DNA of 64,000 nt from Balneola sp. (GTDB taxonomy: Bacteria; Bacteroidota; Rhodothermia; Balneolales; Balneolaceae): contig RHLJ01000001.1 of assembly GCA_003712055.1 (NCBI GenBank), positions 558,001 through 622,000 of the forward strand, read 5' to 3'. Below the pieces are notes generated by a model. It was not told the origin of the DNA. It made no database searches and was given only the letters and a program-made list of their open reading frames with translations. Numbering within the stretch: the first letter of the stretch is position 1; every line of letters begins with the position of its first letter. The translations under genes were made by a program, and so were the position numbers. Shown in pieces: positions 1 to 64,000 of this stretch.

Positions 1-407
1 ATTTTGCGATAGTCCATTTGGTACAACTGGTCACCGGATAGGATAAGCACATACTCATAGTCGTGGTTTTCCATGTGATGAATGGACTGACGAACCGCAT
101 CAGCTGTACCCTGAAACCAATCCGGGTTATCTGCTGTCTGTTCTGCCGCAAGTATGTCTACAAAGCCATTACTGAACACATCAAAATTGAATGCATTTTT
201 AATATGCCTGTTCAATGATGCCGAATTGAATTGTGTAAGCACATAAATTCTGCGGATGTCTGAGTTCAAACAATTTGAAATTGGGATATCAACCAATCGA
301 TACTTCCCACCAACAGGAACGGCTGGCTTAGATCGATGATCGGTTAATGGAAAAAGGCGAGATCCCCTACCACCGCCTAGAATAATAGAGATGACTGAAT
401 CCTTCAT
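1..407 (-). CDS. glgC: Glucose-1-phosphate adenylyltransferase GlgC, partial (N-terminal part)
   Basis: Makes ADP-glucose from ATP and glucose-1-phosphate for glycogen synthesis. The gene runs off the left edge, so only about the first 135 residues are present. Seen: the nucleotidyltransferase loop '[13 protein letters not shown]' near residues 10-22, then '[20 protein letters not shown]', '[13 protein letters not shown]', '[10 protein letters not shown]', '[11 protein letters not shown]' and '[12 protein letters not shown]', all typical of bacterial GlgC. The ATG (complement 405-407) overlaps the glgA stop in an ATGA junction, so the two are translationally coupled, with glgA first. This fits a glycogen operon. 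The allosteric and C-terminal parts cannot be judged. Confidence 0.93.
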
Positions 408-1852
408 GAATTTGTTGAATTTAGAAGTTCGTTATACATGTGAATATACTCTTTAGCTGACTTTCCCCAAGAGAAATCCAGCTTAATAATTTTCTTTACA
501 ACAGCTGCATGTTGTTCTTTATCCGAATACAGTTGAATGGCTCTGCGAATAGCTTCTTCGGCTTCATCTAAATTAAAATCGTGGAACTTAATGCCATACC
601 CATCCTCTTCTGATATATCTACTACCGTATCCTTTAGTCCTCCAATAGCTCGTACAATTGGAACCGTGCCATACCTCATCGAATACATCTGATTCAATCC
701 ACAAGGTTCAACCCTTGAAGGCATTAGGATGAAGTCGGAACCCGCGTAAATTTCATGGGCTAATTTTTCATTGTATTCCAGTGTAGCATCAAAAAAACCA
801 ACGTGATCGTTTTGCATCCTCGAAAAAATCTCATGAAGACCCGGATCCCCCGTTCCTAGAAGCACAAAATTTACGTCATGCTCGCTATGCATGAATGAAG
901 AAATCAGATCAGGTAGTAAATCTGCTCCTTTTTCCCTTACTAATCTACCAATAAACGCGATGGTCGGTAAATCAGGGTCTAATCCGAATTGCTCGCAAAG
1001 ATTCTCTTTGTTCTTTCTCTTCCCGCCTTTCACGCCTCTTATTGTATAATTAATATCCAATAACGGATCGGTTGCGGGATCCCATACCTCAGCGTCTATT
1101 CCATTCACAATTCCCATAGACTTGTTTTGCTCTTGGGAGAAAAGTAACTCCAGACCGTTACTGTTTTGCCCCAATTCACCCATATAACTCTGAGAAACCG
1201 TGGTAATTTTCCACGCACACTTTAACGCAGATGCCAAAGAATTCAGTCGTCCATCCCAATCAAGTAAGCCCAGTTTAGAATGGTCAAATTCCGGTAGGTC
1301 GTTAAACTTATTGATATGATACTGTCCGTGATACTCTGCATTATGGACGGTAATTATAGTAGGAATGTGTGAAAGGCTCTGATAACGATAGCAATTACTC
1401 ATCATGAAAGGGACTAAGCCCGCATGATGATCATGACAATGAACGATGTCCGGCTTTTTATCACGATGAGTCAACCATTCCAATGCTGCGACTTGATAGC
1501 TCACAAAACGTTCAAACTCATCCCAATACCCATGTCCAGACCATGGGTCGATATATATTCCAGGACGATCAAACCGCCTTGGAATACTTATTATATAGAG
1601 CGGAAATCCGAGAGGATCGTCTTTTACTTTCAGTATCTGGAAATCAACCTTTCCGAATTGCAATCGAAGCTCATGCTCCCACACTAACTCATACTCCTGG
1701 TCATCAAGCCATTTAGTTTGATATTTGGGGAGGATGACTTCACACTCTTCTCCCAGGTTATTTAAGTACTTAGGCAGGGCTCCAACTACATCCCCAAGGC
1801 CTCCTGCTTTCGCCGCCGGAAAACATTCGGCACTCAAGTGAACTATATGCAT
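404..1852 (-). CDS. glgA: Glycogen synthase GlgA (ADP-glucose type, GT5)
   Basis: Transfers glucose from ADP-glucose to the growing alpha-1,4-glucan in the cytoplasm. The protein has 482 residues, the usual length for GT5 synthases. Seen: the N-terminal ADP-glucose-binding motif 'KAGGLGDV' at residues 15-22, '[12 protein letters not shown]' around 135-146, '[13 protein letters not shown]' at the start of the C-terminal Rossmann lobe, '[14 protein letters not shown]', and the retaining-GT E-x7-E region '[19 protein letters not shown]'. It is the first gene of the glgA-glgC pair, with an ATGA overlap to glgC. The 134-bp space to the divergent ABC gene at 1987 must hold both promoters, but no convincing -7 element was found there. 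Confidence 0.95.
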
Positions 1853-1986
1853 ATAAAAAAAATTTTACAGTCTGTAATAAAGACTTTATTTCGGCTACAA
1901 ATAAGAAAACTTTAAGCATCTTGCAAAGTATTAGCAGATATTTGCTAAAATTTTATGCACAGTTAAAATACAACTAACAGAAGACC

Positions 1987-2904
1987 ATGGTTATCATCAA
2001 TGTAGAGAACGTTACAAAGACGTTTGGAAAAAATACGGCGGTGAATGATGTAAGTTTTAATGTTGAAAAAGGACGGATTTTTGGACTATTAGGACCAAAT
2101 GGTGCTGGTAAAACTACTACCATCCGGATGATCAACAATATAATTGCACCTGACACCGGAACCATAACTATAAACGGACAAATTGCGAGCCCCGAAACAC
2201 AAAAGATGATCGGGTACATGCCTGAAGAACGCGGGCTGTACAAAAAAATGAAAGTTGGTGAACAGCTCCTCTATCTGACTCAGCTTAAGGGAATGAAAAC
2301 CTCAGCTGCAAAAAAAGCCATCGATTTCTGGTTGGATCGCTTTGAAGCCTCTGACTGGAAAAAGAAAGAAGTTGGTGAGCTATCAAAAGGGATGTCCCAA
2401 AAAATCCAGTTCATCGCTACCATCGCTCACGATCCTGATATCTATATTTTCGATGAACCTTTCAGTGGCTTGGACCCTATCAATAGTGAAACTCTTAAAG
2501 AGGTTATCATTGGACTAAAGGATGAGGGAAAGACCATCTTATTCTCTACCCACAGGATGGAACAGGTAGAACAAATGTGTGACGACATTTGCCTTTTCAA
2601 TAAAGGAAAGGCGGTACTGCAAGGGAACCTAAGAGATGTGAAAGCCTCCTTCGGAGAAAATACTATCAATCTTGAGTTTGATGGTGACGGTTCATTTCTG
2701 GACAAACTATCTGATGTACGCATCAACAACCGATCTACTAATTTTGCTGAAATCAGGGTATTAAACGGACAGCCTATGCAGGATATCTTGAAGCTGGCTA
2801 TGGAGCATGCTGAGATTCATAAATTTGAGCGGGTTCAGCCTTCCTTAAATGAAATATTCATCTCTACTGTTGGTGAAGATAACATCAAAAACGAGGAGGA
2901 ATAA
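1987..2904 (+). CDS. ABC transporter ATP-binding protein (NatA-like exporter)
   Basis: ATPase subunit of an ABC-2 type exporter, partner of the permease that starts three bases after its stop. Seen in 305 residues: Walker A 'GPNGAGKT' at 36-43, a signature variant 'LSKGM' near 132, Walker B 'IYIFDEPFSGLDP' near 152-164, the H-loop 'FSTHRMEQ', and a C-terminal ~80-residue extension like the DUF4162 domain of NatA/YhaQ-type subunits. Known relatives export sodium or small toxic molecules; the substrate here cannot be read. The signature has LSKGM rather than LSGGQ, which is common in this subfamily. Confidence 0.9.
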   Translation: MVIINVENVTKTFGKNTAVNDVSFNVEKGRIFGLLGPNGAGKTTTIRMINNIIAPDTGTITINGQIASPETQKMIGYMPEERGLYKKMKVGEQLLYLTQLKGMKTSAAKKAIDFWLDRFEASDWKKKEVGELSKGMSQKIQFIATIAHDPDIYIFDEPFSGLDPINSETLKEVIIGLKDEGKTILFSTHRMEQVEQMCDDICLFNKGKAVLQGNLRDVKASFGENTINLEFDGDGSFLDKLSDVRINNRSTNFAEIRVLNGQPMQDILKLAMEHAEIHKFERVQPSLNEIFISTVGEDNIKNEEE

Positions 2905-2906
2905 GC

Positions 2907-4208
2907 ATGGACTTATCTAAGATTTTATTAGTACTGAAGCGTGAATACCTCACCCGGGTTAGAACACGATCATTCATCTTGTCCACTTTGCTTACACCGT
3001 TAGCATTTGTGGCTTTTATGGCCATCATTGTAATTGTTTCTATTAGTGATGGTGAAGTAGAAAAAACGGTTGGTATCGTTGATGAAACAGGTGTGCTTTA
3101 TGAAAGACTGATTGCTGTAGACAGCCTTCGGTACTATGACCTCAGTAATATGGAAATGGACACTATTAGAGCCAATGTACTATCCGGTGATATTGATGGT
3201 TTTGTAGTGTTAACAGAAGCACTAATACAGGACACTGAGGAACCTTCCCTAATTTACGGGGGTAGTGGCGGACTCAGCTTTATCGAAGCAGTAGAAACAG
3301 ATCTTCAAAACGTAGTTAGGGAAGAACGTCTTGCCAGAAGTGAAGTATCTGATGAAATAAGGCAGATTTTTGAATCTCGTTTTGATGTGAACCCTGTTAA
3401 GCTCACCGAACAAGGAGAAGAACAAGATAACGCAGTATTCGGAGCTATTTTTGGCTTCATATTGGGTTTATTCATATTCATCGGGGTGTTTGGCTATGGG
3501 GCACTTTTAATGAGAGGCGTTATTGAGGAGAAAACCAATCGAATTGTTGAGGTTATCGCATCTTCGGTAAAACCCATTGAACTTATGCTAGGCAAATTGT
3601 TTGGTATTCTTGCCTTAGCACTTACCCAATTTGGAGTTTGGATAGCTTCCTATATTGGCCTTTCAATCATAGCTGCTCCTCTTGCGGCAATTATTGTTGA
3701 TGCCCAAACGAGCAGCTTACCTCCTGAAGCAGCGGAGGCAGCAGCAAGCCAGGCTTTTGATCCATCTAAGCTGGAACAGTTTATTGTTGATCCTTCCGTG
3801 TTTGTATTCTTCTTTGTGTTCTTCTTTATCGGCTTCCTTATTTATAGCGCTATTTTTGCGGCAATAGGTTCAGCTGTTGATTCGGAGCAGGATACGCAAC
3901 AATTTATGCTTCCTGTTATGATTCCGATCTTTGTTGGATACTTCCTGAACTTAAGAGTGATGGAGAATCCCGATTCTACTATATCGGTAATTGCTTCGCT
4001 ATTCCCGCTTACAGCTCCGATTAATATGATATCCAGGATTGCAGCTACTGAAGTTCCATTTTGGCAATGGGGACTTTCTCTCCTACTCATGATTGGTACT
4101 TTTGCAGGACTTATGTGGTTAGCTGCTAAGGTTTACCGTGTGGGTATTCTTATGTATGGTAAAAAAGCATCGTACAAAGAACTTGTTAAGTGGATACGGC
4201 AAGGATAA
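2907..4208 (+). CDS. ABC-2 type transporter permease (NatB-like)
   Basis: Membrane subunit paired with the preceding ATPase. The 433-residue protein starts 'VLKREYLTRVRTRSFILSTL', the usual cytoplasmic elbow of NatB/YhaP-type permeases. It has one N-terminal membrane helix (about 22-46), a long extracytoplasmic domain (about 50-185), and then five or so hydrophobic helices to the end. 'GVIEEKTNRIVEVIASSVKP' in the middle is a hallmark of the family. A strong GAGGAGGAA ribosome site lies 10 bases ahead, inside the end of the ATPase gene. A hairpin with a T-run follows at 4222-4266, so this is likely a two-gene operon. Confidence 0.9.
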   Translation: MDLSKILLVLKREYLTRVRTRSFILSTLLTPLAFVAFMAIIVIVSISDGEVEKTVGIVDETGVLYERLIAVDSLRYYDLSNMEMDTIRANVLSGDIDGFVVLTEALIQDTEEPSLIYGGSGGLSFIEAVETDLQNVVREERLARSEVSDEIRQIFESRFDVNPVKLTEQGEEQDNAVFGAIFGFILGLFIFIGVFGYGALLMRGVIEEKTNRIVEVIASSVKPIELMLGKLFGILALALTQFGVWIASYIGLSIIAAPLAAIIVDAQTSSLPPEAAEAAASQAFDPSKLEQFIVDPSVFVFFFVFFFIGFLIYSAIFAAIGSAVDSEQDTQQFMLPVMIPIFVGYFLNLRVMENPDSTISVIASLFPLTAPINMISRIAATEVPFWQWGLSLLLMIGTFAGLMWLAAKVYRVGILMYGKKASYKELVKWIRQG

Positions 4209-4221
4209 TTATTGAGAGATG

Positions 4222-4266
4222 AGGTGAGAGGTGAATATATCCACTTATCTTCTCTCACCTATTCTT
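4222..4266 (+). terminator. Rho-independent terminator after the ABC operon
   Basis: Perfect 9-bp arms AGGTGAGAG (4222-4230) and CTCTCACCT (4252-4260) with a 21-base loop are followed by 'ATTCTTTTTT'. It lies between convergent genes. The T-run is on the plus-strand side, so it mainly serves the ABC operon. Confidence 0.7.
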
Positions 4267-4268
4267 TT

Positions 4269-6590
4269 TTATCTAGAGGCTTCGTCTAATAGATCGTCAA
4301 TCTTTAACAGCACTCTGATATCCCGTTCTTCAGAGAATAGTGCGGTAAGTAGGTCAAATGACTCAGCAGGCATAGATAACCACTTCATTGCATCTAAAGA
4401 AATGATTCGGATTCTAGGGTCACGATCATTTGATAATTCCTCTATCCTCTCGACCCAGCTTTGCTCGTCTTCATCTAACTCAATGAGTAATTCCAATGCA
4501 TGCTTTCTTATGGGATACGGATAGGTATCTGATAAATAGCTCTCAGCAAGAGTAACATAGGTTCCTAAAGTATCAATGTCAGCAGAGGCTTCAATCGCTT
4601 CAAGAACTTTAGCCCCAGTGGTGTCAACTCGTTGTAGCCGTTGAGCAATGGTTACGATATCTCCAGAATCAGCAAGTTGTTTGTATACTTCAAAAGCTTT
4701 GGTAAATAGCTCGGGATCTTCTGCTCTTAGCACTTTGTTTCGTAGCGCCGAACTGACCATTTCATCTTCCGGATAATTTAGCAGGGCTTCGATGGCAGTG
4801 GTTTGAATGGAAATATCCGTGTTGTTTAATTCGTCCAGGAACTGTTGCTGTGTACCGGAAGCTCCATAAGTTATATCTGCCATTGTACTTAAAAGGGCGG
4901 CTTTAACTTCAGGATCACTTTCGAAAGCCATTACATCGTTCAATGCGAGCTGAAGATCCGGATTTTCACTGTGACTAGAAATCAATTCTGCCGCGAATAC
5001 CCGATCGTTAAGATTTTGACTCCTAAGCTGGTTCAACAGAAAGAATAACGGAAACTCATCAAAAGTGACTTTATCAATATTTTCGCTGGAGGTAAAAGAA
5101 ATAAACTCAACACTATTTGAAAGAGCCATTGATACGGTATCTAAGGCTCCTGTAAATGTAGCTTCATGGGCTATGGTATCCGCAAAGCCAATCTCGTTAA
5201 AGAAGAGTGTGTGGAGTTCTTCCCCGGATCCTTCTTTCAGTTCAAAAACCAGATCCAGTTGTGAGCTAAGCTCATCATATAGTACATCAACCTGATAAAG
5301 ATCCGAATCCTCTAGTTCGTTATCCTCTTTTTGACTTCCTTGTGAAGTGCTCCATGAAGAAAAGGGAACTCCTGTCTGAGAATACCAATAGTCCATGTAT
5401 TCCTCGAAATCTACAATTCCACTTTTTTCTCTTACCAAATGAGGCAGAGATTCTAAAACGATTCCCAGAAATACTTCTTCATTGTCATCAAAGTCTTCTT
5501 GCCATGAGTTCCAAAACTGAATTGTATATAAACTATCGGGGTTTTCTATAGTTTCCGGAGTATTCCCAAGCAAATAATGAAGCGCCTTTCTCATAAACTC
5601 ATCTCCTGCATGAGTCCAATCAAAAAACTGCTGCTCTCGATGATACTCCCCAAACCATTGAGCGTAAATACCTCTCTTAAGTTGTGTACTTAAATCCCCT
5701 AGTCGCTCATACAAATAGATCGTTCCGGTACCATGTGTTCGCTCCTCCCAAAAGTTATCTGATAAGATTATAATGTTTAATCCTTCCCAGGGATATTCCA
5801 TTGATAGCTCTCGCTCTATATCCTTCTTTAACTCGGAAGCCTCTCTGATTAGCTCAATCCTTTTCTCTTCAGGGTATTCCCTTTCGTTTGCAAATAACCG
5901 GATAGTAGTTAAACCGGAAGCAACCTCCGAAATGATAAAATCACCCATAGCAAAGCCCAAACCAGTAGCTGGCACGGGAGTTTGTGAGCGATAACTAATT
6001 CGTTTTTTATCCTCTCCCTGAGCCTCAGAACCTAACAGCTCTCCATTAAACATCACTTCAGTTCCATTTGGAATTACGAAATGAGCGTCAACAGTGAATT
6101 CATTAGTAGGATGGTCAAAAACAGGCATCCAAAGCTGGTGGGCTAACGGGTTCTTCGAAGACCAGAAAGTATTCTTATGATCCAAATAAAGGCCATTCTT
6201 TGAATTTGACTGCCAGGTAATGGCCAAATCAAACGGTGCCTTTTTTGCAAATGGCTGGGGGAGATTAATGACCAGTGAATCTCCAAGAACTTCAAATTCT
6301 ACCTCGCCATCGTTAATTGTGACCGCATCAATGGCAGAGTCCTCAGTTTGTAAGATTAGTTCGGTGAGATCATCAAGTTTGGGACTAACCTCATAACTGG
6401 CTACTCCCCTTACTAAACCTAAATCACGTTCAAGAGTAACTTCCAGTTCAAGATGCTCAAAATCGAACGGTTGTTTGGGATAGCTCCTATAGTCAAATTG
6501 AATTGTAGCATCCGAATCATCACAATTCTGTGTGACACTTATAATCGAAAAGATTACTGCAAAGGTAGTTTTCAGAATGTTATTGCTCAT
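4269..6590 (-). CDS. M1-aminopeptidase-like protein lacking the zinc site, with HEAT-like C-terminus
   Basis: 773 residues with an N-terminal signal-like hydrophobic segment (about 5-20), then an M1-type beta-sandwich domain ('LELEVTLERDLGLVRGVASYEV', 'LAITWQSNSKNGLYLD', 'QLWMPVFDHPTNEFTVDAHFVIP'). The segment that should hold HExxH reads 'RGIYAQWFGEYH' near residues 304-315. It aligns with 'HELAHQWFG', but both histidines and the glutamate are replaced; the distal 'NEGFA' glutamate motif reads 'GDEFM'. I infer a catalytically dead M1 fold. From about residue 505 the protein shows alpha-helical HEAT-like repeats, as in the M1 family's helical domain or a scaffold. It probably acts in the periplasm. 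It lies 3 bp downstream of the phosphatase gene and is likely cotranscribed with it. Confidence 0.75.
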   Translation of the reverse strand: MSNNILKTTFAVIFSIISVTQNCDDSDATIQFDYRSYPKQPFDFEHLELEVTLERDLGLVRGVASYEVSPKLDDLTELILQTEDSAIDAVTINDGEVEFEVLGDSLVINLPQPFAKKAPFDLAITWQSNSKNGLYLDHKNTFWSSKNPLAHQLWMPVFDHPTNEFTVDAHFVIPNGTEVMFNGELLGSEAQGEDKKRISYRSQTPVPATGLGFAMGDFIISEVASGLTTIRLFANEREYPEEKRIELIREASELKKDIERELSMEYPWEGLNIIILSDNFWEERTHGTGTIYLYERLGDLSTQLKRGIYAQWFGEYHREQQFFDWTHAGDEFMRKALHYLLGNTPETIENPDSLYTIQFWNSWQEDFDDNEEVFLGIVLESLPHLVREKSGIVDFEEYMDYWYSQTGVPFSSWSTSQGSQKEDNELEDSDLYQVDVLYDELSSQLDLVFELKEGSGEELHTLFFNEIGFADTIAHEATFTGALDTVSMALSNSVEFISFTSSENIDKVTFDEFPLFFLLNQLRSQNLNDRVFAAELISSHSENPDLQLALNDVMAFESDPEVKAALLSTMADITYGASGTQQQFLDELNNTDISIQTTAIEALLNYPEDEMVSSALRNKVLRAEDPELFTKAFEVYKQLADSGDIVTIAQRLQRVDTTGAKVLEAIEASADIDTLGTYVTLAESYLSDTYPYPIRKHALELLIELDEDEQSWVERIEELSNDRDPRIRIISLDAMKWLSMPAESFDLLTALFSEERDIRVLLKIDDLLDEASR

Positions 6591-6593
6591 ACA

Positions 6594-7367
6594 CTATTGG
6601 TGTGCTTCAAAAATTTCTTTTATCTGAGGATACAGCTTCATATTTGTTGAAAATCCATTTCCGGAATGAATAGTTTCTACTCCGTTTGTATCGGAGAAGA
6701 TCCCACCAGCCTCCTTTAAAACTGGCAATAAAGCGGCAGCATCCCAAATACTTAATATAGGATCAAACATAATATCTGCTCTTCCTACAGCAACCATCAT
6801 GTGGCCATAGGCATCTCCCCATGTTCTATGAAGGCTGGTTCTTGCCATCAGTTCCTGAAACTGGGGTTCCATTCCGCATTCCTGAAAACGACGAATTTCA
6901 GTAACTAAAAAAGTACAATCCTTGAGTTCAGAGGTTTCCCTCACTTTACAAGGTTCACCGTTTAGGGTAGCTCCCAAACCAACACCTGCAGCACAAAGCT
7001 CATTCAGCGCCGGTGCATTGATAACTCCAACCACAGGTTCATTATCAATCATAATTCCTATAAGCGTGGTGTAGAATGGAATTCCATGGATAAACGATTT
7101 GGTTCCATCAATGGGATCTAGTACCCATTGAATATTACTTGACTCGTTGGTACGCCCAAATTCCTCACCTATAATACCATGGTTGGGGTATCGCTTTAAT
7201 ATTTCTTCTCTAATAATTTGTTCAGTTTCCCGATCTGCTATAGTCACCGGTGAGTCATCGTCTTTGCTAATTACTTCAAGTTCTTTTTTGAAATACTTAA
7301 GGGTATGCTTCCCACCTATTTCAGCAATTTCAATTGCCGCTTCAAGTAGCTCTTTGATGTCCGTCAT
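6594..7367 (-). CDS. hisN: Inositol-monophosphatase-family phosphatase, HisN-like (histidinol-phosphatase)
   Basis: Mg-dependent phosphomonoesterase of the IMPase superfamily, 257 residues. Seen: 'GEEFG' at 67-71 (metal ligand Glu), 'WVLDPIDGTKSF' at 81-92 (metal-binding DPIDGT) and 'WDAAA' at 208-212 (third ligand Asp). 'FIHGIPFYTTLIGI' and 'RTSLHRTWGDAYGH' resemble the HisN subgroup, which performs the histidinol-phosphate step, more than inositol- or PAP-phosphatases. Substrate assignment within this superfamily is uncertain without a tree. No other his genes lie nearby. The next gene begins 3 bp after its stop. Confidence 0.8.
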   Translation of the reverse strand: MTDIKELLEAAIEIAEIGGKHTLKYFKKELEVISKDDDSPVTIADRETEQIIREEILKRYPNHGIIGEEFGRTNESSNIQWVLDPIDGTKSFIHGIPFYTTLIGIMIDNEPVVGVINAPALNELCAAGVGLGATLNGEPCKVRETSELKDCTFLVTEIRRFQECGMEPQFQELMARTSLHRTWGDAYGHMMVAVGRADIMFDPILSIWDAAALLPVLKEAGGIFSDTNGVETIHSGNGFSTNMKLYPQIKEIFEAHQ

Positions 7368-7422
7368 CTTTTAGTATATTTTCGATTTTGAGTAAGTGAG
7401 ATGAATTCAGGAACCATTACCT

Positions 7423-8016
7423 ATGATTGATTACAGGGCTTTTCTTCTTCTATTGAGTTTTTTCCCTTTTTTTCTGGTACATGAACACGCTCATGCACGT
7501 CAAACCAACCAGGTTAAATCCATTATTCTTGAAGGGAGTAAATTAAGAATTAATGGAACATCAAACGTCAGCAATTTTGAATGTAATTATATAGATCCAA
7601 TTGCTACTGATACCTTAAATCAAACCATTACCTTTGGAGATTCTCTTTCCGTAACAGGTGATTCAATTCAACTCTCGTCCTCTTCTTTCGATTGCGGTAA
7701 AAGAGCCATAAATAAAGATCTTCGAAAGACATTGAAGGCAAAGGATTTTCCTTTTTTAGAGTTAAAATTAGAGTCTATCGAAATTGCCGATGAAGTCCCT
7801 TTCCAGGCCTCACTTTTAGTTTTTATAGCAGGAATAAAGAGAATAGAGCCAGTTACTATTACAGAATTCTCTTCAGAAGAAGAGATTGTTTCTTTTAAAG
7901 GCGAAGGAAGTATTTTGCTTACTGATTTCGACCTCAAACCTCCATCAGCACTTTTTGGACTCATCAAAGTAAATCACCAGGTTGATATTCATTTTGATTT
8001 AACCCTGGAGCTATAA
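7423..8016 (+). CDS. YceI-family periplasmic lipid-binding-like protein
   Basis: 197 residues with a signal peptide (hydrophobic 5-19, cleavage near 'HAHARQ'). The mature part follows the YceI lipocalin-like pattern: 'LRINGTSNVSNFECNY' at the first strand, 'SSSFDCGKRAINKDLRKTLKAKDFPFLELKLESI' in the middle, and 'GSILLTDFDLKPPSALFGLIKVNHQVDIHFDLTLEL' at the end. YceI proteins bind isoprenoid or other hydrophobic molecules in the periplasm. Their ligand is often unknown, and it is unknown here. Monocistronic; it ends in the strong hairpin at 8024-8049. A second YceI gene lies 1.3 kb away on the other strand. Confidence 0.82.
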   Translation: MIDYRAFLLLLSFFPFFLVHEHAHARQTNQVKSIILEGSKLRINGTSNVSNFECNYIDPIATDTLNQTITFGDSLSVTGDSIQLSSSSFDCGKRAINKDLRKTLKAKDFPFLELKLESIEIADEVPFQASLLVFIAGIKRIEPVTITEFSSEEEIVSFKGEGSILLTDFDLKPPSALFGLIKVNHQVDIHFDLTLEL

Positions 8017-8023
8017 AAATAGA

Positions 8024-8049
8024 AAGGCGGACCTTTCACAGTCCGCCTT
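8024..8049. terminator. Bidirectional terminator hairpin
   Basis: Perfect 9-bp GC-rich stem AAGGCGGAC / GTCCGCCTT (8024-8032, 8041-8049) with an 8-base loop. It sits between convergent genes (YceI ends 8016, porin ends 8070). T/A-rich tracts on each side make it plausible for both. Confidence 0.8.
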
Positions 8050-8069
8050 GGTGTTATAGAGGTACTAAT

Positions 8070-9329
8070 TTAGAAGGCAATCACTGCTTCGAGAACTACT
8101 CCACTAAATTCAGCTTCCTGGTAAAGCGTACCATCATATCCATCTCCTCCATAAGTCTGACTTACAAATTCTAATTTTGTAAGTACATTTTTGGTTAAGA
8201 ACCATCCTGCACCAACATTGATTCTGTCAATATCGATGCTCTCAGATGCATCAGTTTCCTCACCGGTTACTAAGTTATATCGCCCACCGAAGTAGAAGTT
8301 TTCATCTGCTCCAAAACGATACAATGCTTCAGCACCTAGCTGAGTAAATCCGCCACCTTCATCAGCTCCATTGTTTGCAACTTCGAATACTCCAAAAAAT
8401 TCGAAACCTTGAAACTTCACAAATGGATTGATTTGGAAAGCTGTTATATACCCGCCAACTGGTGATCGAGAGAATCCCGGGTTAAACCGGCCTGAAAAAT
8501 CACTATCAGTAATTACCCCATAGTATCTTGATCCTGCACGGTCACCCCCATATAAGTAATCCCGGGTACCTTTATCGGTGCTGTTATAGAATGATCCAGT
8601 TAAACGAATTCTTAGGTCTTCATTAATTTGAGAGTCGTATCCAGCTTTACCGAATAGTACGAATCCATCATCTGTAGCAGCAACGTTTTGATTCAGACGT
8701 CCATTTGTCGCACCCAGAACAGCAACTATGCCATTGCTTTGAACAGTAAATTCGATGAAAGGCTCAGTTGAGAAAGAGTCCATTAAATAATTACCTACAA
8801 AAGGATTTACCATTGCATAAGAATTATCGGATCTTCTAAAGTGAGCATCGCCATAATTGAACTCATCCATTCCAACTTTGATAGTAAGTACTTCCATCAG
8901 TCCTGAGAGAAACCCTGCTTCTATAAAGTCCAGTTGATCCACTTGCAAATATCCACCTTTTACATAAGCTTCAGTGTGGTGCTTGGAAGACAGATAAGTG
9001 CGCAAATGCATTCTCATGCCGGGTGCAAGTTGAACATCAATATTCATATTAGCAGTAGGCAGGTTGAAATTATTTCCAATATCAGCTAATGAATCCCCGG
9101 AATTGCTTTGAGATATTCCCTGGTATTGAAGAGCGAAATCACCCCCTACATATATTTTAAGCCCGTTAAATTCTACAGTATTTGTTTTGGGGCTTTCAAA
9201 TTGATTTATCCGTTCCTTACCAGAAGGAATGAAGTACTGCAAACCTGTTACTTGTTGTGCGACACCATAAGCAACAAATATCAGAGCAAATAAGAATATT
9301 GCGGTTAGTTGTTTTAGTATCTTTTTCAT
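8070..9329 (-). CDS. Outer-membrane porin-like beta-barrel protein
   Basis: 419 residues with a clear signal peptide (hydrophobic 9-23, cleavage after 'GVAQ'). The mature part has alternating aromatic/polar strands throughout, such as 'LKIYVGGDFALQYQG', 'MRMHLRTYLSSKHH', 'YVKGGYLQVDQLDFIEAGF' and 'ENFYFGGRYNLVTGEE', and the last residue is Phe ('VVLEAVIAF'), as in barrels assembled by BAM. It resembles porins of the phosphate-selective OprO/P or short-chain carbohydrate type, but the substrate cannot be read. It lies 9 bp downstream of a YceI gene, so the two are likely one operon, ended by the hairpin at 8024-8049. Confidence 0.75.
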   Translation of the reverse strand: MKKILKQLTAIFLFALIFVAYGVAQQVTGLQYFIPSGKERINQFESPKTNTVEFNGLKIYVGGDFALQYQGISQSNSGDSLADIGNNFNLPTANMNIDVQLAPGMRMHLRTYLSSKHHTEAYVKGGYLQVDQLDFIEAGFLSGLMEVLTIKVGMDEFNYGDAHFRRSDNSYAMVNPFVGNYLMDSFSTEPFIEFTVQSNGIVAVLGATNGRLNQNVAATDDGFVLFGKAGYDSQINEDLRIRLTGSFYNSTDKGTRDYLYGGDRAGSRYYGVITDSDFSGRFNPGFSRSPVGGYITAFQINPFVKFQGFEFFGVFEVANNGADEGGGFTQLGAEALYRFGADENFYFGGRYNLVTGEETDASESIDIDRINVGAGWFLTKNVLTKLEFVSQTYGGDGYDGTLYQEAEFSGVVLEAVIAF

Positions 9330-9338
9330 GATTTTCCT

Positions 9339-9920
9339 CTATTGGTTAGTTGATGGGTTGGTTAGTTGAAATCGCATCTGATATTCGACTTCTACATCTT
9401 TTCCGGTTTTGAGCGTCCCCACCATGGCAGTTGGTGGCTTCACTCCATAGTCTTCCATATTGATGGGAACTAAACCGGAAATGATAATTGAGCCGTCTTC
9501 ACCGACCTGATAAGCTCCGGCTACAGTGATTTCGTTGGTAACTCCGGCTAAGGAAAGTGTACCGGCTACCTCTAAAGAATCTTCCCCTACCTGTGCGATA
9601 GAAGAAAAAACGAATTCTATTTGTGGGTAATTTTTTGAATCCAGAGCTCCTCTGGTCTTTTTATCCATTACCCTTTTTCCGCTCTTAATTGATTCGGTAA
9701 CTGCAGAGAAACCTAAATTCTCTACCCCTTCAACAAGCGAGCCATTCATAAAGAAAATCCCGGATCCGGAAAAATCTTCTACAGTACTTTCCCAGTCGTG
9801 GAGACTTGAGGTTCCTTTAATGATGAGACTACTTTCCTCCGGAACTACTTGATAGGATTCTTGAGCAAATGCAAAAGACGACGGGAGAATTAAGATGAGA
9901 AAAAAGCGAAGTACCTTCAT
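9339..9920 (-). CDS. YceI-family periplasmic protein (operon with porin)
   Basis: 193 residues from the chosen ATG at complement 9918-9920. This start has an AGAGGTG ribosome site upstream and opens with a normal signal peptide ('MKVLRFFLILILPSSFAFAQ'); a further upstream in-frame ATG would only add a charged tail. Mature motifs of YceI: 'SSLIIKGTSSLHDWESTV', 'IKSGKRVMDKKTRGALDSKNYPQIEFVFSSI', 'VAGTLSLAGVTNEITV', 'MEDYGVKPPTAMVGTLKTGKDVEVEYQMRFQL'. Likely binds a hydrophobic ligand in the periplasm. First gene of a pair with the porin-like gene, possibly controlled by the dyads at 9974-10017. Confidence 0.85.
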   Translation of the reverse strand: MKVLRFFLILILPSSFAFAQESYQVVPEESSLIIKGTSSLHDWESTVEDFSGSGIFFMNGSLVEGVENLGFSAVTESIKSGKRVMDKKTRGALDSKNYPQIEFVFSSIAQVGEDSLEVAGTLSLAGVTNEITVAGAYQVGEDGSIIISGLVPINMEDYGVKPPTAMVGTLKTGKDVEVEYQMRFQLTNPSTNQ

Positions 9921-9945
9921 AATGTAACACCTCTGTTTTTTTGAG

Positions 9946-10052
9946 TTAAGCCTCAAGGAGACAATTACATGGAAGGTTGATCAACCTCTAAATTTCAAAA
10001 GGAATCTACTTTTGAAACATGAAGAAAAAATGAAGGGGATTTAAGCCTCAAG
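9946..10052. promoter_or_regulatory. Divergent control region: two dyads flanked by a 12-bp direct repeat
   Basis: The gap between the divergent YceI/porin operon and the aminotransferase contains TTAAGCCTCAAG twice, at 9946-9957 and 10041-10052. Between them lie a perfect 14-bp palindrome AGGTTGATCAACCT (9974-9987) and an inverted repeat TTTCAAAAG / CTTTTGAAA (9993-10001, 10009-10017). Such packing suggests regulator binding sites. The regulator is not recognisable. Confidence 0.5.
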
Positions 10053-10080
10053 ATATTTAGCCAAAAGGGATGGGTCTGCG

Positions 10081-10088
10081 TATCTTTG
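10081..10088 (+). promoter_or_regulatory. Bacteroidota-type -7 element (TATCTTTG)
   Basis: Exact match to TAnnTTTG, 20 bp ahead of the aminotransferase ATG at 10109. It lies downstream of another in-frame ATG (10070), which therefore should not be in the mRNA. The -33 element is weak. Confidence 0.55.
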
Positions 10089-10108
10089 CCCCGACTAAAA
10101 AAACTTTT

Positions 10109-11278
10109 ATGGATCACGCACAAGAACTTGAACGGAAGCATCACTTCCAGGTTTATAATCGATTCCCTGTAACTCTGGAAAAAGGCCTTGGAGCCAGGGT
10201 TTGGGATACACATGGTAATGAATACATTGACCTGCTCGGGGGAATAGCTGTTAACAACCTTGGGCATTGTCATCCTGCAATAGTAGAGGCAATAAAGGAG
10301 CAAGCAGACAAGCTGCTTCATACTTCCAACTTCTATTATACAGAAGCTCAAAGTGAATTTATATCCAGATTGGCTTACCTCTCGGGATTGGACAGTGTTT
10401 TTATGTGCAATAGTGGGCTAGAAGCCATGGAAGGTACGCTTAAACTTGCAAGAAAATGGGGACATGAGCATGGTAAAACCGGAGATATCATTTCTCTGTC
10501 TAATGGTTTTCATGGCCGTTCGTTAGCTAGTATTACGTTAAGTAAGCCTGTCTATCAAAATGGTTTTGCCCCCCTTCCCTCAGGATTTAAGCAATCACCC
10601 TTTAACGATTTTGAGGCGCTCGAAAATTTTGTAGATGACCAAACAATAGCAATTGCCTTCGAACTAATTCAGGGAAACAGTGGAGTATATCTGGCTGATA
10701 AAGAGTTTGTTCGCAATGTTGAAGATTTATGCCGAGAGAAAAATATTCTTCTAATTATTGATGAAGTCCAAACCGGAGTAGCCAGAACAGGTAAATTTTG
10801 GTGCTTTGAGCACTATGGAATAAAACCTGATATCGTTGCATCGGCAAAAGCACTCGCAGGAGGGATTCCTATTGGAGCGATAATAGCAAAAGAAGAAGTA
10901 GCCTCAGCCCTTTCTTTTGGAAATCATGGAACTACTTTTGGAGGAAACCCATTCGCCTGTGCTGTGGGTAATGCTTGCCTTAAGACAGTACAAAAAGAAA
11001 ATCTTACTGAACTGGCAGCAGAAAAAGGTCAGTATATGATGGACTTAATTCGTCAAAAAACAGCTGGGAATGATAAGGTAGTGGATGTACGGGGAATGGG
11101 ATTAATGATCGGTGTTGAACTTTCAGTTCCCGGACGTCCTGTGGTTGACCGGATGTTCCAACAAAAGGTGCTTTCAAATGCTACCGGAGGTAATGTACTT
11201 CGGATTGTCCCTCCTATTGTGATCTCACAACACGAGATAGATCAAGCGGTTGATGTACTTACACGTTGCATCATATAA
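10109..11278 (+). CDS. Class III PLP aminotransferase, acetylornithine-aminotransferase-like
   Basis: 389 residues from the ATG at 10109. That start follows the -7 element at 10081 and gives the family-typical N-terminus; an in-frame ATG at 10070 would precede transcription. Seen: 'NRFPVTLEKGLGARVWDTHGNEY', 'GIAVNNLGHCHPAIVEAI', 'NSGLEAMEGTLKLARKWG' (phosphate-binding loop), 'NGFHGRS', 'LLIIDEVQTGVARTGKF' (Asp binding the PLP ring), 'SAKALAGGIPIGA' (Schiff-base Lys) and 'TTFGGNPFACAVG'. ArgD-like enzymes use acetylornithine, and some use GABA or ornithine. No arginine genes lie nearby, so the substrate is not settled. Confidence 0.85.
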   Translation: MDHAQELERKHHFQVYNRFPVTLEKGLGARVWDTHGNEYIDLLGGIAVNNLGHCHPAIVEAIKEQADKLLHTSNFYYTEAQSEFISRLAYLSGLDSVFMCNSGLEAMEGTLKLARKWGHEHGKTGDIISLSNGFHGRSLASITLSKPVYQNGFAPLPSGFKQSPFNDFEALENFVDDQTIAIAFELIQGNSGVYLADKEFVRNVEDLCREKNILLIIDEVQTGVARTGKFWCFEHYGIKPDIVASAKALAGGIPIGAIIAKEEVASALSFGNHGTTFGGNPFACAVGNACLKTVQKENLTELAAEKGQYMMDLIRQKTAGNDKVVDVRGMGLMIGVELSVPGRPVVDRMFQQKVLSNATGGNVLRIVPPIVISQHEIDQAVDVLTRCII

Positions 11279-11522
11279 CCTGTTTTCGAAATAAAAATTT
11301 TTAGTTGTTCGGTTGGCATCTACCAAAAAAGCATCGATAGAATGCAGCAACAAAATCACTGAATTTTTAATTGTTCTTTTGTGCTTCAGAGTTTTTGTGG
11401 CCAATACCAATTCCTGAAGCTTGTTGGTAAAACCTATGAAAAATCTTATCAGTAGCATCCTTCAGGATTAAGTGGTTAATTCAGTTTATTACTAATCAAA
11501 TTATTCGACGAATTACTGATCT

Positions 11523-12092
11523 ATGAAACGACGCGATGTTCTGAAGTTCGGAGTTACTGCAATTATGAGTGCTCCGCTTCTGAGTACGGTGTTATTCGGA
11601 AGCACCTCTATTCCCAAATCTATTCTGCAAGCCTACTCCCCTTCCTTTTTCTCTGGCAACCAACTCGATTTAATAAAAGCTATTGCTGACACTATCCTTC
11701 CTAAAACGGAAAGCCCATCAGCAAGTGAAGTTGGTGTTCCTGAAAAAATGGATTCCATGATTTCAGCTATCCTTAGGGAAGATGAAAAAGGGAACTATAT
11801 GCGAAGGTTTGAGCTATTCGAAAACTATTTGGGTCGAACATTGAATGGGGAATCTTTTATTGACTTAGACCAGGAACAACGACTTGCTGTACTAAACGAA
11901 ATCGATCAATCGTCAGAAGGAAATTTAGAACCTATACGTCAGGCCCTTTGGGATATCAAAGGAAGGACTGTTGACTATTATAGGAATAGTCGAGTAATCG
12001 CCACTACCTATTTGAACTTTCTACCCATACCTGGTTACTACGAACCATGTGCAACTGTAGAAGAGCTTGGAGGGAAAGCATGGGCAATCTAA
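11523..12092 (+). CDS. Gluconate 2-dehydrogenase subunit 3-like protein (Tat signal)
   Basis: 189 residues starting with a twin-arginine signal ('RRDVLKFG' at 3-10, hydrophobic 11-25). The rest matches the small gluconate_2-dh3 subunit family: 'LDLIKAIADTILPKTESPSASEVGVPEKMDSMI' near 50-80 and 'GYYEPCATVEELGG' at the end. This subunit is thought to carry or stabilise the partner flavoprotein during export. Its stop lies 13 bases inside the following GMC oxidoreductase gene, so the two are coupled. A haem-c subunit, present in classical gluconate dehydrogenase, is not adjacent. Confidence 0.85.
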   Translation: MKRRDVLKFGVTAIMSAPLLSTVLFGSTSIPKSILQAYSPSFFSGNQLDLIKAIADTILPKTESPSASEVGVPEKMDSMISAILREDEKGNYMRRFELFENYLGRTLNGESFIDLDQEQRLAVLNEIDQSSEGNLEPIRQALWDIKGRTVDYYRNSRVIATTYLNFLPIPGYYEPCATVEELGGKAWAI

Positions 12093-13795
12093 ACCTAAAA
12101 GCAAAGAAGCAGAATACCTTCGACGCTATTGTAATAGGATCAGGAATCAGTGGCGGTTATGCTGCGATGGAACTCACCACTAAGGGATACAAAACCCTTG
12201 TCCTTGAGCGAGGCCGAATGGTGAAGCATGGGGAATATCCAACAGCGAATAGTGAGAAATGGGATTTACCCAATAACGGAATTGTTTCAGCAGAAGAAAG
12301 AGCACTCCATTATTTCAAACAAAACCGGCTTTCCTGGGTGGTTCAGGAAGATGTAAAACACTGGTTCAATAAAGATAGTGACTATGATTATGATGAAATT
12401 GCCCGTTTCGACTGGATACGAGGCCATCATGTAGGCGGACGTTCAATCATGTGGGGACGCCAATGCTACCGATGGAGCGATCTGGATTTTGAAGCGAATA
12501 TGAAAGATGGTCATGGAGTGGATTGGCCTATCCGTTATAAGGATATCGAACCCTGGTACGATTATGTCGAAACTTTTGTAGGAATTGCTGGACAAGCTGA
12601 AGGCTTACCCCAAATTCCGGATGGTAAATTTTTGAAAGCTTTTCCATTGAACTGTGCTGAGCAATACATGAGGGAAAAAATTAAAGCTAAATTCCCCAGA
12701 AGAATTGTTACTCCTGGCCGGGTAGCAAACCTTAGCGAGTATAATCCTGAAATACATAAAGGAACCCGTGGACAATGCCAGGTTCGGGATCGTTGTTGGA
12801 GAGGGTGTTTTTATGGAGCTCCATTCTGTAGCCTCTCCTCTACCCTTGCAGTAGCAGCTGAAACCGGAAATCTTACGTTAAGGGCTGATAGTATTGTCCA
12901 TGAAGTGATTTATGATCCTTCAACAGGAAAAGCCAGCGGAGTTAGAGTAAAGGATGCTAATTCTGGAGAGGAAATCGTATTCAATGCACGCATTATCTTT
13001 TGCAATGCCAGTACTGTGGGTACTACCGCTATCTTACTCAATAGCCGTTCTGATGTTTATCCAACCGGGCTTGGCAATGAAAGTGGTGAGCTTGGCCATA
13101 ATATGATGGACCACCATTATGGAATGGGAGCCGGCGGAACTCTTCCTGTTCTCAAAGACAAGTATTACCATGGTCGTAAACCCGGAGGGTTTTATATCGC
13201 TCGCTTTAGAAATCTGGATGAAGAAACGAAACAAAAGGATTTCCTACGGGGATATGGCTATCAGGGAGGGGCTTCCCGCTCTGCATTCACTCCTGAGGGA
13301 ATGATTGGAGCTACGGTAAAAAATGACATTTTTAAACCTGGTGAGTGGAATGTTGGGGTGACCTGTTTTGGGGAGATGCTTCCTTATCACGAAAACAGAA
13401 TGTTTCTCAATTTTGAAAAGCTGGATAAGCATGGGATACCAACCATAGTATTTGACGCCAAACTACGGGAAAACGAAAGAAAACTGCGTGAGGATGGCGT
13501 GCGGTGTGCAATTGAAATGATGGAAGCAGCAGGAGTTGAAAACATTTATTCATACAATGGTGAAACTGCACCCGGGGCATGTATTCATGAAATGGGGACT
13601 GCAAGGATGGGGCATGATGTCGAAACCAGTGTACTCAATAAATGGAACCAAATTCATAACGTACCCAATGTCTTTGTAACAGATGGAGCCTGTATGACTA
13701 GTTCAGCCACTCAGAACCCTAGTATCACCTATATGGCACTAACAGCCCGTGCAGTAGACTATGCAGACAAGCAAATAAAAAAAGGAACTTTGTAG
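12080..13795 (+). CDS. GMC-family FAD oxidoreductase (gluconate/sugar dehydrogenase-like)
   Basis: 571 residues from the ATG at 12080, preceded by GGAGGG; the start overlaps the subunit-3 gene by 13 bases. Seen: FAD-binding 'DAIVIGSGISGGYAAMEL' near residues 14-31 and 'LVLERG', 'GGRSIMWGRQCYRW', a cysteine-containing 'RDRCWRGCFYGAPFC' segment, 'CIHEMGTARMG' with the GMC active-site His, and C-terminal 'FVTDGACMTSSATQNPSITYMALTARA'. It probably oxidises a sugar or polyol in the periplasm, carried out on the Tat signal of its partner. The electron acceptor is unknown. Confidence 0.88.
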   Translation: MGNLNLKAKKQNTFDAIVIGSGISGGYAAMELTTKGYKTLVLERGRMVKHGEYPTANSEKWDLPNNGIVSAEERALHYFKQNRLSWVVQEDVKHWFNKDSDYDYDEIARFDWIRGHHVGGRSIMWGRQCYRWSDLDFEANMKDGHGVDWPIRYKDIEPWYDYVETFVGIAGQAEGLPQIPDGKFLKAFPLNCAEQYMREKIKAKFPRRIVTPGRVANLSEYNPEIHKGTRGQCQVRDRCWRGCFYGAPFCSLSSTLAVAAETGNLTLRADSIVHEVIYDPSTGKASGVRVKDANSGEEIVFNARIIFCNASTVGTTAILLNSRSDVYPTGLGNESGELGHNMMDHHYGMGAGGTLPVLKDKYYHGRKPGGFYIARFRNLDEETKQKDFLRGYGYQGGASRSAFTPEGMIGATVKNDIFKPGEWNVGVTCFGEMLPYHENRMFLNFEKLDKHGIPTIVFDAKLRENERKLREDGVRCAIEMMEAAGVENIYSYNGETAPGACIHEMGTARMGHDVETSVLNKWNQIHNVPNVFVTDGACMTSSATQNPSITYMALTARAVDYADKQIKKGTL

Positions 13796-13814
13796 GTTAT
13801 TAGTTAATGGTTAG

Positions 13815-13860
13815 TAGTTATTTGTTATTGGAAAAGTGATTCAACAATAACAAATAACTA
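13815..13860. terminator. AT-rich perfect hairpin between convergent genes
   Basis: 16-bp perfect stem TAGTTATTTGTTATTG (13815-13830) and its complement (13845-13860) with a 14-base loop. It lies between the GMC gene and the convergent NTF2-like gene. It is AT-rich for a terminator but well placed, and resembles the spreading 'gttatttgttatt' intergenic sequences seen in this phylum. Confidence 0.5.
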
Positions 13861-13870
13861 GTCTTGGTGT

Positions 13871-14323
13871 TTAGTGCTGATAATAAACCTTTGCCACCAC
13901 TTTCCAGTCTTCATCAAATTTAAGTAGAGATAGATAATCGGTATAAACGAGCTCCCCATCTTTAATTAGCTCGAGCTTAACAGAGGCAGAATTACCGGTA
14001 ATATCAATATTCGTGAATTTGTGGCCCCACTTGTTGTCTTCTGGATTAAAGTTAGGATCTTCTTTTGTTCTCTTTGTATTTGCAACCCAGTTTGCAATGG
14101 GGTATCTCCTGATTTCTCCATCTTCTCCTGCTGAAAAAATAGCGAAATCTTTATGGAAAGTTTTTTCCATCGCTTCCGGGTTCAACTCGTTAAAAGCTCC
14201 GTGAACATATCCGGTCATCAAAAGGTCTTTAATGGCTTCTTGTTCACTATAAATTTTTAATGAGTTAACTGAGGTAATTACTAGTAGCGCCAGGGCTGAG
14301 GAAAGAAGTACTACTTTTTTCAT
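13871..14323 (-). CDS. Secreted NTF2-like (putative lumazine-binding type) protein
   Basis: 150 residues with a signal peptide (5-20). The mature part fits the SnoaL/NTF2-like cone fold of the Lumazine_bd_2 type: 'EQEAIKDLLMTGYVHGAFNELNPEAMEKTFHKDFAIFS' at the N-terminal helices, 'WVANTKRTKEDPNFNPEDNKWGHKF' in the middle, and the last strands 'YTDYLSLLKFDEDWKVVAKVYYQH'. Members are small extracytoplasmic proteins of mostly unknown role. Here there is no metabolic neighbour to suggest a ligand. An 8-bp dyad lies upstream at 14349-14368. Confidence 0.7.
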   Translation of the reverse strand: MKKVVLLSSALALLVITSVNSLKIYSEQEAIKDLLMTGYVHGAFNELNPEAMEKTFHKDFAIFSAGEDGEIRRYPIANWVANTKRTKEDPNFNPEDNKWGHKFTNIDITGNSASVKLELIKDGELVYTDYLSLLKFDEDWKVVAKVYYQH

Positions 14324-14348
14324 AATCTGATTGGTTGGTTATAGAATT

Positions 14349-14368
14349 ACTACTACCAAAGTAGTAGT
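14349..14368. promoter_or_regulatory. 8-bp dyad upstream of the NTF2-like gene
   Basis: ACTACTAC - CAAA - GTAGTAGT, perfect arms with a 4-base spacer, 25 bp ahead of the start of the minus-strand gene ending at 13871. It could be an operator or a 5'-UTR hairpin. On the minus strand it includes TACTTTG, close to the -7 consensus. Confidence 0.35.
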
Positions 14369-14437
14369 TGATAAAATGCCATCCAATTAACTTTATGTCA
14401 GTGAGTGTGATATTAGGTGAATTAATGTAAAAAAAAG

Positions 14438-14473
14438 AAGCCACCCTCTATGATAATAAAAAGAGGATGGCTT
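14438..14473 (-). terminator. Terminator of the Spy-like gene
   Basis: 12-bp stem with one G-U pair: AAGCCACCCTCT (14438-14449) and AGAGGATGGCTT (14462-14473). On the minus strand it is followed by a run of nine T. It lies 43 bp after the Spy-like stop. Confidence 0.8.
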
Positions 14474-14515
14474 TTAGGGGTACTTCAAGTTTTACCTTGA
14501 GTCTCTCTATCTATA

Positions 14516-14935
14516 TTAATTCCTGCCTCTTCTGGGACTCTGAGGTCTGCTTATTTGTACATATTCTTCTTTCTTCTCTTCGAAAATTTTCAATTGTTCA
14601 GCTGTTAATATCTCCTTTAAACTAGCTTCCAAAGCTACATTAATTGCTCCCATTTTTTCTCTGAAATCTTCGTCTCTTGGAGTTAATCCAGATTCAATTA
14701 ACTCTTGTCTCTGCTCTCCACTCTCAATATGGATGTCTGTAATTTTCTTTGTTTGATCTTCACTTAGCTCAAAGTTTTCTGAAAACCATGCTACCTGAGA
14801 TTCAGCAATTTTTTTGAAATCAATCTGTGGCATTCCTCTTTGACCTTCAGGTGGTTGGGCATTTGCATATATAATAGTTCCAAGTATGAAAAAAGAGGTT
14901 AGTAAAGTCCTGCTTATAATTTGATATGTCTTCAT
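14516..14935 (-). CDS. Periplasmic Spy/CpxP-like LTxxQ protein
   Basis: 139 residues with a signal peptide (hydrophobic 8-25, cleavage at 'ANAQ'). The mature part is helical and charged: 'FSENFELSEDQTKKITDIH' (an LTxxQ-type motif as LSEDQ) near 53-71, 'REKMGAINVALEASLKEILTAEQLKIFEEKKEEYV' (second motif, LTAEQ), and an Arg-rich tail 'PQSPRRGRN'. Spy/CpxP-type proteins act as periplasmic chaperones or stress-sensor partners. No two-component pair is adjacent. It ends in a good terminator and is monocistronic. Confidence 0.75.
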   Translation of the reverse strand: MKTYQIISRTLLTSFFILGTIIYANAQPPEGQRGMPQIDFKKIAESQVAWFSENFELSEDQTKKITDIHIESGEQRQELIESGLTPRDEDFREKMGAINVALEASLKEILTAEQLKIFEEKKEEYVQISRPQSPRRGRN

Positions 14936-15122
14936 AATCGTAGGTTTTTTGTTGGGTTTCTTGTCTCTGATTCATTAGACGACAAAAAAACCAAATCCCC
15001 TCGGTTATTTTTTAAACCACAGAATCAAGTATTCATAACATAAAACTAAGTCTCCACCCCATCTTTTTTTTATGGCCAAATAAGCATTGTACACTATGCT
15101 AACCCTAATTCATAAGTGTATC

Positions 15123-16010
15123 ATGAGAGCATTACATATCGAAAACCTGAGTAAAACATATCCGAATGGAGTAGCAGCTTTACAAAATATATCTCTAACC
15201 ATTGGAAACGGAATGTTTGGCTTACTTGGCTCAAACGGAGCAGGAAAGTCCAGCCTCATGAGAACCATCGCTACCTTACAGCAACCTGATTATGGCTCGC
15301 TCTATTTTGATAGTATCAATATCCTGCAAGATCCATTAGCACTAAGAAGAGTGCTTGGGTACCTCCCCCAAGAGTTTGGGGTATATCCGAAAGAAAGCGC
15401 TGAGAGTCTTTTGAAATATTTCGCGGTTCTAAAAGGAATGCTTTCTCCTAAGGAACGCTCACACAAAATTCAGGAAGTACTGGAACTCACAAATCTATTA
15501 GATGTAAAGACCAAACATGTAAGCGACTATTCAGGGGGGATGAAACAACGCTTTGGAATTGCTCAGTTATTATTAAATGACCCGGAACTCATTATTGTAG
15601 ATGAACCAACAGCCGGATTAGACCCGGCAGAGCGAAAACGATTCCTCAACCTACTACGCGAAATAAGCCGTAATACGGTTGTAATCTTCTCAACTCATTT
15701 AGTAGACGATGTCAGGGATTTATGCAATAACCTGGCTATGATCAACCAGGGGAAAGTATTGATCTCGGGTTCTCCAAAGGAACTTATACACGAAATAGAA
15801 GGAAAAATATGGGAATGTTCGGTCTCCCTGGATCAAAAAGAACTTATGGAAGAGCAATACCTTGTACTGTCATCTGCTTTCACCAACGATAATAAAATGG
15901 CTATACGAGCTTATTCTCCTTTTCAACCTTCTCATAATTTTTTGAAAACAGAAGCAACACTTGAGGATGCATACTTTTTTGCACTTAGTAAATATACTAT
16001 GGAGGGTTGA
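15123..16010 (+). CDS. ABC transporter ATP-binding protein (partner of permease-M1 fusion)
   Basis: 295 residues from 'MRALHIENLSKTYPNG' (15123); ATG 15096 is an in-frame alternative that adds nine residues. Seen: Walker A 'GSNGAGKSS', Q-loop 'YLPQEFGVYP', signature 'YSGGMKQR', Walker B 'LIIVDEPTAGLDP' and H-loop 'STHLVDD'. Subunits of this kind pair with ABC-2 permeases that carry a C-terminal M1 domain, exactly what follows two bases downstream (GGAGGG ribosome site at 16001, inside this gene). Cargo is unknown. It is the first gene of a four-gene operon ending in a LytTR regulator. Confidence 0.88.
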   Translation: MRALHIENLSKTYPNGVAALQNISLTIGNGMFGLLGSNGAGKSSLMRTIATLQQPDYGSLYFDSINILQDPLALRRVLGYLPQEFGVYPKESAESLLKYFAVLKGMLSPKERSHKIQEVLELTNLLDVKTKHVSDYSGGMKQRFGIAQLLLNDPELIIVDEPTAGLDPAERKRFLNLLREISRNTVVIFSTHLVDDVRDLCNNLAMINQGKVLISGSPKELIHEIEGKIWECSVSLDQKELMEEQYLVLSSAFTNDNKMAIRAYSPFQPSHNFLKTEATLEDAYFFALSKYTMEG

Positions 16011-16011
16011 T

Positions 16012-19000
16012 ATGAAACTCGGGAGAATCTTAATCTACGAACTTAGGTATTGGGTAAGGAACCCAGTTTTTTATGTATTCGCCAGCCTATTCTTCACTAT
16101 TGGCTTTGCAATGATGATTTTTTCGGCGGATATAGTTGGCGAACAATTGGTGAGCAAAGGGACAAAACCATTTGCAAATAACCCACTCAACCTATTCTCA
16201 TTCTTTTTTGATACTCAACTATTTGTTCTGTTTTTAATTCCAATCTTTATCGGGGGATCGATTTACCGGGATTTCCAATCAAATACTTTTAACCTCTTGT
16301 ATTCCTTCCCGGTAGCAAAACAATCCTACTTAACGGAGAAATTTTTAAGTGGCAGTTTGATGGTTGGTATCATTTTGCTTCTCTTTTGCCTGGGTTTATT
16401 TTTGGGGACTCTTATTCCTGGGGTCAATCCCAATTTGGTAGGATCGAATTCACTTTCTCACTATCTGAGTCCTCTTTTTTGGATAGCTTTGTTTAATCTA
16501 CTCTGGATCGGAATTATTGTTTTTTCAGTAGTCTCCTTGTCTAGAAGCATACATGCCGGTTTTATAACTGTGATCCTTCTTTTTGTGCTTCGCAGGGCTA
16601 TGCTATTCATTTTTTCTGGCCCCGAAAATATGGATACGATAACATTACTGGATCCTTTTGGAGAAGCTACGGTTATGATATCTACAGGCAGTTGGACAGT
16701 ATCCGAAATCAACTCCTCTTTGATACCAATCTCGATTGAGCTCATACTAAATCGAGCGATTTGGTTGGCAATCGCGTTGGCTATTGGTTGTGCTTCGTAT
16801 CTCTCTTTTGAGTTGAACCATGCTCCAATACAACTTCGAATTGTGCCTTTTAGGAGAAACCCTGGTACAAAAAGAATGAAAACTGTTCATACTACCTGGA
16901 GTACCTATTCATTGTTTCCAATATGGCTTCAAACCTCTCTCGAACTTTCGAAATTCCAGTTTCGAGCTATAATCAAAAGCAGAACATTCATTGTATTGAT
17001 CATTGTCAGTTTACTTTTCATGATCCTTTTACTGGGACAGGTTAATCCCGAGTATACAACACGAATTTATCCACTTACCCAGGTAATGTTACTCCTTCCA
17101 TCACTTTTCTTCTCATTTATTGTGATGCTAATCACCTTTTTATACGCTGGTTTTTTGGTACACAAAGACAACCGTGCTACCATGAACGCTCTTGTTGATG
17201 CCAGTTCTGTACCTTCTGCTTCACTATTAGTATCAAAGCTACTTACTCTCTTAAAGCTCCAGGTAGTATTACTTTCTCTAATTATTATTGGAGGAATATC
17301 TGTTCAGCTTTGGAAAGGTTATATCCATCTTGAGCTACAGCAATACTTTATTCAAGTATATGGTCTTTTGTTTATCGGACAAATCATCTGGGCAATAGCA
17401 GCCTTATTTATTCAAACCGTAATTCCTAACCAATATCTGGGCTTCTTTATACTAATACTTTTTAGTTTTGGCCTTAGTGGTATCGAAAGCATCGGTATTG
17501 AAAAGGGAATCTTCATCTTCAACGGTGGTATAATTCCACAGTATTCCGATTTGTCCGGTTATGATTCTTCTATTCGTTCTTTCCTGGTTCATAAGGTCTA
17601 TTGGTTCGTTTTCGGCATTTTGCTACTCATTCTCTCTTATTTGTTCGCACAACGAGGGCTGGTTTTTTCAATTAGAGAACGTTTCATAATTGCTAGAAAA
17701 AGAATCACAAAAAAGGTAAGTATATATCTCGGAATTATAATTTTTGCATTTATTGCTCTTGGAACAACGATATCCCTACAAGTATATCCATCTAAAGCAC
17801 ATACCTCCGGACCAGATTTGAATCAAAGAAAAGTTGATGCTGAAGACCGTATTGGTCATTTGGAGCATATTCTTCAGCCAGAGCTATCTGCCATTTCACT
17901 AAGTTTAGATATTTATCCTGAGCAAAAGAGTTTTTCCGGAACTGGTTCACTTTTATTGATCAATAATTCCGCTCAGCCTATCGATACTTTGATGCTTTCT
18001 TACCCAACTGGCGTAAGGCTTAGGGAGTTGCCCTCCAGAGCTTTCCAAATCTTTGATTCCGACACCATTCTAAATTATGAAGTATTGGTTTTGAATGAGC
18101 AACTTCAATCTGGTGATAGTATAGAGGTAAGATTTACGGTAGCTGAGACTCCTGAAAACTGGTTTTCTGAGAAACAAAAAGTAGTATCAAACGGCACTTT
18201 TTTCCTTGCTGATTTTCCTCTCATAGGATATCCCGATGTCATTTCTTCCAAAAAAAATATACCGCCAGATGAGCTTCAAGCTACTAAAAACAGCTATGTT
18301 GGTAAGCATGTTGGTTTGATGGATACAGATTTTACGATTAGTACCTCACTAAATCAGCTGGCTTTTGCTCCCGGTATACTTCAAGAAAGGTGGGAAGAAA
18401 ATGGACGATCATTCTACCATTATAAATCAGAAAAAAGCATTCGCAACGGTATACCAATACAATCGGGCAGTTTTGAGGTATTCGAAGATTCGGTTTACGG
18501 AATAGATCTGAAGATCTACTATCATTCTTCTCATACTTTTAACCTGGATAGAATGATGACCGCCATGAAGGCTACCATTGATTACAGTACCACTCATTTT
18601 GGCCCCTATCCTTTTGAAGAGTTGAGAATTATCGAATTCTCAAGGTCATATGGAAACTTTGCTCAGTCTTTTGCTTACACGCTCCCCTTCTCAGAGGCTG
18701 CAGGCTTTTTTAGCAAACAGGATAGCAGCGAAAACCGCTTTGACGACGTATTTCGATTAACTGCTCATGAAGTAGCACATCAATGGTGGGGACATCAAAT
18801 TATTCCTGCCGAGGCATTAGGAAGTCGATTTCTCACAGAAGCTTTTGCTGAGTTTACAGCTGTTCAAATTCTGGAACAGGAATATGGCACGGAGAAAAAG
18901 CAACTCTATCTCGATCTGATTCGAAACCGGTATTTTAACCAACGAGGTAGAGCGTCTAAAGAATCACCACTCACGATGGCAAAGCCAGACGAAGCATTGG

Positions 19001-19536
19001 TTACTTATTCTAAAGGATTATTAGCCTTACAATCATTAAACGATCATTTAGAACCCGGAGCTTTTTCTGACATACTGAGAAAGTTTTTCTACAAATATGC
19101 TCGCAATGAAGACTCTTACCCTACTTCCCATGATTTTATCGCCCATTTGGAACAAGAGGTGCCAGATTCTTTGACTTACCTGATCACAGATTTATTCAAA
19201 GAAGTAACCCTTTATGAGAGTTTACCAGGTGACTACCAAGTCCAGAAGCAAGAAGATGACAGTTATAAAATTGAAGTAGATCTCTTATTTGAGAAGTTTA
19301 GAAATCACACTCCTGGTATGGAAATAACTGCATTACCTCTAAAAGACTTTGTCGAAATAGAAGTCTATGACAATACTGAATCAGTGATTGCAGCCAAAAC
19401 TATTCAAGTAAACGCCACTAAAACTACAATTACTCTAACCACAGGAGTTAAGCCTCAAAAAATTATTCTTGACCCACACCGAAAACTTATAGAACAAAAT
19501 TATTCCAATAATACCATTATCATAGGTGAGCAGTGA
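16012..19536 (+). CDS. ABC-2 permease fused to an active-type M1 metallopeptidase
   Basis: 1174 residues from ATG 16012, preceded by GGAGGG. The first half has two blocks of about six membrane helices: 'ILIYELRYWVRNPVFYVFASL' opens block one, 'FQFRAIIKSRTFIVLIIVSLL' opens block two, ending near residue 590. The second half is an extracytoplasmic M1 peptidase: 'GNFAQSFAY' takes the place of the GAMEN exopeptidase loop, 'HEVAHQWWGH' near residue 919 is the zinc motif, and 'LTEAFAEF' near 942 gives the third ligand. This architecture is known in Bacteroidota but its substrate is unknown. The gene overlaps the kinase gene by 4 bases (GTGA). Confidence 0.87.
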   Translation: MKLGRILIYELRYWVRNPVFYVFASLFFTIGFAMMIFSADIVGEQLVSKGTKPFANNPLNLFSFFFDTQLFVLFLIPIFIGGSIYRDFQSNTFNLLYSFPVAKQSYLTEKFLSGSLMVGIILLLFCLGLFLGTLIPGVNPNLVGSNSLSHYLSPLFWIALFNLLWIGIIVFSVVSLSRSIHAGFITVILLFVLRRAMLFIFSGPENMDTITLLDPFGEATVMISTGSWTVSEINSSLIPISIELILNRAIWLAIALAIGCASYLSFELNHAPIQLRIVPFRRNPGTKRMKTVHTTWSTYSLFPIWLQTSLELSKFQFRAIIKSRTFIVLIIVSLLFMILLLGQVNPEYTTRIYPLTQVMLLLPSLFFSFIVMLITFLYAGFLVHKDNRATMNALVDASSVPSASLLVSKLLTLLKLQVVLLSLIIIGGISVQLWKGYIHLELQQYFIQVYGLLFIGQIIWAIAALFIQTVIPNQYLGFFILILFSFGLSGIESIGIEKGIFIFNGGIIPQYSDLSGYDSSIRSFLVHKVYWFVFGILLLILSYLFAQRGLVFSIRERFIIARKRITKKVSIYLGIIIFAFIALGTTISLQVYPSKAHTSGPDLNQRKVDAEDRIGHLEHILQPELSAISLSLDIYPEQKSFSGTGSLLLINNSAQPIDTLMLSYPTGVRLRELPSRAFQIFDSDTILNYEVLVLNEQLQSGDSIEVRFTVAETPENWFSEKQKVVSNGTFFLADFPLIGYPDVISSKKNIPPDELQATKNSYVGKHVGLMDTDFTISTSLNQLAFAPGILQERWEENGRSFYHYKSEKSIRNGIPIQSGSFEVFEDSVYGIDLKIYYHSSHTFNLDRMMTAMKATIDYSTTHFGPYPFEELRIIEFSRSYGNFAQSFAYTLPFSEAAGFFSKQDSSENRFDDVFRLTAHEVAHQWWGHQIIPAEALGSRFLTEAFAEFTAVQILEQEYGTEKKQLYLDLIRNRYFNQRGRASKESPLTMAKPDEALVTYSKGLLALQSLNDHLEPGAFSDILRKFFYKYARNEDSYPTSHDFIAHLEQEVPDSLTYLITDLFKEVTLYESLPGDYQVQKQEDDSYKIEVDLLFEKFRNHTPGMEITALPLKDFVEIEVYDNTESVIAAKTIQVNATKTTITLTTGVKPQKIILDPHRKLIEQNYSNNTIIIGEQ

Positions 19537-20582
19537 GACATCTACTTTCAAATTTATTTAAAAATCATTCCACTGAGACAATTGTTCATATTGTTCTTTT
19601 GGTACTCTTCCTTTGGTTCATGGAAGCTGGAATGGGAACTTCAATAGATGAGAAAACGAAGAATACTATTCGAATGAATTTCCTTGCCTTTCCAATCACC
19701 TTCTATTTCAATGCATTTGTACTTATTCCTACTTTTTTAAAGGAGAAAAAATGGCTGGGATATGTAGGGGCTATGATTGTCACAATAGCCGTAATTGAAG
19801 TACTAAGATCTCTTTTCCACTTATTCGTACTGAATGACTCGCATGACCCGGAAGTATTAACATTCGTACAGATTCTATTCGGTAAATATGCAGTCTCAGG
19901 AGGAATATTCCTGGGCTTCCTTTTTTCGTTTGCATACAAGTTTACAAAGGACTGGCTTATCAATCTGACTTTCATTGAAAGGCTCAAATCGGAACGCGCA
20001 GAAATGAAGCTGGCATTTCTTAAAACCCAGGTGAATCCCCACTTCTTATTTAATACACTCAATAATATTTATGCTTTAGCGCTTAAAGAAGATAGTCCTC
20101 AAACAGCAGAAGCAATCACCAAGCTGGGAACGTTGATGCGATATAACCTGGAAGACGCAGGAGAAGAGAAAGTACTACTTAGCAAAGAAATCGATTTCAT
20201 AAAAAAATATGTAGAACTCCAAACGATGAGAGCTACTGAAACAGATGAGATAGAATTCTCGGTACATATTCCTGAAGCAGCACTAACCTCATATTTCATA
20301 ACTCCTCTACTGATGGTTCCAATAATTGAAAATGCATTTAAATATGGAATAAACCCTTCCAGGAAAAGTTTGGTCTCAGTTAACATTGAATTGAATGGAG
20401 ATAAACTTCTACTAAATTCAAAAAACACGATAGCCAAAGAAACGAATGTTTCTTCAAGTGGAATTGGATTAACAAACCTGGAAGAACGGCTTTCTTTAAT
20501 CTATCCGAATAAGCATCTATTTGAAGCAAAAAGCATGAATGGAATTTTCTCTACTACTCTCCAATTGGAGCTTGACTCATGA
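19533..20582 (+). CDS. LytS/YehU-type sensor histidine kinase (His_kinase family)
   Basis: 349 residues from a GTG (19533) that overlaps the previous stop; AGGTGAG lies just ahead. Four membrane helices within residues 12-145 form a sensor without a large loop. The kinase core has 'KTQVNPHFLFNTLNNIYALAL' (phospho-acceptor His of the His_kinase box), 'LMVPIIENAFKYGI' (N box) and 'SSGIGLTNLEERLSLIY' (G box). It should phosphorylate the LytTR regulator encoded by the next gene, overlapping by 4 bases (ATGA). Operon position suggests that it senses or controls the adjacent ABC-peptidase exporter. Confidence 0.9.
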   Translation: MRHLLSNLFKNHSTETIVHIVLLVLFLWFMEAGMGTSIDEKTKNTIRMNFLAFPITFYFNAFVLIPTFLKEKKWLGYVGAMIVTIAVIEVLRSLFHLFVLNDSHDPEVLTFVQILFGKYAVSGGIFLGFLFSFAYKFTKDWLINLTFIERLKSERAEMKLAFLKTQVNPHFLFNTLNNIYALALKEDSPQTAEAITKLGTLMRYNLEDAGEEKVLLSKEIDFIKKYVELQTMRATETDEIEFSVHIPEAALTSYFITPLLMVPIIENAFKYGINPSRKSLVSVNIELNGDKLLLNSKNTIAKETNVSSSGIGLTNLEERLSLIYPNKHLFEAKSMNGIFSTTLQLELDS

Positions 20583-21265
20583 TAACTTGTATTGCTATTG
20601 ATGATGAACCCAATGCGTTAAGCGTGATCGAAAGTCTAGCTGCCAAAGTGGATTTCCTCGACCTGAAAAAAACATTTGTTGATCCTCTAAAGGCAATGAA
20701 CTATCTGGAGAACAACAGCATACATCTGATCTTTTTAGATATTAATATGCCTGAAATAACCGGTTTTGATTTTTTGAAGTTGCTCCCGAATGAAGTCAAT
20801 ATAATTTTCACAAGCGCCTACAGTGAATATGCCTTACAAGGCTACGAAGTAAATGCTATAGACTATCTTTTGAAGCCTTTCGATTTCCCAAGGTTTTTAC
20901 AAGCCGTTAATAAAGTTAAAAAAGGGAGCGGCACCCCTTTTGCTCATCCGGAATTTGTATTCCTGAATACCGGAACCTCCAAAAAGAAAGTATTAGTAGG
21001 AGATATTCTTTTTTTGGAAAGTGATGGGAATTACGTGAATTACTATACGAACAATGGCAAAATAATGGTAAGGTCGAGCATCAAAGATGCAACAAAAGGA
21101 CTACCTCCTAAAGCTTTTACTCAAATACAAAGATCCTATGTTGTAGCACTAAAATGGATTGAAAAAATCGAAAATAACCACGTTTTTATTTCCGAATTGG
21201 AAATACCAATTGGCAATACATTCAAAGAGGAGTTCCTGGAACTTCTAAAAAACTTTGAAGGCTAG
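20579..21265 (+). CDS. LytTR-family response regulator
   Basis: 228 residues. Receiver domain at 1-120: acidic pocket 'IDDEPNALSVIE' near 7-18, phospho-acceptor Asp in 'LIFLDINMPEITGFDF' near 56, 'FTSAYSEYALQGYEVNAIDYLLKPFDF' with the conserved Thr/Ser and Lys. The LytTR DNA-binding domain spans about 130-228: 'ILFLESDGNYVNYYTNNGKIMVRSSI', 'FTQIQRSYVVALKWIEKIENNHVFISELEIPIGNTFKEEF'. Coupled by an ATGA overlap to the kinase gene. LytTR regulators bind direct repeats upstream of targets. I did not find a clear repeat pair ahead of 15123. Confidence 0.93.
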   Translation: MITCIAIDDEPNALSVIESLAAKVDFLDLKKTFVDPLKAMNYLENNSIHLIFLDINMPEITGFDFLKLLPNEVNIIFTSAYSEYALQGYEVNAIDYLLKPFDFPRFLQAVNKVKKGSGTPFAHPEFVFLNTGTSKKKVLVGDILFLESDGNYVNYYTNNGKIMVRSSIKDATKGLPPKAFTQIQRSYVVALKWIEKIENNHVFISELEIPIGNTFKEEFLELLKNFEG

Positions 21266-21323
21266 GCACTAAAAATTCGCGGCTCAACTTTTTCAGTTAG
21301 GTTAGCAGAACTAATTGTAGAAA

Positions 21324-22049
21324 ATGAATTTCTTACGAAAACTACGGCGAGATAATGCAGATGGCGGTTCAATTACTACCTACCTGTTATATGGTATTGG
21401 AGAAATAATACTGGTAGTCATAGGGATTCTGATTGCGGTCTCTATCAACAATTGGAATGAGGAGAAAAAAAGCCAAAAGGAACTACTCAATATCTATACT
21501 ATTGTTAAAGCCGATCTTGAAAATGATATTGCCGATATAAATCGCATTTTGGGAATTCACCAGGAAACGCGGCACCTATATGGCAAGGTATTAGGTGATT
21601 CGTTGGCAAAACAGGATTATGCGTTATATCCCAGAGCTGCTTTTCTAATTATGGGTTACCCAGAGTTTTCGATGGATAAAAGGGGAATCTCGTTACTAGG
21701 GGAGTTTAGGAGCAATAGTGAACATATCCAGGATACGCTCATGACGACCATCATCGATTTTTATAGCGAAAGAACTCTAGAGATAGAAGTTGATGACAAG
21801 TTCAGGGCCATGGACTTTGAGGATAATTATATGCATTGGAAAAACAACTATGAGTGGTGGCAGGGATATATCCTAAGAACTGATTTTACAGGTTTTCTTG
21901 AGTACGCTACAACAGATTCGGACTATAAGAATCGAGTGGCCAATTTTTATTTCTTAACCTATGATATCTTCCTTCCTGAGCTGGTGTTATTCAAGAATGG
22001 TGCTCTGGAAATTATATCCACTATCGATAACAGAATGCGCGACTCCTAA
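21324..22049 (+). CDS. DUF6090-type single-pass membrane protein
   Basis: 241 residues. The N-terminus carries the family hallmark: a short charged stretch, then 'YGIGEIILVVIGILIAVSINNWNEEKK' (about 27-53), one membrane helix that ends in the NNWNE motif. The rest is soluble and helical, rich in acidic and aromatic residues. Proteins of this type occur in large numbers in Bacteroidota and Balneolia, and their role is unknown. It has its own 58-bp upstream gap after the LytTR gene, and its stop overlaps the convergent threonine aldolase stop by 4 bases. Confidence 0.75.
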   Translation: MNFLRKLRRDNADGGSITTYLLYGIGEIILVVIGILIAVSINNWNEEKKSQKELLNIYTIVKADLENDIADINRILGIHQETRHLYGKVLGDSLAKQDYALYPRAAFLIMGYPEFSMDKRGISLLGEFRSNSEHIQDTLMTTIIDFYSERTLEIEVDDKFRAMDFEDNYMHWKNNYEWWQGYILRTDFTGFLEYATTDSDYKNRVANFYFLTYDIFLPELVLFKNGALEIISTIDNRMRDS

Positions 22050-23062
22050 AATAGTTTCTTGAAGATAGAATTCACCTTCTCTAAATCGCTATCTCCAACT
22101 TGATGATGAAAAGTAGCCCTAATGGTATTGGGCCCAAACGGCACCATTCTTATCCCCTTCTGTTCTAGCTCATTCACTACTTCAATGGCACTCTTCTCCG
22201 GCGTATCAAACATCACGATATTCGTCTCCACTGAATCCAGATCAATAGATAACGAAGAACAGGTAGAAACTACCTCAGCAAATTTTCTGGCATGCTCATG
22301 GTCTGCTTTAAGTAACGACCAATGATTCTCCAGGGCATAATCAGCAGCAGCGGCAAGTATTCCAATTTGCCTCATTCCCCCACCCCACATTTTTCGAAAT
22401 CTTCGAGCTTTGGCTATACGTACTTTCGATGATAGCAGCATAGAGCCTACGGGAGCTCCCAAGCCTTTACTAAAACACACTGAAATGGTATCAGCGATCT
22501 GTGAGAAAAAAGCGGGTTCTATTCCTGTCGCTTCAATAGCATTCCAAATGCGTGCTCCATCTAAATGCACGAATAATTCGTGCTCATCCGCAAACTCCTT
22601 CAATGCCAATAACTCTTCTTTTGAATAGCATACCCCTCCACCTTTATTGGTAGTATTTTCCAGGCAAAGCACTCTGGTTCTGGCTTCCCAATCAAAAGCA
22701 CCCTTCACTTCATGTTGGATATGCTCAACAAATAACTTCCCTTTTACTCCTTTAAGGGGTTTTATTTGCAATCCTGATAAAAAAGCAGCCGCTCCCGTTT
22801 CATAATTATAGATGTGCCCTTTTTCATCGATCAGAATTTCGTCTCCTGGCTCTGTAAGTACCCTGATTCCTAGTTGGTTGCTCATTGTCCCGCTTGGGAC
22901 AAATAGCCCGGCTTCCATCCCAAATAGAGCCGCTACTTTGTCCTGGAATCTATTTACAGTAGGGTCTTCCCCAAAAACATCGTCACCAACCTCTGCCTTT
23001 AACATTGCTTCTAGCATTCCATGTGTCGGGCTAGTTACTGTATCACTTCGTAAATCAATCAT
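22046..23062 (-). CDS. ltaE: Low-specificity threonine aldolase
   Basis: Cleaves L-threonine or allo-threonine to glycine and acetaldehyde with PLP. 338 residues from ATG 23060-23062, which gives the family-typical start 'MIDLRSDTVTSPT'. A TATATTTG -7 element sits 27-34 bases upstream, so longer in-frame starts (23101, 23122) would precede transcription. Seen: 'GDDVFGEDPTVNRFQ', 'FVPSGTMSNQLGIR', 'DEKGHIYNYETGA', 'LENTTNKGGGVCY', 'VHLDGARIWNA' and the PLP Lys in 'SVCFSKGLGAPVGS'. Monocistronic, divergent from the nitrilase gene. Confidence 0.9.
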   Translation of the reverse strand: MIDLRSDTVTSPTHGMLEAMLKAEVGDDVFGEDPTVNRFQDKVAALFGMEAGLFVPSGTMSNQLGIRVLTEPGDEILIDEKGHIYNYETGAAAFLSGLQIKPLKGVKGKLFVEHIQHEVKGAFDWEARTRVLCLENTTNKGGGVCYSKEELLALKEFADEHELFVHLDGARIWNAIEATGIEPAFFSQIADTISVCFSKGLGAPVGSMLLSSKVRIAKARRFRKMWGGGMRQIGILAAAADYALENHWSLLKADHEHARKFAEVVSTCSSLSIDLDSVETNIVMFDTPEKSAIEVVNELEQKGIRMVPFGPNTIRATFHHQVGDSDLEKVNSIFKKLF

Positions 23063-23088
23063 TTTGTATTTTGCTTTTTCGATCGGAT

Positions 23089-23096
23089 CAAATATA
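23089..23096 (-). promoter_or_regulatory. Bacteroidota-type -7 element (TATATTTG) for ltaE
   Basis: Exact TAnnTTTG match on the minus strand, with TTTG in a T-run 23 bases further upstream as a possible -33 element. It decides the threonine aldolase start at 23062. Confidence 0.5.
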
Positions 23097-23107
23097 CTCA
23101 TTACCTC

Positions 23108-24109
23108 GTGAGTAGAAATCAAAAAAACTTGAACTCAACATATAAAGTAGCTGTAGTTCAGCATCCTCCTGTTTTCCTTAATCTTTCTGAAAGCGTAGCA
23201 CTAGCTTCTAAATATATTAAAGAGGCTGCTTCCCAGGGATCAAGACTAATCGTTTTTCCTGAAACCTGGCTACCAGGTTATCCGGTTTGGCTGGACTATG
23301 CACCAAATGCGGGACTTTGGGATCACCCTCCTGCAAAGGCACTCTTTAAGATCCTATTCAATAACTCAATCGCCATTAATGATGAGCACTTTAAGAAGCT
23401 TCAAAATGCAGCGATAGAGAATAATTGCATCATCGTGATGGGGGCCAACGAAAGATTGGGGCGAACCTTATACAACACTATTTTTTACTTCCTGGCTGAT
23501 GGGAGTTATGAACTACATCGAAAACTAATGCCTACTTACACCGAACGATTAGTTTGGGGAATGGGAGACGGAAGCACCCTGCCTGTTATTAAAGATCAGC
23601 AAGTTCAAATAGGCGGATTAGTATGTTGGGAGCACTGGATGCCCATGGCAAGAGCAGCTATGCATCAATTAGGTGAGCATATACACATTGCACAATGGCC
23701 GATGGTTAAAGACCTACATCAGATAGCCAGTCGGCAATACGCTTTTGAAGCTCAATGCTTTGTGATAGCAGCAGGATGTACTCTTACAAAAGCAGAAATG
23801 CTGGACGGGATTAACTCCTTTGTAAAGAATGATTCTGATAAAATTGCTTTGGAATTAATTGAGAGTATTCCGGTAGAAGAAAGTGAATTTGTTTTGAAAG
23901 GAGGCAGTGCAATCGTAAACCCCGACACTTCCTATCTGAAGGAACCATTGCAAAAAGAAAGTAACATACTTATAGCTGATCTTAACATAGATCAGTTAAG
24001 TGAAGGAAATCTTTTTCTGGATACTAACGGGCATTATTCTCGTCCTGATGTTTTTCAACTCAAGGTAGATACTCGCAAAAAACTAAACGTGCATTTTGAG
24101 CACAAATAA
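23108..24109 (+). CDS. Nitrilase (CN-hydrolase superfamily, branch 1)
   Basis: Hydrolyses a nitrile to the acid plus ammonia. 333 residues if read from GTG 23108; a TTG at 23129 is possible and no ATG is available. The catalytic triad is complete: Glu52 in 'FPETWLPGYP', Lys139 in 'HRKLMPTYTERLVWG', Cys173 in 'GGLVCWEHWMP'. The 'CWEHWMP' context is that of true nitrilases rather than amidases or carbamoylases (known pattern CWEnxxP). Its stop lies 14 bases inside the lycopene cyclase gene, a tight coupling. The natural substrate is unknown. Confidence 0.88.
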   Translation: MSRNQKNLNSTYKVAVVQHPPVFLNLSESVALASKYIKEAASQGSRLIVFPETWLPGYPVWLDYAPNAGLWDHPPAKALFKILFNNSIAINDEHFKKLQNAAIENNCIIVMGANERLGRTLYNTIFYFLADGSYELHRKLMPTYTERLVWGMGDGSTLPVIKDQQVQIGGLVCWEHWMPMARAAMHQLGEHIHIAQWPMVKDLHQIASRQYAFEAQCFVIAAGCTLTKAEMLDGINSFVKNDSDKIALELIESIPVEESEFVLKGGSAIVNPDTSYLKEPLQKESNILIADLNIDQLSEGNLFLDTNGHYSRPDVFQLKVDTRKKLNVHFEHK

Positions 24110-25250
24110 CTATGACATAATCATTGCCGGGGGTGGACTTTCCGGCCTTAGCCTTGCCTGGAATCTGGCAAAAAAGGGCTATAAGAAAAAAGTGCTTGTC
24201 GTAGATTCTACCTTTGCTCCCGGAAATAAAAAAACCTGGTGCTTTTGGGATTCCTCCAGCCCGCCTTTTGCCAATATCATTTATAAAAGCTGGAGAAAAA
24301 CCTATTTCTCAGCTCCCGAGTTTGACTCTTTCCTATACATGAATAAGTATCAGTACCACTGTATTCGGGAAAGTGATTTTAAGGAGCATGTGCTTACTGA
24401 ACTAAAGAAGCATTCTAACTTCACATTATTAGAGGAGAACGTTCTCGATTTTTCTTCTAATAAAAACAAAGCTGCGATGGTAACGAAGTCGAGTGAGACC
24501 TTTCTAGCCGACTATATCTTCCAGAGTATTTTTGAACCTAAATCAAAAAAGAAAGTTAAATACCCACTTATACAGCATTTCTATGGCCTAGAAATCAAAA
24601 CCTCTGTTCCGGTTTTCGACCCAGGTTGTTTTACCATTATGGATTTTGACGAGTCTTTTTCTGATGGCACTGCATTTACTTATGTGCTTCCCTTCCTGAA
24701 TAACCGTGCCCTTGTTGAATACACGGTATTCTCCAGGAAAGTCTTTGATACAAAAAAGGAGTATAAAGAAAAGGTAAGGAGCTACTTAAAAGAAAGGTAC
24801 AATCTCGAAAAAGATGATTATGAGATAAAAAGGAAAGAGTATGGAGAAATACCGATGAGCGATAAAGTATATCCCATAACTTATACTGACAGGATATTTA
24901 ATATTGGTACCAGTGGCGGATTAACTAAGGCAAGTACAGGGTACACTTTCCTTCGCATCCAGAAATTTGTAGATGAGTTATCAAACAACTTACTGGCAGG
25001 TAACTCTATTACTTCTCCTGAGCTGTCTAAAGCCAGATTCAAATACTACGACTTGTTATTACTTCATATTCTGGATAAGCAGTCCACTACCTCAGTCAGA
25101 GTATTTAGGGATCTGTTCAAAAACAATAGCATCGATAAGGTATTCGACTTTCTATCAGAAGACACAAATTTCCTGGAAGATATCAAGATTATGAGTAGCG
25201 TACCCCCCATGCCTTTTATCCGGGCAATCAGCAGAAATCCGAAACTTTAG
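24096..25250 (+). CDS. Lycopene beta-cyclase (CrtY/CrtL-like flavoprotein)
   Basis: 384 residues from TTG 24096, the only start that retains the FAD-binding N-terminus 'DIIIAGGGLSGLSLAWNLAKKG'. Other family marks: 'GNKKTWCFWDSS' (typical 'xxxWCFW' of cyclases), 'YHCIRESDF', 'FYGLEIKTSVPVFDPGCFTIMDFDES', 'TFLRIQKFVDEL' and 'VPPMPFIRAI'. The enzyme turns lycopene into beta/gamma-carotene and works at the membrane. No crtB, crtI or crtZ is nearby, so it is an orphan; instead it is coupled to a nitrilase. It could use an unusual C-50 or other substrate, but that is inference. Confidence 0.85.
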   Translation: MSTNNYDIIIAGGGLSGLSLAWNLAKKGYKKKVLVVDSTFAPGNKKTWCFWDSSSPPFANIIYKSWRKTYFSAPEFDSFLYMNKYQYHCIRESDFKEHVLTELKKHSNFTLLEENVLDFSSNKNKAAMVTKSSETFLADYIFQSIFEPKSKKKVKYPLIQHFYGLEIKTSVPVFDPGCFTIMDFDESFSDGTAFTYVLPFLNNRALVEYTVFSRKVFDTKKEYKEKVRSYLKERYNLEKDDYEIKRKEYGEIPMSDKVYPITYTDRIFNIGTSGGLTKASTGYTFLRIQKFVDELSNNLLAGNSITSPELSKARFKYYDLLLLHILDKQSTTSVRVFRDLFKNNSIDKVFDFLSEDTNFLEDIKIMSSVPPMPFIRAISRNPKL

Positions 25251-25258
25251 AGTAACTC

Positions 25259-25972
25259 ATGATTCATATTTTAAATGGCGATGCTTTAGCTGACCGTTTT
25301 CCCAAGAAAAGCGGAGACCAGTTAATAATAATGCGAGAGTGTCTTATTGACGGAGATGTTAGTGGTGAGACATTTGATGATTTTGTTGAAACAAGGGACG
25401 CCTTTCTAAGCTCTACTTACCCTGAAATTGATGAGGATTACATGGAATATGTACTTCCTGAATTAAATAAAATCAGGTCTCTACCGGATGGAATAGAGAT
25501 AAATCTCTGGTTTGAAGATGATTTATTCTGTCAAATAAACTTTTGGTTCATCTGCAACCTGATTCCAAAATCTAGTCCTATATACCTGGTTCGGCCAGAA
25601 GAATTAAACCAGTGGGGATTTGCTAAATACACACAGGATGAGCTCAATCAACTCCTGGAAAAGAGAACTTTTCTTAGTCCGAAACACCTTTCTAAGTTTG
25701 CTGAGCTTTGGAAAGCCTATAAAGCAGGAAAAGTAGATCAGATCCCTGAAATCTCTGAAACCCTTACAGCCGATTTCCCCTGGCTTTCAACACCTGTCAA
25801 TGCTTTAATGGATTTGGTTAACAGTGAGAAACCTCAACACTTCATAAAAGAACTTATCGATACTGACCCCAGTCCTGGTTTTGGGGAAGTATTTAGAGCA
25901 CTTACAGAAAACATGCCTGAATATGGCTTTGGTGATCTCCAGGTAAGAAGAATGTTCGATAAGATTAGCTAG
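25259..25972 (+). CDS. DUF1835-domain protein
   Basis: 237 residues. N-terminal 'MIHILNGDALADRFP', followed by 'IIMRECLIDGDVSG', matches the DUF1835 domain (a conserved 'H(I/V)xNGD' opening and 'ECLxDG'). 'EINLWFEDDLFCQINFWFICNLI' near 80-102 is the second conserved block. The family's biochemical role is unknown. It starts 8 bp after the lycopene cyclase stop, so nitrilase, cyclase and this gene may share one transcript. Confidence 0.8.
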   Translation: MIHILNGDALADRFPKKSGDQLIIMRECLIDGDVSGETFDDFVETRDAFLSSTYPEIDEDYMEYVLPELNKIRSLPDGIEINLWFEDDLFCQINFWFICNLIPKSSPIYLVRPEELNQWGFAKYTQDELNQLLEKRTFLSPKHLSKFAELWKAYKAGKVDQIPEISETLTADFPWLSTPVNALMDLVNSEKPQHFIKELIDTDPSPGFGEVFRALTENMPEYGFGDLQVRRMFDKIS

Positions 25973-26030
25973 TAATTTTTGCTGTCCCCTACTCTTTCTT
26001 TTATTTGTTAACTAATAAAAAGGAGTAATT

Positions 26031-26375
26031 ATGGCTTATGATGAAGGCTTAACAGATCGCATACGGTCAGTACTCGATCAAAAAGGAGTACTATTTGATG
26101 AGAAAAAGATGTTCGGGGGACTTTGCATATTGGTTGACGACAAAATGTGTATTGGGATAATTAAGGATGAAATGATGGCTCGTATTGGTGAGGAAGCGGA
26201 AGCCTCTGTTCAAGGAAGAGCCGGTGTTCGTCCCATGGATTTTACCGGAAAAAAGATGAAAGGCTTTACTTACGTTAATCAAACCGGATTGGATCGTGAG
26301 GAAGACCTGGAATTTTGGATTGATTTATGTCTTGAATTCAATCCAAAGGCGAAATCCAGCAAAAAGAAAAAGTAA
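26031..26375 (+). CDS. TfoX/Sxy N-terminal-domain protein
   Basis: 114 residues, single TfoX_N domain: 'KKMFGGLCILVDDKMCIGIIKDEMMARIGEE' near 26-56 and 'MDFTGKKMKGFTYVNQTGL' near 74-92, then a lysine-rich tail ('KSSKKKK'). In gammaproteobacteria full-length TfoX controls competence. The free N-terminal domain is widespread and of unknown function, so no competence role is claimed. A good AAGGAG site lies 8 bases before the ATG. Confidence 0.82.
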   Translation: MAYDEGLTDRIRSVLDQKGVLFDEKKMFGGLCILVDDKMCIGIIKDEMMARIGEEAEASVQGRAGVRPMDFTGKKMKGFTYVNQTGLDREEDLEFWIDLCLEFNPKAKSSKKKK

Positions 26376-26435
26376 TGGTTTTTTGAGCGCTTTTTACCTT
26401 CCTTTATTAGGAAGACTCACTATAACAGAACCATT

Positions 26436-26555
26436 ATGACTTCAAATTGTAACTGTACTAATTGCTCATGCACAAATTGTTCATGCAAAAACTGCAAAGC
26501 AAATCATTGTCCTTGTGAAAAATGTGATTGCACTTCTTGTTCTTGCTGCAGTTAG
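26436..26555 (+). CDS. Metallothionein-like 39-residue Cys-rich protein
   Basis: ATG 26436 to TAG 26553-26555 encodes 39 residues with 14 cysteines at 5, 7, 10, 12, 15, 17, 20, 25, 27, 30, 32, 35, 37 and 38, plus one His (24). The cysteines follow a strict C-x-C-x-x period. The DNA shows degenerate 15-bp tandem units coding T-N-C-S-C. Such density and CxC/CxxC spacing are those of metallothioneins, which bind Zn, Cd or Cu(I) in thiolate clusters. It does not match the SmtA/BmtA pattern that I know. The next gene begins 3 bp after its stop, so they are probably cotranscribed. There is no clear SD sequence. Confidence 0.65.
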   Translation: MTSNCNCTNCSCTNCSCKNCKANHCPCEKCDCTSCSCCS

Positions 26556-26557
26556 CA

Positions 26558-26968
26558 ATGAAAAACCATTTCAAGCTTGATGATCAATCCTTCGAGCAAA
26601 AATTCAGCGATTGTTCATTTGATCCTGGCCTATTTTCACATGAAGCTCATCTCAGACTAGCCTGGATCCATATTAACAACTATGGTCTAGAAAATGCCAT
26701 CAACAATATGAATGAGCAGATTAAGCGCTATGCACACTCCCTTGGGTTCGATTCTAAGTTCAACCGTACGGTTACAGAAGCAGCAGTAAAAGCCGTCCAT
26801 CATTTCATGCAAAGATCAATATCGAATAACTTCCGGGATTTCATCCAAGAATTTCCTGGGCTGAAATACAAATTCAAGGAATTACTAGCTGCTCATTATA
26901 GCATTGACATATTTACCTCCGAAGAAGCTAAACTGCAATTTATAGAACCGGACCTCTCTCCTTTCTAA
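26558..26968 (+). CDS. Conserved hypothetical protein ('FSHEAHLRLAW' family)
   Basis: 136 residues from ATG 26558; an upstream in-frame ATG (26528) lies inside the Cys-rich gene and gives a non-homologous hydrophobic lead. Conserved-looking block 'CSFDPGLFSHEAHLRLAWIHINNYGLENAINNMNEQIKRYAHSLG' near 18-62; the rest is helical with 'TEAAVKAVHHFM'. Histidines (His28, plus the HH pair) could bind metal. I do not know its function. Its place directly behind a metallothionein-like gene makes a metal-related role possible but unproven. Its stop overlaps the rsmE stop by 4 bases. Confidence 0.7.
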   Translation: MKNHFKLDDQSFEQKFSDCSFDPGLFSHEAHLRLAWIHINNYGLENAINNMNEQIKRYAHSLGFDSKFNRTVTEAAVKAVHHFMQRSISNNFRDFIQEFPGLKYKFKELLAAHYSIDIFTSEEAKLQFIEPDLSPF

Positions 26969-27660
26969 AACAAGTATTGAGATAATAAAGCCGTAACAGC
27001 AGTCTCTGCCCTTAATCGATTTACTCCGAGGGAAACGATCTCACCCTTTCTCTTTTTGATAAGTTCAACTTCTCTTTCTGAGAAACCGCCTTCAGGCCCT
27101 ACGAAAAGTACATTATTCTTCTTTGTTAACTTTCCAGCTTTTGAAGTTGAATCTGCCTTTTCATGAGCCATAATCCATCCAGCTCCTTTATAATGCTCAA
27201 GAACTTCGTCCATAGAATCCAGTATCACAAGTTCTGGTAGCCAATAACGTCCACTTTGTTTAAAGGCACTGACAATCAGAGTATGCAGCCGATCCCTATT
27301 AATTTTTGGACGTTCTGTATGATCTGAGTTAAAAAGGCAAATCTCCCAAACTCCAAGTTCTACAGCCTTCTCAATGGCGAATTCTAATCGATCTCGTTTT
27401 TTTATTGCACCAAATGCCAATGTTTTTTTGAAAGAAGGTTCTGGCTTAGTTGTTGACGTACCACATTTTGCAACTACCAAATGACGGTTAATCTCTGTTA
27501 TTTCGCAGAAATAAATCTCCCCTCTCCCATTGGCAACTCTAATTTCACTCCCAACTTGTTTTCTAAGCACTTTTGAAATATGTTGCGCTTCCTGTCCTTT
27601 GAGCTCAACCCAATGATTGTCCTCAAAATCCTCGATGGGAGCGTAAAATAAAGTGTCCAT
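26965..27660 (-). CDS. rsmE: 16S rRNA m3U1498 methyltransferase RsmE
   Basis: Methylates N3 of U1498 in 16S rRNA using SAM. 231 residues with the N-terminal PUA-like part ('EAQHISKVLRKQVGSEIRVANGRGEIYFCEI') and the SPOUT domain with trefoil knot: 'KKRDRLEFAIEKAVELGV', 'VLFVGPEGGFSEREVELI' and 'SLGVNRLRAETAVTALL', all diagnostic. Last gene of a minus-strand set dcd-like / BFD-like / rsmE with 4- to 5-bp junctions. Confidence 0.95.
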   Translation of the reverse strand: MDTLFYAPIEDFEDNHWVELKGQEAQHISKVLRKQVGSEIRVANGRGEIYFCEITEINRHLVVAKCGTSTTKPEPSFKKTLAFGAIKKRDRLEFAIEKAVELGVWEICLFNSDHTERPKINRDRLHTLIVSAFKQSGRYWLPELVILDSMDEVLEHYKGAGWIMAHEKADSTSKAGKLTKKNNVLFVGPEGGFSEREVELIKKRKGEIVSLGVNRLRAETAVTALLSQYLF

Positions 27661-27664
27661 GTAA

Positions 27665-27880
27665 TTACGATTCGCTTACAAATACTCCGAGCTCAAACTC
27701 TGTGTTGCCAGTTTCCAGAACCAATTCAACATAAGGTTCACACATTAAGCAATTATTACAGCAGATATCTTTCTCTCTAAGCTCTTCTACCGAAGTAAGG
27801 CCTTCATCCACTGCAATCTTTTTTACTTCTGCAAAGCTAATATCATAGCAAATGCAACGGGTTACTTTTGGACGGCTCAT
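27665..27880 (-). CDS. Small BFD-like (2Fe-2S)-binding protein
   Basis: 71 residues with four well-placed cysteines: 'CICYDISF' (Cys9, Cys11) and 'CCNNCLMC' (about 40-47). CxC ... CxxC with a helical middle ('FAEVKKIAVDEGLTSVEELRE') is the Fer2_BFD arrangement, known from bacterioferritin-associated ferredoxin and from NasB/NirB-type domains. It may carry a 2Fe-2S cluster. Its start overlaps the dCTP deaminase stop (ATGA), and its own stop lies 5 bp before rsmE. No bacterioferritin is nearby. Confidence 0.65.
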   Translation of the reverse strand: MSRPKVTRCICYDISFAEVKKIAVDEGLTSVEELREKDICCNNCLMCEPYVELVLETGNTEFELGVFVSES

Positions 27881-29085
27881 AGGTTTTTGAAATGCTTACC
27901 CAGCTTTAGTCCCTGTCCCTGATAGTTACTATCAATATCAACCCCGTAAATAAACTCAGGAATTTCAGTATTTGGTTCGAATTGCATACTGAATAGTGTC
28001 TGGCCATCCTCAATCATAAATGGCACATCATGTGAACGAACCTCAAGAACAGCCCTGGCTCCCTTGTCATCTATAGTACCCCCAAAACCACTATCAAAGA
28101 ATCCAGCATAGTGAGTTCTCAGCTCACCTGAACCTGTATCATAGGCCATCATTTCGCATGCTAAATGAGCTGGAACTCTGATTCTTTCTTTAGATGCAAA
28201 AATGTAAAATGCCTCCGGCTCCAAAATAACCTTCGCATCTTTAGTTGCATATATAGGCTCCCAAAACTCATCTACTGAGTAATGCCCAACGTTATTCAAG
28301 TCGATGAAGTTACTGTGCTTTTTAGCTTTATATCCAATGATTTCTCCGTACTCACCTTTGAGCTGAACACTCATGAACAAGCCTTTGTTCACCTTAATCT
28401 GCTCCATCGAAACAGGTTCAATTTTTTCATCAAACAGTAAGGGGTCGGTATCATGAATGCGTAGTAAATCCTGATCCGAAACTACTTCGAAGCCATGTCT
28501 GATTCTTAGCTGGTTTAACCGTTGCCCGGTTTGAACCTTAATTGAAAAAGACTTTGGTACTACTTCTAGATATAGCTTTCCCTGATAGCCCGGTGTGATT
28601 TCTTCAAATCGATGAGAATAATCAGTTATCACTCGAGTAAATACATCCAATCTACCCGTTGAACTTTTAGGATTCGCCTTGGCGGAAAGGTTTTCAACTG
28701 AGAATAATTGAACTTCATCTGATCTTCCTGCTCCCACTACATTTTGGGTTGAGTAATGAGCTTTTGGGAGATTTAAGGATTCCAATAAGGGAATGATGTA
28801 CACACAATTTTCTTCCAGAACAGCTCCGTCTTTAATTGAGAAAGAGTATTGCTCCAGTTTATCCAGTTTTTGCTCAACCGTTTCATTTTCAGGTAAAAAA
28901 CTACACCGAACACGATAAGCAACTTCTCCCAAACGTAAATCAAGAGAGTTTGGCTGGAACTGATTATCCTTAATAGGGTAATCAGGATGGGAATCAATAA
29001 TCTCTAAATCACGAAGGAGCTTTAGCTTTTGAACAGGAAGTACTCCTTTGGTGCGAAGGTGAACAGCTTTGGAAGTCTCGGGCAT
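27877..29085 (-). CDS. 2'-deoxycytidine 5'-triphosphate deaminase, two-domain form
   Basis: 402 residues, twice the size of E. coli Dcd, with two tandem dUTPase-fold domains. First: 'QFQPNSLDLRLGEVAYRVR' and 'GRLDVFTRVITDYSHRFEEITPGYQGKLYLEVVPKSFSIKV'. Second: 'EPEAFYIFASKERIRVPAHLACEMMAYDTGSGELRTHYAGFFDSGFGG' and 'VLEVRSHDVPFMIEDGQTLFSMQF'. The 'HYAGFFDSGFGG' block holds the nucleotide-binding residues. It makes dUTP from dCTP for thymidylate synthesis. This long form (DCD_N plus C-terminal domain) is known in alphaproteobacteria and some Bacteroidota-related lineages. Confidence 0.85.
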   Translation of the reverse strand: MPETSKAVHLRTKGVLPVQKLKLLRDLEIIDSHPDYPIKDNQFQPNSLDLRLGEVAYRVRCSFLPENETVEQKLDKLEQYSFSIKDGAVLEENCVYIIPLLESLNLPKAHYSTQNVVGAGRSDEVQLFSVENLSAKANPKSSTGRLDVFTRVITDYSHRFEEITPGYQGKLYLEVVPKSFSIKVQTGQRLNQLRIRHGFEVVSDQDLLRIHDTDPLLFDEKIEPVSMEQIKVNKGLFMSVQLKGEYGEIIGYKAKKHSNFIDLNNVGHYSVDEFWEPIYATKDAKVILEPEAFYIFASKERIRVPAHLACEMMAYDTGSGELRTHYAGFFDSGFGGTIDDKGARAVLEVRSHDVPFMIEDGQTLFSMQFEPNTEIPEFIYGVDIDSNYQGQGLKLGKHFKNL

Positions 29086-29473
29086 GTAATCCGGTAATTT
29101 TCAAGAGAAGATATAAACAGAAGTATTAAAGGGAAATTGGAATATTTAGTTGTAATTCCTCTTCAACGGAGCTTTTCAATTTTACTGAAACAATCACCCA
29201 AAAGAGGTAGTGATTTATATCCTTTTAAGGTATTGAATGGTCTGGGATTCTGATGTAGAATAACGAGTGTAAGAAACAGAATTGTTTTTAGTTTTGCTGT
29301 TTCTTTCTTCGAAGATCGAAAAATAAGGGTACTACTAAAAACTGTTTCTTCATCGGTTAAAGATGGAATAAAGGGGTATTAGAAAACCTTTCCCATCCTA
29401 TAAAAAAATTGAACTCTTCCGATTAAATGAGTTCGAAATTTGAGTCAATTAGAAATTCTTGTGCCGTAAACCA
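29086..29473. other. 388-bp intergenic region before the hydrolase cluster
   Basis: No full-size gene. It holds an inverted repeat AAGAAACAG (29271-29279) / CTGTTTCTT (29297-29305), a third copy of the same 9-mer at 29342-29350 within a 14-mer that recurs at 35033, and a short leader ORF (29427-29477). No exact TAnnTTTG element was seen on the plus strand. Confidence 0.6.
29340..29353 (+). repeat. 14-bp direct repeat, copy 1 (AACTGTTTCTTCAT)
   Basis: Identical to 35033-35046. The pair brackets the five-gene hydrolase cluster and the DHFR-like gene, 5.7 kb apart. One such pair could arise by chance in a 64-kb window, but both copies lie in intergenic DNA next to the cluster. Confidence 0.4.
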
Positions 29474-29477
29474 ATGA
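29427..29477 (+). CDS. Possible 16-residue leader peptide
   Basis: ATG 29427 to TGA 29475-29477 encodes MSSKFESIRNSCAVNQ. Its stop overlaps the ATG of the next gene (29474) in an ATGA junction, the layout of translational coupling or a regulatory leader. No clear ribosome site lies ahead of it. It may be fortuitous. Confidence 0.25.
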   Translation: MSSKFESIRNSCAVNQ

Positions 29478-30301
29478 AATATTTCCTAACAAATAATCCA
29501 CCTAAAGACGTACTTCCTAATGGATTTTATTACATCTCTCAGGATAATTATTACATCGCTAATTTAAATAGCCCTAATCCTGAAAACCCCGAGAAGTATC
29601 TTTATTCTGACAGTGCCACTTCATGCATTATTATAATTGTTGAAGGAAAGGATAAAGCTAACAATCCTATTATAGCGCTTGCTCATTTGAGTCGTACGGA
29701 GCGGTTTCACCGCTTTTTTGAGATTGTAGGAGAGAATTTTATTGGAGCTTGTAATGTATTTGCACAAGGTGCTAATCCTCCCCAGCCAGCAGTTAAAGGT
29801 GATTCGACGGATTATACCTCCCTGCAAAACACTCAAACTACCGTCGACTGGATTAACAACAATATCTATGTGCCCAACCAGCAAAAAGAGCCCCCTGCCT
29901 GGTACTTCGAAGAATGTACCTTAGCTCTTGGTCAAGGGAATCCTCAGATAGACGATCGAGGGTGTTATGGAATTGACCTTACAACGATGATCGTATCCAA
30001 TCAGCGATATGAACTTACAGAAGAACAGCGAGACCCAACCGGAGGAGTACAGGTACTATTCTGTGTATTCGGCCTCCAGGTCAATCCTCCTATTGTACTT
30101 CCACTATCCACCGACGGCTTTACGGATGAACAAATTGATCTTCTTGTCCAAAAAGCTAATAGCGAAAGCTGGACTGATATTCTATACATGACCAAAGATG
30201 AAGTACTCAATAAGTACTCATCAACACCTCAATATGAAGTTCCGTGGTTCTTCGATTCCCTCCGAATTTCCGCTCAATATGTATTAGCTCACTCTAAATA
30301 A
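29474..30301 (+). CDS. CheD/CNF1-like putative Cys-His amide hydrolase (unknown substrate)
   Basis: 275 residues from ATG 29474; a TTG at 29459 only adds five residues. No signal peptide. I do not recognise an exact family. 'DSATSCIIIIVEG' with Cys51, 'NPIIALAHLS' with His71 twenty residues later, and 'FIGACNVFAQGANPP' resemble the order of CheD glutamine deamidases (Cys in 'GSCV', His in 'MAH', then 'xxFGGA'). I therefore infer a CheD/CNF1-type fold with a possible amidase or deamidase role; no chemotaxis gene is nearby. The C-terminal third is unassigned. First full gene of a five-gene cluster, 8 bp before the Ntn hydrolase. Confidence 0.45.
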   Translation: MKYFLTNNPPKDVLPNGFYYISQDNYYIANLNSPNPENPEKYLYSDSATSCIIIIVEGKDKANNPIIALAHLSRTERFHRFFEIVGENFIGACNVFAQGANPPQPAVKGDSTDYTSLQNTQTTVDWINNNIYVPNQQKEPPAWYFEECTLALGQGNPQIDDRGCYGIDLTTMIVSNQRYELTEEQRDPTGGVQVLFCVFGLQVNPPIVLPLSTDGFTDEQIDLLVQKANSESWTDILYMTKDEVLNKYSSTPQYEVPWFFDSLRISAQYVLAHSK

Positions 30302-30309
30302 TTCCAACT

Positions 30310-31158
30310 ATGTGCACGATAGGTAATGTTTATTCAACTGGAACTAAAGGAAATATCTCTTTCAAACAATGCGATTTGGAAGAAGCAACCACCTTCCTCA
30401 CTCCTCAAACTACCCCAGGAACTGATGGCATCATCTACTTCCCTTTTTTAAGGGAAGGAAGTAAAGGCCCCTGGGCTGGTATTAATAATTTTGGTGTTTC
30501 CTTTGTTGCTGCAGACAATTATCTGGCATTTGATAGTGCTCAACAAACAGTAACCCAGACGGTTAGTCAGGATATTTTCGAAGCATATACCAAAATTCTT
30601 AGTGATCATAAAACTGCAAGTGCTGCTAAAGATTATATGGTTGATTTCTATAAGACCTTTCCTGCAGCAGATATCCTTTTAATCACAGATGCAAGCTCTG
30701 CCTGGTTCATTGAAGCAAATAATGGTGAAATAGCTTGTATTGATCGAACTGAAGAGTTTTTTGCGTGTACCAATCATATGAGAATGCTCTATCAGGGTGT
30801 TCCATATAACCAGAACCATAGCTCATATCTAAGGCTTGACCGGGCTCAAAAAATTCTTCTTAAGGACACGAATAGCACCGGGGTCTTTAATGTATTAAGC
30901 GATCAGTATTTCGGTTCCTCGGTATTCTCGATTTGCAGAGTAAACGATGTTCGCCCCCCACAGGAAGATCCTTACTACACACAAGCTACGGCAATCATGT
31001 ATACAGACGGTACAGTAATGAATGCTGTATACCAGATAAATGGAAATCCAAGAACCAATGCCTATGTGTATGTATATGACATCTTCGGAAAGCATGAGGT
31101 TCATAATGATTTATTAGCAAATGAATTAGTCAAGTATCTAGAGAACTCAAAATCCTAA
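30310..31158 (+). CDS. Ntn-hydrolase, C45/acyl-CoA:6-APA acyltransferase-like
   Basis: 282 residues beginning 'MCTIGNVYS'. Met removal would expose Cys2 as the N-terminal nucleophile, as in linear-amide C-N hydrolases. Supporting blocks: 'WAGINNFGVSFVAADNY' near 55-71, 'DILLITDASSAWFIEANNGEIACID' near 120-144, 'FFACTNHMRML' (family 'TNH') near 150-160 and 'SSYLRLDRAQKILL'. Relatives hydrolyse bile-salt, N-acyl or beta-lactam side-chain amides. There is no signal peptide, so Cys2 becomes free in the cytoplasm. Eight bases after the CheD-like gene. The substrate is unknown. Confidence 0.7.
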   Translation: MCTIGNVYSTGTKGNISFKQCDLEEATTFLTPQTTPGTDGIIYFPFLREGSKGPWAGINNFGVSFVAADNYLAFDSAQQTVTQTVSQDIFEAYTKILSDHKTASAAKDYMVDFYKTFPAADILLITDASSAWFIEANNGEIACIDRTEEFFACTNHMRMLYQGVPYNQNHSSYLRLDRAQKILLKDTNSTGVFNVLSDQYFGSSVFSICRVNDVRPPQEDPYYTQATAIMYTDGTVMNAVYQINGNPRTNAYVYVYDIFGKHEVHNDLLANELVKYLENSKS

Positions 31159-31175
31159 ACCTAACAGAGACAAAA

Positions 31176-31880
31176 ATGGAACACTTAAAATTTAGTGGAA
31201 GAATCCACCCAAATGATAAAAGACATCAACTAAAAGAAGTAGCTGGTACAGACCATGTTATTCCACCTACCTATGTTTACGTACCAGGAATAGGCAATAT
31301 TCCTCAGTTTGCTCCAACAGTTTATGGTACGTCCATAGCATATGATCCCCCAAATAATTGCCAGGGATATTTCATGTCCTACAAATTTCAACCGAATAAT
31401 AACTGTTATGCATATGGCACCAATATTTGTACCAACTCTTTCCCACAGCCTGGCCGAAAACATGGGTATTCACTTCCAAGTGGCTTTACCGGAGCTGATG
31501 TAGTTAAAGGAGCTGAGCTCGACGGACTACAAACGATTGGAACTTCTCTAGAAGATATTGAGAAGCATGCTGCTATTGGAGCAGGCCCGGGTCACTATGT
31601 AGGTCTTATGATTTCTACGCCAGACACGGCTAATGGATGGCCAGGGGATTATCACTGGGCTCGCTGTAACGTTGCTGTATCACCATTTAATTCTTGGTCT
31701 CAAAAAGATGGAAATGATCAAGTAACTAATTTTGACTTTGCCGGAAACCCAATCGTCTTACCTGAAACCGCTAACTGGACCGTAAATCAGGGCCCTGATA
31801 GTAAGGGAGATGATCTTGTAGTAATATATGATTTCTATTGCTACATGTGGGTACCTGCTACGGGTGTAGACATCATCTAG
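31176..31880 (+). CDS. Putative Cys-His hydrolase of papain/NlpC-like type
   Basis: 234 residues, no signal peptide. The core 'NNNCYAYGTNICTNSFPQPGRKHG' region (74-97, Cys77) and the later 'GPGHYVGLMIS' (His140) and 'GDYHWARC' (His160) fit a cysteine-hydrolase layout in which a helix-capping Cys pairs with a His on a following strand. I recall similar 'NCYNYA...TFAQPG...DxHWYR' hypothetical proteins but no assigned function. A GPGHY turn and several Tyr/Asn-rich loops are notable. It sits 17 bp after the Ntn hydrolase and 21 bp before the asparaginase-lectin gene. Confidence 0.5.
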   Translation: MEHLKFSGRIHPNDKRHQLKEVAGTDHVIPPTYVYVPGIGNIPQFAPTVYGTSIAYDPPNNCQGYFMSYKFQPNNNCYAYGTNICTNSFPQPGRKHGYSLPSGFTGADVVKGAELDGLQTIGTSLEDIEKHAAIGAGPGHYVGLMISTPDTANGWPGDYHWARCNVAVSPFNSWSQKDGNDQVTNFDFAGNPIVLPETANWTVNQGPDSKGDDLVVIYDFYCYMWVPATGVDII

Positions 31881-31901
31881 ATTAATCTCAATTCATTAAT
31901 C
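31880..31901 (+). promoter_or_regulatory. Hairpin directly before the asparaginase-lectin start
   Basis: GATTAAT (31880-31886) and ATTAATC (31895-31901), perfect 7-bp arms and an 8-base loop, end at the base before the ATG at 31902. It could affect translation of this gene within the operon. Confidence 0.35.
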
Positions 31902-33452
31902 ATGAACGTCTATATACTTTATACTGGGGGGACCATCGGATGTGTGGGAACCCCATTAACCCCTATGTCGGGAGCTGATTTTCAACAGGCATTTGAAGCT
32001 AATCTCTTACCTACCATACAATCTCAGCTGCCAGGTACCAGTGTCACCTTCGACTACTTCTCAACCACCTTGGACAGTACCAATATGCAGCCTTCGAAGT
32101 GGGTTGAAATGGCTCAAAAGATCTATGATAATTACAATTCATACGATGGTTTCATTGTACTTCATGGTACCGATACCATGGCCTGGACCTCCTCTGCCCT
32201 ATCCTTTCTTCTTCCAGGGTTATCTAAACCTATTATCGTTACAGGCTCGCAATTGCCATTGTTCTACCAAACCGGAAGCTCGCCTTCTGACTATCAATTA
32301 TTGAATAACACCGATGCTGTTCGAAATGTAGAAGGTGCTATTCGTTTCCTCGAATTTGGATTTCCTGAAGTCGGCCTTTACTTCGCTGATCACTTATTGA
32401 GAGGTAACCGTGCTGTTAAAAGTAACGCCAGTGAATTCGTAGCATTCTCTTCTCCTAATTATCATTATCTGGGTGAATTCGGAGTTATTCCTACTCTTTA
32501 CAATAACTATGTACTGCCTGATCCTTCAGTAAATTCCCTCTCACTTGAAGAAAATTATACTCAGGTTGGTCAAAACCTCACTACTATAGCTAGCAATATC
32601 AGCGATAGTTCGGTGATTCAGTTTCTCTTATTCCCTGCTTATTACGAAGAGCCCGATGGAGATAAATCTTTATTGGTGAGCATATTAGAGAATATCCAAA
32701 ACGCTTCTCCTGCTCTTAAAGGGATCATATTCGAAGCATATGGTGAAGGGAATATCCCCGATTATCAGTCTATGCAGTCTTTGCTAAGTGACATGCATTC
32801 TAAAGAGCTTATTCTTATTGACTGTACCCAGGTGTTTGCCGGAGATGTAAACTATAATGCTTATGCTACAGGAGCCTGGCTAAAGGATGCCGGAGTAGTA
32901 GGAGGTCATGATATGACTCCTATCGCAGCATTAACCAAAATGATTGTATTGCTCGCTTTGAATCCTTCTTCATCTCAAAGTGAAGTTGAACTACAAATGG
33001 CCTCCAATCTTGCTGGTGAGCTTACCAGCTATTATTCAATTTCGGGATACCAAAATGAATTTCTGTTGCCAGGTCAGGTCCTTTATTCGATCAATGGTGA
33101 TTATCAGTTTGAGAATTCACTGGATGGAAGTCTCATAGTTTACGATACAAGCGATACTCAAAACCCAACAGTTATCTGGAAACAAGATATGAGTTCCCCG
33201 GGTCGATTGATCATGCAAGCGGACAACAATCTTGTTTACTATGATTCCAGTCATAGTCCTATTTGGGCTTCCAATACCCCTCAAATAGGCTTCAATTCAT
33301 ACCTGATGCTAGGTAATGACGGATCATTGAACATCTACAATCTCTATACAAATGAGCTGTATTACACGGTGTTTAACCCATCGGACCAAAATACCAAGCC
33401 TGATTCTGATGAAGTAAAACCTTTGAATCGAGTTCCCTTGAGAACCCGATAA
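31902..33452 (+). CDS. L-asparaginase fused to a C-terminal bulb-type (B-)lectin domain
   Basis: 516 residues. Residues 1-375 form an L-asparaginase with a full active site: Thr11 in 'YTGGTIGC', 'DSTNM' near 58-62, Thr90-Asp91 in 'HGTDTMAWTSSALSF' and Lys173 in 'RGNRAVKSNASEF'. Asparaginases hydrolyse Asn (often Gln) to the acid and ammonia. Residues about 388-500 form a B-lectin domain: 'LPGQVLYSINGDYQF', 'NSLDGSLIVYD', then the mannose-binding motif in 'MQADNNLVYYD' (QxDxNxVxY) near 437-447, and 'LMLGNDGSLNIYN'. I know of no common asparaginase with this lectin. No signal peptide. Confidence 0.85.
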   Translation: MNVYILYTGGTIGCVGTPLTPMSGADFQQAFEANLLPTIQSQLPGTSVTFDYFSTTLDSTNMQPSKWVEMAQKIYDNYNSYDGFIVLHGTDTMAWTSSALSFLLPGLSKPIIVTGSQLPLFYQTGSSPSDYQLLNNTDAVRNVEGAIRFLEFGFPEVGLYFADHLLRGNRAVKSNASEFVAFSSPNYHYLGEFGVIPTLYNNYVLPDPSVNSLSLEENYTQVGQNLTTIASNISDSSVIQFLLFPAYYEEPDGDKSLLVSILENIQNASPALKGIIFEAYGEGNIPDYQSMQSLLSDMHSKELILIDCTQVFAGDVNYNAYATGAWLKDAGVVGGHDMTPIAALTKMIVLLALNPSSSQSEVELQMASNLAGELTSYYSISGYQNEFLLPGQVLYSINGDYQFENSLDGSLIVYDTSDTQNPTVIWKQDMSSPGRLIMQADNNLVYYDSSHSPIWASNTPQIGFNSYLMLGNDGSLNIYNLYTNELYYTVFNPSDQNTKPDSDEVKPLNRVPLRTR

Positions 33453-33485
33453 CATATCCACCTCATAACCCAAAACAAAACTACC

Positions 33486-34376
33486 ATGTCAAATCTAAAT
33501 ATTGCTGTTTATGCCGAAGGGTGCATGTATCCTGATACTGCCATCCAACCGATAAATGATGTTGTTTCTCAATTGCAACAATCTGGTTTTACGACTTTGA
33601 TAACCAGTCTATTTCATATAGGTAGAAATTATTCCATCTCCCCCCCTCAAATTATGGGTGACATTTACTTTAATGACAAATTAGTTATTTCGGAAGGAAG
33701 CTATGTTGGAGATCAAAGTTGGCCTTCTATTATAAATAGCATTCCAGGAGGTAGCATAACCCAAGTATGTGCTTCAATTGGGGGCGGTGGTGTAATGGAT
33801 TACCAAACCATCCAAAAGATCTACGAGGATAATGGGAATTCTTTTAGCGGAACCAACCTTGAACGAAATTTCGAAGTATTTAGAAGCACATTCCCAGCGA
33901 TTAGTATTATCGATTTAGATAATGAGGATAACTACGATAAAACCTCTCTCGTTGCATTTTGCCAAATGCTAATTGGGATAGGATTCGATATCACTTTTTG
34001 CCCATATCAGTCATGGGATCAACAATTTTGGGACAGTTGTTTGGCTTCCTTGAATGCCTCAAATCCTGGTGCAGTTAAGTGGTGGAACCTTCAATGTTAT
34101 GATGGGGGTAATGGTAATGACCCCCAAGATTGGGCGAATAACATCAAGAGATATATCCCCGGATTTGATACAGATGGATTTATACTTGCCGGAGACTGGA
34201 TCAATGACTCCCCAAGCGGAGTAGAATCACTCATGCAAAGTTTCAAGAATGAATCTTGCGTTGGAGGAGGTTTCATTTGGACTCTTGATAGCATTATTCA
34301 ACAGTATCCCGGAGATCCTCTTTCAGGGATGAAGGCCTATGTTAACGCGATATCTTCAGGCCTTTCAATTTCATAA
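33486..34376 (+). CDS. GH18-like glycosidase or chitinase-like protein
   Basis: 296 residues, no signal peptide. GH18 marks: 'ITQVCASIGGGGVM' near 91-104 (SxGG motif on barrel strand 3), 'SIIDLDNED' near 140-148 giving Asp143, Asp145, Glu147 of the DxxDxDxE motif, with the first Asp replaced; 'DITFCPY', 'WWNLQCYDGG' (substrate-binding Tyr-Asp) and 'GGGFIWTLDS' as later strands. The acid/base Glu is present, so activity on N-acetylglucosamine polymers or glycoprotein glycans is possible; endo-beta-N-acetylglucosaminidases also belong here. Last gene of the hydrolase cluster, 33 bp after the asparaginase-lectin gene. Confidence 0.65.
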   Translation: MSNLNIAVYAEGCMYPDTAIQPINDVVSQLQQSGFTTLITSLFHIGRNYSISPPQIMGDIYFNDKLVISEGSYVGDQSWPSIINSIPGGSITQVCASIGGGGVMDYQTIQKIYEDNGNSFSGTNLERNFEVFRSTFPAISIIDLDNEDNYDKTSLVAFCQMLIGIGFDITFCPYQSWDQQFWDSCLASLNASNPGAVKWWNLQCYDGGNGNDPQDWANNIKRYIPGFDTDGFILAGDWINDSPSGVESLMQSFKNESCVGGGFIWTLDSIIQQYPGDPLSGMKAYVNAISSGLSIS

Positions 34377-34402
34377 TGTAAGAACTCAACCTTGAGAGAA
34401 TA

Positions 34403-34478
34403 ATTCATCCTTTAGAAAGTCTTTTATTGAGTATTATTTTGAGTTAATCAAATAATGCTCAATTTCTGAAGGATGAAT
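34403..34478. repeat. 76-bp imperfect palindrome covering the next start codon
   Basis: Outer arms ATTCATCCTTTAGAAA (34403-34418) and TTTCTGAAGGATGAAT (34463-34478) pair 16 bp with one G-U. Inner arms 34426-34442 and 34448-34463 pair almost fully around a 5-base loop. The 3' arm contains the AAGG and ATG (34473) of the DHFR-like gene. No T-run follows, so it is not a standard terminator. Confidence 0.6.
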
Positions 34479-35000
34479 AAGATTATTTATTACGTAGCTA
34501 CCTCAATAGATGGGTTTATTGCTGGAGTAAATGATGACATAAGTCTCTTCGCTCATGGAGGTAATGGAGTCAAAAAATACTTAGCTGATTTGCAAGGCTT
34601 CAAAACCGTGATTATGGGGAGAAGAACCTATGAATTTGGATATCAATTCGGGTTAAAACCTGGTCAGCCTGCATACCGACATATGGAGCATTATATCTTT
34701 TCTGATTCAATGCATATTGAAGAGTTAGCAGATACTATACATATTGAGAAGAAATCCATAGAACGGGTAAAAGAAATAAAAGAACAAGCTAAGACCGATA
34801 TCTATTTGTGTGGAGGTGGAGTATTTGCAGGTTGGCTTTTGGATCATGGGATGATTGACCAACTTAAATTGAAGCTTAACCCTATTATACTAGGTGAAGG
34901 AGTGCCTCTTTTCGGTGGATCTAAAACTAAGACTGCATTCAACCTGATTGAACAAGAAGTATTTGAAGATGGGCTTCAAATTCTGACTTATGATTTATAG
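34473..35000 (+). CDS. Dihydrofolate-reductase-family protein (RibD C-terminal type)
   Basis: 175 residues beginning 'MNKIIYYVATSIDGFIAG', the RibD_C/YwjB-like DHFR fold. 'KTVIMGRRTYEFGY' near 45-58 and 'TDIYLCGGGVFAGWLLDHGMIDQLKLKLNPIILGEGVPLFGG' near 109-150 are the NADPH-binding blocks. Family members are NADPH-dependent reductases of unclear substrate, and this is not FolA itself. The ATG and its AAGG lie in the 3' arm of the 34403-34478 palindrome, which suggests structured control of initiation. Confidence 0.82.
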   Translation: MNKIIYYVATSIDGFIAGVNDDISLFAHGGNGVKKYLADLQGFKTVIMGRRTYEFGYQFGLKPGQPAYRHMEHYIFSDSMHIEELADTIHIEKKSIERVKEIKEQAKTDIYLCGGGVFAGWLLDHGMIDQLKLKLNPIILGEGVPLFGGSKTKTAFNLIEQEVFEDGLQILTYDL

Positions 35001-35034
35001 CTAATAATCGAAGGTAGGGTAAAACTAACCTGAA

Positions 35035-35083
35035 CTGTTTCTTCATTAGATAAGTAACAAAACTCAACTCAATGAAGAAACAG
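35035..35083. repeat. 13-bp perfect inverted repeat covering the peroxidase start codon
   Basis: CTGTTTCTTCATT (35035-35047) and AATGAAGAAACAG (35071-35083) with a 23-base loop. The 3' arm is the ATG and first four codons of the gene at 35072. The 5' arm is part of the 14-mer also found at 29340. Confidence 0.6.
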
Positions 35084-36280
35084 GCCCCTATTCTACTCCT
35101 CCTAACTTGCTTCTTGTTTTCCTGCGCAGATGAAATCCTGGTCGAAGATGAGGGATTTGAGAGTACTCAATTCACTGAAGCAGAAATGGTAGTTCTGAAC
35201 AAAGCACTTAATCTTGACGCAACCCCTTTTAACTACTCAAATATCCAACTCCCAAAACATTATCGTTCATCTGAAGCTAATGAATCGGATAATACCCCAG
35301 AGAACAATCCTATTACCGATATGGGAGCTACTTTGGGGAGGGTTCTCTTTTACGACAAAAACCTTTCTGCAAATAATACCATCTCATGTGCCTCGTGTCA
35401 TGAGCAAAGTGCTGCATTCTCTGATCCAAGGAAATTTAGCATCGGTTTAAATGGAGAAACTACCCGAAGAAATTCGATGACGCTCATCAACAGCCGTTTT
35501 TATGAGAATCAGGCTTTCTTCTGGGATGAAAGAGCTGTCACCCTAGAAGAACAAGTGTTACTTCCTATCCAGGATCACATTGAAATGGGAATGGACTTAA
35601 AAGAATTAGAAAATAAGCTCCAGAACCTGGAGTACTACCCCATCTTATTTCAACATGCTTTCGGCAGTTCAGAAGTGACTTCTGAACATATTTCAAAAGC
35701 TTTATCTCAGTTTACAAGATCTATTGTTTCGTTCAATTCTAAGTTTGATGAAGGTTTTATAGCGGCAGGATTTCCTGAGGACGAAGAACAAATGCCAGAT
35801 TTCCCAAATTTCACCGCCAAGGAAAACCTCGGTATGGATATCTTTTATAGAGGACGTAATGGTGGAACTTGCCTTTATTGTCATGGTACCCCCCAACATG
35901 TAAACGACATTGCAAAAAATAATGGATTGGATCTAAGCTATTTGGACAACGGCAAAGGTGAAGTAACAGGAATATCTGGTGATGATGCCCTATTTAAGGT
36001 ACCCTCCCTAAGAAATATTGCAAAAACAGCTCCCTATATGCATGATGGTCGATTTGAGACATTAAGAGAAGTAGTGGATCATTACAGTGATAATGTCCAA
36101 GATCATCCCAATCTCAACTTTCGACTGAAAACGCTTGATGATGGAGAAGAAGGTGTTGCGGAGGTGCTTAGATTAGGCCTTAATGAAGAGGAAAAAGAAG
36201 CGCTCGTTGCTTTTCTACATACCCTAACTGACGAAAAAGTACTTACTGATGAGAAGTATAGTAACCCGTTTAAGAATTGA
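35072..36280 (+). CDS. Di-haem cytochrome-c peroxidase / MauG-family lipoprotein
   Basis: 402 residues. Signal with lipobox 'LFSC' (Cys18), so likely an outer-membrane or periplasmic lipoprotein. Two haem-c sites: 'CASCHEQ' near 107 and 'CLYCHGTP' near 268. Other family blocks: 'LGRVLFYDKNLSANNTISC', 'NSMTLINSRFYENQAFFWDERAVTLEEQ', 'FKVPSLRNIAKTAPYMHDGRFETLREVVDHY' (with the distal Met/His ligand region). Such enzymes reduce H2O2 or oxidise protein side chains; partner proteins are not adjacent. Start codon is within the 35035-35083 inverted repeat. It converges on the LytTR gene. Confidence 0.9.
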   Translation: MKKQAPILLLLTCFLFSCADEILVEDEGFESTQFTEAEMVVLNKALNLDATPFNYSNIQLPKHYRSSEANESDNTPENNPITDMGATLGRVLFYDKNLSANNTISCASCHEQSAAFSDPRKFSIGLNGETTRRNSMTLINSRFYENQAFFWDERAVTLEEQVLLPIQDHIEMGMDLKELENKLQNLEYYPILFQHAFGSSEVTSEHISKALSQFTRSIVSFNSKFDEGFIAAGFPEDEEQMPDFPNFTAKENLGMDIFYRGRNGGTCLYCHGTPQHVNDIAKNNGLDLSYLDNGKGEVTGISGDDALFKVPSLRNIAKTAPYMHDGRFETLREVVDHYSDNVQDHPNLNFRLKTLDDGEEGVAEVLRLGLNEEEKEALVAFLHTLTDEKVLTDEKYSNPFKN

Positions 36281-36284
36281 CAGA

Positions 36285-36311
36285 TCTGGGATTTAAATTT
36301 TTATTCCCAGA
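36285..36311. terminator. Small hairpin between convergent genes
   Basis: TCTGGGA (36285-36291) and TCCCAGA (36305-36311), loop rich in T/A, overlapping the last codons of the LytTR gene. A plausible weak shared terminator. Confidence 0.4.
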
Positions 36312-37057
36312 CTAGAAATAAGATCGCTTTTGTATTGCTTCCCCACTTTAATTCTATTACCAGATTTTAAGATCGCATAATATCCGTTCGAAGTAGTTTC
36401 AAGCTCGCGAATCTGATTTACATTCACGATATAAGACCTATGTATTCTTACTAAATATTCGATTTTAGTTTTAGTATGAAATTCATTGAGTGTTAATCGG
36501 CCTGTATATTTCTTACCTCCGGAAAATATTTGCAGGTAATTTCCAGCTGCTTCCACAAAGTCTATTTCATCAAACGGGATAAGATGAAGTTTTTTCCCAA
36601 TCCTTATTGAAAATAAGTTATTTGAGAAATTACCGATCTCTTGTCCTGATACTGTTCGTTTAAACTCAAGAAATGGTATGTAAGTGAATATTGCGTTCAG
36701 TGCATAAATCAAAGCAAATTCAAGCCCTCCGTAAGAAACCAACCTGGCAGCTACTACTTTTGCTCCATCTTCTGACGCAATGCTTTCAATAATTTCAAAG
36801 CTGAGTGTATCACGAAAAAACAGACCCAGAATAAAAAAAACAGCAACACCAATAACATTGATAATTATGGAGGAGATTACCCTATTACTGAAATTATAAA
36901 TAATCAGATTAGTGAGTATAAGAGCACCAAAATTTACTAAGAGTAGCATCAAAAAAAGAAAGCGTAACTCCTGAAAGGTACCTACTAAGCTAAACAGAAT
37001 AAGTCCTGCCAATAAAAATTGGATAGCTATCCATGTTAGTTTTGAATCATTCGTCAT
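36293..37057 (-). CDS. Membrane-anchored LytTR-domain transcription regulator
   Basis: 254 residues from ATG 37055-37057 ('MTNDSKLTWIAIQFLL'); an upstream in-frame ATG (37102) is less likely. Four hydrophobic helices in residues 5-130 ('AIQFLLAGLILFSLVG', 'LFLMLLLVNFGALILTNLIIY', 'IIINVIGVAVFFILGLFF', 'LEFALIYALNAIFTYIPF'), then a LytTR DNA-binding domain at about 150-254: 'LHLIPFDEIDFVEAAGNYLQIFSGG', 'YLVRIHRSYIVNVNQIRELETTSNGYYAILKSGNRIKVG'. A one-component regulator with DNA-binding at the membrane. Targets are unknown. Confidence 0.87.
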   Translation of the reverse strand: MTNDSKLTWIAIQFLLAGLILFSLVGTFQELRFLFLMLLLVNFGALILTNLIIYNFSNRVISSIIINVIGVAVFFILGLFFRDTLSFEIIESIASEDGAKVVAARLVSYGGLEFALIYALNAIFTYIPFLEFKRTVSGQEIGNFSNNLFSIRIGKKLHLIPFDEIDFVEAAGNYLQIFSGGKKYTGRLTLNEFHTKTKIEYLVRIHRSYIVNVNQIRELETTSNGYYAILKSGNRIKVGKQYKSDLISSLGIKI

Positions 37058-37186
37058 AAGAAAGAAGATTCTCGTCACTGAAAAAGGGTAGTTCACATAC
37101 AAGCTTAAGCTTTGTATCCCTGCTCAATAACTTATTTCTGTTAATGCGTTAAAATTTAGTGAACTCAAATAAAGGGAAATCATTTT

Positions 37187-38287
37187 ATGAAAAAAACAGG
37201 ATTGATCCTGCTACTAACCTTAAGTACAGCTTTCACTTTTACTCCAACCGAAATTGTTAGAAGACATGATGTGCCTGATAGTGAATATCTAAAACTAGGC
37301 GCAACATTTCCTTCGGTATGTAAAGTAGGCAAACGAGGGGGAGACTGTACCTTAATTAAACCTGATTGGATAATTACCGCAGCTCATGTAGCACGTGGGA
37401 TGGTTCAACGAGAAGGAAATGATTTAAAAATCTATTTCGATGATGAAGCTATCGGTATATCGGTAGAAAAAGTTTTTCTACACCCTAATTTCCAACCAAT
37501 GAGTCAAGGCGATATTGCATTAATTCAACTAAAAACTCCAATTGATACCATTGATCCGGTAGGTTTATATCGATCAACTGACGAACCTGGAAAAGAGATT
37601 GTAATCGTAGGTCATGGAGATTCCAAAACAGGAAACGAAAATACTTTTGTCACAGACGGGAAAAAACGTGGAGCTACAAATGTAATAGACCGCGCTACCG
37701 TGGATAAAATAGTATTCGGCTTTGACGAGCCACCTTATGGAACCGCTCTTGAAGGTACCGCTGGGCCCGGAGATAGTGGTGGCCCTGCTTTTATTATAAA
37801 CGGAGATGAACCAATGATCGCTGGGATAAGCTCAGGAGGTCAACCCGGAAAAAATGGCCCCGGCACTTATGGAGCGACCGAATATTATACACGAGTTTCC
37901 ACTTATGTAGATTGGATCGAGTCTGTAATTAATAATCCCGATCAGGCTCTTTCTTATAATTCTGAAGCTAATACAGAAAATACCCGGCCTACCAGAACGG
38001 TGGCTAGAGGAAGACCCGGTGGAGAAGCCTTAAAGGGATTAGGTCTCTTTTTAATGCAGGATGAAAAAGGTATCAGGATTGGAGGAAAAGCCGATCCATT
38101 AGTACCTAAGGATATCAGATCAGTAAAATTTACTCCTCCCTCCTATTTAGTGTCTTTGAATGGAAAAAAGTATGAGAACCTGAATGAGTTCAAAAAAGAT
38201 TTTGAACTCATCGAAAAAGGAGATGAATTTAGAATTGGGTTCTCAATTCAAGGTAATTCGATGGAATACAAAGCTACGAAGCTCTGA
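37187..38287 (+). CDS. Trypsin-like serine protease (S1) with C-terminal domain
   Basis: 366 residues with a signal peptide (1-18). Catalytic triad of the chymotrypsin fold: His in 'WIITAAHVARG' near 65, Asp in 'QGDIALIQLKTPI' near 112, Ser in 'AGPGDSGGPAF' near 198, with disulphide-capable cysteines in 'PSVCKVGKRGGDCTLI'. The last ~85 residues ('GLGLFLMQDEKGIRIGGKAD' to 'EFRIGFSIQGNSMEYKATKL') look like a small PDZ-like module ('PSYLVSLNGKKYENLNEFKK'). Secreted or periplasmic. Nine bases ahead of an S41-type gene, so likely an operon of two proteases. Confidence 0.87.
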   Translation: MKKTGLILLLTLSTAFTFTPTEIVRRHDVPDSEYLKLGATFPSVCKVGKRGGDCTLIKPDWIITAAHVARGMVQREGNDLKIYFDDEAIGISVEKVFLHPNFQPMSQGDIALIQLKTPIDTIDPVGLYRSTDEPGKEIVIVGHGDSKTGNENTFVTDGKKRGATNVIDRATVDKIVFGFDEPPYGTALEGTAGPGDSGGPAFIINGDEPMIAGISSGGQPGKNGPGTYGATEYYTRVSTYVDWIESVINNPDQALSYNSEANTENTRPTRTVARGRPGGEALKGLGLFLMQDEKGIRIGGKADPLVPKDIRSVKFTPPSYLVSLNGKKYENLNEFKKDFELIEKGDEFRIGFSIQGNSMEYKATKL

Positions 38288-38296
38288 TAATCAATA

Positions 38297-39742
38297 ATGA
38301 AGATTACAAAAGCATTTTTCCCCTTACTTCTTATAGTCTCTTTTTCCATCCTTATCTATTGTTTTCCTGAACCCTTTGGCGGTTTATTTCGATTAGGTTT
38401 AGCTGGATTGGCTCTTGGTGTTATTGGGGGATTTTGGATGACTGGAGCTTTCCTTTGGAAGAAAAAACTATTCTCAAAAATAGTAGCATCTCTGCTTTTC
38501 CTATTTAGTGGCCTGATTTTGGTTCTTACCATTTTAATAACCATCGACTATAGATCTTTAATACCCATAACTCCAATTGCCCCATTAAGTGCTTCAGAAT
38601 GGAATGAAGACTTGAATTATCTGAAAGAAACAATAGGAACGCACCCATCTTATTTACCAGAAATTAATACGGAATTAGAAAAAGCATTTTCAGTTTTTGA
38701 AGCTAACCTGACTAATACGAGCAGAGATGAAAAGCTATTACAGCTTACTTCTATGGTTGGATTATTGGAGGATGGACACTCATTCATTTTCCCATTTCAA
38801 GCATTTAATCAATCTGCTTACCTGCCCCTTTATGGATACTACTTTGGCGACGGGTATTTCGTTCTCGATGCTTTTAGTAAATACGATGATCTGATTGGAA
38901 AAAGAATCATCGAAATAGAAGGCATAGGAATTGAAAAATTGTTCGAAGAAATTAGCGAATCTACTGGCCCTGAAAATATTTGGAACGCCAAATATCGCTT
39001 TAACTTTTTCATAAATAACGTGAACCTTCTTTCTTCCCTTGGTATTCTTGATCAAGAAAAGAAAGAGGTAAAAGTAACCTACCTGGAAAACGAACACCCT
39101 GTTTCCATTTTGATAAAGCCTGAACCTTTTTTCACTTGGGGATTCTGGACGCTAAAACCTACCGATATACGCACACCCGCTTTTACTCAAATGAGAAGAT
39201 CAAATTTTAAGCTTCATGCTAATGAGTTTATAGAAGTAGAGCTTAATTTGATTGAAGACATAGATTCGGATAACACGATTAAGAGCTTAAGTCATACCAT
39301 TGACACCCTCCTTTCGTCTTCTAATCCAAAGGGGTTAATTATCGACCTGAGGAATACTTTAGGAGGAAATAATACTTTGTATGAACCACTTATAGATGTA
39401 ATAACGAGACATCCGGAAATAAATCAAGAAACGCGGCTTTTTGTGCTTACTAGCAGAACTACATTTTCTGCGGCTATTAACTTTCTCGATGATTTAATTT
39501 ATAACACCAACTGCACTGTTGTTGGAGAACCCCCTGGAGCAGGGGCCAATCATTCTGGGGATGCGGAGTTTCATATTCTGCCCAACTCAGGTATTTATTA
39601 TATGATGTCTACAAAAAAATGGACTGGCAACAACCCCTCAGATTCGTTGAAAACTATCTATCCAGAAGTAATGATTAACTATTTGAGCACTCATTATAAA
39701 AATGGTATTGACCCCTGGATGAATGCAATAAATACCCTTTAG
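38297..39742 (+). CDS. Membrane-anchored S41-family peptidase-like protein
   Basis: 481 residues. Three hydrophobic helices at about 8-24, 31-54 and 61-84 anchor it. The rest follows S41 (tail-specific protease) order: 'LLEDGHSFIFPF' near 155, a short region with no clear PDZ, 'PKGLIIDLRNTLGGNNTLYEPLIDVI' near 343-368, 'FVLTSRTTFSAAINFLDDL' near 382-400 with the expected catalytic Ser, and 'VVGEPPGAGANHSG' near 409-422. Probably acts on the periplasmic side. A catalytic Lys is not obvious to me. Second gene of a protease pair. Confidence 0.75.
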   Translation: MKITKAFFPLLLIVSFSILIYCFPEPFGGLFRLGLAGLALGVIGGFWMTGAFLWKKKLFSKIVASLLFLFSGLILVLTILITIDYRSLIPITPIAPLSASEWNEDLNYLKETIGTHPSYLPEINTELEKAFSVFEANLTNTSRDEKLLQLTSMVGLLEDGHSFIFPFQAFNQSAYLPLYGYYFGDGYFVLDAFSKYDDLIGKRIIEIEGIGIEKLFEEISESTGPENIWNAKYRFNFFINNVNLLSSLGILDQEKKEVKVTYLENEHPVSILIKPEPFFTWGFWTLKPTDIRTPAFTQMRRSNFKLHANEFIEVELNLIEDIDSDNTIKSLSHTIDTLLSSSNPKGLIIDLRNTLGGNNTLYEPLIDVITRHPEINQETRLFVLTSRTTFSAAINFLDDLIYNTNCTVVGEPPGAGANHSGDAEFHILPNSGIYYMMSTKKWTGNNPSDSLKTIYPEVMINYLSTHYKNGIDPWMNAINTL

Positions 39743-39782
39743 GAATGATTTATAACATTATCCGAAACCATTAAGAGCAGAT

Positions 39783-39807
39783 TAGTTCTAAACTGATTTT
39801 AGAATTA
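39783..39807. terminator. Hairpin between the S41-like gene and the EVE gene
   Basis: TAGTTCTAAA (39783-39792) and TTTAGAATTA (39798-39807), one G-U pair, 5-base loop, between convergent genes. AT-rich with no long T-run, so only a candidate. Confidence 0.4.
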
Positions 39808-40260
39808 TCTCATCCCAACAATTACATCCCACTCTTCCTCAGTAACGTGGGTAATCGAAAGCCTGCCAATCCTGAACATTTCCATTGAATCCAAAGCAGG
39901 ATTAGCTTTAAGCTCATCTCTTCCAATAGGGGTGTCAAACTTTTGAACAAACTTCATATCTACATTTACCCACCGCGGATCACTCTCTGAACTCTTTTCA
40001 TCAAAATATTTTGAATCCTTATCGAACTGAAGCGCATCAGGGTATGGCTCACTACATACTTCCATAATTCCAACAATGGCCGGGGGCTTCTGGTTTGAGT
40101 GATAAAAGAAAGCAAGATCTCCTACCTCCATTTCATCTCTCATAAAATTTCTGGCCGCATAATTTCTTACTCCATCCCAAGGAGTTACACTGTCTTGCTC
40201 TAATTCGTCAATGCTGTAATTTTCCGGCTCTGATTTACACAACCAATATTTTCTACTCAT
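39805..40260 (-). CDS. EVE-domain protein
   Basis: 151 residues, single EVE domain (PUA-like, related to YTH): 'YWLCKSEPENYSIDELEQDSVTPWDGVRNYAARNFMRDEMEVGDLAFFYHSN' at 5-56 is diagnostic, followed by 'PPAIVGIMEVCSEPYPD' and 'DPRWVNVDMKFVQKFDTPI'. EVE domains bind modified bases in RNA or DNA; those alone in bacteria are conserved but of unclear role, while fused ones occur in defence genes. It lies 8 bp after rmlB, apparently as the tail of the rhamnose operon, with no obvious functional link. Confidence 0.92.
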   Translation of the reverse strand: MSRKYWLCKSEPENYSIDELEQDSVTPWDGVRNYAARNFMRDEMEVGDLAFFYHSNQKPPAIVGIMEVCSEPYPDALQFDKDSKYFDEKSSESDPRWVNVDMKFVQKFDTPIGRDELKANPALDSMEMFRIGRLSITHVTEEEWDVIVGMR

Positions 40261-40267
40261 TTTTCTG

Positions 40268-41281
40268 CTATTTCTTTATTGATTCCTGATACTTGTCCAG
40301 ATACCACAAAATGGTTTCTCGCAGCATTCCATCAAAATAACCAGAGGGTTCCCAATCGAGTTCTTTTTTAATTTTTGAGGCGTCAATAGCATATCTAAAA
40401 TCATGGCCCAAACGATCAGTAACAAAATTGATCAGGTTTTTATAATCACCTTTCGGTCCCTTTCCTAGTTCACTATTGAGTAGTTCACAGATTTTCTCAA
40501 CGAGGTCAAGATTTTTCCATTCATTATTGCCCCCCACATTATAAGTCTCTCCTGCTTTACCCTTCAGAAAAGCTGTTTCTAATGCTCTGCAATGATCCTT
40601 GACAAACAACCAATCTCGTACATTTTGCCCTTTTCCATAAACGGGAATTGGGTTGTGTTGCACAGCATTACGAATTACAGTAGGAATGAGCTTTTCATCG
40701 TGCTGATGGGGACCGTAGTTATTAGAACAATTAGTGGTTACCACATTCATCTTATATGTCTGATAGTAAGATCTTACGATCATATCACTTCCTGCTTTTG
40801 AAGCAGAATAAGGAGAATTAGGTGCATAAGGAGTGGTTTCTGTAAAAAGCCCATCATCTTCCAGCTCCCCATAAACCTCATCAGTAGAAACATGAAGAAA
40901 ACGATTATTCTTCCAAGAGTCTTCGCCAGTTCCCCAAAGTTGTCTACACTCTTCAAGGATATTAAAAGTTCCCACTACATTTGAGAGAATGAAAGGCTCC
41001 GGACCTGCTATAGAATTATCAACATGTGACTCAGCTGCCAAGTGAATAACTCCATCGGGCTGGAAAGTCTTAACTACATCTTGAACTGCTTTTCTGTCTA
41101 CTAAATCAATCTTTTTAAAATGATACCTCTCAGAGTCTTTTAATGGGTCAAGGAATCCCCTATCAGAGGCATAGGTTAATTTATCAATATTGTAGATATG
41201 CCAGTCCTTATTCTTCTCAAAAAGGTAGAGAATAAGATTTGAACCAATAAAACCTGCACCACCTGTAACGATGATTTTCAT
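40268..41281 (-). CDS. rmlB: dTDP-glucose 4,6-dehydratase RmlB
   Basis: 337 residues, short-chain dehydrogenase fold: NAD motif 'VTGGAGFIGSNLILYLF' near 4-20, 'HLAAESHVDNSI' near 80-91, 'FLHVSTDEVYGEL' near 128-140, active-site 'PYSASKAGSDMIVRSYYQTY' near 159-178 (YxxxK), 'TNCSNNYGPHQ', 'GKGQNVRDWLFVKDHCRAL'. Converts dTDP-glucose to dTDP-4-keto-6-deoxyglucose, second step to dTDP-L-rhamnose. Last of the rml genes in order A-D-C-B; its ATG overlaps the rmlC stop by 4 bases. Confidence 0.96.
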   Translation of the reverse strand: MKIIVTGGAGFIGSNLILYLFEKNKDWHIYNIDKLTYASDRGFLDPLKDSERYHFKKIDLVDRKAVQDVVKTFQPDGVIHLAAESHVDNSIAGPEPFILSNVVGTFNILEECRQLWGTGEDSWKNNRFLHVSTDEVYGELEDDGLFTETTPYAPNSPYSASKAGSDMIVRSYYQTYKMNVVTTNCSNNYGPHQHDEKLIPTVIRNAVQHNPIPVYGKGQNVRDWLFVKDHCRALETAFLKGKAGETYNVGGNNEWKNLDLVEKICELLNSELGKGPKGDYKNLINFVTDRLGHDFRYAIDASKIKKELDWEPSGYFDGMLRETILWYLDKYQESIKK

Positions 41282-41826
41282 AAGAATAAGTCTTCTTCTT
41301 TTAGGGATGAAAAAAGTGGCTGACGCCGATCCTTATCTGAAAGAATTGGTCTAGATATATCCCAGTTAATACGGATCAAGGGGTCGTCCCAACGAATGCC
41401 TCTCTCAGAGTCTTTGTCATAATAGTCGGTACACTTGTAATGCACAATAGCTTCATCAGATAAAACAGAAAAACCATGAGCAAAACCTTCAGGTATATAA
41501 ATTTGTCTATGATTTTTTTCGCTGATCTTAACGGCAACATAGTTTCCAAAAGTTTTGGAAGCTCTTCTTACATCAACAGCAACATCCAGTACTTCCCCTT
41601 TAATACATTGCACTAATTTTCCTTGCGGTTTTTCTAGCTGATAATGTAATCCCCTAACTGTTCCTTTATAGGATTTTGAAATATTATCCTGAACAAAATT
41701 CATCTCAATACCATGCTCTAGTAAAACTTGTTTACGGAAGGACTCTAAAAAATATCCTCGATCATCCTCATATACCTGCGGTTCAATAATCTTGACCTCA
41801 GGTATTCTAGCACTGGTGATTTTCAT
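41278..41826 (-). CDS. rmlC: dTDP-4-dehydrorhamnose 3,5-epimerase RmlC
   Basis: 182 residues, cupin fold: 'EPQVYEDDRGYFLESF' near 15-30, 'NFVQDNISKSYKGTVRGLHYQLEKPQGKLVQCIKGEVLDVAVDVRRASKTFG' near 42-93 with the catalytic His in 'RGLHYQ', and 'IYIPEGFAHGF' plus 'YKCTDYYDKDSERGIRWDDP' later. Third-step enzyme of dTDP-rhamnose synthesis. It lies 3 bp after rmlD and overlaps rmlB. Confidence 0.96.
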   Translation of the reverse strand: MKITSARIPEVKIIEPQVYEDDRGYFLESFRKQVLLEHGIEMNFVQDNISKSYKGTVRGLHYQLEKPQGKLVQCIKGEVLDVAVDVRRASKTFGNYVAVKISEKNHRQIYIPEGFAHGFSVLSDEAIVHYKCTDYYDKDSERGIRWDDPLIRINWDISRPILSDKDRRQPLFSSLKEEDLFL

Positions 41827-41829
41827 CGA

Positions 41830-42687
41830 TTAGATTGTGTTTAATAGTTCTTTTAAGCCTTGCTGCCAACTAATGATTTCAATGCCGGGAATGGTACTAA
41901 TTTTTTTAGTACTTAGTTTAGAAAAAAAAGGGCGACTGGCCTTAGTAACGTACTCTTTTGAAGAAACAGGTAGTAATTCTACCTTCATTTTTTTTAGTCT
42001 GAAAATCTCGTTGGCCACCTCGAACCAGTTCGTGATTCCAGACGAGCTTAAATGGAAGTAACCCTTACAGTTTTGTTCTAAAAGTGAAAATGTATTCGTA
42101 ACAACGTTCTTCGTAAATGTAGGAGCTCCGAATTGGTCATTAACAACTTTCAATGTATCTCTTTCTTCACCAAGCCTGAGCATTGTCTTTACAAAATTAT
42201 TCCCATATTCACCGCAAAGCCATGAGACTCTAAGGATCAAATACTCACAATCTGACTTTCGTATTATTTCTTCGCCCCCTTGTTTTGAAAGACCATACAC
42301 GTTTTTTGGAGAGGTCTCGTGTTCTTCAGAATAGCCTTCAGGGGTGCTCTCTTTATCCTCGTGGGAACCATTAAATACATAATCGGTGGAGTAATGAACC
42401 AGCTTTATATTCTTTAGCTTACAAGTGTTTGAAATCTCTTTTAGAGCATACGCATTCACTTTGAAAGCGAGATCCTTTTCCTCCTCTGCTTTATCAACAT
42501 TTGTATATGCTGCACAATTTATGAAAGCTGATGGCTTATCTTTTTCAACTATACTTCTTAGCTCTGAAATATTTGTTATATCTAATTCTTCAGAACAATA
42601 AGCCTGGAAATCAATCCCTTTTTTCTCACAAAAAATGACCCACTCCTTACCGAGTTGACCACATGCCCCTGTGATTAAAAGTTTCAT
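41830..42687 (-). CDS. rmlD: dTDP-4-dehydrorhamnose reductase RmlD
   Basis: 285 residues: N-terminal 'ITGACGQLGKEW' (NADPH loop) at 5-16, 'AFINCAAYTNVDKAEEEKDLAFKVNAYAL' near 54-82, 'LVHYSTDYVFNGS' near 95-107, 'SPKNVYGLSKQGGEEII' near 128-144 (YxxxK), 'YLILRVSWLCGEYGNNFVKTML' near 150-171 and 'GYFHLSSSGITNWFEVANEIF'. Last step to dTDP-L-rhamnose. Start overlaps the rmlA stop by 4 bases. Confidence 0.95.
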   Translation of the reverse strand: MKLLITGACGQLGKEWVIFCEKKGIDFQAYCSEELDITNISELRSIVEKDKPSAFINCAAYTNVDKAEEEKDLAFKVNAYALKEISNTCKLKNIKLVHYSTDYVFNGSHEDKESTPEGYSEEHETSPKNVYGLSKQGGEEIIRKSDCEYLILRVSWLCGEYGNNFVKTMLRLGEERDTLKVVNDQFGAPTFTKNVVTNTFSLLEQNCKGYFHLSSSGITNWFEVANEIFRLKKMKVELLPVSSKEYVTKASRPFFSKLSTKKISTIPGIEIISWQQGLKELLNTI

Positions 42688-43391
42688 CGATTTCCTAACG
42701 CTAATTCGTTTGCAAGTTTATATGAACTCGGAGTTCCTGCATCGGTCCACCAGCCTTTAAGTACAGAACTAGTCATCTCCCCTTTTTGGATATAGAAATT
42801 ATTCACATCTGTTATTTCGAGTTCACCTCTTCCTGAAGGTTTTAGGATTTTAATGCAATCAAATACCTTTGAGTCGTAAAAATAAATCCCTGTTACAGCA
42901 AAATTAGATTTAGGGAATTCTGGTTTCTCTTCAATAGATACCACTTTTTCCCCATTCAACTCTGCTACTCCATATCTCTGTGGATCGTGCACTTCCTGGA
43001 TAAGAATTTGGGCGCCTGAACCGGAATAATTTTGCGCAGCTGATTCCAATGATTGTTGAAATATATTATCTCCCAGAATCACTATCACCGAATCAGAGCC
43101 AACAAAATTCTCAGCTAAACCCAGAGCCTGGGCAATACCTCCAGCTTCGTCTTGTACTTTATAAGTGAATCTACAGCCGAAGTCCTTCCCTGACCCTAGT
43201 AAGTTTACAACATCTCCCATATGATCAGTACCGGTAACAATCAGTATTTCCTCTATACCAACTTGAATAAGTTTTTCAATAGGATGATAGATCATTGGTT
43301 TATCACCAACTGGTAGCAGATGTTTATTTGTCACCTTTGTTAATGGATAAAGCCTGGATCCGGTTCCCCCGGCAAGTACAACTCCTTTCAT
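42684..43391 (-). CDS. rmlA: Glucose-1-phosphate thymidylyltransferase RmlA, short form
   Basis: 235 residues with the full catalytic core: 'VLAGGTGSRLYPLTKVTNKHLLPVGDKPMIYHPIEKLI' at 5-42, 'YKVQDEAGGIAQALGLAENFVG' near 76-97, 'VILGDNIFQQS' near 103-113, 'PQRYGVAELNGEKVVSIEEKP', 'TGIYFYDSKVFD' and 'WWTDAGTPSSYKLANEL' at the end. It lacks the ~55-residue C-terminal helical part of classical RmlA (about 290 residues). The stop overlaps rmlD by ATGA, so a frameshift is unlikely; such short forms exist. First gene of the rml operon. Confidence 0.88.
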   Translation of the reverse strand: MKGVVLAGGTGSRLYPLTKVTNKHLLPVGDKPMIYHPIEKLIQVGIEEILIVTGTDHMGDVVNLLGSGKDFGCRFTYKVQDEAGGIAQALGLAENFVGSDSVIVILGDNIFQQSLESAAQNYSGSGAQILIQEVHDPQRYGVAELNGEKVVSIEEKPEFPKSNFAVTGIYFYDSKVFDCIKILKPSGRGELEITDVNNFYIQKGEMTSSVLKGWWTDAGTPSSYKLANELALGNR

Positions 43392-43440
43392 AAATCTTTT
43401 TCGTTGGTTAGCCTAACAGTTCAAGAAATTAAAACTACTC

Positions 43441-43460
43441 TTAATTTGAATTAATTTGAA
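43441..43460. repeat. Tandem 10-bp repeat in the rmlA upstream region
   Basis: TTAATTTGAA occurs twice in tandem, without interruption, 50 bp ahead of rmlA and 145 bp ahead of the divergent giant-protein gene. Direct repeats 10 bp apart put both copies on one helix face, as LytTR-type regulators like. It may be fortuitous in AT-rich DNA. Confidence 0.3.
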
Positions 43461-43589
43461 GTATTTTTAAAACCACTTGAGTTGGATTATTAGAATTAGT
43501 GGCCTCTAATAATTAAAGACTTTTAATATTGAGCCGTTAGAAATATTTCATAGTGCTGTTGATGCCTATACTTGCTTATTGGATGTACG

Positions 43590-43597
43590 TAATTTTG
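43590..43597 (+). promoter_or_regulatory. Bacteroidota-type -7 element (TAATTTTG), near-leaderless start
   Basis: Exact TAnnTTTG match, ending 7 bases before the ATG at 43605. A transcript from it would have almost no leader. A TTG at 43572 is a short-spaced -33 candidate. Confidence 0.5.
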
Positions 43598-43604
43598 GCG
43601 TGCA

Positions 43605-46600
43605 ATGAAATTTTCTCTATTCAGTTTTTTTCTAATCTTAGTTTTCATTGCTCCTACCAATTCTTTGATAGCTCAAACAGCGCTATGGACAGGAGCTGTG
43701 GATTCATCCTGGCATAACGCCGATAATTGGAGCACAAATGAAGTTCCAGGTTCTTCATCAAAGGTTGTTTTAAAAGGAAATACTACTCCCTATCCTGTAA
43801 TTACTACTAATGTAACGGTTGAATCGATAGAAATAAACCAATGGTACAGCAATCCCGGTGATAAAATCAAAATCAGGAATAACGCAACACTCTCGATAAG
43901 TGATGATCTAAGAATAAATTCGGCGGGGAGCATAGAAGTCATAAATGGCCACGTTGAAATGACCGGGAGCTCAGATAATAGTCCGTCATTTACGATGAAC
44001 TCAGTTAATACAGAGATTAATATTACAGAGGGAAGCTTTACCATTGGTTCAGAATCTCAAGAAATCAAAACAGAAATTGTAGGCAAATTCAACGTGGGCA
44101 ATGGTTCCTTAACGGTTAACGGAGAATTCTCTATTTCTAGTGGAGACACAATCAATGCGCAGAGCGGAACAGTCATAATAAACGGTAATGCTACGATAAA
44201 TGGTGTTTATAATGGTGATGATGCAGAAACTAGTTTTTATGGTTCAGTAGATGTTAAATCAGGAGGAGTTATAAATCTTAATACGGGAACCATAGATTTT
44301 TATGAAGATACCTATATTGGAAACTCGGGAAACGTCAACTTTGGATACGGACTAGTAAATATAATGTCAGATGTATCTGTAAGTGCAGGAGGATACTTTA
44401 ATGTAGAAGATGCAGTAGTGAACATAGTAGGAGATGCTGATTTTAATGCTAATGGTCATCTGACCATTAATACAGGCACTATTAATATCGATGGAAGTGC
44501 TAGTCTTACTAATGGAGGAAGTTTTGAGCTTAATGAGGGTGATCTTAAAATTGGAGGAGATGCTTCTTTTACCTCAGGAGGGAAAGTTGACGCCGGGACT
44601 GCAACAATCACATTAGAAGGAGACTTTAACATACAAAACAGTAATAACTTTGATGCCAATAATAGTACGGTAGTTTTTAGTGGTGATTCGACTCAAACTA
44701 TAAACTCCGACTCAGATATCACTTTCTATAATGTGGAGGTAGATTCGGGATCTGTACTAAGCACAGATGGTGATGATGAAAATACCATTATCATTGAAGG
44801 TTATTTACTTATTGATGAAGAGGCAAATGTAACTATCGAAGAAGACGATCAGCTTGATGTTTTAGGGGAAATAAGTGGCGGTGGAAATGAAAACATCAGC
44901 AGCTCTTCCCCTTATGCTATGTCAGCAAGTGCCCCCTCTCTAAATTCTGTACTTATCACTTTCAGTAAAGGCATGGAACAATCATCTGTAGAAAATACTG
45001 GGAATTATGACATAGATGGAGGAATAACCATACTAAGTGCTTCTTTAGATGTTAGTGGTGATAGTACAGAAGTAACGTTAACTGTATCAACGTTAACAGA
45101 GGATGTAGAATATCAAATTACTATGAATGACCTCTTTAGTAATGATGGTGGAGAAATTTCAGAAGACCATGCAAAAAACTTTACTAAAGTGGGGAGTACG
45201 ACATTTTACAGCATTACTGATGGTAATTGGGATTCTAATAGCACCTGGTCAACAACAGGACATTCTGGAATTGCAGCCTCTTCTAACCCAGGAAATACAA
45301 CTGATGCTACCATTGTGATTGGTAACGGACATACTGTTACTTTGGTTAGTAGTGCTAATTTAGAGGATCAGATGTCAGTTACTGTTTCAGGCGCAACGTT
45401 TTCTATCGAGACTGGTGGAGTATTGACAATGGGGTCAGAAACGATAACTGGATCAGGCACCTTCCAGGTTATCGATGGCACTGTTGAGATTGGCTCAACT
45501 GAAGGGATTAATTCTTCCGGAGATTCTGGAAATATTCAGACCACAACCCGAATATTTAGCAATTCCGGCTCTTATTCATACAATGGATATACCTCTCAAA
45601 TTGTAGGAAATGGCCTTCCATCGGAGGTTGAAAATCTGATCATAGATAATGCTGATGGAGTTTACCTCAATGCAGACCTTGAAGTTAAAGGCACTCTCTC
45701 ATTGACAAATGGATCCTTCACCATTGAGTATGGAACTAACCTAATAGCTAATTCAAAGACTATTACTTCAGGCGATTTAATTATGAGGCATCAGATTACA
45801 GGCTCTAACGGATCTAGATTACTTTCTTCTCCCATTGCTTCTGATTATGATGATTTCCTTGATAGTATTGTTACTCAGGGATATTCGGGCGCTTTTTATA
45901 GCACAGGCTCAAATCCTGGCGATACTCTTATGCCAAATGTGCTTTATTATGATGAAAGTTATCCTGGAACCGATAATCAAAGATGGAGAGCCCCTGAAAG
46001 TGCATCTACTGACTTAACTGAAGGAAGAGGACTATTTACCTACATTTTCGGAGATATATCTGCAGACAGTAGATACAATAACACCTTTCCAATTACACTG
46101 GAAGTACAAGGTCAAGAACATGAAGGCCCCATTGATTTTAATGTTACCTATACCACAACCGCTGATTCGGGTTGGAATTTAGTTGGTAATCCATATGCCG
46201 CAACTATAGACTGGGATGACGCCAATTGGACCAAAACAAATATTGATGCAACTATATATATATGGGATTATGCTACCAGTGAATACAAAACATGGAACGG
46301 AACTACCGGAGATTTAGGAAGTGGACTTATCGCCCCGTTTCAGGGCTTCTGGATTAAAGCCAATGATACTTCTCCATCACTAATAGTTGAAGAAGACGCT
46401 AAAAGTACCGGAGGAACTTATGTTGGAAAGGCAAACCCGGAAGAAGCTAGTTCACATCCAATGTTTTCTCTTACTCTTTCTGATGACCACTTAAAAACTT
46501 CGGCTCATTTTATGTTTTCGGAATCTGCTATGATGGGAAAAGATAAAGATGATGCATATCAGTTATTGCCCATGAGCGGTGTCGGGACATACCTTGAACT

Positions 46601-47243
46601 AAGCTCAATAACCTACGAAGGAAACAAATATGCCATAAATAACTTGCCACGAGATTTTGGTGTACCTATAGAAATTCCTTTATCTGTGAACGCATTCACA
46701 CAAGGATTTTCAATATCCAAGGCTTTGAACTTTGAGGTTTCATCCATGGAAAATATCCCTTCAGGCTGGAGAATTTTTCTATTTGATTCTGAAACAGGTA
46801 CCGAGACCGAGCTGTTTGAAAAAAGCATCTACCCTTTCAATTTTTCAGGTGCTTATGGAAAAGTAGCACCAAATTATAATACCAAGTCGAAACCGATATT
46901 AACCAGTACAGCATCAACGGACATGTCTCGGTTTTCACTCATAATTGAACCTGGTGAAGATGCTAAAGATATGCCCAGTTCTTTAGAACTTTTCCAAAAC
47001 TACCCCAACCCCTTCAATCCAACAACAAACTTAGAGTTCTCATTACCTATTCAAAATGAAGTAAGTCTTACCATTTATGATATGTTAGGCAGGGAAGTAG
47101 CAACCATTCTCAATAAAGAAGAACTAAATGCAGGTACCCATACCTTCAAATGGGACGCTTCGGAATTATCTAGCGGAGTATATATCTACCGGTTGATTAC
47201 ACGTGAAAATGTCTACGTTAAAAAAATGACGCTGATTAAATAA
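43605..47243 (+). CDS. Giant secreted beta-helix protein with C-terminal sorting tail
   Basis: 1212 residues. Signal peptide at 1-23 ('FFLILVFIAPTNSLIAQ'). A 'WTGAVDSSWHNADNWS' module follows at 27-100, as often found ahead of passenger repeats. About 150-400 holds imperfect 20-25-residue repeats of the form 'GxxNINGDAxFxxGGxxxxNxGTI', a right-handed beta-helix. An Ig-like stretch ('PYAMSASAPSLNSVLITFSKGM') lies near 444-540, and a second 'WDSNSTWSTTGHSG' module near 544. The last ~500 residues match the two following proteins. Ends 'FQNYPNPFNPTTNLEF' to 'GVYIYRLIT', a type A sorting tail for T9SS-like secretion and anchoring. Likely a surface protein. Confidence 0.85.
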   Translation: MKFSLFSFFLILVFIAPTNSLIAQTALWTGAVDSSWHNADNWSTNEVPGSSSKVVLKGNTTPYPVITTNVTVESIEINQWYSNPGDKIKIRNNATLSISDDLRINSAGSIEVINGHVEMTGSSDNSPSFTMNSVNTEINITEGSFTIGSESQEIKTEIVGKFNVGNGSLTVNGEFSISSGDTINAQSGTVIINGNATINGVYNGDDAETSFYGSVDVKSGGVINLNTGTIDFYEDTYIGNSGNVNFGYGLVNIMSDVSVSAGGYFNVEDAVVNIVGDADFNANGHLTINTGTINIDGSASLTNGGSFELNEGDLKIGGDASFTSGGKVDAGTATITLEGDFNIQNSNNFDANNSTVVFSGDSTQTINSDSDITFYNVEVDSGSVLSTDGDDENTIIIEGYLLIDEEANVTIEEDDQLDVLGEISGGGNENISSSSPYAMSASAPSLNSVLITFSKGMEQSSVENTGNYDIDGGITILSASLDVSGDSTEVTLTVSTLTEDVEYQITMNDLFSNDGGEISEDHAKNFTKVGSTTFYSITDGNWDSNSTWSTTGHSGIAASSNPGNTTDATIVIGNGHTVTLVSSANLEDQMSVTVSGATFSIETGGVLTMGSETITGSGTFQVIDGTVEIGSTEGINSSGDSGNIQTTTRIFSNSGSYSYNGYTSQIVGNGLPSEVENLIIDNADGVYLNADLEVKGTLSLTNGSFTIEYGTNLIANSKTITSGDLIMRHQITGSNGSRLLSSPIASDYDDFLDSIVTQGYSGAFYSTGSNPGDTLMPNVLYYDESYPGTDNQRWRAPESASTDLTEGRGLFTYIFGDISADSRYNNTFPITLEVQGQEHEGPIDFNVTYTTTADSGWNLVGNPYAATIDWDDANWTKTNIDATIYIWDYATSEYKTWNGTTGDLGSGLIAPFQGFWIKANDTSPSLIVEEDAKSTGGTYVGKANPEEASSHPMFSLTLSDDHLKTSAHFMFSESAMMGKDKDDAYQLLPMSGVGTYLELSSITYEGNKYAINNLPRDFGVPIEIPLSVNAFTQGFSISKALNFEVSSMENIPSGWRIFLFDSETGTETELFEKSIYPFNFSGAYGKVAPNYNTKSKPILTSTASTDMSRFSLIIEPGEDAKDMPSSLELFQNYPNPFNPTTNLEFSLPIQNEVSLTIYDMLGREVATILNKEELNAGTHTFKWDASELSSGVYIYRLITRENVYVKKMTLIK

Positions 47244-47263
47244 TCCCAATTCAGAATTATTAA

Positions 47264-47278
47264 AGCTCTCTAAGAGCT
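47264..47278 (+). terminator. Small hairpin after the first giant gene
   Basis: AGCTCT - CTA - AGAGCT, 6-bp perfect stem, 20 bp after the stop. No T-run, so terminator function is doubtful. Confidence 0.3.
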
Positions 47279-47360
47279 GTTAGAATTGACTAATGTGAAG
47301 CTTATGAGCCTTAGCATTAGCTATCTTTTGTTTTAGAAGTTCTGAAATTGAGATTACAAT

Positions 47361-50300
47361 TTGACTGGTGTAGACAAAATACGACTGCCAAGGGTAGGTA
47401 GAATTGTTTTATTCTTATTTGCTTTATCGTTCACTGATATAGCCCTGGGACAGGTTTCTGGATACTCCAATCGCTTGAAATTCCAAGTAAATGCTTCCCA
47501 GGTTGCAGATACATCCGATATTTCCAATTTCCCAGTACTCGTTAATGTTACCAATAACGATTTAAGAACTACAGGGAATGGAGGATTTGTTGAAAATACG
47601 AATGGCTATGACATCATTTTTACGGCAGCCAATGGATCTACCATTCTCAGTCATCAGCTTGAAGAATACAACGCCGCAACCGGAGAAATAACCTTTTGGG
47701 TCCGCTTCCCTACCCTCGCAGCATTAGTTGACACTGAGTTTTATATCTATTTCGGTAATAACAGTATTGCTTCCGACCAATCAAGCACCAATGTTTGGGA
47801 TTCAAATTACAAATTGGTGATGCATCTTAATGAAGCTGCGGCAGGGGGAATTAACTTTACAGATGCATCCGGAAACATCTCTTCCAGTGATATTTCTGAT
47901 AATGCTACTGAACCAACGGATGGCCAAATCTCTGGAGGAAGACTTTTTAATGATCCAGGAACTGGTGACCTTATCACGATTTCCGATAACGGTGTTTCAC
48001 CTCTTGATATTAGTGGGAACATTACTATTTCTGTATGGATTAATATTTCAAATGTCGATGACGGTCCTGATATTATATCGAAAGGTAGTTACTTAGATGG
48101 ATATGCAATTTGGGTAAATGGTTCCGGTTTATTGCGCTTTCAAATCAATAACTCAGCATTGTCCGCTACTACAAATGCAATCAGTAATGGTTCGTGGAAC
48201 TATATCGTAGCTACCAGAGCATCTAACGGTGATCGAGTTATCTATTTAAATGGAGCGGAAATAGCTAGTGATAATAATGCAGCTTCTTTTGAGGTAAATG
48301 ATGATGACTTATTTCTTTCCACAGCAAGCTTCGACTATGAAGGAATTATGGACGAATTCCGGCTTTCTAATATAACAAGAGATAGTGCTTGGGTTGCGAC
48401 TGAATACAACAATAAGAACTCACCTGGTACTTTTATTACTGAAATTAATGCAGAACCGATTGCCTCTGATATTGAAGGTACAAACCTGACTTACAACTCC
48501 GGAGATTCCCCAACTATTATTACTTCTGCTATTACTCTAACAGATGGAAATGATACTAATCTGCAGAGTGCTTCGATTCAAATCACTGGTAATTTTGTTG
48601 ATACTCAGGATGAATTAGGGTTTGTTGATCAAAATGGAATTAGCGGTAGTTACTCTTCAGTTACAGGGATTTTGACGCTCACAGGTACTTCATCTGTAGC
48701 GAATTATCAGACGGCCTTGCAAAGTATTACTTACGAGAATACAAACCCGGACCCAACCACTGCTACAAGAACGGTAAGCTTTACGGTGAATGATGGAATC
48801 GACGATAGTAACACTGAAACTCGTGATATTACCGTCGTTAAAGTTAATATTGACCCTGTTCTTGCAAATATTGAGTCTTCGAACCTTGTCTACTTTGCAA
48901 GTAGCGGAGAGCGAACAATTACTTCAACGATCGAAGTTTCGGATTCCGACAATGCAAATTTAGATAGCGCCGTTGTTGAATTTACATTTGGTTATATATC
49001 CAGTGAAGACACCCTCAGGTTTATAGATCAAAATGGAATTACAGGCAGCTGGAATGAGAGTACAGGTAAATTAACTCTGTCAGGGAGTGCAACCTTAGCG
49101 GTATATGAAACTGCATTGCGATCAATTACCTACGAAAATGAATCGGGCTCTCCAACAATGAGTAATAGAACCATCAGCTTTAGGGTAAATGACGGGACCG
49201 ATGATAGTAATACCCTTAGTCGTGATATCGAGTACCCTACTTCAATTGCGGACTTCACAAACTATAAAACAGATGTAGTATTCCATTTTGACGCCCAAGA
49301 TGCCGATGGCAATGGTGACAGTGGGACCGGTCAACCTGCTGATGGAACCCTTGCAAGCTGGACAGATATAACAGGAAATATTACTACTACCGCTCCAGGT
49401 GGCGATGAACCTACTCTTGATGCAAGTTATTTCGGTGAAAGAGGTGGAATATTTTTTGATTATAATTCGGGTAATGCAGGTGACCATTATCCGCTAAGTG
49501 AGCCCAGTACTGCGCCTACCATCAATAGTGGAACGTTTACTGAAAAATCATTCGCTTTAGTATTTCGAACTACCAATAATATTGCTGGCTTACACACTAT
49601 ATATGAACAAGGCGGGAGTAGTCGGGGATATAATTTAACTGTCAAAGATAGTGCCGCTTATGCCTATGCATACAGTAATGCTTGGGGCGACCAAAACAAA
49701 TCTATAAATCTCGGCACAGTAGAGCCTAATACTTCGTACATCATGATTGCAAGTCATGGTTCAACAGGTTCAGATGCAACCAGTTACTGGAGAGCTTCTT
49801 TAAATGGTGGAACTATTCAGGAATTGGATGGTGCAACCGATATGGCAAATCACGGAGGTGATCCAAATATTGGGGAAGAGGATGGTACCAGAGATCCAAC
49901 CAGTTTTTCAAACCCTGGAGGTACTACAAGTAATTTTGATGGATTTGTGGGTGAATTTATTTCCTGGAATGACAGTCTTGTAACGTCTGACTTCACCAAC
50001 ATTTATGCATACCTAAGTGAAAAATGGTTTAATGTAGCTCCTGTTCTTGCTGACATTGAAGTCTCAAATCTCAGCTATAACGAAGGTGAGGGAACAGTGA
50101 ACATTACCTCTGCCCTCACCATTACCGACACAGACAATACAACTCTGGACAGTGCTAAGGTTTCTATTACCTCAGGGTTTGAAAGTAGCGAAGATGTCCT
50201 GGATTACGTTACCGCACTTGGAATATCAGGGACTTACGATTCTGGCTCAGGGGTACTAACTCTTACAGGAACTACAACGGTTTCGGACTATCAGACCGCG

Positions 50301-53300
50301 TTGAGAAATGTTACTTACGAAAATACAGAAACAACAACCCCTTCTACTACCACAAGACAAATCAGCTTTATTGTCTATGACTGGGATGATTCAAGTGCAG
50401 AAGTAACCAGAGAAATTGATATAGCCCCAAATAATGATCTTCCCACGCTTGCTAACTTAGAAGCGGGCGTACTTGCTTTTACTGAAAATGATGGGCCAAC
50501 TTCGATAACAGATCTCATCACCGTTTCAGATACCGATGATACTAATCTGGAAGGAGCAACTGTAGCCTTCACCAATAACTATTTTCTTGGTGAAGATGAA
50601 CTTGCCTACTCAAATGCACTAGGAATTACCGGTTCCTTTGATGCTATGAGTGGAGTACTTACACTCACTGGATCTGCTACTCTAGCCAATTATCAAACAG
50701 CCCTTCGAAACGTTACTTATGAAAATGTAAGCTCCGATCCGGTTACAGGACTAAACCGAACCATTGAAGTAAGAGTGTTTGATGGAATAGATAGCAGTGC
50801 TACAGGTACGACACGTGATATCTCTGTTGCCAGTTCAAATACCGCCCCTACCCTTGCCAGTATTGAAAGCTCCAGTATATTCTACCAGGTTGGTGATTCA
50901 AGTATTATTTCGGAGACCATCACCCTTACCGATCCTGATGATACCGATATCGATTCGGTAACCTTTCAGATTACTGCCAATTATAATAGTGCTGAGGATA
51001 CACTGACCTTCCAGCCACTTTTTGGAATTACTCCATCATGGACGGATGACACGGGAGCATTAACACTCAGAGGACCTGCTTCTAAAGCAGACTTCCAATC
51101 CGCAATACGAACGGTTCTATATCAAAATACCACTACTACTCCGTCTGATATCCAACGAACCGTTTCAATCACAGCAAATGACGGAGAGTTGGATAGTAAT
51201 ATCCCGACTAGGAATATTTCTTTCAGTATTCCTAAATCAGTAAATAATCTTTTACTATGGCTTAAAGGAGATGAAGGGACTTTTACTACTACCGCAGGGT
51301 CTACTCAAAGTAGTGAAGGAACGGATGTTGGAAGATGGGAAGACCAAAGCGATAATGGTCGCGATTTCACTGCTACCAATAGCGGAAATGAACCTACTTT
51401 TAGAGAATCAATAAGCGCATTAAATGATCAAAATGCTATCGAATTTCCCGGGTCTACAGGCTTTAGACTTGAAGATACAGACGCAGGGAACTACTTAAAT
51501 GGCTTAAATGAGCTTACCATCTTTTTCGTAATACAATCTTATTTGGTAAATACTGACCGTGGTTTTTGGACTACCTATGAACCAAATGCTTTTGCAACAG
51601 ATTCAGTATTTAGTATTCGGTATGATAGCGAAGGAGACAATGGATTAGCCGATGATGTGATCACAACAGGAATGCGTGATTTAGATGTAGCCTTTGTGCA
51701 AGAGAGTTTCGAAGACGCTCAAACTACTACTGGTCAAATCGTAATGTTAAAATGGACTTCTGAAGAGAATTATGAATTATATATCGATGGTGTATTAAGC
51801 AACCCTTCCTTTTTTCAAAATGTACCTACCGGTGCTTTAGCTAATGTTACTACAGCCATAATTGGTCAGGGAACTCAGGATTTGGCGGACAGCTGGAATG
51901 GTTTAATTGCAGAAGTCATTCTTTATGGAGAGGATATTTCCATCGAAGACCAAGAGTCGGTAGAAGACTATTTATCTATCAAGTACGGAATTGACATTCG
52001 TTCGCTTACAGCTGCAACTGGAGGTGACGCCATCTCTGCTGATGATGCGAGCATTGCTCCTTCTCCAGCCTACACAACACTTACAGGGCCTCGAGTTCAG
52101 GAGAGTTTTGAAGGGGAATTTACAAATGGTGGAACTTTTGTATTTACTGCACCTACCGGGTTTGAATGGAACGCAAGTGGAAGCCCAAGCGCAAGTGTAC
52201 TACCTGCTTTTGGGGGTTCAACGGAATTGGCTATTTCGGCACCAATAGTAACGAGTACCGAAATCACTTTTACGATATCAGCGGAATCGGCATCTAACCC
52301 TGGTGAAATTACCTTTTCTAATTTCGAAGTACGACCTACCACCGGTACTCTTCCAAATACCGGGAATATTACCAATACAGGAACTACCGGGCTTGGTGGA
52401 TCCACCAGCTATGGTACATTAACTATGGTAGCTGGAACTCAAATTGAGATGGAATTTGCTGAGCAACCTTCTGCTTCTAATGTAAGTTCAGCTATTTCTC
52501 CCGCTGTTCGGGTACAATTGATTGATCAGTTTGGAAACTCCGTTGAAGAAAGCCGGGTAAATATTGATATCGCACGAAATATAGTTTCCGGATCAGGAGA
52601 CCTAGGAGGTACAACCACCGAGCAGACCAATGTATTTGGAATAGCTGAATTTGATGATATCAATATTGATGCAGTTGGAACTTATACACTTACTGCTTCA
52701 AGTACCGGTCTGACTGATACAACAAGTAATCAATTTGATGTAGTGGTACTTGGTCAGCTTACCCAATTCATAGTTGAGCGAGTACCTTCAGGCAACATTT
52801 CAGATAAGCTTGCCGGACAAAATTTTAACATCACGGTTGTCGCCGTTGATGGTATCCAGGATACTGTGGACACTTTTACTGGTACGGTAAGCCTGTCTTC
52901 GGATTGTACAATGGGCACAGGACAAGGAACAACAGACAGTTTTGTGGGTGGTGTATTGTCTTCAGCAACTGTTTCAATTTCTAGTTTGGGAACATGTTCT
53001 ATAACAGCTACCAATACTTCCGGTTCCGAAAGCGGAACGAGTAACACTTTTGACGTTACCCCTGGAGCCCCTTCTGAAGCTACAACTACCATTTCAGCAA
53101 GTCCTACCGTTATTCTGAATGATGGCTTTTCAACTTCAACTATCACCATTCAAACAAAAGACTCGGAAGGAAATGACATTACTTCCGGAGGAGAAACCAT
53201 TCTTTTAAGCGCGACGGATGGGGTATTAACTTCTGTTACTGACAATTCAGACGGAACCTATACTGCAACACTAACTTCTTCTGTAGTAGCGGGTATAGCA

Positions 53301-55430
53301 ACCATCTCGGGTACATTGAATGCAGTAGCCATAACTGATGATGCAGAAGTAGAATTTGCTGAGTTCAATAATCTCTGGCAGTCTTCTGTGGGTTCGGTAG
53401 CAGATGCCCGAAATTGGGATTTAGCTACAAATTGGAGCTCAGGTTCTGTTCCGGTTTCTGGTGATAAAGTATTAGTTCCCGCGGTACCTGCAGTAGGTAA
53501 CGAACAGCCTGTGGTTAGTACAACAAATACAACAATTGCTCAGCTTTCGGTGGAAGCTAGTGCATCGGTTACCGTTTCTGGTGGAATTGAGCTTATTATA
53601 AATGGAGAGCTTTCCGGAGATGGTGAGGTATTAGGTAGTAATACAGACTCGGTAACAATAGCAGGAAACTTAGCTATTTCAGATATGTCTGTTGGGTTCG
53701 TAAAACTAAATGGAACTATCAATCAGGATGTCACCACACCAAACGACTATGTTAATCTTGAATTGGATAACATTAATGGTGCTGACTTCACCACAGATTT
53801 AAGTGTTTCTGACACCTTGAAGCTTACAAACGGCACCCTATTTCTTCCATCAGGAACCACTTTAATTGCCAATGAAAAGCAATATGGGAATGGTGAACTG
53901 AGAATGCAGCAACGCATGTTTGGAGATATTGGATGGAGGCTCATCTCCTCTCCTATTGATACCACCTTTGGTGAATTCCTGGATGGAGTTTTAACTCAGG
54001 GATATGATGGAGCTTTTTACGACATTAATTCCAGCCCTGGAGATACGCTTCAACCAAATGTCCTTTACTATTTAGAAAGCTATGACAATAGCGGAAACGG
54101 AGCTACCGATAACCAACGCTTCCGGGCACCAACCAGCTCTTCACAGAAAGTAACCCAGGGACAGGGTATGTTTGTATTTCTATTTGGGGATATTGCTGCC
54201 GATTCTCGATATAATGATCCGTTACCGGATACATTGGATGTAAGCGGACAAGAGTTTGATGGTGATGGCACTGAGGTAGACTTTGGTGTAACCTATACCA
54301 CAACCGCCGATTCAGGATGGAATCTAGTTGGTAATCCTTTCCTAGCCACTATTGATTGGGACGATGAGGCTAACTGGACGAAAACAAATATAGAATCGAC
54401 TATTTATATATGGGACCCATCTGCAAACGGAGGAGATGGAGAGTATCTAACCTGGAATGGAACTACAGGTACCCTCCCAAATGGTGGACTTATTCCTCCT
54501 TTTCAGGGTTTCTGGGTTAAAGCAAATAGTGCCAGTCCGGAATTAAAAGTAAATAAATCAGCTAAAACCATTGGAGGTAGTTTCCTCAAGAAAGAGCTTC
54601 CTAAAGGTGCTGCAATCGACACTCTCTCCAAAGGAAATAATATACCTGTTCCTATCCTTGATTTAGCTGTTACTTCAGCTAGCGGGCGCCAAAAAAGAAC
54701 GAACCTTATGTTTTCAGATCAAGGTTTGAGAAGCAAAGATATTCTGGATGCCTATACCCTGTCTCCACTTACGAGCTCTTTCATCGAGTTTCATACATTA
54801 CTCGGAGATGGTTCTCAATTGGCAATCAATAGCCTACCGATTGATTTCAATTCACGGTTATTTATTCCGATGCATATAGCAGCTTTTGAAGATGGTGTTC
54901 CTACTTCGGAGGAACTTACAATTCTATGGGATCAATTAAGAGGTGTACCTGAGGATTGGATTCTTACTCTAATCGATAATGAAACAGGCGAAGAAATTAA
55001 TATGGCAGAAGAGCAATCATATACCTTCTTCCACTCAACAAGAGCGAAAGTAGCTCCTAAAGCAAATCCATCTTCTCCAAACTTTAGCATCAGAGCTAAA
55101 TCAAGTACTCAAAGTACCCGTTTTACTCTTAAAGTGAGTACGGAACTAATCGAAAGAGATGTACCAGAAGAAGTATTCCTGTCTCAAAACTATCCAAACC
55201 CTTTTAACCCTTCTACCACCATTCCATTTGGGCTAAATGAAGACAGTAATGTAGAGTTAGTAGTGTATGATATCCTTGGAAGAAAAATAAAAACCCTTGT
55301 TGATGGACCTAGAATTGCTGGTAGATATGAAATACAATTTAACTCAAGAGAGTTAGCCAGCGGTGTCTATTTTTATAGGCTAATTACCTCTAATAAGGTG
55401 TTGGTCAAGAAATTCACTTTGATAAAATAA
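47361..55430 (+). CDS. Giant secreted multidomain protein (DUF2341, LamG-like, 5 tandem repeats, sorting tail)
   Basis: 2689 residues from TTG 47361; no ATG precedes the signal peptide ('IVLFLFALSFTDIALGQ', about 14-30). Order seen: DUF2341-like domain (33-150), LamG-like lectin fold (~170-345), two ~130-residue repeats (365-630), a LamG-like domain (631-890), three more repeats (892-1290), another LamG-like domain (1291-1555), a domain opening 'TGGDAISADD', two Ig/invasin-like domains (~1695-2000), the 'WQSSVGSVADARNWDLATNWS' module near 2004, and a ~500-residue shared C-terminus with sorting tail 'SQNYPNPFNPSTTIPF'. Repeats carry 'LTDxDxTNLDSAxVxIT' and 'ITYENT', cadherin-like. An adhesin-like role is inferred. 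Has a TAnnnTTTG element at 47322. Confidence 0.85.
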   Translation: MTGVDKIRLPRVGRIVLFLFALSFTDIALGQVSGYSNRLKFQVNASQVADTSDISNFPVLVNVTNNDLRTTGNGGFVENTNGYDIIFTAANGSTILSHQLEEYNAATGEITFWVRFPTLAALVDTEFYIYFGNNSIASDQSSTNVWDSNYKLVMHLNEAAAGGINFTDASGNISSSDISDNATEPTDGQISGGRLFNDPGTGDLITISDNGVSPLDISGNITISVWINISNVDDGPDIISKGSYLDGYAIWVNGSGLLRFQINNSALSATTNAISNGSWNYIVATRASNGDRVIYLNGAEIASDNNAASFEVNDDDLFLSTASFDYEGIMDEFRLSNITRDSAWVATEYNNKNSPGTFITEINAEPIASDIEGTNLTYNSGDSPTIITSAITLTDGNDTNLQSASIQITGNFVDTQDELGFVDQNGISGSYSSVTGILTLTGTSSVANYQTALQSITYENTNPDPTTATRTVSFTVNDGIDDSNTETRDITVVKVNIDPVLANIESSNLVYFASSGERTITSTIEVSDSDNANLDSAVVEFTFGYISSEDTLRFIDQNGITGSWNESTGKLTLSGSATLAVYETALRSITYENESGSPTMSNRTISFRVNDGTDDSNTLSRDIEYPTSIADFTNYKTDVVFHFDAQDADGNGDSGTGQPADGTLASWTDITGNITTTAPGGDEPTLDASYFGERGGIFFDYNSGNAGDHYPLSEPSTAPTINSGTFTEKSFALVFRTTNNIAGLHTIYEQGGSSRGYNLTVKDSAAYAYAYSNAWGDQNKSINLGTVEPNTSYIMIASHGSTGSDATSYWRASLNGGTIQELDGATDMANHGGDPNIGEEDGTRDPTSFSNPGGTTSNFDGFVGEFISWNDSLVTSDFTNIYAYLSEKWFNVAPVLADIEVSNLSYNEGEGTVNITSALTITDTDNTTLDSAKVSITSGFESSEDVLDYVTALGISGTYDSGSGVLTLTGTTTVSDYQTALRNVTYENTETTTPSTTTRQISFIVYDWDDSSAEVTREIDIAPNNDLPTLANLEAGVLAFTENDGPTSITDLITVSDTDDTNLEGATVAFTNNYFLGEDELAYSNALGITGSFDAMSGVLTLTGSATLANYQTALRNVTYENVSSDPVTGLNRTIEVRVFDGIDSSATGTTRDISVASSNTAPTLASIESSSIFYQVGDSSIISETITLTDPDDTDIDSVTFQITANYNSAEDTLTFQPLFGITPSWTDDTGALTLRGPASKADFQSAIRTVLYQNTTTTPSDIQRTVSITANDGELDSNIPTRNISFSIPKSVNNLLLWLKGDEGTFTTTAGSTQSSEGTDVGRWEDQSDNGRDFTATNSGNEPTFRESISALNDQNAIEFPGSTGFRLEDTDAGNYLNGLNELTIFFVIQSYLVNTDRGFWTTYEPNAFATDSVFSIRYDSEGDNGLADDVITTGMRDLDVAFVQESFEDAQTTTGQIVMLKWTSEENYELYIDGVLSNPSFFQNVPTGALANVTTAIIGQGTQDLADSWNGLIAEVILYGEDISIEDQESVEDYLSIKYGIDIRSLTAATGGDAISADDASIAPSPAYTTLTGPRVQESFEGEFTNGGTFVFTAPTGFEWNASGSPSASVLPAFGGSTELAISAPIVTSTEITFTISAESASNPGEITFSNFEVRPTTGTLPNTGNITNTGTTGLGGSTSYGTLTMVAGTQIEMEFAEQPSASNVSSAISPAVRVQLIDQFGNSVEESRVNIDIARNIVSGSGDLGGTTTEQTNVFGIAEFDDINIDAVGTYTLTASSTGLTDTTSNQFDVVVLGQLTQFIVERVPSGNISDKLAGQNFNITVVAVDGIQDTVDTFTGTVSLSSDCTMGTGQGTTDSFVGGVLSSATVSISSLGTCSITATNTSGSESGTSNTFDVTPGAPSEATTTISASPTVILNDGFSTSTITIQTKDSEGNDITSGGETILLSATDGVLTSVTDNSDGTYTATLTSSVVAGIATISGTLNAVAITDDAEVEFAEFNNLWQSSVGSVADARNWDLATNWSSGSVPVSGDKVLVPAVPAVGNEQPVVSTTNTTIAQLSVEASASVTVSGGIELIINGELSGDGEVLGSNTDSVTIAGNLAISDMSVGFVKLNGTINQDVTTPNDYVNLELDNINGADFTTDLSVSDTLKLTNGTLFLPSGTTLIANEKQYGNGELRMQQRMFGDIGWRLISSPIDTTFGEFLDGVLTQGYDGAFYDINSSPGDTLQPNVLYYLESYDNSGNGATDNQRFRAPTSSSQKVTQGQGMFVFLFGDIAADSRYNDPLPDTLDVSGQEFDGDGTEVDFGVTYTTTADSGWNLVGNPFLATIDWDDEANWTKTNIESTIYIWDPSANGGDGEYLTWNGTTGTLPNGGLIPPFQGFWVKANSASPELKVNKSAKTIGGSFLKKELPKGAAIDTLSKGNNIPVPILDLAVTSASGRQKRTNLMFSDQGLRSKDILDAYTLSPLTSSFIEFHTLLGDGSQLAINSLPIDFNSRLFIPMHIAAFEDGVPTSEELTILWDQLRGVPEDWILTLIDNETGEEINMAEEQSYTFFHSTRAKVAPKANPSSPNFSIRAKSSTQSTRFTLKVSTELIERDVPEEVFLSQNYPNPFNPSTTIPFGLNEDSNVELVVYDILGRKIKTLVDGPRIAGRYEIQFNSRELASGVYFYRLITSNKVLVKKFTLIK

Positions 55431-55545
55431 CTTAATCTTTTCTACCCGATATTAGAATGGATTAATTGGCTATATAATATTAGTCTCTTAGGCTATATTA
55501 TCTAAGCTCATTGGCTCATTAAACTCGTGGTAGACAAATGAATAC

Positions 55546-58500
55546 ATGTGTATTCCGAGAAGTTCACATATCGGTTTTATCCTATTATTTTTATTTGGAT
55601 TAAGTGAAATTGCACAAGCACAGTTAGGTTCTTTCGCTAATCGAAAAAAGTATATTGTTGAAAGTGATAGCGTAAGCGGGTCTTCAGACCTCGTTGATTT
55701 TCCAGTCTTAATTAGTATTACAGATCCCGAATTCGCCTATAATGCTACGCCAGGTACCGGGACAGATAATATTAATGGTTTTGATATCGCTTTTACCGCA
55801 GACGATGGTACAACAGAACTGGATTTTGAACTAGAGTCTTATAATTCAGGTACCGGAGAAATTATATTCTGGGTAAGGTTCCCCACTCTAAGCCCTGCTA
55901 CAGATACCCAATTCTTTATCTATTATGGAGATGCCACTATAACTACCGATCAAAGCTCGACCTCTACCTGGGATTCAAACTACCAGTTAGTTATGCATAT
56001 GGATGATGTAACTGATGCAACTTCCAATTCAAATGATGGAACTAATAATGGTACTGTATCAGCTACAGGTTTTATAGGGAATGGCAGGGATTTCGAATAC
56101 CAGGATAGTGACTTTATAACTGTAGCTGATGATCCTTCACTGGATATTACCGGGGAAATCACCATTTCATTCTGGTATAACCCTGAGTCAACAGTAAATG
56201 GTGATGGAGGAGCTCCCGATTTAGTTACAAAAGGGACAAACGCCTCTTATGAAGCAGCTTTTAGAGGTGGGCCACGGATGCAGTTTAGAAAAAATGGTGG
56301 AAATAATCTTAATGCTGCCGCCGCTTTTAACGTGACTGCCTCAACCTGGTATTATTTTAACTATGTACAAACTTCAACTGGACGAATTATTTATCAGGAT
56401 GGCACCTCAATTAGAACTGATGCAAATATCACTGCTTTTGCTACTAATAATGATGATCTGCAAATTTCAAGGAGCGGAGATGCAGCAGATGGTATTATGG
56501 ATGAAGTTCGAATATCTGATATAGCCCGTTCTGCTGATTGGATTGCCACTGAATACAACAACCAACTTAGTCCGGGTGCATTTATTGAAGAACTTGATGA
56601 TATACCAGGTTTAAGTAATATCGAAACCGACACGCAGTTTTATACTGCAGGAGGTTCCGATGTGTTTATTACCAACACGCTTCTCATCGGAGATCACCCG
56701 ACTGTATCTACTTTTGACAGTGCCATAGTTCAAATAACAGCGAACCTGGACGGAGTTGATGACAATCTTAATTTCACGGATGGTGTGATAACAGGCACTT
56801 ATACTCCTTCAACAGGTAAGCTATTACTTACTGGAACTGCAGATACAACCGATTATAAATCCGCAATACGAAGCATCACATATAGCAATGATAATCTGGT
56901 TTCTCCCGGTCAACTAACCAGAACTATTTCTATTACCGCTTATGATGGAAACAGCCCTACAAATACTGCTACAAGGGATCTTGATGTCATTATTACTCTT
57001 TCTGATTTAACTACAGATATTTCCGACAATGTTTTTCACTTAGATGCCCAGGATGTAGATGGCGATGGAATAGCCAATACTGCGGATGGAGCTACTATTT
57101 CTACCTGGACGGATTTAAATACAACTAACAATTTTGATTTCGATGCTGGTACTGCTCCTGTATTTGATACCGATGGTTTTGGAGAACGTGGCTCGGTAAT
57201 GTATGATGGAGGCACTTCGACCTTACTCACAAGAGCAAGTGATGTATTAATCAACAATAGTATTTTCAGTCAAAAATCATTTGCCCTGGTTTTTAGGACT
57301 GGAAGTGATATCACTGGCTTCCAGGTAATCTTTGAACAGAGCAACGGTACACAAGGATATAATTTTACTTTAGAAGATGGGGTACTTTATGCCCAAGCTT
57401 ATAGCCGTAACGATGATAATTGGGGAAGTACTAACCCTATTCGTCATAAATCGATAAATCTAGGCGCTGTTCAAACCAATTCATCTTATACCCTTTTAGC
57501 ATATCATGACTCAAATCTCTGGACAGCCCAAGTAAATGAAAGCGCATTTAGTTCTTTTACCGATGCTGGCCCTATGCCTGCCAACGGGAGTCCTTTAGGA
57601 CTAGGAGGAAATAGTGACAATACAAAAAACCCGGTTACCCTTTCTAATGAAAATGGGTTCTTTACCGGACAAATCGGGGAAATTGCCTCATGGAATACAG
57701 TACTAAGTGGAGGACAAATAGCTAGTCTTAATACTTATTTCAATGATCGTTGGGGTAATACCGCACCTATTTTGGGAGCCATTGAAGGTACCAATATTGA
57801 TTTCACAGAAGGTGATCCTGACACTGTAATTACAAGCACAATTGCGGTAACTGATGGTGATCCACATGAAAATATGGACAGTGCGAAAGTCTCTGTTACC
57901 GCAAATTTTGTTACGGGTACAGATTCTTTAATCTTTGTGGATACTGGAAATATAACAGGATCATATGACGGAGTCTCTGGGGTACTCACCTTAAGCGGAA
58001 GTGATACCAAAGCTAACTACCAAACTGCGCTTCGCTCAGTTTTTTATAGAAACTCTTCCACAAACCCTACGGTAAGTACCCGAACTATTGAATTCGAAAT
58101 CTATGATTGGGATGATGTAAGTAATACTCAAAGCAGAAATATTAATGTAATTGATATTGCTTCTACCCCAATTCTTGCAGACATCGAAGCTGATGCTCTC
58201 TCCTACAATGAAGGAGATGGAGCAGTTGCGATTACAAGTGCCATCGCCCTTTCTGATTTTGATGATACAGATATGGAAAGCGCTACTATTTCCATTACTG
58301 CAAATTATACCCTTGGAGAAGACTTCCTGGATTTCACCGATACAGGAAATATTACCGGAAGCTTCGCGTCAGGGACAGGAATACTCACCCTTTCGGGTAC
58401 AGACACGAAAGCCAATTACCAGGCTGCATTGCAAGCAGTGACTTATGAAAACACCAGTTCCGATCCGGTTGAACTTACTCGTACCATCTCCTTTGTGGTT

Positions 58501-61500
58501 AATGATGGAGATAATGATAGTAATACAGAGACCAGAGACATCACAGTAGTAGCAGCTAATTCAGCTCCTATCCTTTCTTCGATTGAGTCTGATAACCTGT
58601 CTTATCCTAGCGAAGCTGTTCAAATCACAAATACAATTGTTGTTTCTGACCCTGATGACACCTTCCTGGATAGTGCAATTGTAGTAATATCCGAGAACCT
58701 TAAACCTGCTGAAGATTCGCTCATTTATTCGACCATCTTCGGAATAACAGGTACTTATGATACTGGCACAGGAAGACTCAAACTTATTGGTAACAACCTT
58801 CTTAGTGATTATGAATCTGCATTACGATCTGTTCATTATAAAAACTTCGCCACTATTCCTTCCGGTACTCAACGTGTAGTAAGTTTTATTGTGAGCGATG
58901 GTTCTTTAAAAAGTGATTCTCTAAAAAGGACCATTGATGTAAGCCCAGTTGAAAGTATTCCAAATCTTGAGGTATGGCTGCGTGCGGATGCTGGAATTTC
59001 CGAAGGGGACGGAGTAGCAGTCACTACGTGGGCAGATCAAAGCGGCAATGGAAATGATTACGTTGGAACAGCAGGTACTGGTACTGCTCCTACTTATATA
59101 GCAAGCTCTTCCGGACTAAATAGTCAACCTTCTGTTCAATTTGCAGGAAACGGGGATCATTTTCTGGACTCAGATGGGGACGTGAATTATATAGATAACG
59201 CCTCCGAATTTAGCCTTTTCATTGTCTATCAATCAGATGTTACGAATACCGATAGAGGACTATTTATTGCAGAAACACCAGCCAATGATGATAAGACTCT
59301 GACTATACGCTATGATGCATCTGGTGCAAATGGAAATGGTGCTTTTAGCAATATTGTCAAAACGGGAATACTTGCAAACGGTGCTGATAATCAATTAGAA
59401 AGTTTCTCTGACATACAAACCACAGATGCTCAAATTATAAGCTTGCAGTGGGAAAGCGGTATTACATATGATCTATATGTTGACGGAATTCTTAATAATC
59501 CAAGTTCTGCAGCCGACCCCCCTCCATCCGGAACAATCACTGCAGCAACTACTGCAATTTTAGGAAAAGGCGGTAAAGACGACCCACAGAACTCAGATCT
59601 CAGTTGGGATGGAGAAATTGCAGAATTTATTTATTACAGCAGAAGCATCACTCAAACTGAGAGAGAAAGTATAGAAGATTATCTGGCGGATAAATATGAC
59701 CAGGCTATTCGAAAAATAACCCCTGCAACCGGGGGTGAAACTATATCGGCGGATGATGCAAATACAACCTATACTGCTTTATCTGGACCATTTGTCCAGG
59801 AAGGGTTTATTGGAGAATTCACAGCTAGCGGAACCTTTATTTTAAACACACCCTCTGGCTATGAATGGAATACAAGCGCAACTATAGGGGTAACCGAATC
59901 TCCAGCTTTTGGTGGTTCTACAGAGTTAATGGCTTCTTATAACGCCGGTAGCAGTTCAAGCACTACCCTTCAATTCGATATTGACGCTGCATCAACCACT
60001 AACCCCGGACAGCTTGAATTTACAGGATTGGAGATTCGACCTACTTCAGGAACCATTCCCAATACTGGAAATATCACCAACACGGGTACAACCGGGCAAG
60101 GAGGAACCACCAATTATGGTACCATTACCATGGTTGCCGGAGCTAATGATAGCCTCATCTTTGTACAACAGCCTACAGCTACAAATGTAGACAGTATCAT
60201 CACCCCTGCCGTACGTGTTCAATTAGTAGATCAATATGGGAATAGCATAGAGCAGTCCGGAGTTGATATTTCTCTGGCTCTTGCTTCAGGTAGTACCGGA
60301 AATCTCTCTCAAACAACCCCTATACAAACTAATGCTCTTGGTATTGCTGAATTCGATACCCTATCTGTAGATGACATCGGTACAAAAGAATTAGTTGCTA
60401 CTAGTTCAGGATTAAGCCCGGATACCAGCTCTACCTTTGAAATTGTTAACGCTGGTACCTTAACAGGCTTTACAGTAGAGCGTGTTCCATCAGGAAGTAT
60501 TAGCTCTAAAACAGCCGGTCAAACTTTTAACATAATTATTACAGCGGTAGATGGTACATCGACTACAATTACTACTTTCAATGGTACTGTAGTCATTTCT
60601 TCCAGCTGTACAATGGGTACTGGCCAGGGAACAACAGGAAGTTTTACCAATGGTGTACTGGAGTCTACCACTGTTAGCCTTACTAGTGTCGGGACATGTG
60701 ATATCACTGCTACAAACTCTTCCGGTTCCGAAACAGGGACAAGTAATACATTCACTGTAAGTGCTGGTGCAGCTTCTGAAGTAACTTCAACGATAACAGC
60801 ATCCCCTACTGTAATACTCAATGATGGAATTACTACTTCTACTATCACCGTAGCTTTGAAAGATGTTTATGGTAATGATCTAACAACAGGAGGTGATGTT
60901 GTTGCCCTGTCAATCACTCCTACTGCGCTAGGATCACTTGGCTCTGTTACTGATGTTGGAGATGGTACATATACTGCAACCTTAACTTCATCTACTACCG
61001 AAGGCACTGATAATATTACTGGTACTGTAAATGCAGCTACGATTACAGACGACGCCGATGTAGAGTACGCATTATTTAGTCATATTTGGGATAGTCAGTT
61101 AGGTTCGGCTAGTGATGCTTCTAATTGGGAAGATGTAGCGAACTGGAATGTAGGTACCCAACCAGGTGCTTCTTCAGTTGTATTCATACCTGCCAGCCCG
61201 GATGTAGGAAATGAGCAGCCAGTAATTGATGAAGCAGGTTCTACTGTGGCTTCTGTAACCATGGAAACCGGAGCTTCTTTAACTATTTCCGGAGGTATCA
61301 ATTTTACAATCACAGGAGATCTTTCAGGAGGAAGCATTTTAGGGACTAATGCCGATAGCCTGACTGTTGGTGGAGATGTACTAAATGTTACAACAATTAA
61401 TGTTGGTACGGTTATCCTTAATGGCTCTGTTGCTCAAAGTATTACTGACCCGCATAGCTATACAAATCTAGTGATTGACAATGCATCCGGGGTTTCTGTA

Positions 61501-63090
61501 GAGGAAAACCTGGTTATTTCAGATTCGCTAAAACTGGAAAGTGGTGAATTATTCCTCCCAAGCGGGACTAACCTGATAGCAGAAGGTATTTCGTATGGAT
61601 CAGGATCTCTCAGATTTCAGCGTACTATTACCGGAGATATTGGATGGCGTATGTTATCATCTCCTGTTTCTTCTACCTTCGGAGATTTGCTGGATGGAGT
61701 ATTGACTCAAGGGTACTCAGGAGCGTTTTATGATATCAGTTCCAGTCCAGGAGATACTGTGCAGTCTAATGTTATTTACTACGTGGAAAGCTATGATGAT
61801 AGTGGAAATGGAGCTACCGACAATCAACGCTTCCGTGCACCAACTAGTTCTGCTGAATCACTAACTGCAGGACAAGGCATATTTGTCTTCTTCTTTGGAG
61901 ATGTGGCGGCAGATTCCAGGTATAACGACCCTCTGCCTGATACTATGGATGTTTCAGGGCAGGAATTTGGATTATCAGGGGAGGTCGACTTCGGAATTAC
62001 CTATACCACCACTGCTGATTCTGGATGGAACCTGGTTGGTAATCCATTCGGAGCAACCATCGACTGGGATGATTCTCCAAATTGGACCAAAACCAATGTG
62101 GATGGTACCATTTATGTATGGGATCCAGCAGCAAACGGTGGGGATGGTGAATACTTAACCTGGAATGGAAGCACTGGAACCTTAGGAAGTGGATTAATTG
62201 CACCTTTCCAGGGATTTTGGGTGAAAGCTAATGATGCTTCACCAGATTTAAGGGTTACAACCGATGCTAAAACTACAGGTGGCTCTTTTCTTAGAAAGGA
62301 AATCAAATCGCCTGAAGAAAACCCAATGTTTGAACTCGAACTAAACATCGATGGCCTTCAAAAGAAAACAAGTCTATTATTCACGGATGAAGGCCGCATG
62401 GGTAAAGATCTGCTTGATGGATTCACCCTCTTGCCTTTAACTGATAATCGATTAGACCTTCACACTCTCTTAGACGATGGTGCTTCTTTGGCAATCAATC
62501 ACCTTCCTACTTTAAGGGATAATCGAATTGTTATTCCATTAGTAATTCGAGGCTATATAGATGGAGAACCTATTTCCGGTGAGTATTTACTTCGATTTAT
62601 TAATGCAGACAACCTCCCAGATGACTGGCTTGTGTTACTTATCGATAAAGAAACAGGAAATGAGGTAAATCTTGTTACTAATGAAGAGCAAAGAATATTC
62701 CATACAACCAGAGGAAAGGCAAAAGTTGGTAACCCATTAAGTAGTCCCGATTTGGTGTTCCTGGAGTCATTAGCTACTCGATACACCTTAATGATTACAA
62801 CAGAAGAGATAGAAGCGAATATCCCAAGAAGTATTTTCCTGGATCAAAACTACCCAAATCCATTTAATCCATCTACTACCATTCCATTTGGACTAAATGA
62901 GACTTCCAATGTTGAGCTCACCATCTATGATATTTTAGGAAGAAAAGTTCAAACATTAATTAATGGCGAGAGAAGTGCCGGACGTTATGAAGTAACCTTC
63001 AATTCAAGAGATCTTTCCAGTGGCGTCTATTTCTACCGACTCGTAACTGATGAACGAACACTTACAAAACGCTTTACTCTTATTAAGTAA
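55546..63090 (+). CDS. Giant secreted multidomain protein, paralogue (4 tandem repeats, sorting tail)
   Basis: 2514 residues from ATG 55546; another ATG at 55538 is out of frame. Signal peptide 'IGFILLFLFGLSEIAQAQ' (about 9-26). Same architecture as the gene at 47361: DUF2341-like (28-140), LamG-like (~150-340), repeat 1 (353-485), LamG-like (~485-735), repeats 2-4 (739-1135), LamG-like (~1140-1395), 'TGGETISADDA' domain, two Ig/invasin-like domains, 'WDSQLGSASDASNWEDVANWN' module near 1847, shared C-terminus and tail 'DQNYPNPFNPSTTIPF'. It has one repeat fewer than its neighbour. Clearly a tandem duplicate. Confidence 0.85.
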   Translation: MCIPRSSHIGFILLFLFGLSEIAQAQLGSFANRKKYIVESDSVSGSSDLVDFPVLISITDPEFAYNATPGTGTDNINGFDIAFTADDGTTELDFELESYNSGTGEIIFWVRFPTLSPATDTQFFIYYGDATITTDQSSTSTWDSNYQLVMHMDDVTDATSNSNDGTNNGTVSATGFIGNGRDFEYQDSDFITVADDPSLDITGEITISFWYNPESTVNGDGGAPDLVTKGTNASYEAAFRGGPRMQFRKNGGNNLNAAAAFNVTASTWYYFNYVQTSTGRIIYQDGTSIRTDANITAFATNNDDLQISRSGDAADGIMDEVRISDIARSADWIATEYNNQLSPGAFIEELDDIPGLSNIETDTQFYTAGGSDVFITNTLLIGDHPTVSTFDSAIVQITANLDGVDDNLNFTDGVITGTYTPSTGKLLLTGTADTTDYKSAIRSITYSNDNLVSPGQLTRTISITAYDGNSPTNTATRDLDVIITLSDLTTDISDNVFHLDAQDVDGDGIANTADGATISTWTDLNTTNNFDFDAGTAPVFDTDGFGERGSVMYDGGTSTLLTRASDVLINNSIFSQKSFALVFRTGSDITGFQVIFEQSNGTQGYNFTLEDGVLYAQAYSRNDDNWGSTNPIRHKSINLGAVQTNSSYTLLAYHDSNLWTAQVNESAFSSFTDAGPMPANGSPLGLGGNSDNTKNPVTLSNENGFFTGQIGEIASWNTVLSGGQIASLNTYFNDRWGNTAPILGAIEGTNIDFTEGDPDTVITSTIAVTDGDPHENMDSAKVSVTANFVTGTDSLIFVDTGNITGSYDGVSGVLTLSGSDTKANYQTALRSVFYRNSSTNPTVSTRTIEFEIYDWDDVSNTQSRNINVIDIASTPILADIEADALSYNEGDGAVAITSAIALSDFDDTDMESATISITANYTLGEDFLDFTDTGNITGSFASGTGILTLSGTDTKANYQAALQAVTYENTSSDPVELTRTISFVVNDGDNDSNTETRDITVVAANSAPILSSIESDNLSYPSEAVQITNTIVVSDPDDTFLDSAIVVISENLKPAEDSLIYSTIFGITGTYDTGTGRLKLIGNNLLSDYESALRSVHYKNFATIPSGTQRVVSFIVSDGSLKSDSLKRTIDVSPVESIPNLEVWLRADAGISEGDGVAVTTWADQSGNGNDYVGTAGTGTAPTYIASSSGLNSQPSVQFAGNGDHFLDSDGDVNYIDNASEFSLFIVYQSDVTNTDRGLFIAETPANDDKTLTIRYDASGANGNGAFSNIVKTGILANGADNQLESFSDIQTTDAQIISLQWESGITYDLYVDGILNNPSSAADPPPSGTITAATTAILGKGGKDDPQNSDLSWDGEIAEFIYYSRSITQTERESIEDYLADKYDQAIRKITPATGGETISADDANTTYTALSGPFVQEGFIGEFTASGTFILNTPSGYEWNTSATIGVTESPAFGGSTELMASYNAGSSSSTTLQFDIDAASTTNPGQLEFTGLEIRPTSGTIPNTGNITNTGTTGQGGTTNYGTITMVAGANDSLIFVQQPTATNVDSIITPAVRVQLVDQYGNSIEQSGVDISLALASGSTGNLSQTTPIQTNALGIAEFDTLSVDDIGTKELVATSSGLSPDTSSTFEIVNAGTLTGFTVERVPSGSISSKTAGQTFNIIITAVDGTSTTITTFNGTVVISSSCTMGTGQGTTGSFTNGVLESTTVSLTSVGTCDITATNSSGSETGTSNTFTVSAGAASEVTSTITASPTVILNDGITTSTITVALKDVYGNDLTTGGDVVALSITPTALGSLGSVTDVGDGTYTATLTSSTTEGTDNITGTVNAATITDDADVEYALFSHIWDSQLGSASDASNWEDVANWNVGTQPGASSVVFIPASPDVGNEQPVIDEAGSTVASVTMETGASLTISGGINFTITGDLSGGSILGTNADSLTVGGDVLNVTTINVGTVILNGSVAQSITDPHSYTNLVIDNASGVSVEENLVISDSLKLESGELFLPSGTNLIAEGISYGSGSLRFQRTITGDIGWRMLSSPVSSTFGDLLDGVLTQGYSGAFYDISSSPGDTVQSNVIYYVESYDDSGNGATDNQRFRAPTSSAESLTAGQGIFVFFFGDVAADSRYNDPLPDTMDVSGQEFGLSGEVDFGITYTTTADSGWNLVGNPFGATIDWDDSPNWTKTNVDGTIYVWDPAANGGDGEYLTWNGSTGTLGSGLIAPFQGFWVKANDASPDLRVTTDAKTTGGSFLRKEIKSPEENPMFELELNIDGLQKKTSLLFTDEGRMGKDLLDGFTLLPLTDNRLDLHTLLDDGASLAINHLPTLRDNRIVIPLVIRGYIDGEPISGEYLLRFINADNLPDDWLVLLIDKETGNEVNLVTNEEQRIFHTTRGKAKVGNPLSSPDLVFLESLATRYTLMITTEEIEANIPRSIFLDQNYPNPFNPSTTIPFGLNETSNVELTIYDILGRKVQTLINGERSAGRYEVTFNSRDLSSGVYFYRLVTDERTLTKRFTLIK

Positions 63091-63179
63091 ATAATTACTA
63101 CAGTTTTGACCACCCAGTAGCAAGAAAAAATGTAATACTTTTCTGGGTTTTACCTCTTATTGTAAAAGTGGAGGTTATA

Positions 63180-63599
63180 ATGAGTAGTTACTCCGATATT
63201 ATTTTTTTAAGTGCTGCCCTAGTAGTTTTCTCTTCTCTTGCCGTAAATACAGCACGAAATTACCAAACGACATCTCAAAACAGATATAAATCTGATATTG
63301 AGTTTAGAGCAATTGCCGTAGCTCAAGATGAAATCGATAAAGTGCAATGGATTTATGATCAGGCTCAGCTAAATTCTGCAAGCCCGTCCTACATCTATTC
63401 AAATTACCCAAAAACAGAGACCCTATTATATGGCTCTAGTCAACAGTATTCGGAAAATTTCTCAATTGAGGCCTCTTCTGAACTAATAGAAGATTCAATG
63501 CTTCAAAAACGCTATAGAGTAACAGTTATAGTAACCAACAACCAGGTATCCCCTGATATTTCTGTGACTTTAAATTATATCAAAACCTATGCAAAATAG
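63180..63599 (+). CDS. Pilin-like single-helix membrane protein
   Basis: 139 residues from ATG 63180, with GGAGG 6 bases ahead; the GTG at 63168 overlaps that site. N-terminal hydrophobic helix 'DIIFLSAALVVFSSLAVN' (5-22), then 'TARNYQTTSQNRYKSDIEFRAIAVAQDEIDKVQWIYDQA', an amphipathic continuation like that of type IV pilins and pseudopilins ('AxAVAQxEID'). The C-terminal half is beta-rich ('RYRVTVIVTNNQVSPDISVTLNYI'). It lacks the GFxLxE prepilin cleavage site, so processing is uncertain. Starts 90 bp after the giant paralogue and 6 bp ahead of a second pilin-like gene. Confidence 0.55.
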   Translation: MSSYSDIIFLSAALVVFSSLAVNTARNYQTTSQNRYKSDIEFRAIAVAQDEIDKVQWIYDQAQLNSASPSYIYSNYPKTETLLYGSSQQYSENFSIEASSELIEDSMLQKRYRVTVIVTNNQVSPDISVTLNYIKTYAK

Positions 63600-63605
63600 C
63601 TTGAT

Positions 63606-64000
63606 ATGAATATTGGAATCGTTACAAGTTTTGCAATTGGGGGGATATTGATGATCTCCATCTTAGCATTTAATGGAAGAGTATTAAGTCAAAGTGCAGA
63701 GAATACTGTTTCGGTATCCACCCAAATCAAACTCAATGAAATCATTGAACTTGTAAACAATGATTTTAACAGAATTGGCTTTGGTACCGGGACTTCCGAT
63801 CCATTCGTTAAAATCGAAGCAGATGATATTATTTTTGAAGCTGATGCTTTTGATGGAGATTCTTATGGGGTAACCAATATCAGATGGGAATTTGATAAAG
63901 CTGCCCAGGTTACTACTACTAAAAACCCCAATGATTTTTATCTAAAAAGAACAGGGCCTATTACTGGAAGCACATATGGGGAGACTCGATTCCCTGTTGC
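63606..64000 (+). CDS. Pilin-like protein, partial (3' end outside window)
   Basis: The open frame runs from ATG 63606 to the window edge, 131 residues visible. An N-terminal helix 'IVTSFAIGGILMISILAF' (4-21) is followed by 'VSTQIKLNEIIELVNNDFNRIGFGTG' and later 'DDIIFEADAFDGDSYGVTNIRWEFD'. The order (hydrophobic stalk, 'DFNRIGFG', then calcium-like acidic loop and strands) resembles minor pseudopilins of the PilW/GspJ type, but no prepilin peptidase site is visible. Likely cotranscribed with the previous gene. Confidence 0.5.
   Translation, partial: MNIGIVTSFAIGGILMISILAFNGRVLSQSAENTVSVSTQIKLNEIIELVNNDFNRIGFGTGTSDPFVKIEADDIIFEADAFDGDSYGVTNIRWEFDKAAQVTTTKNPNDFYLKRTGPITGSTYGETRFPV

Follow-up and report, generated by a model that had tools for sequence, protein, structure and literature searches.

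Metallothioneins of the SmtA/BmtA/NmtA type (PF02069) are small, Cys-rich, cytosolic proteins of bacteria. NmtA is controlled by a SmtB/ArsR-type repressor (PMC8790569). MymT of Mycobacterium tuberculosis, a small Cys-rich protein outside the SmtA type, is a copper metallothionein under the repressor RicR (PMC10141476). CorE-type regulators are ECF sigma factors with a C-terminal Cys cluster, a CXC in the sigma2-sigma4 linker and no adjacent anti-sigma gene (PMC8999054). In CorE and CorE2 the C-terminal Cys domain and the linker Cys are both needed, and the response is to Cu or to Cd/Zn (PMC8999054, PMC9023288). In OrbS, an iron-starvation sigma factor, the C-terminal Cys cluster is an on-board metal sensor, and Fe(II) inactivates the protein (PMC9023288). 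In the open-access literature searched, no paper was found that links SigZ with a metallothionein, and none on a sigma-controlled metallothionein in Bacteroidota.

The locus described here lies in a stretch of 64,000 nucleotides of a Balneola genome, hereafter the window (Table 1). Its metallothionein (MT)-like peptide resembles SmtA/BmtA/NmtA in being small, Cys-rich and free of a signal peptide, with metal sequestration as the presumed role. It is shorter, carries its 14 Cys in two blocks of seven and has no PF02069 match, and the partner of its family is an ECF sigma factor instead of a SmtB/ArsR-type repressor. MymT, compared by description, is likewise outside the SmtA type, but answers to RicR, whereas the present family is tied to a dedicated sigma factor. 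That partner shares C-terminal and linker Cys and the lack of an adjacent anti-sigma gene with CorE/CorE2 (formerly ECF44, now ECF238). It differs from CorE in a CC after sigma4, in a C-terminal Cys pair and in a linker CC in place of CXC, the last of which puts it outside CorE by sequence; its apparent target is one metallothionein, not efflux pumps and oxidases, and its best family match is SigZ. By analogy the partner plausibly works like CorE. The CC after sigma4 is common to the partner and a Priestia plasmid SigZ (TIGR02959, NF007215), whereas the linker CC and the C-terminal pair mark the subclade that accompanies the MT peptide. OrbS is similar in its C-terminal Cys and differs in Cys spacing and targets. 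The preferred reading, held at a probability of roughly 0.7, is a metallothionein-like scavenger with a dedicated, autoregulated, CorE-like metal-sensing sigma factor, of which the window carries a sigma-less orphan.

Table 1. Features of the MT locus, in window positions
Feature	Position	Strand	Basis
TfoX N-terminal domain protein, upstream neighbour conserved within the genus	26031..26375	+	Pfam PF04993, synteny
Upstream region; -35 block altered, -10 block (CATCTACC in relative G001) absent	26376..26435	+	comparison with relatives carrying the sigma-type promoter
Inverted repeat CTTCCT-TTATT-AGGAAG, in place of the lost promoter	26398..26414	.	sequence; fold calculation
Putative metallothionein (MT)-like mini-protein, orphan of the sigma-linked family	26436..26555	+	translation, orthologs, family comparison
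FSHEAHLRLAW protein, 136 aa, bystander linked to rsmE	26558..26968	+	synteny in relatives
RsmE-type 16S rRNA methyltransferase, conserved downstream neighbour	26965..27660	-	Pfam PF04452, synteny

Cysteine-rich protein of the window

The ORF is translated as MTSNCNCTNCSCTNCSCKNCKANHCPCEKCDCTSCSCCS. As originally predicted, the product has 39 residues, 14 of them Cys (36%); aromatic residues are absent, and in small size and richness in CxC and CC it has the sequence features of a metallothionein in the functional sense. Its Cys fraction is the highest among the 741 window ORFs of 20-100 aa (runner-up 21%). The layout is CxCxxCxCxxCxCxxC followed by CxCxxCxCxxCxCC, two blocks of seven Cys separated by the four-residue linker KANH, with CC at the end. 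The strict C-x-C-x-x period first described is kept inside each block and broken by the linker and the terminal CC. The degenerate 15-bp repeats noticed in the DNA are weak but real (two copies of 17 nt at a distance of 15 bp, 88% alike) and follow from an amino-acid period of five codons. The next gene begins 3 bp on, as claimed, with an ATG at 26558. Conservation in relatives, on which the original prediction was staked, is found: same-genus orthologs sit at the same position (G001, 41 aa/14 Cys; G002, 36 aa/12 Cys). Judged from its sequence and that of its relatives, the ORF is a real gene.

The downstream FSHEAHLRLAW protein had been suggested as a partner in metal handling. Its homolog stands beside rsmE with no Cys-rich ORF near it in six Balneolaceae genomes, and among the matches listed no MT locus beyond the window's genus contains it. 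For both reasons it is a bystander, tied to rsmE and not to the Cys peptide. No significant Pfam or NCBIfam match is obtained for its family. The gene has rsmE as a conserved convergent neighbour, and a distant paralog is present in the window genome (G000:C1:813531-813941).

Distribution and conservation of the family

The search pattern consisted of the first nine Cys and one Asn only, was applied to one genome per GTDB species and matched at least 117 stretches. With TGC/TGT repeat artefacts taken out and loci of the genus and phylum searches put in, at least 79 loci remain, about 75 of them distinct. Their products are 35-49 aa long and follow the frame C.C..C.C..C.C..C....C.C..C.C..C.CC; among the members listed, the five Cys outside the search pattern are also almost invariant. 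All records with a title seen among the matches listed belong to Bacteroidota (flavobacteria, cytophagia, sphingobacteria, Saprospiraceae, Balneolaceae). Substitutions at codon positions 1/2/3 number 4542/4008/12404, counted over 829 non-independent pairs. The conserved frame and the third-position bias mark the Cys-rich ORFs as a translated gene family.

Pfam and NCBIfam give no match for 39 family members, and PDB sequences hold no significant counterpart. The PF02069 profile, run over the window genome, finds a single unrelated weak place and passes over the ORF. The Cys spacing had been thought unlike that of SmtA/BmtA, and in these profile comparisons the family indeed is not SmtA/BmtA. 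Carriage on plasmids was considered and rejected, no MT match being found among the plasmids searched; viral carriage likewise, the 21 viral pattern matches all being repeat or read-through artefacts. A further Cys-rich peptide, CTCVVCTCGTCTCHNCTCNPCSCGSKSC, is present without an adjacent sigma gene in L079 (G139:C14, about 3555-3794), between a multicopper-oxidase-like gene and a gene for an AraC-type regulator whose N-terminus is heavy-metal-associated-like.

Partner sigma factor

In 73 of 79 MT loci among the matches listed, a count inflated by phylogenetic non-independence, MT is directly followed on its own strand by the gene of a SigZ-like ECF sigma factor. The flanks of the pair are diverse: 116 flanking proteins fall into 111 Pfam families, the commonest of which occurs in six only. 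Because all other surroundings change, the pair is evidently held together against reshuffling. Among 394 genomes of the phylum, six contain a sigma factor scoring at least 230 bits, exactly those with both sigma and MT genes; the next score is 171.

The partner has sigma2 and sigma4 regions and passes the TIGR02937 cut-off, as an ECF sigma factor does. Its best NCBIfam matches are the SigZ models, both below cut-off: 138 and 146 bits with TIGR02959 (cut-off 168.65), 144 and 155 bits with NF007215 (cut-off 212). Six Cys are invariant in 65 aligned members, with one position at 64/65; one CC lies in the sigma2-sigma4 linker, a second directly behind sigma4, and the remaining two Cys are paired at the C-terminus. 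The AlphaFold model has the ECF fold (mean pLDDT 85; pTM 0.47, domain placement not reliable), and its top PDB matches are ECF sigma factors.

A metal-resistance context is not the rule at MT-sigma loci; the 116 flanking proteins are diverse and mostly not products of metal genes. In Zeaxanthinibacter and a same-genus relative (L077, L078; about 0.8-4.2 kb) the pair is the tail of an ArsR-DUF-ArsC-ACR3 operon, whose gene names were assigned by sequence inspection (ArsC-like phosphatase, ACR3-like transporter).

Promoter motif

The motif TGTATCYTTT-N13-GTCTAC, of constant spacing, is present upstream of MT in 67 of 68 testable sigma-positive loci, a rate that is descriptive because the consensus was drawn from largely the same loci. 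Its end mostly lies about 25 bp before the MT ATG. For the same reason the test is the contrast with sigma-negative loci: none of the six with enough upstream sequence, i.e. the window and five others, has the motif (Fisher p 4e-8 to 5e-9 depending on cut-off, values made optimistic by relatedness). One of 222 shuffled controls passes at the stricter cut-off.

None of 33 whole genomes has more than one perfect motif, and where there is one it stands at the MT operon. Additional sites with one mismatch are about as frequent in these genomes as matches to a reversed-pattern control, and a wider sigma regulon was rejected. The simplest reading is that the pair would be an autoregulated two-gene unit without a large regulon.

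Loss of sigma factor and promoter in the window lineage

Gene order is TfoX - MT - sigma - FSHEAHLRLAW protein - rsmE in G001, TfoX - MT - sigma - rsmE in G002, TfoX - MT - FSHEAHLRLAW protein - rsmE in the window, and TfoX - FSHEAHLRLAW protein - rsmE, with neither MT nor sigma, in G014. No partner-type sigma is found anywhere in the window genome (best ECF match 78 bits, against 277-280 in positives). Upstream of the window MT, the -10 block falls in an 8-bp alignment gap. The sigma gene and the -10 block have both disappeared from this genome. The inverted repeat in this region was considered as an RNA structure and rejected (z -1.5, not significant).

Six further genomes have an orphan MT and no sigma genome-wide; some are drafts or have the locus at a contig edge, where a missing contig could hide the sigma gene. 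Sigma and promoter were apparently lost together more than once, with the peptide retained. A by-eye look for a Bacteroidota primary-sigma promoter upstream of the window MT gave none that is convincing, and the orphan could for this reason be silent or decaying. The TfoX-domain gene is a possible source of read-through transcription. In two other sigma-less loci (L111, L160) the MT gene is followed by one for a conserved protein of 94-113 aa (FLSFFKKNK...EGYCPNCWGRQEYGG); both have TAYCTTTAAGG upstream, which resembles a housekeeping promoter element.

Other cysteine-rich mini-proteins beside SigZ-like sigma factors

In the phylum sample, 11 of 38 lower-scoring SigZ-like loci have a different Cys-rich mini-protein next to the sigma gene. 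These are proteins of 33-34 aa/11 Cys upstream of sigma (L237, L238, L239, L246), of 26-27 aa/8 Cys downstream of sigma (L242, L244, L245, all in the window's taxonomic family), of 43 aa/13 Cys downstream of sigma (L251), and of 48 aa/13 Cys (L266) and 28 aa/10 Cys (L267) beside sigma, together with a Cys-rich frame beside sigma in G184, found by reading the locus. The automated count of 12 included two sigma-internal ORFs (L241, L249) and omitted G184; the corrected total is 11. An adjacent Cys-rich ORF occurs in 1 of 38 antisense controls and on 1 of 32 strands at other ECF genes of the window genome. At least five different frames with 8-13 Cys are represented, with spacing unrelated to that of the window peptide. 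This small sample suggests that SigZ-like sigma factors repeatedly team up with mini-metallothioneins. L274 is also among the loci with a Cys-rich mini-protein beside a SigZ-like sigma. On a mobilizable Hymenobacter plasmid (L229, NZ_CP110138.1) a SigZ-like sigma with a Cys-rich C-terminus is encoded about 2 kb from arsC/ACR3.

Proposed mechanism and alternatives

The 14-thiol peptide, taken to be cytosolic, would bind several soft metal ions. By position, MT is gene 1 and the SigZ-like ECF sigma gene 2 of the presumptive two-gene unit. RNA polymerase loaded with this sigma would transcribe the pair from the motif described above; autoregulation is proposed because motif and sigma co-occur. 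The sigma factor probably senses metal through its own six invariant Cys, with no anti-sigma factor, as in CorE/CorE2. A rise in metal would cause the sigma to fire, the peptide would accumulate and sequester the metal, and the response would switch off. In the window species current expression of the orphan is presumed, by other means, perhaps read-through from the TfoX gene.

That the Cys ORF is a chance or low-complexity frame is so improbable as to be negligible. Repeats of TGY can yield the Cys pattern, and the viral and many genomic pattern matches are such repeats, but length, frame, start and synteny are conserved across dozens of genera, substitutions favour the third codon position, and a promoter is linked. 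The peptide might be a regulator, either a small thiol-based anti-sigma factor or a donor of metal. It would keep the sigma switched off for as long as neither metal nor oxidant alters its thiols. One-to-one pairing and the lack of a detectable regulon beyond the pair are in keeping with such a role, which is nevertheless unlikely: the peptide is kept in seven sigma-less genomes including the window's, the sigma has invariant Cys of its own, and the occurrence of several unrelated Cys frames in the same seat beside SigZ-like sigmas better fits a bulk ligand.

Quite unlikely, too, is an answer to thiol/redox stress or arsenite rather than to general metal excess, with the peptide as a thiol reservoir. 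Two pairs end ArsR-ArsC-ACR3 operons and the vicinal CC pairs of the sigma suit arsenite or disulfide chemistry; most loci, however, have no arsenic or redox genes alongside. The scavenger with its own metal-sensing sigma factor is preferred. Extension of this reading to the whole class is tentative and stands a little short of even odds: SigZ-like ECF sigmas would be metal/thiol sensors with an adjacent mini-metallothionein as main target, several unrelated families of mini-metallothionein would have come to occupy that place, and in lineages like that of the window the sigma would have been dropped and the peptide put under other control.

Significance

The family is a putative new bacterial metallothionein-like family, outside current annotation models. 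SigZ-like sigma factors gain a concrete candidate job and a promoter sequence. The joint loss of sigma and promoter in the window lineage and the other orphans is a natural experiment that favours the circuit. If the preferred reading is true, two small genes would make up a complete metal response, one for a sigma that acts as sensor and one for a scavenger.
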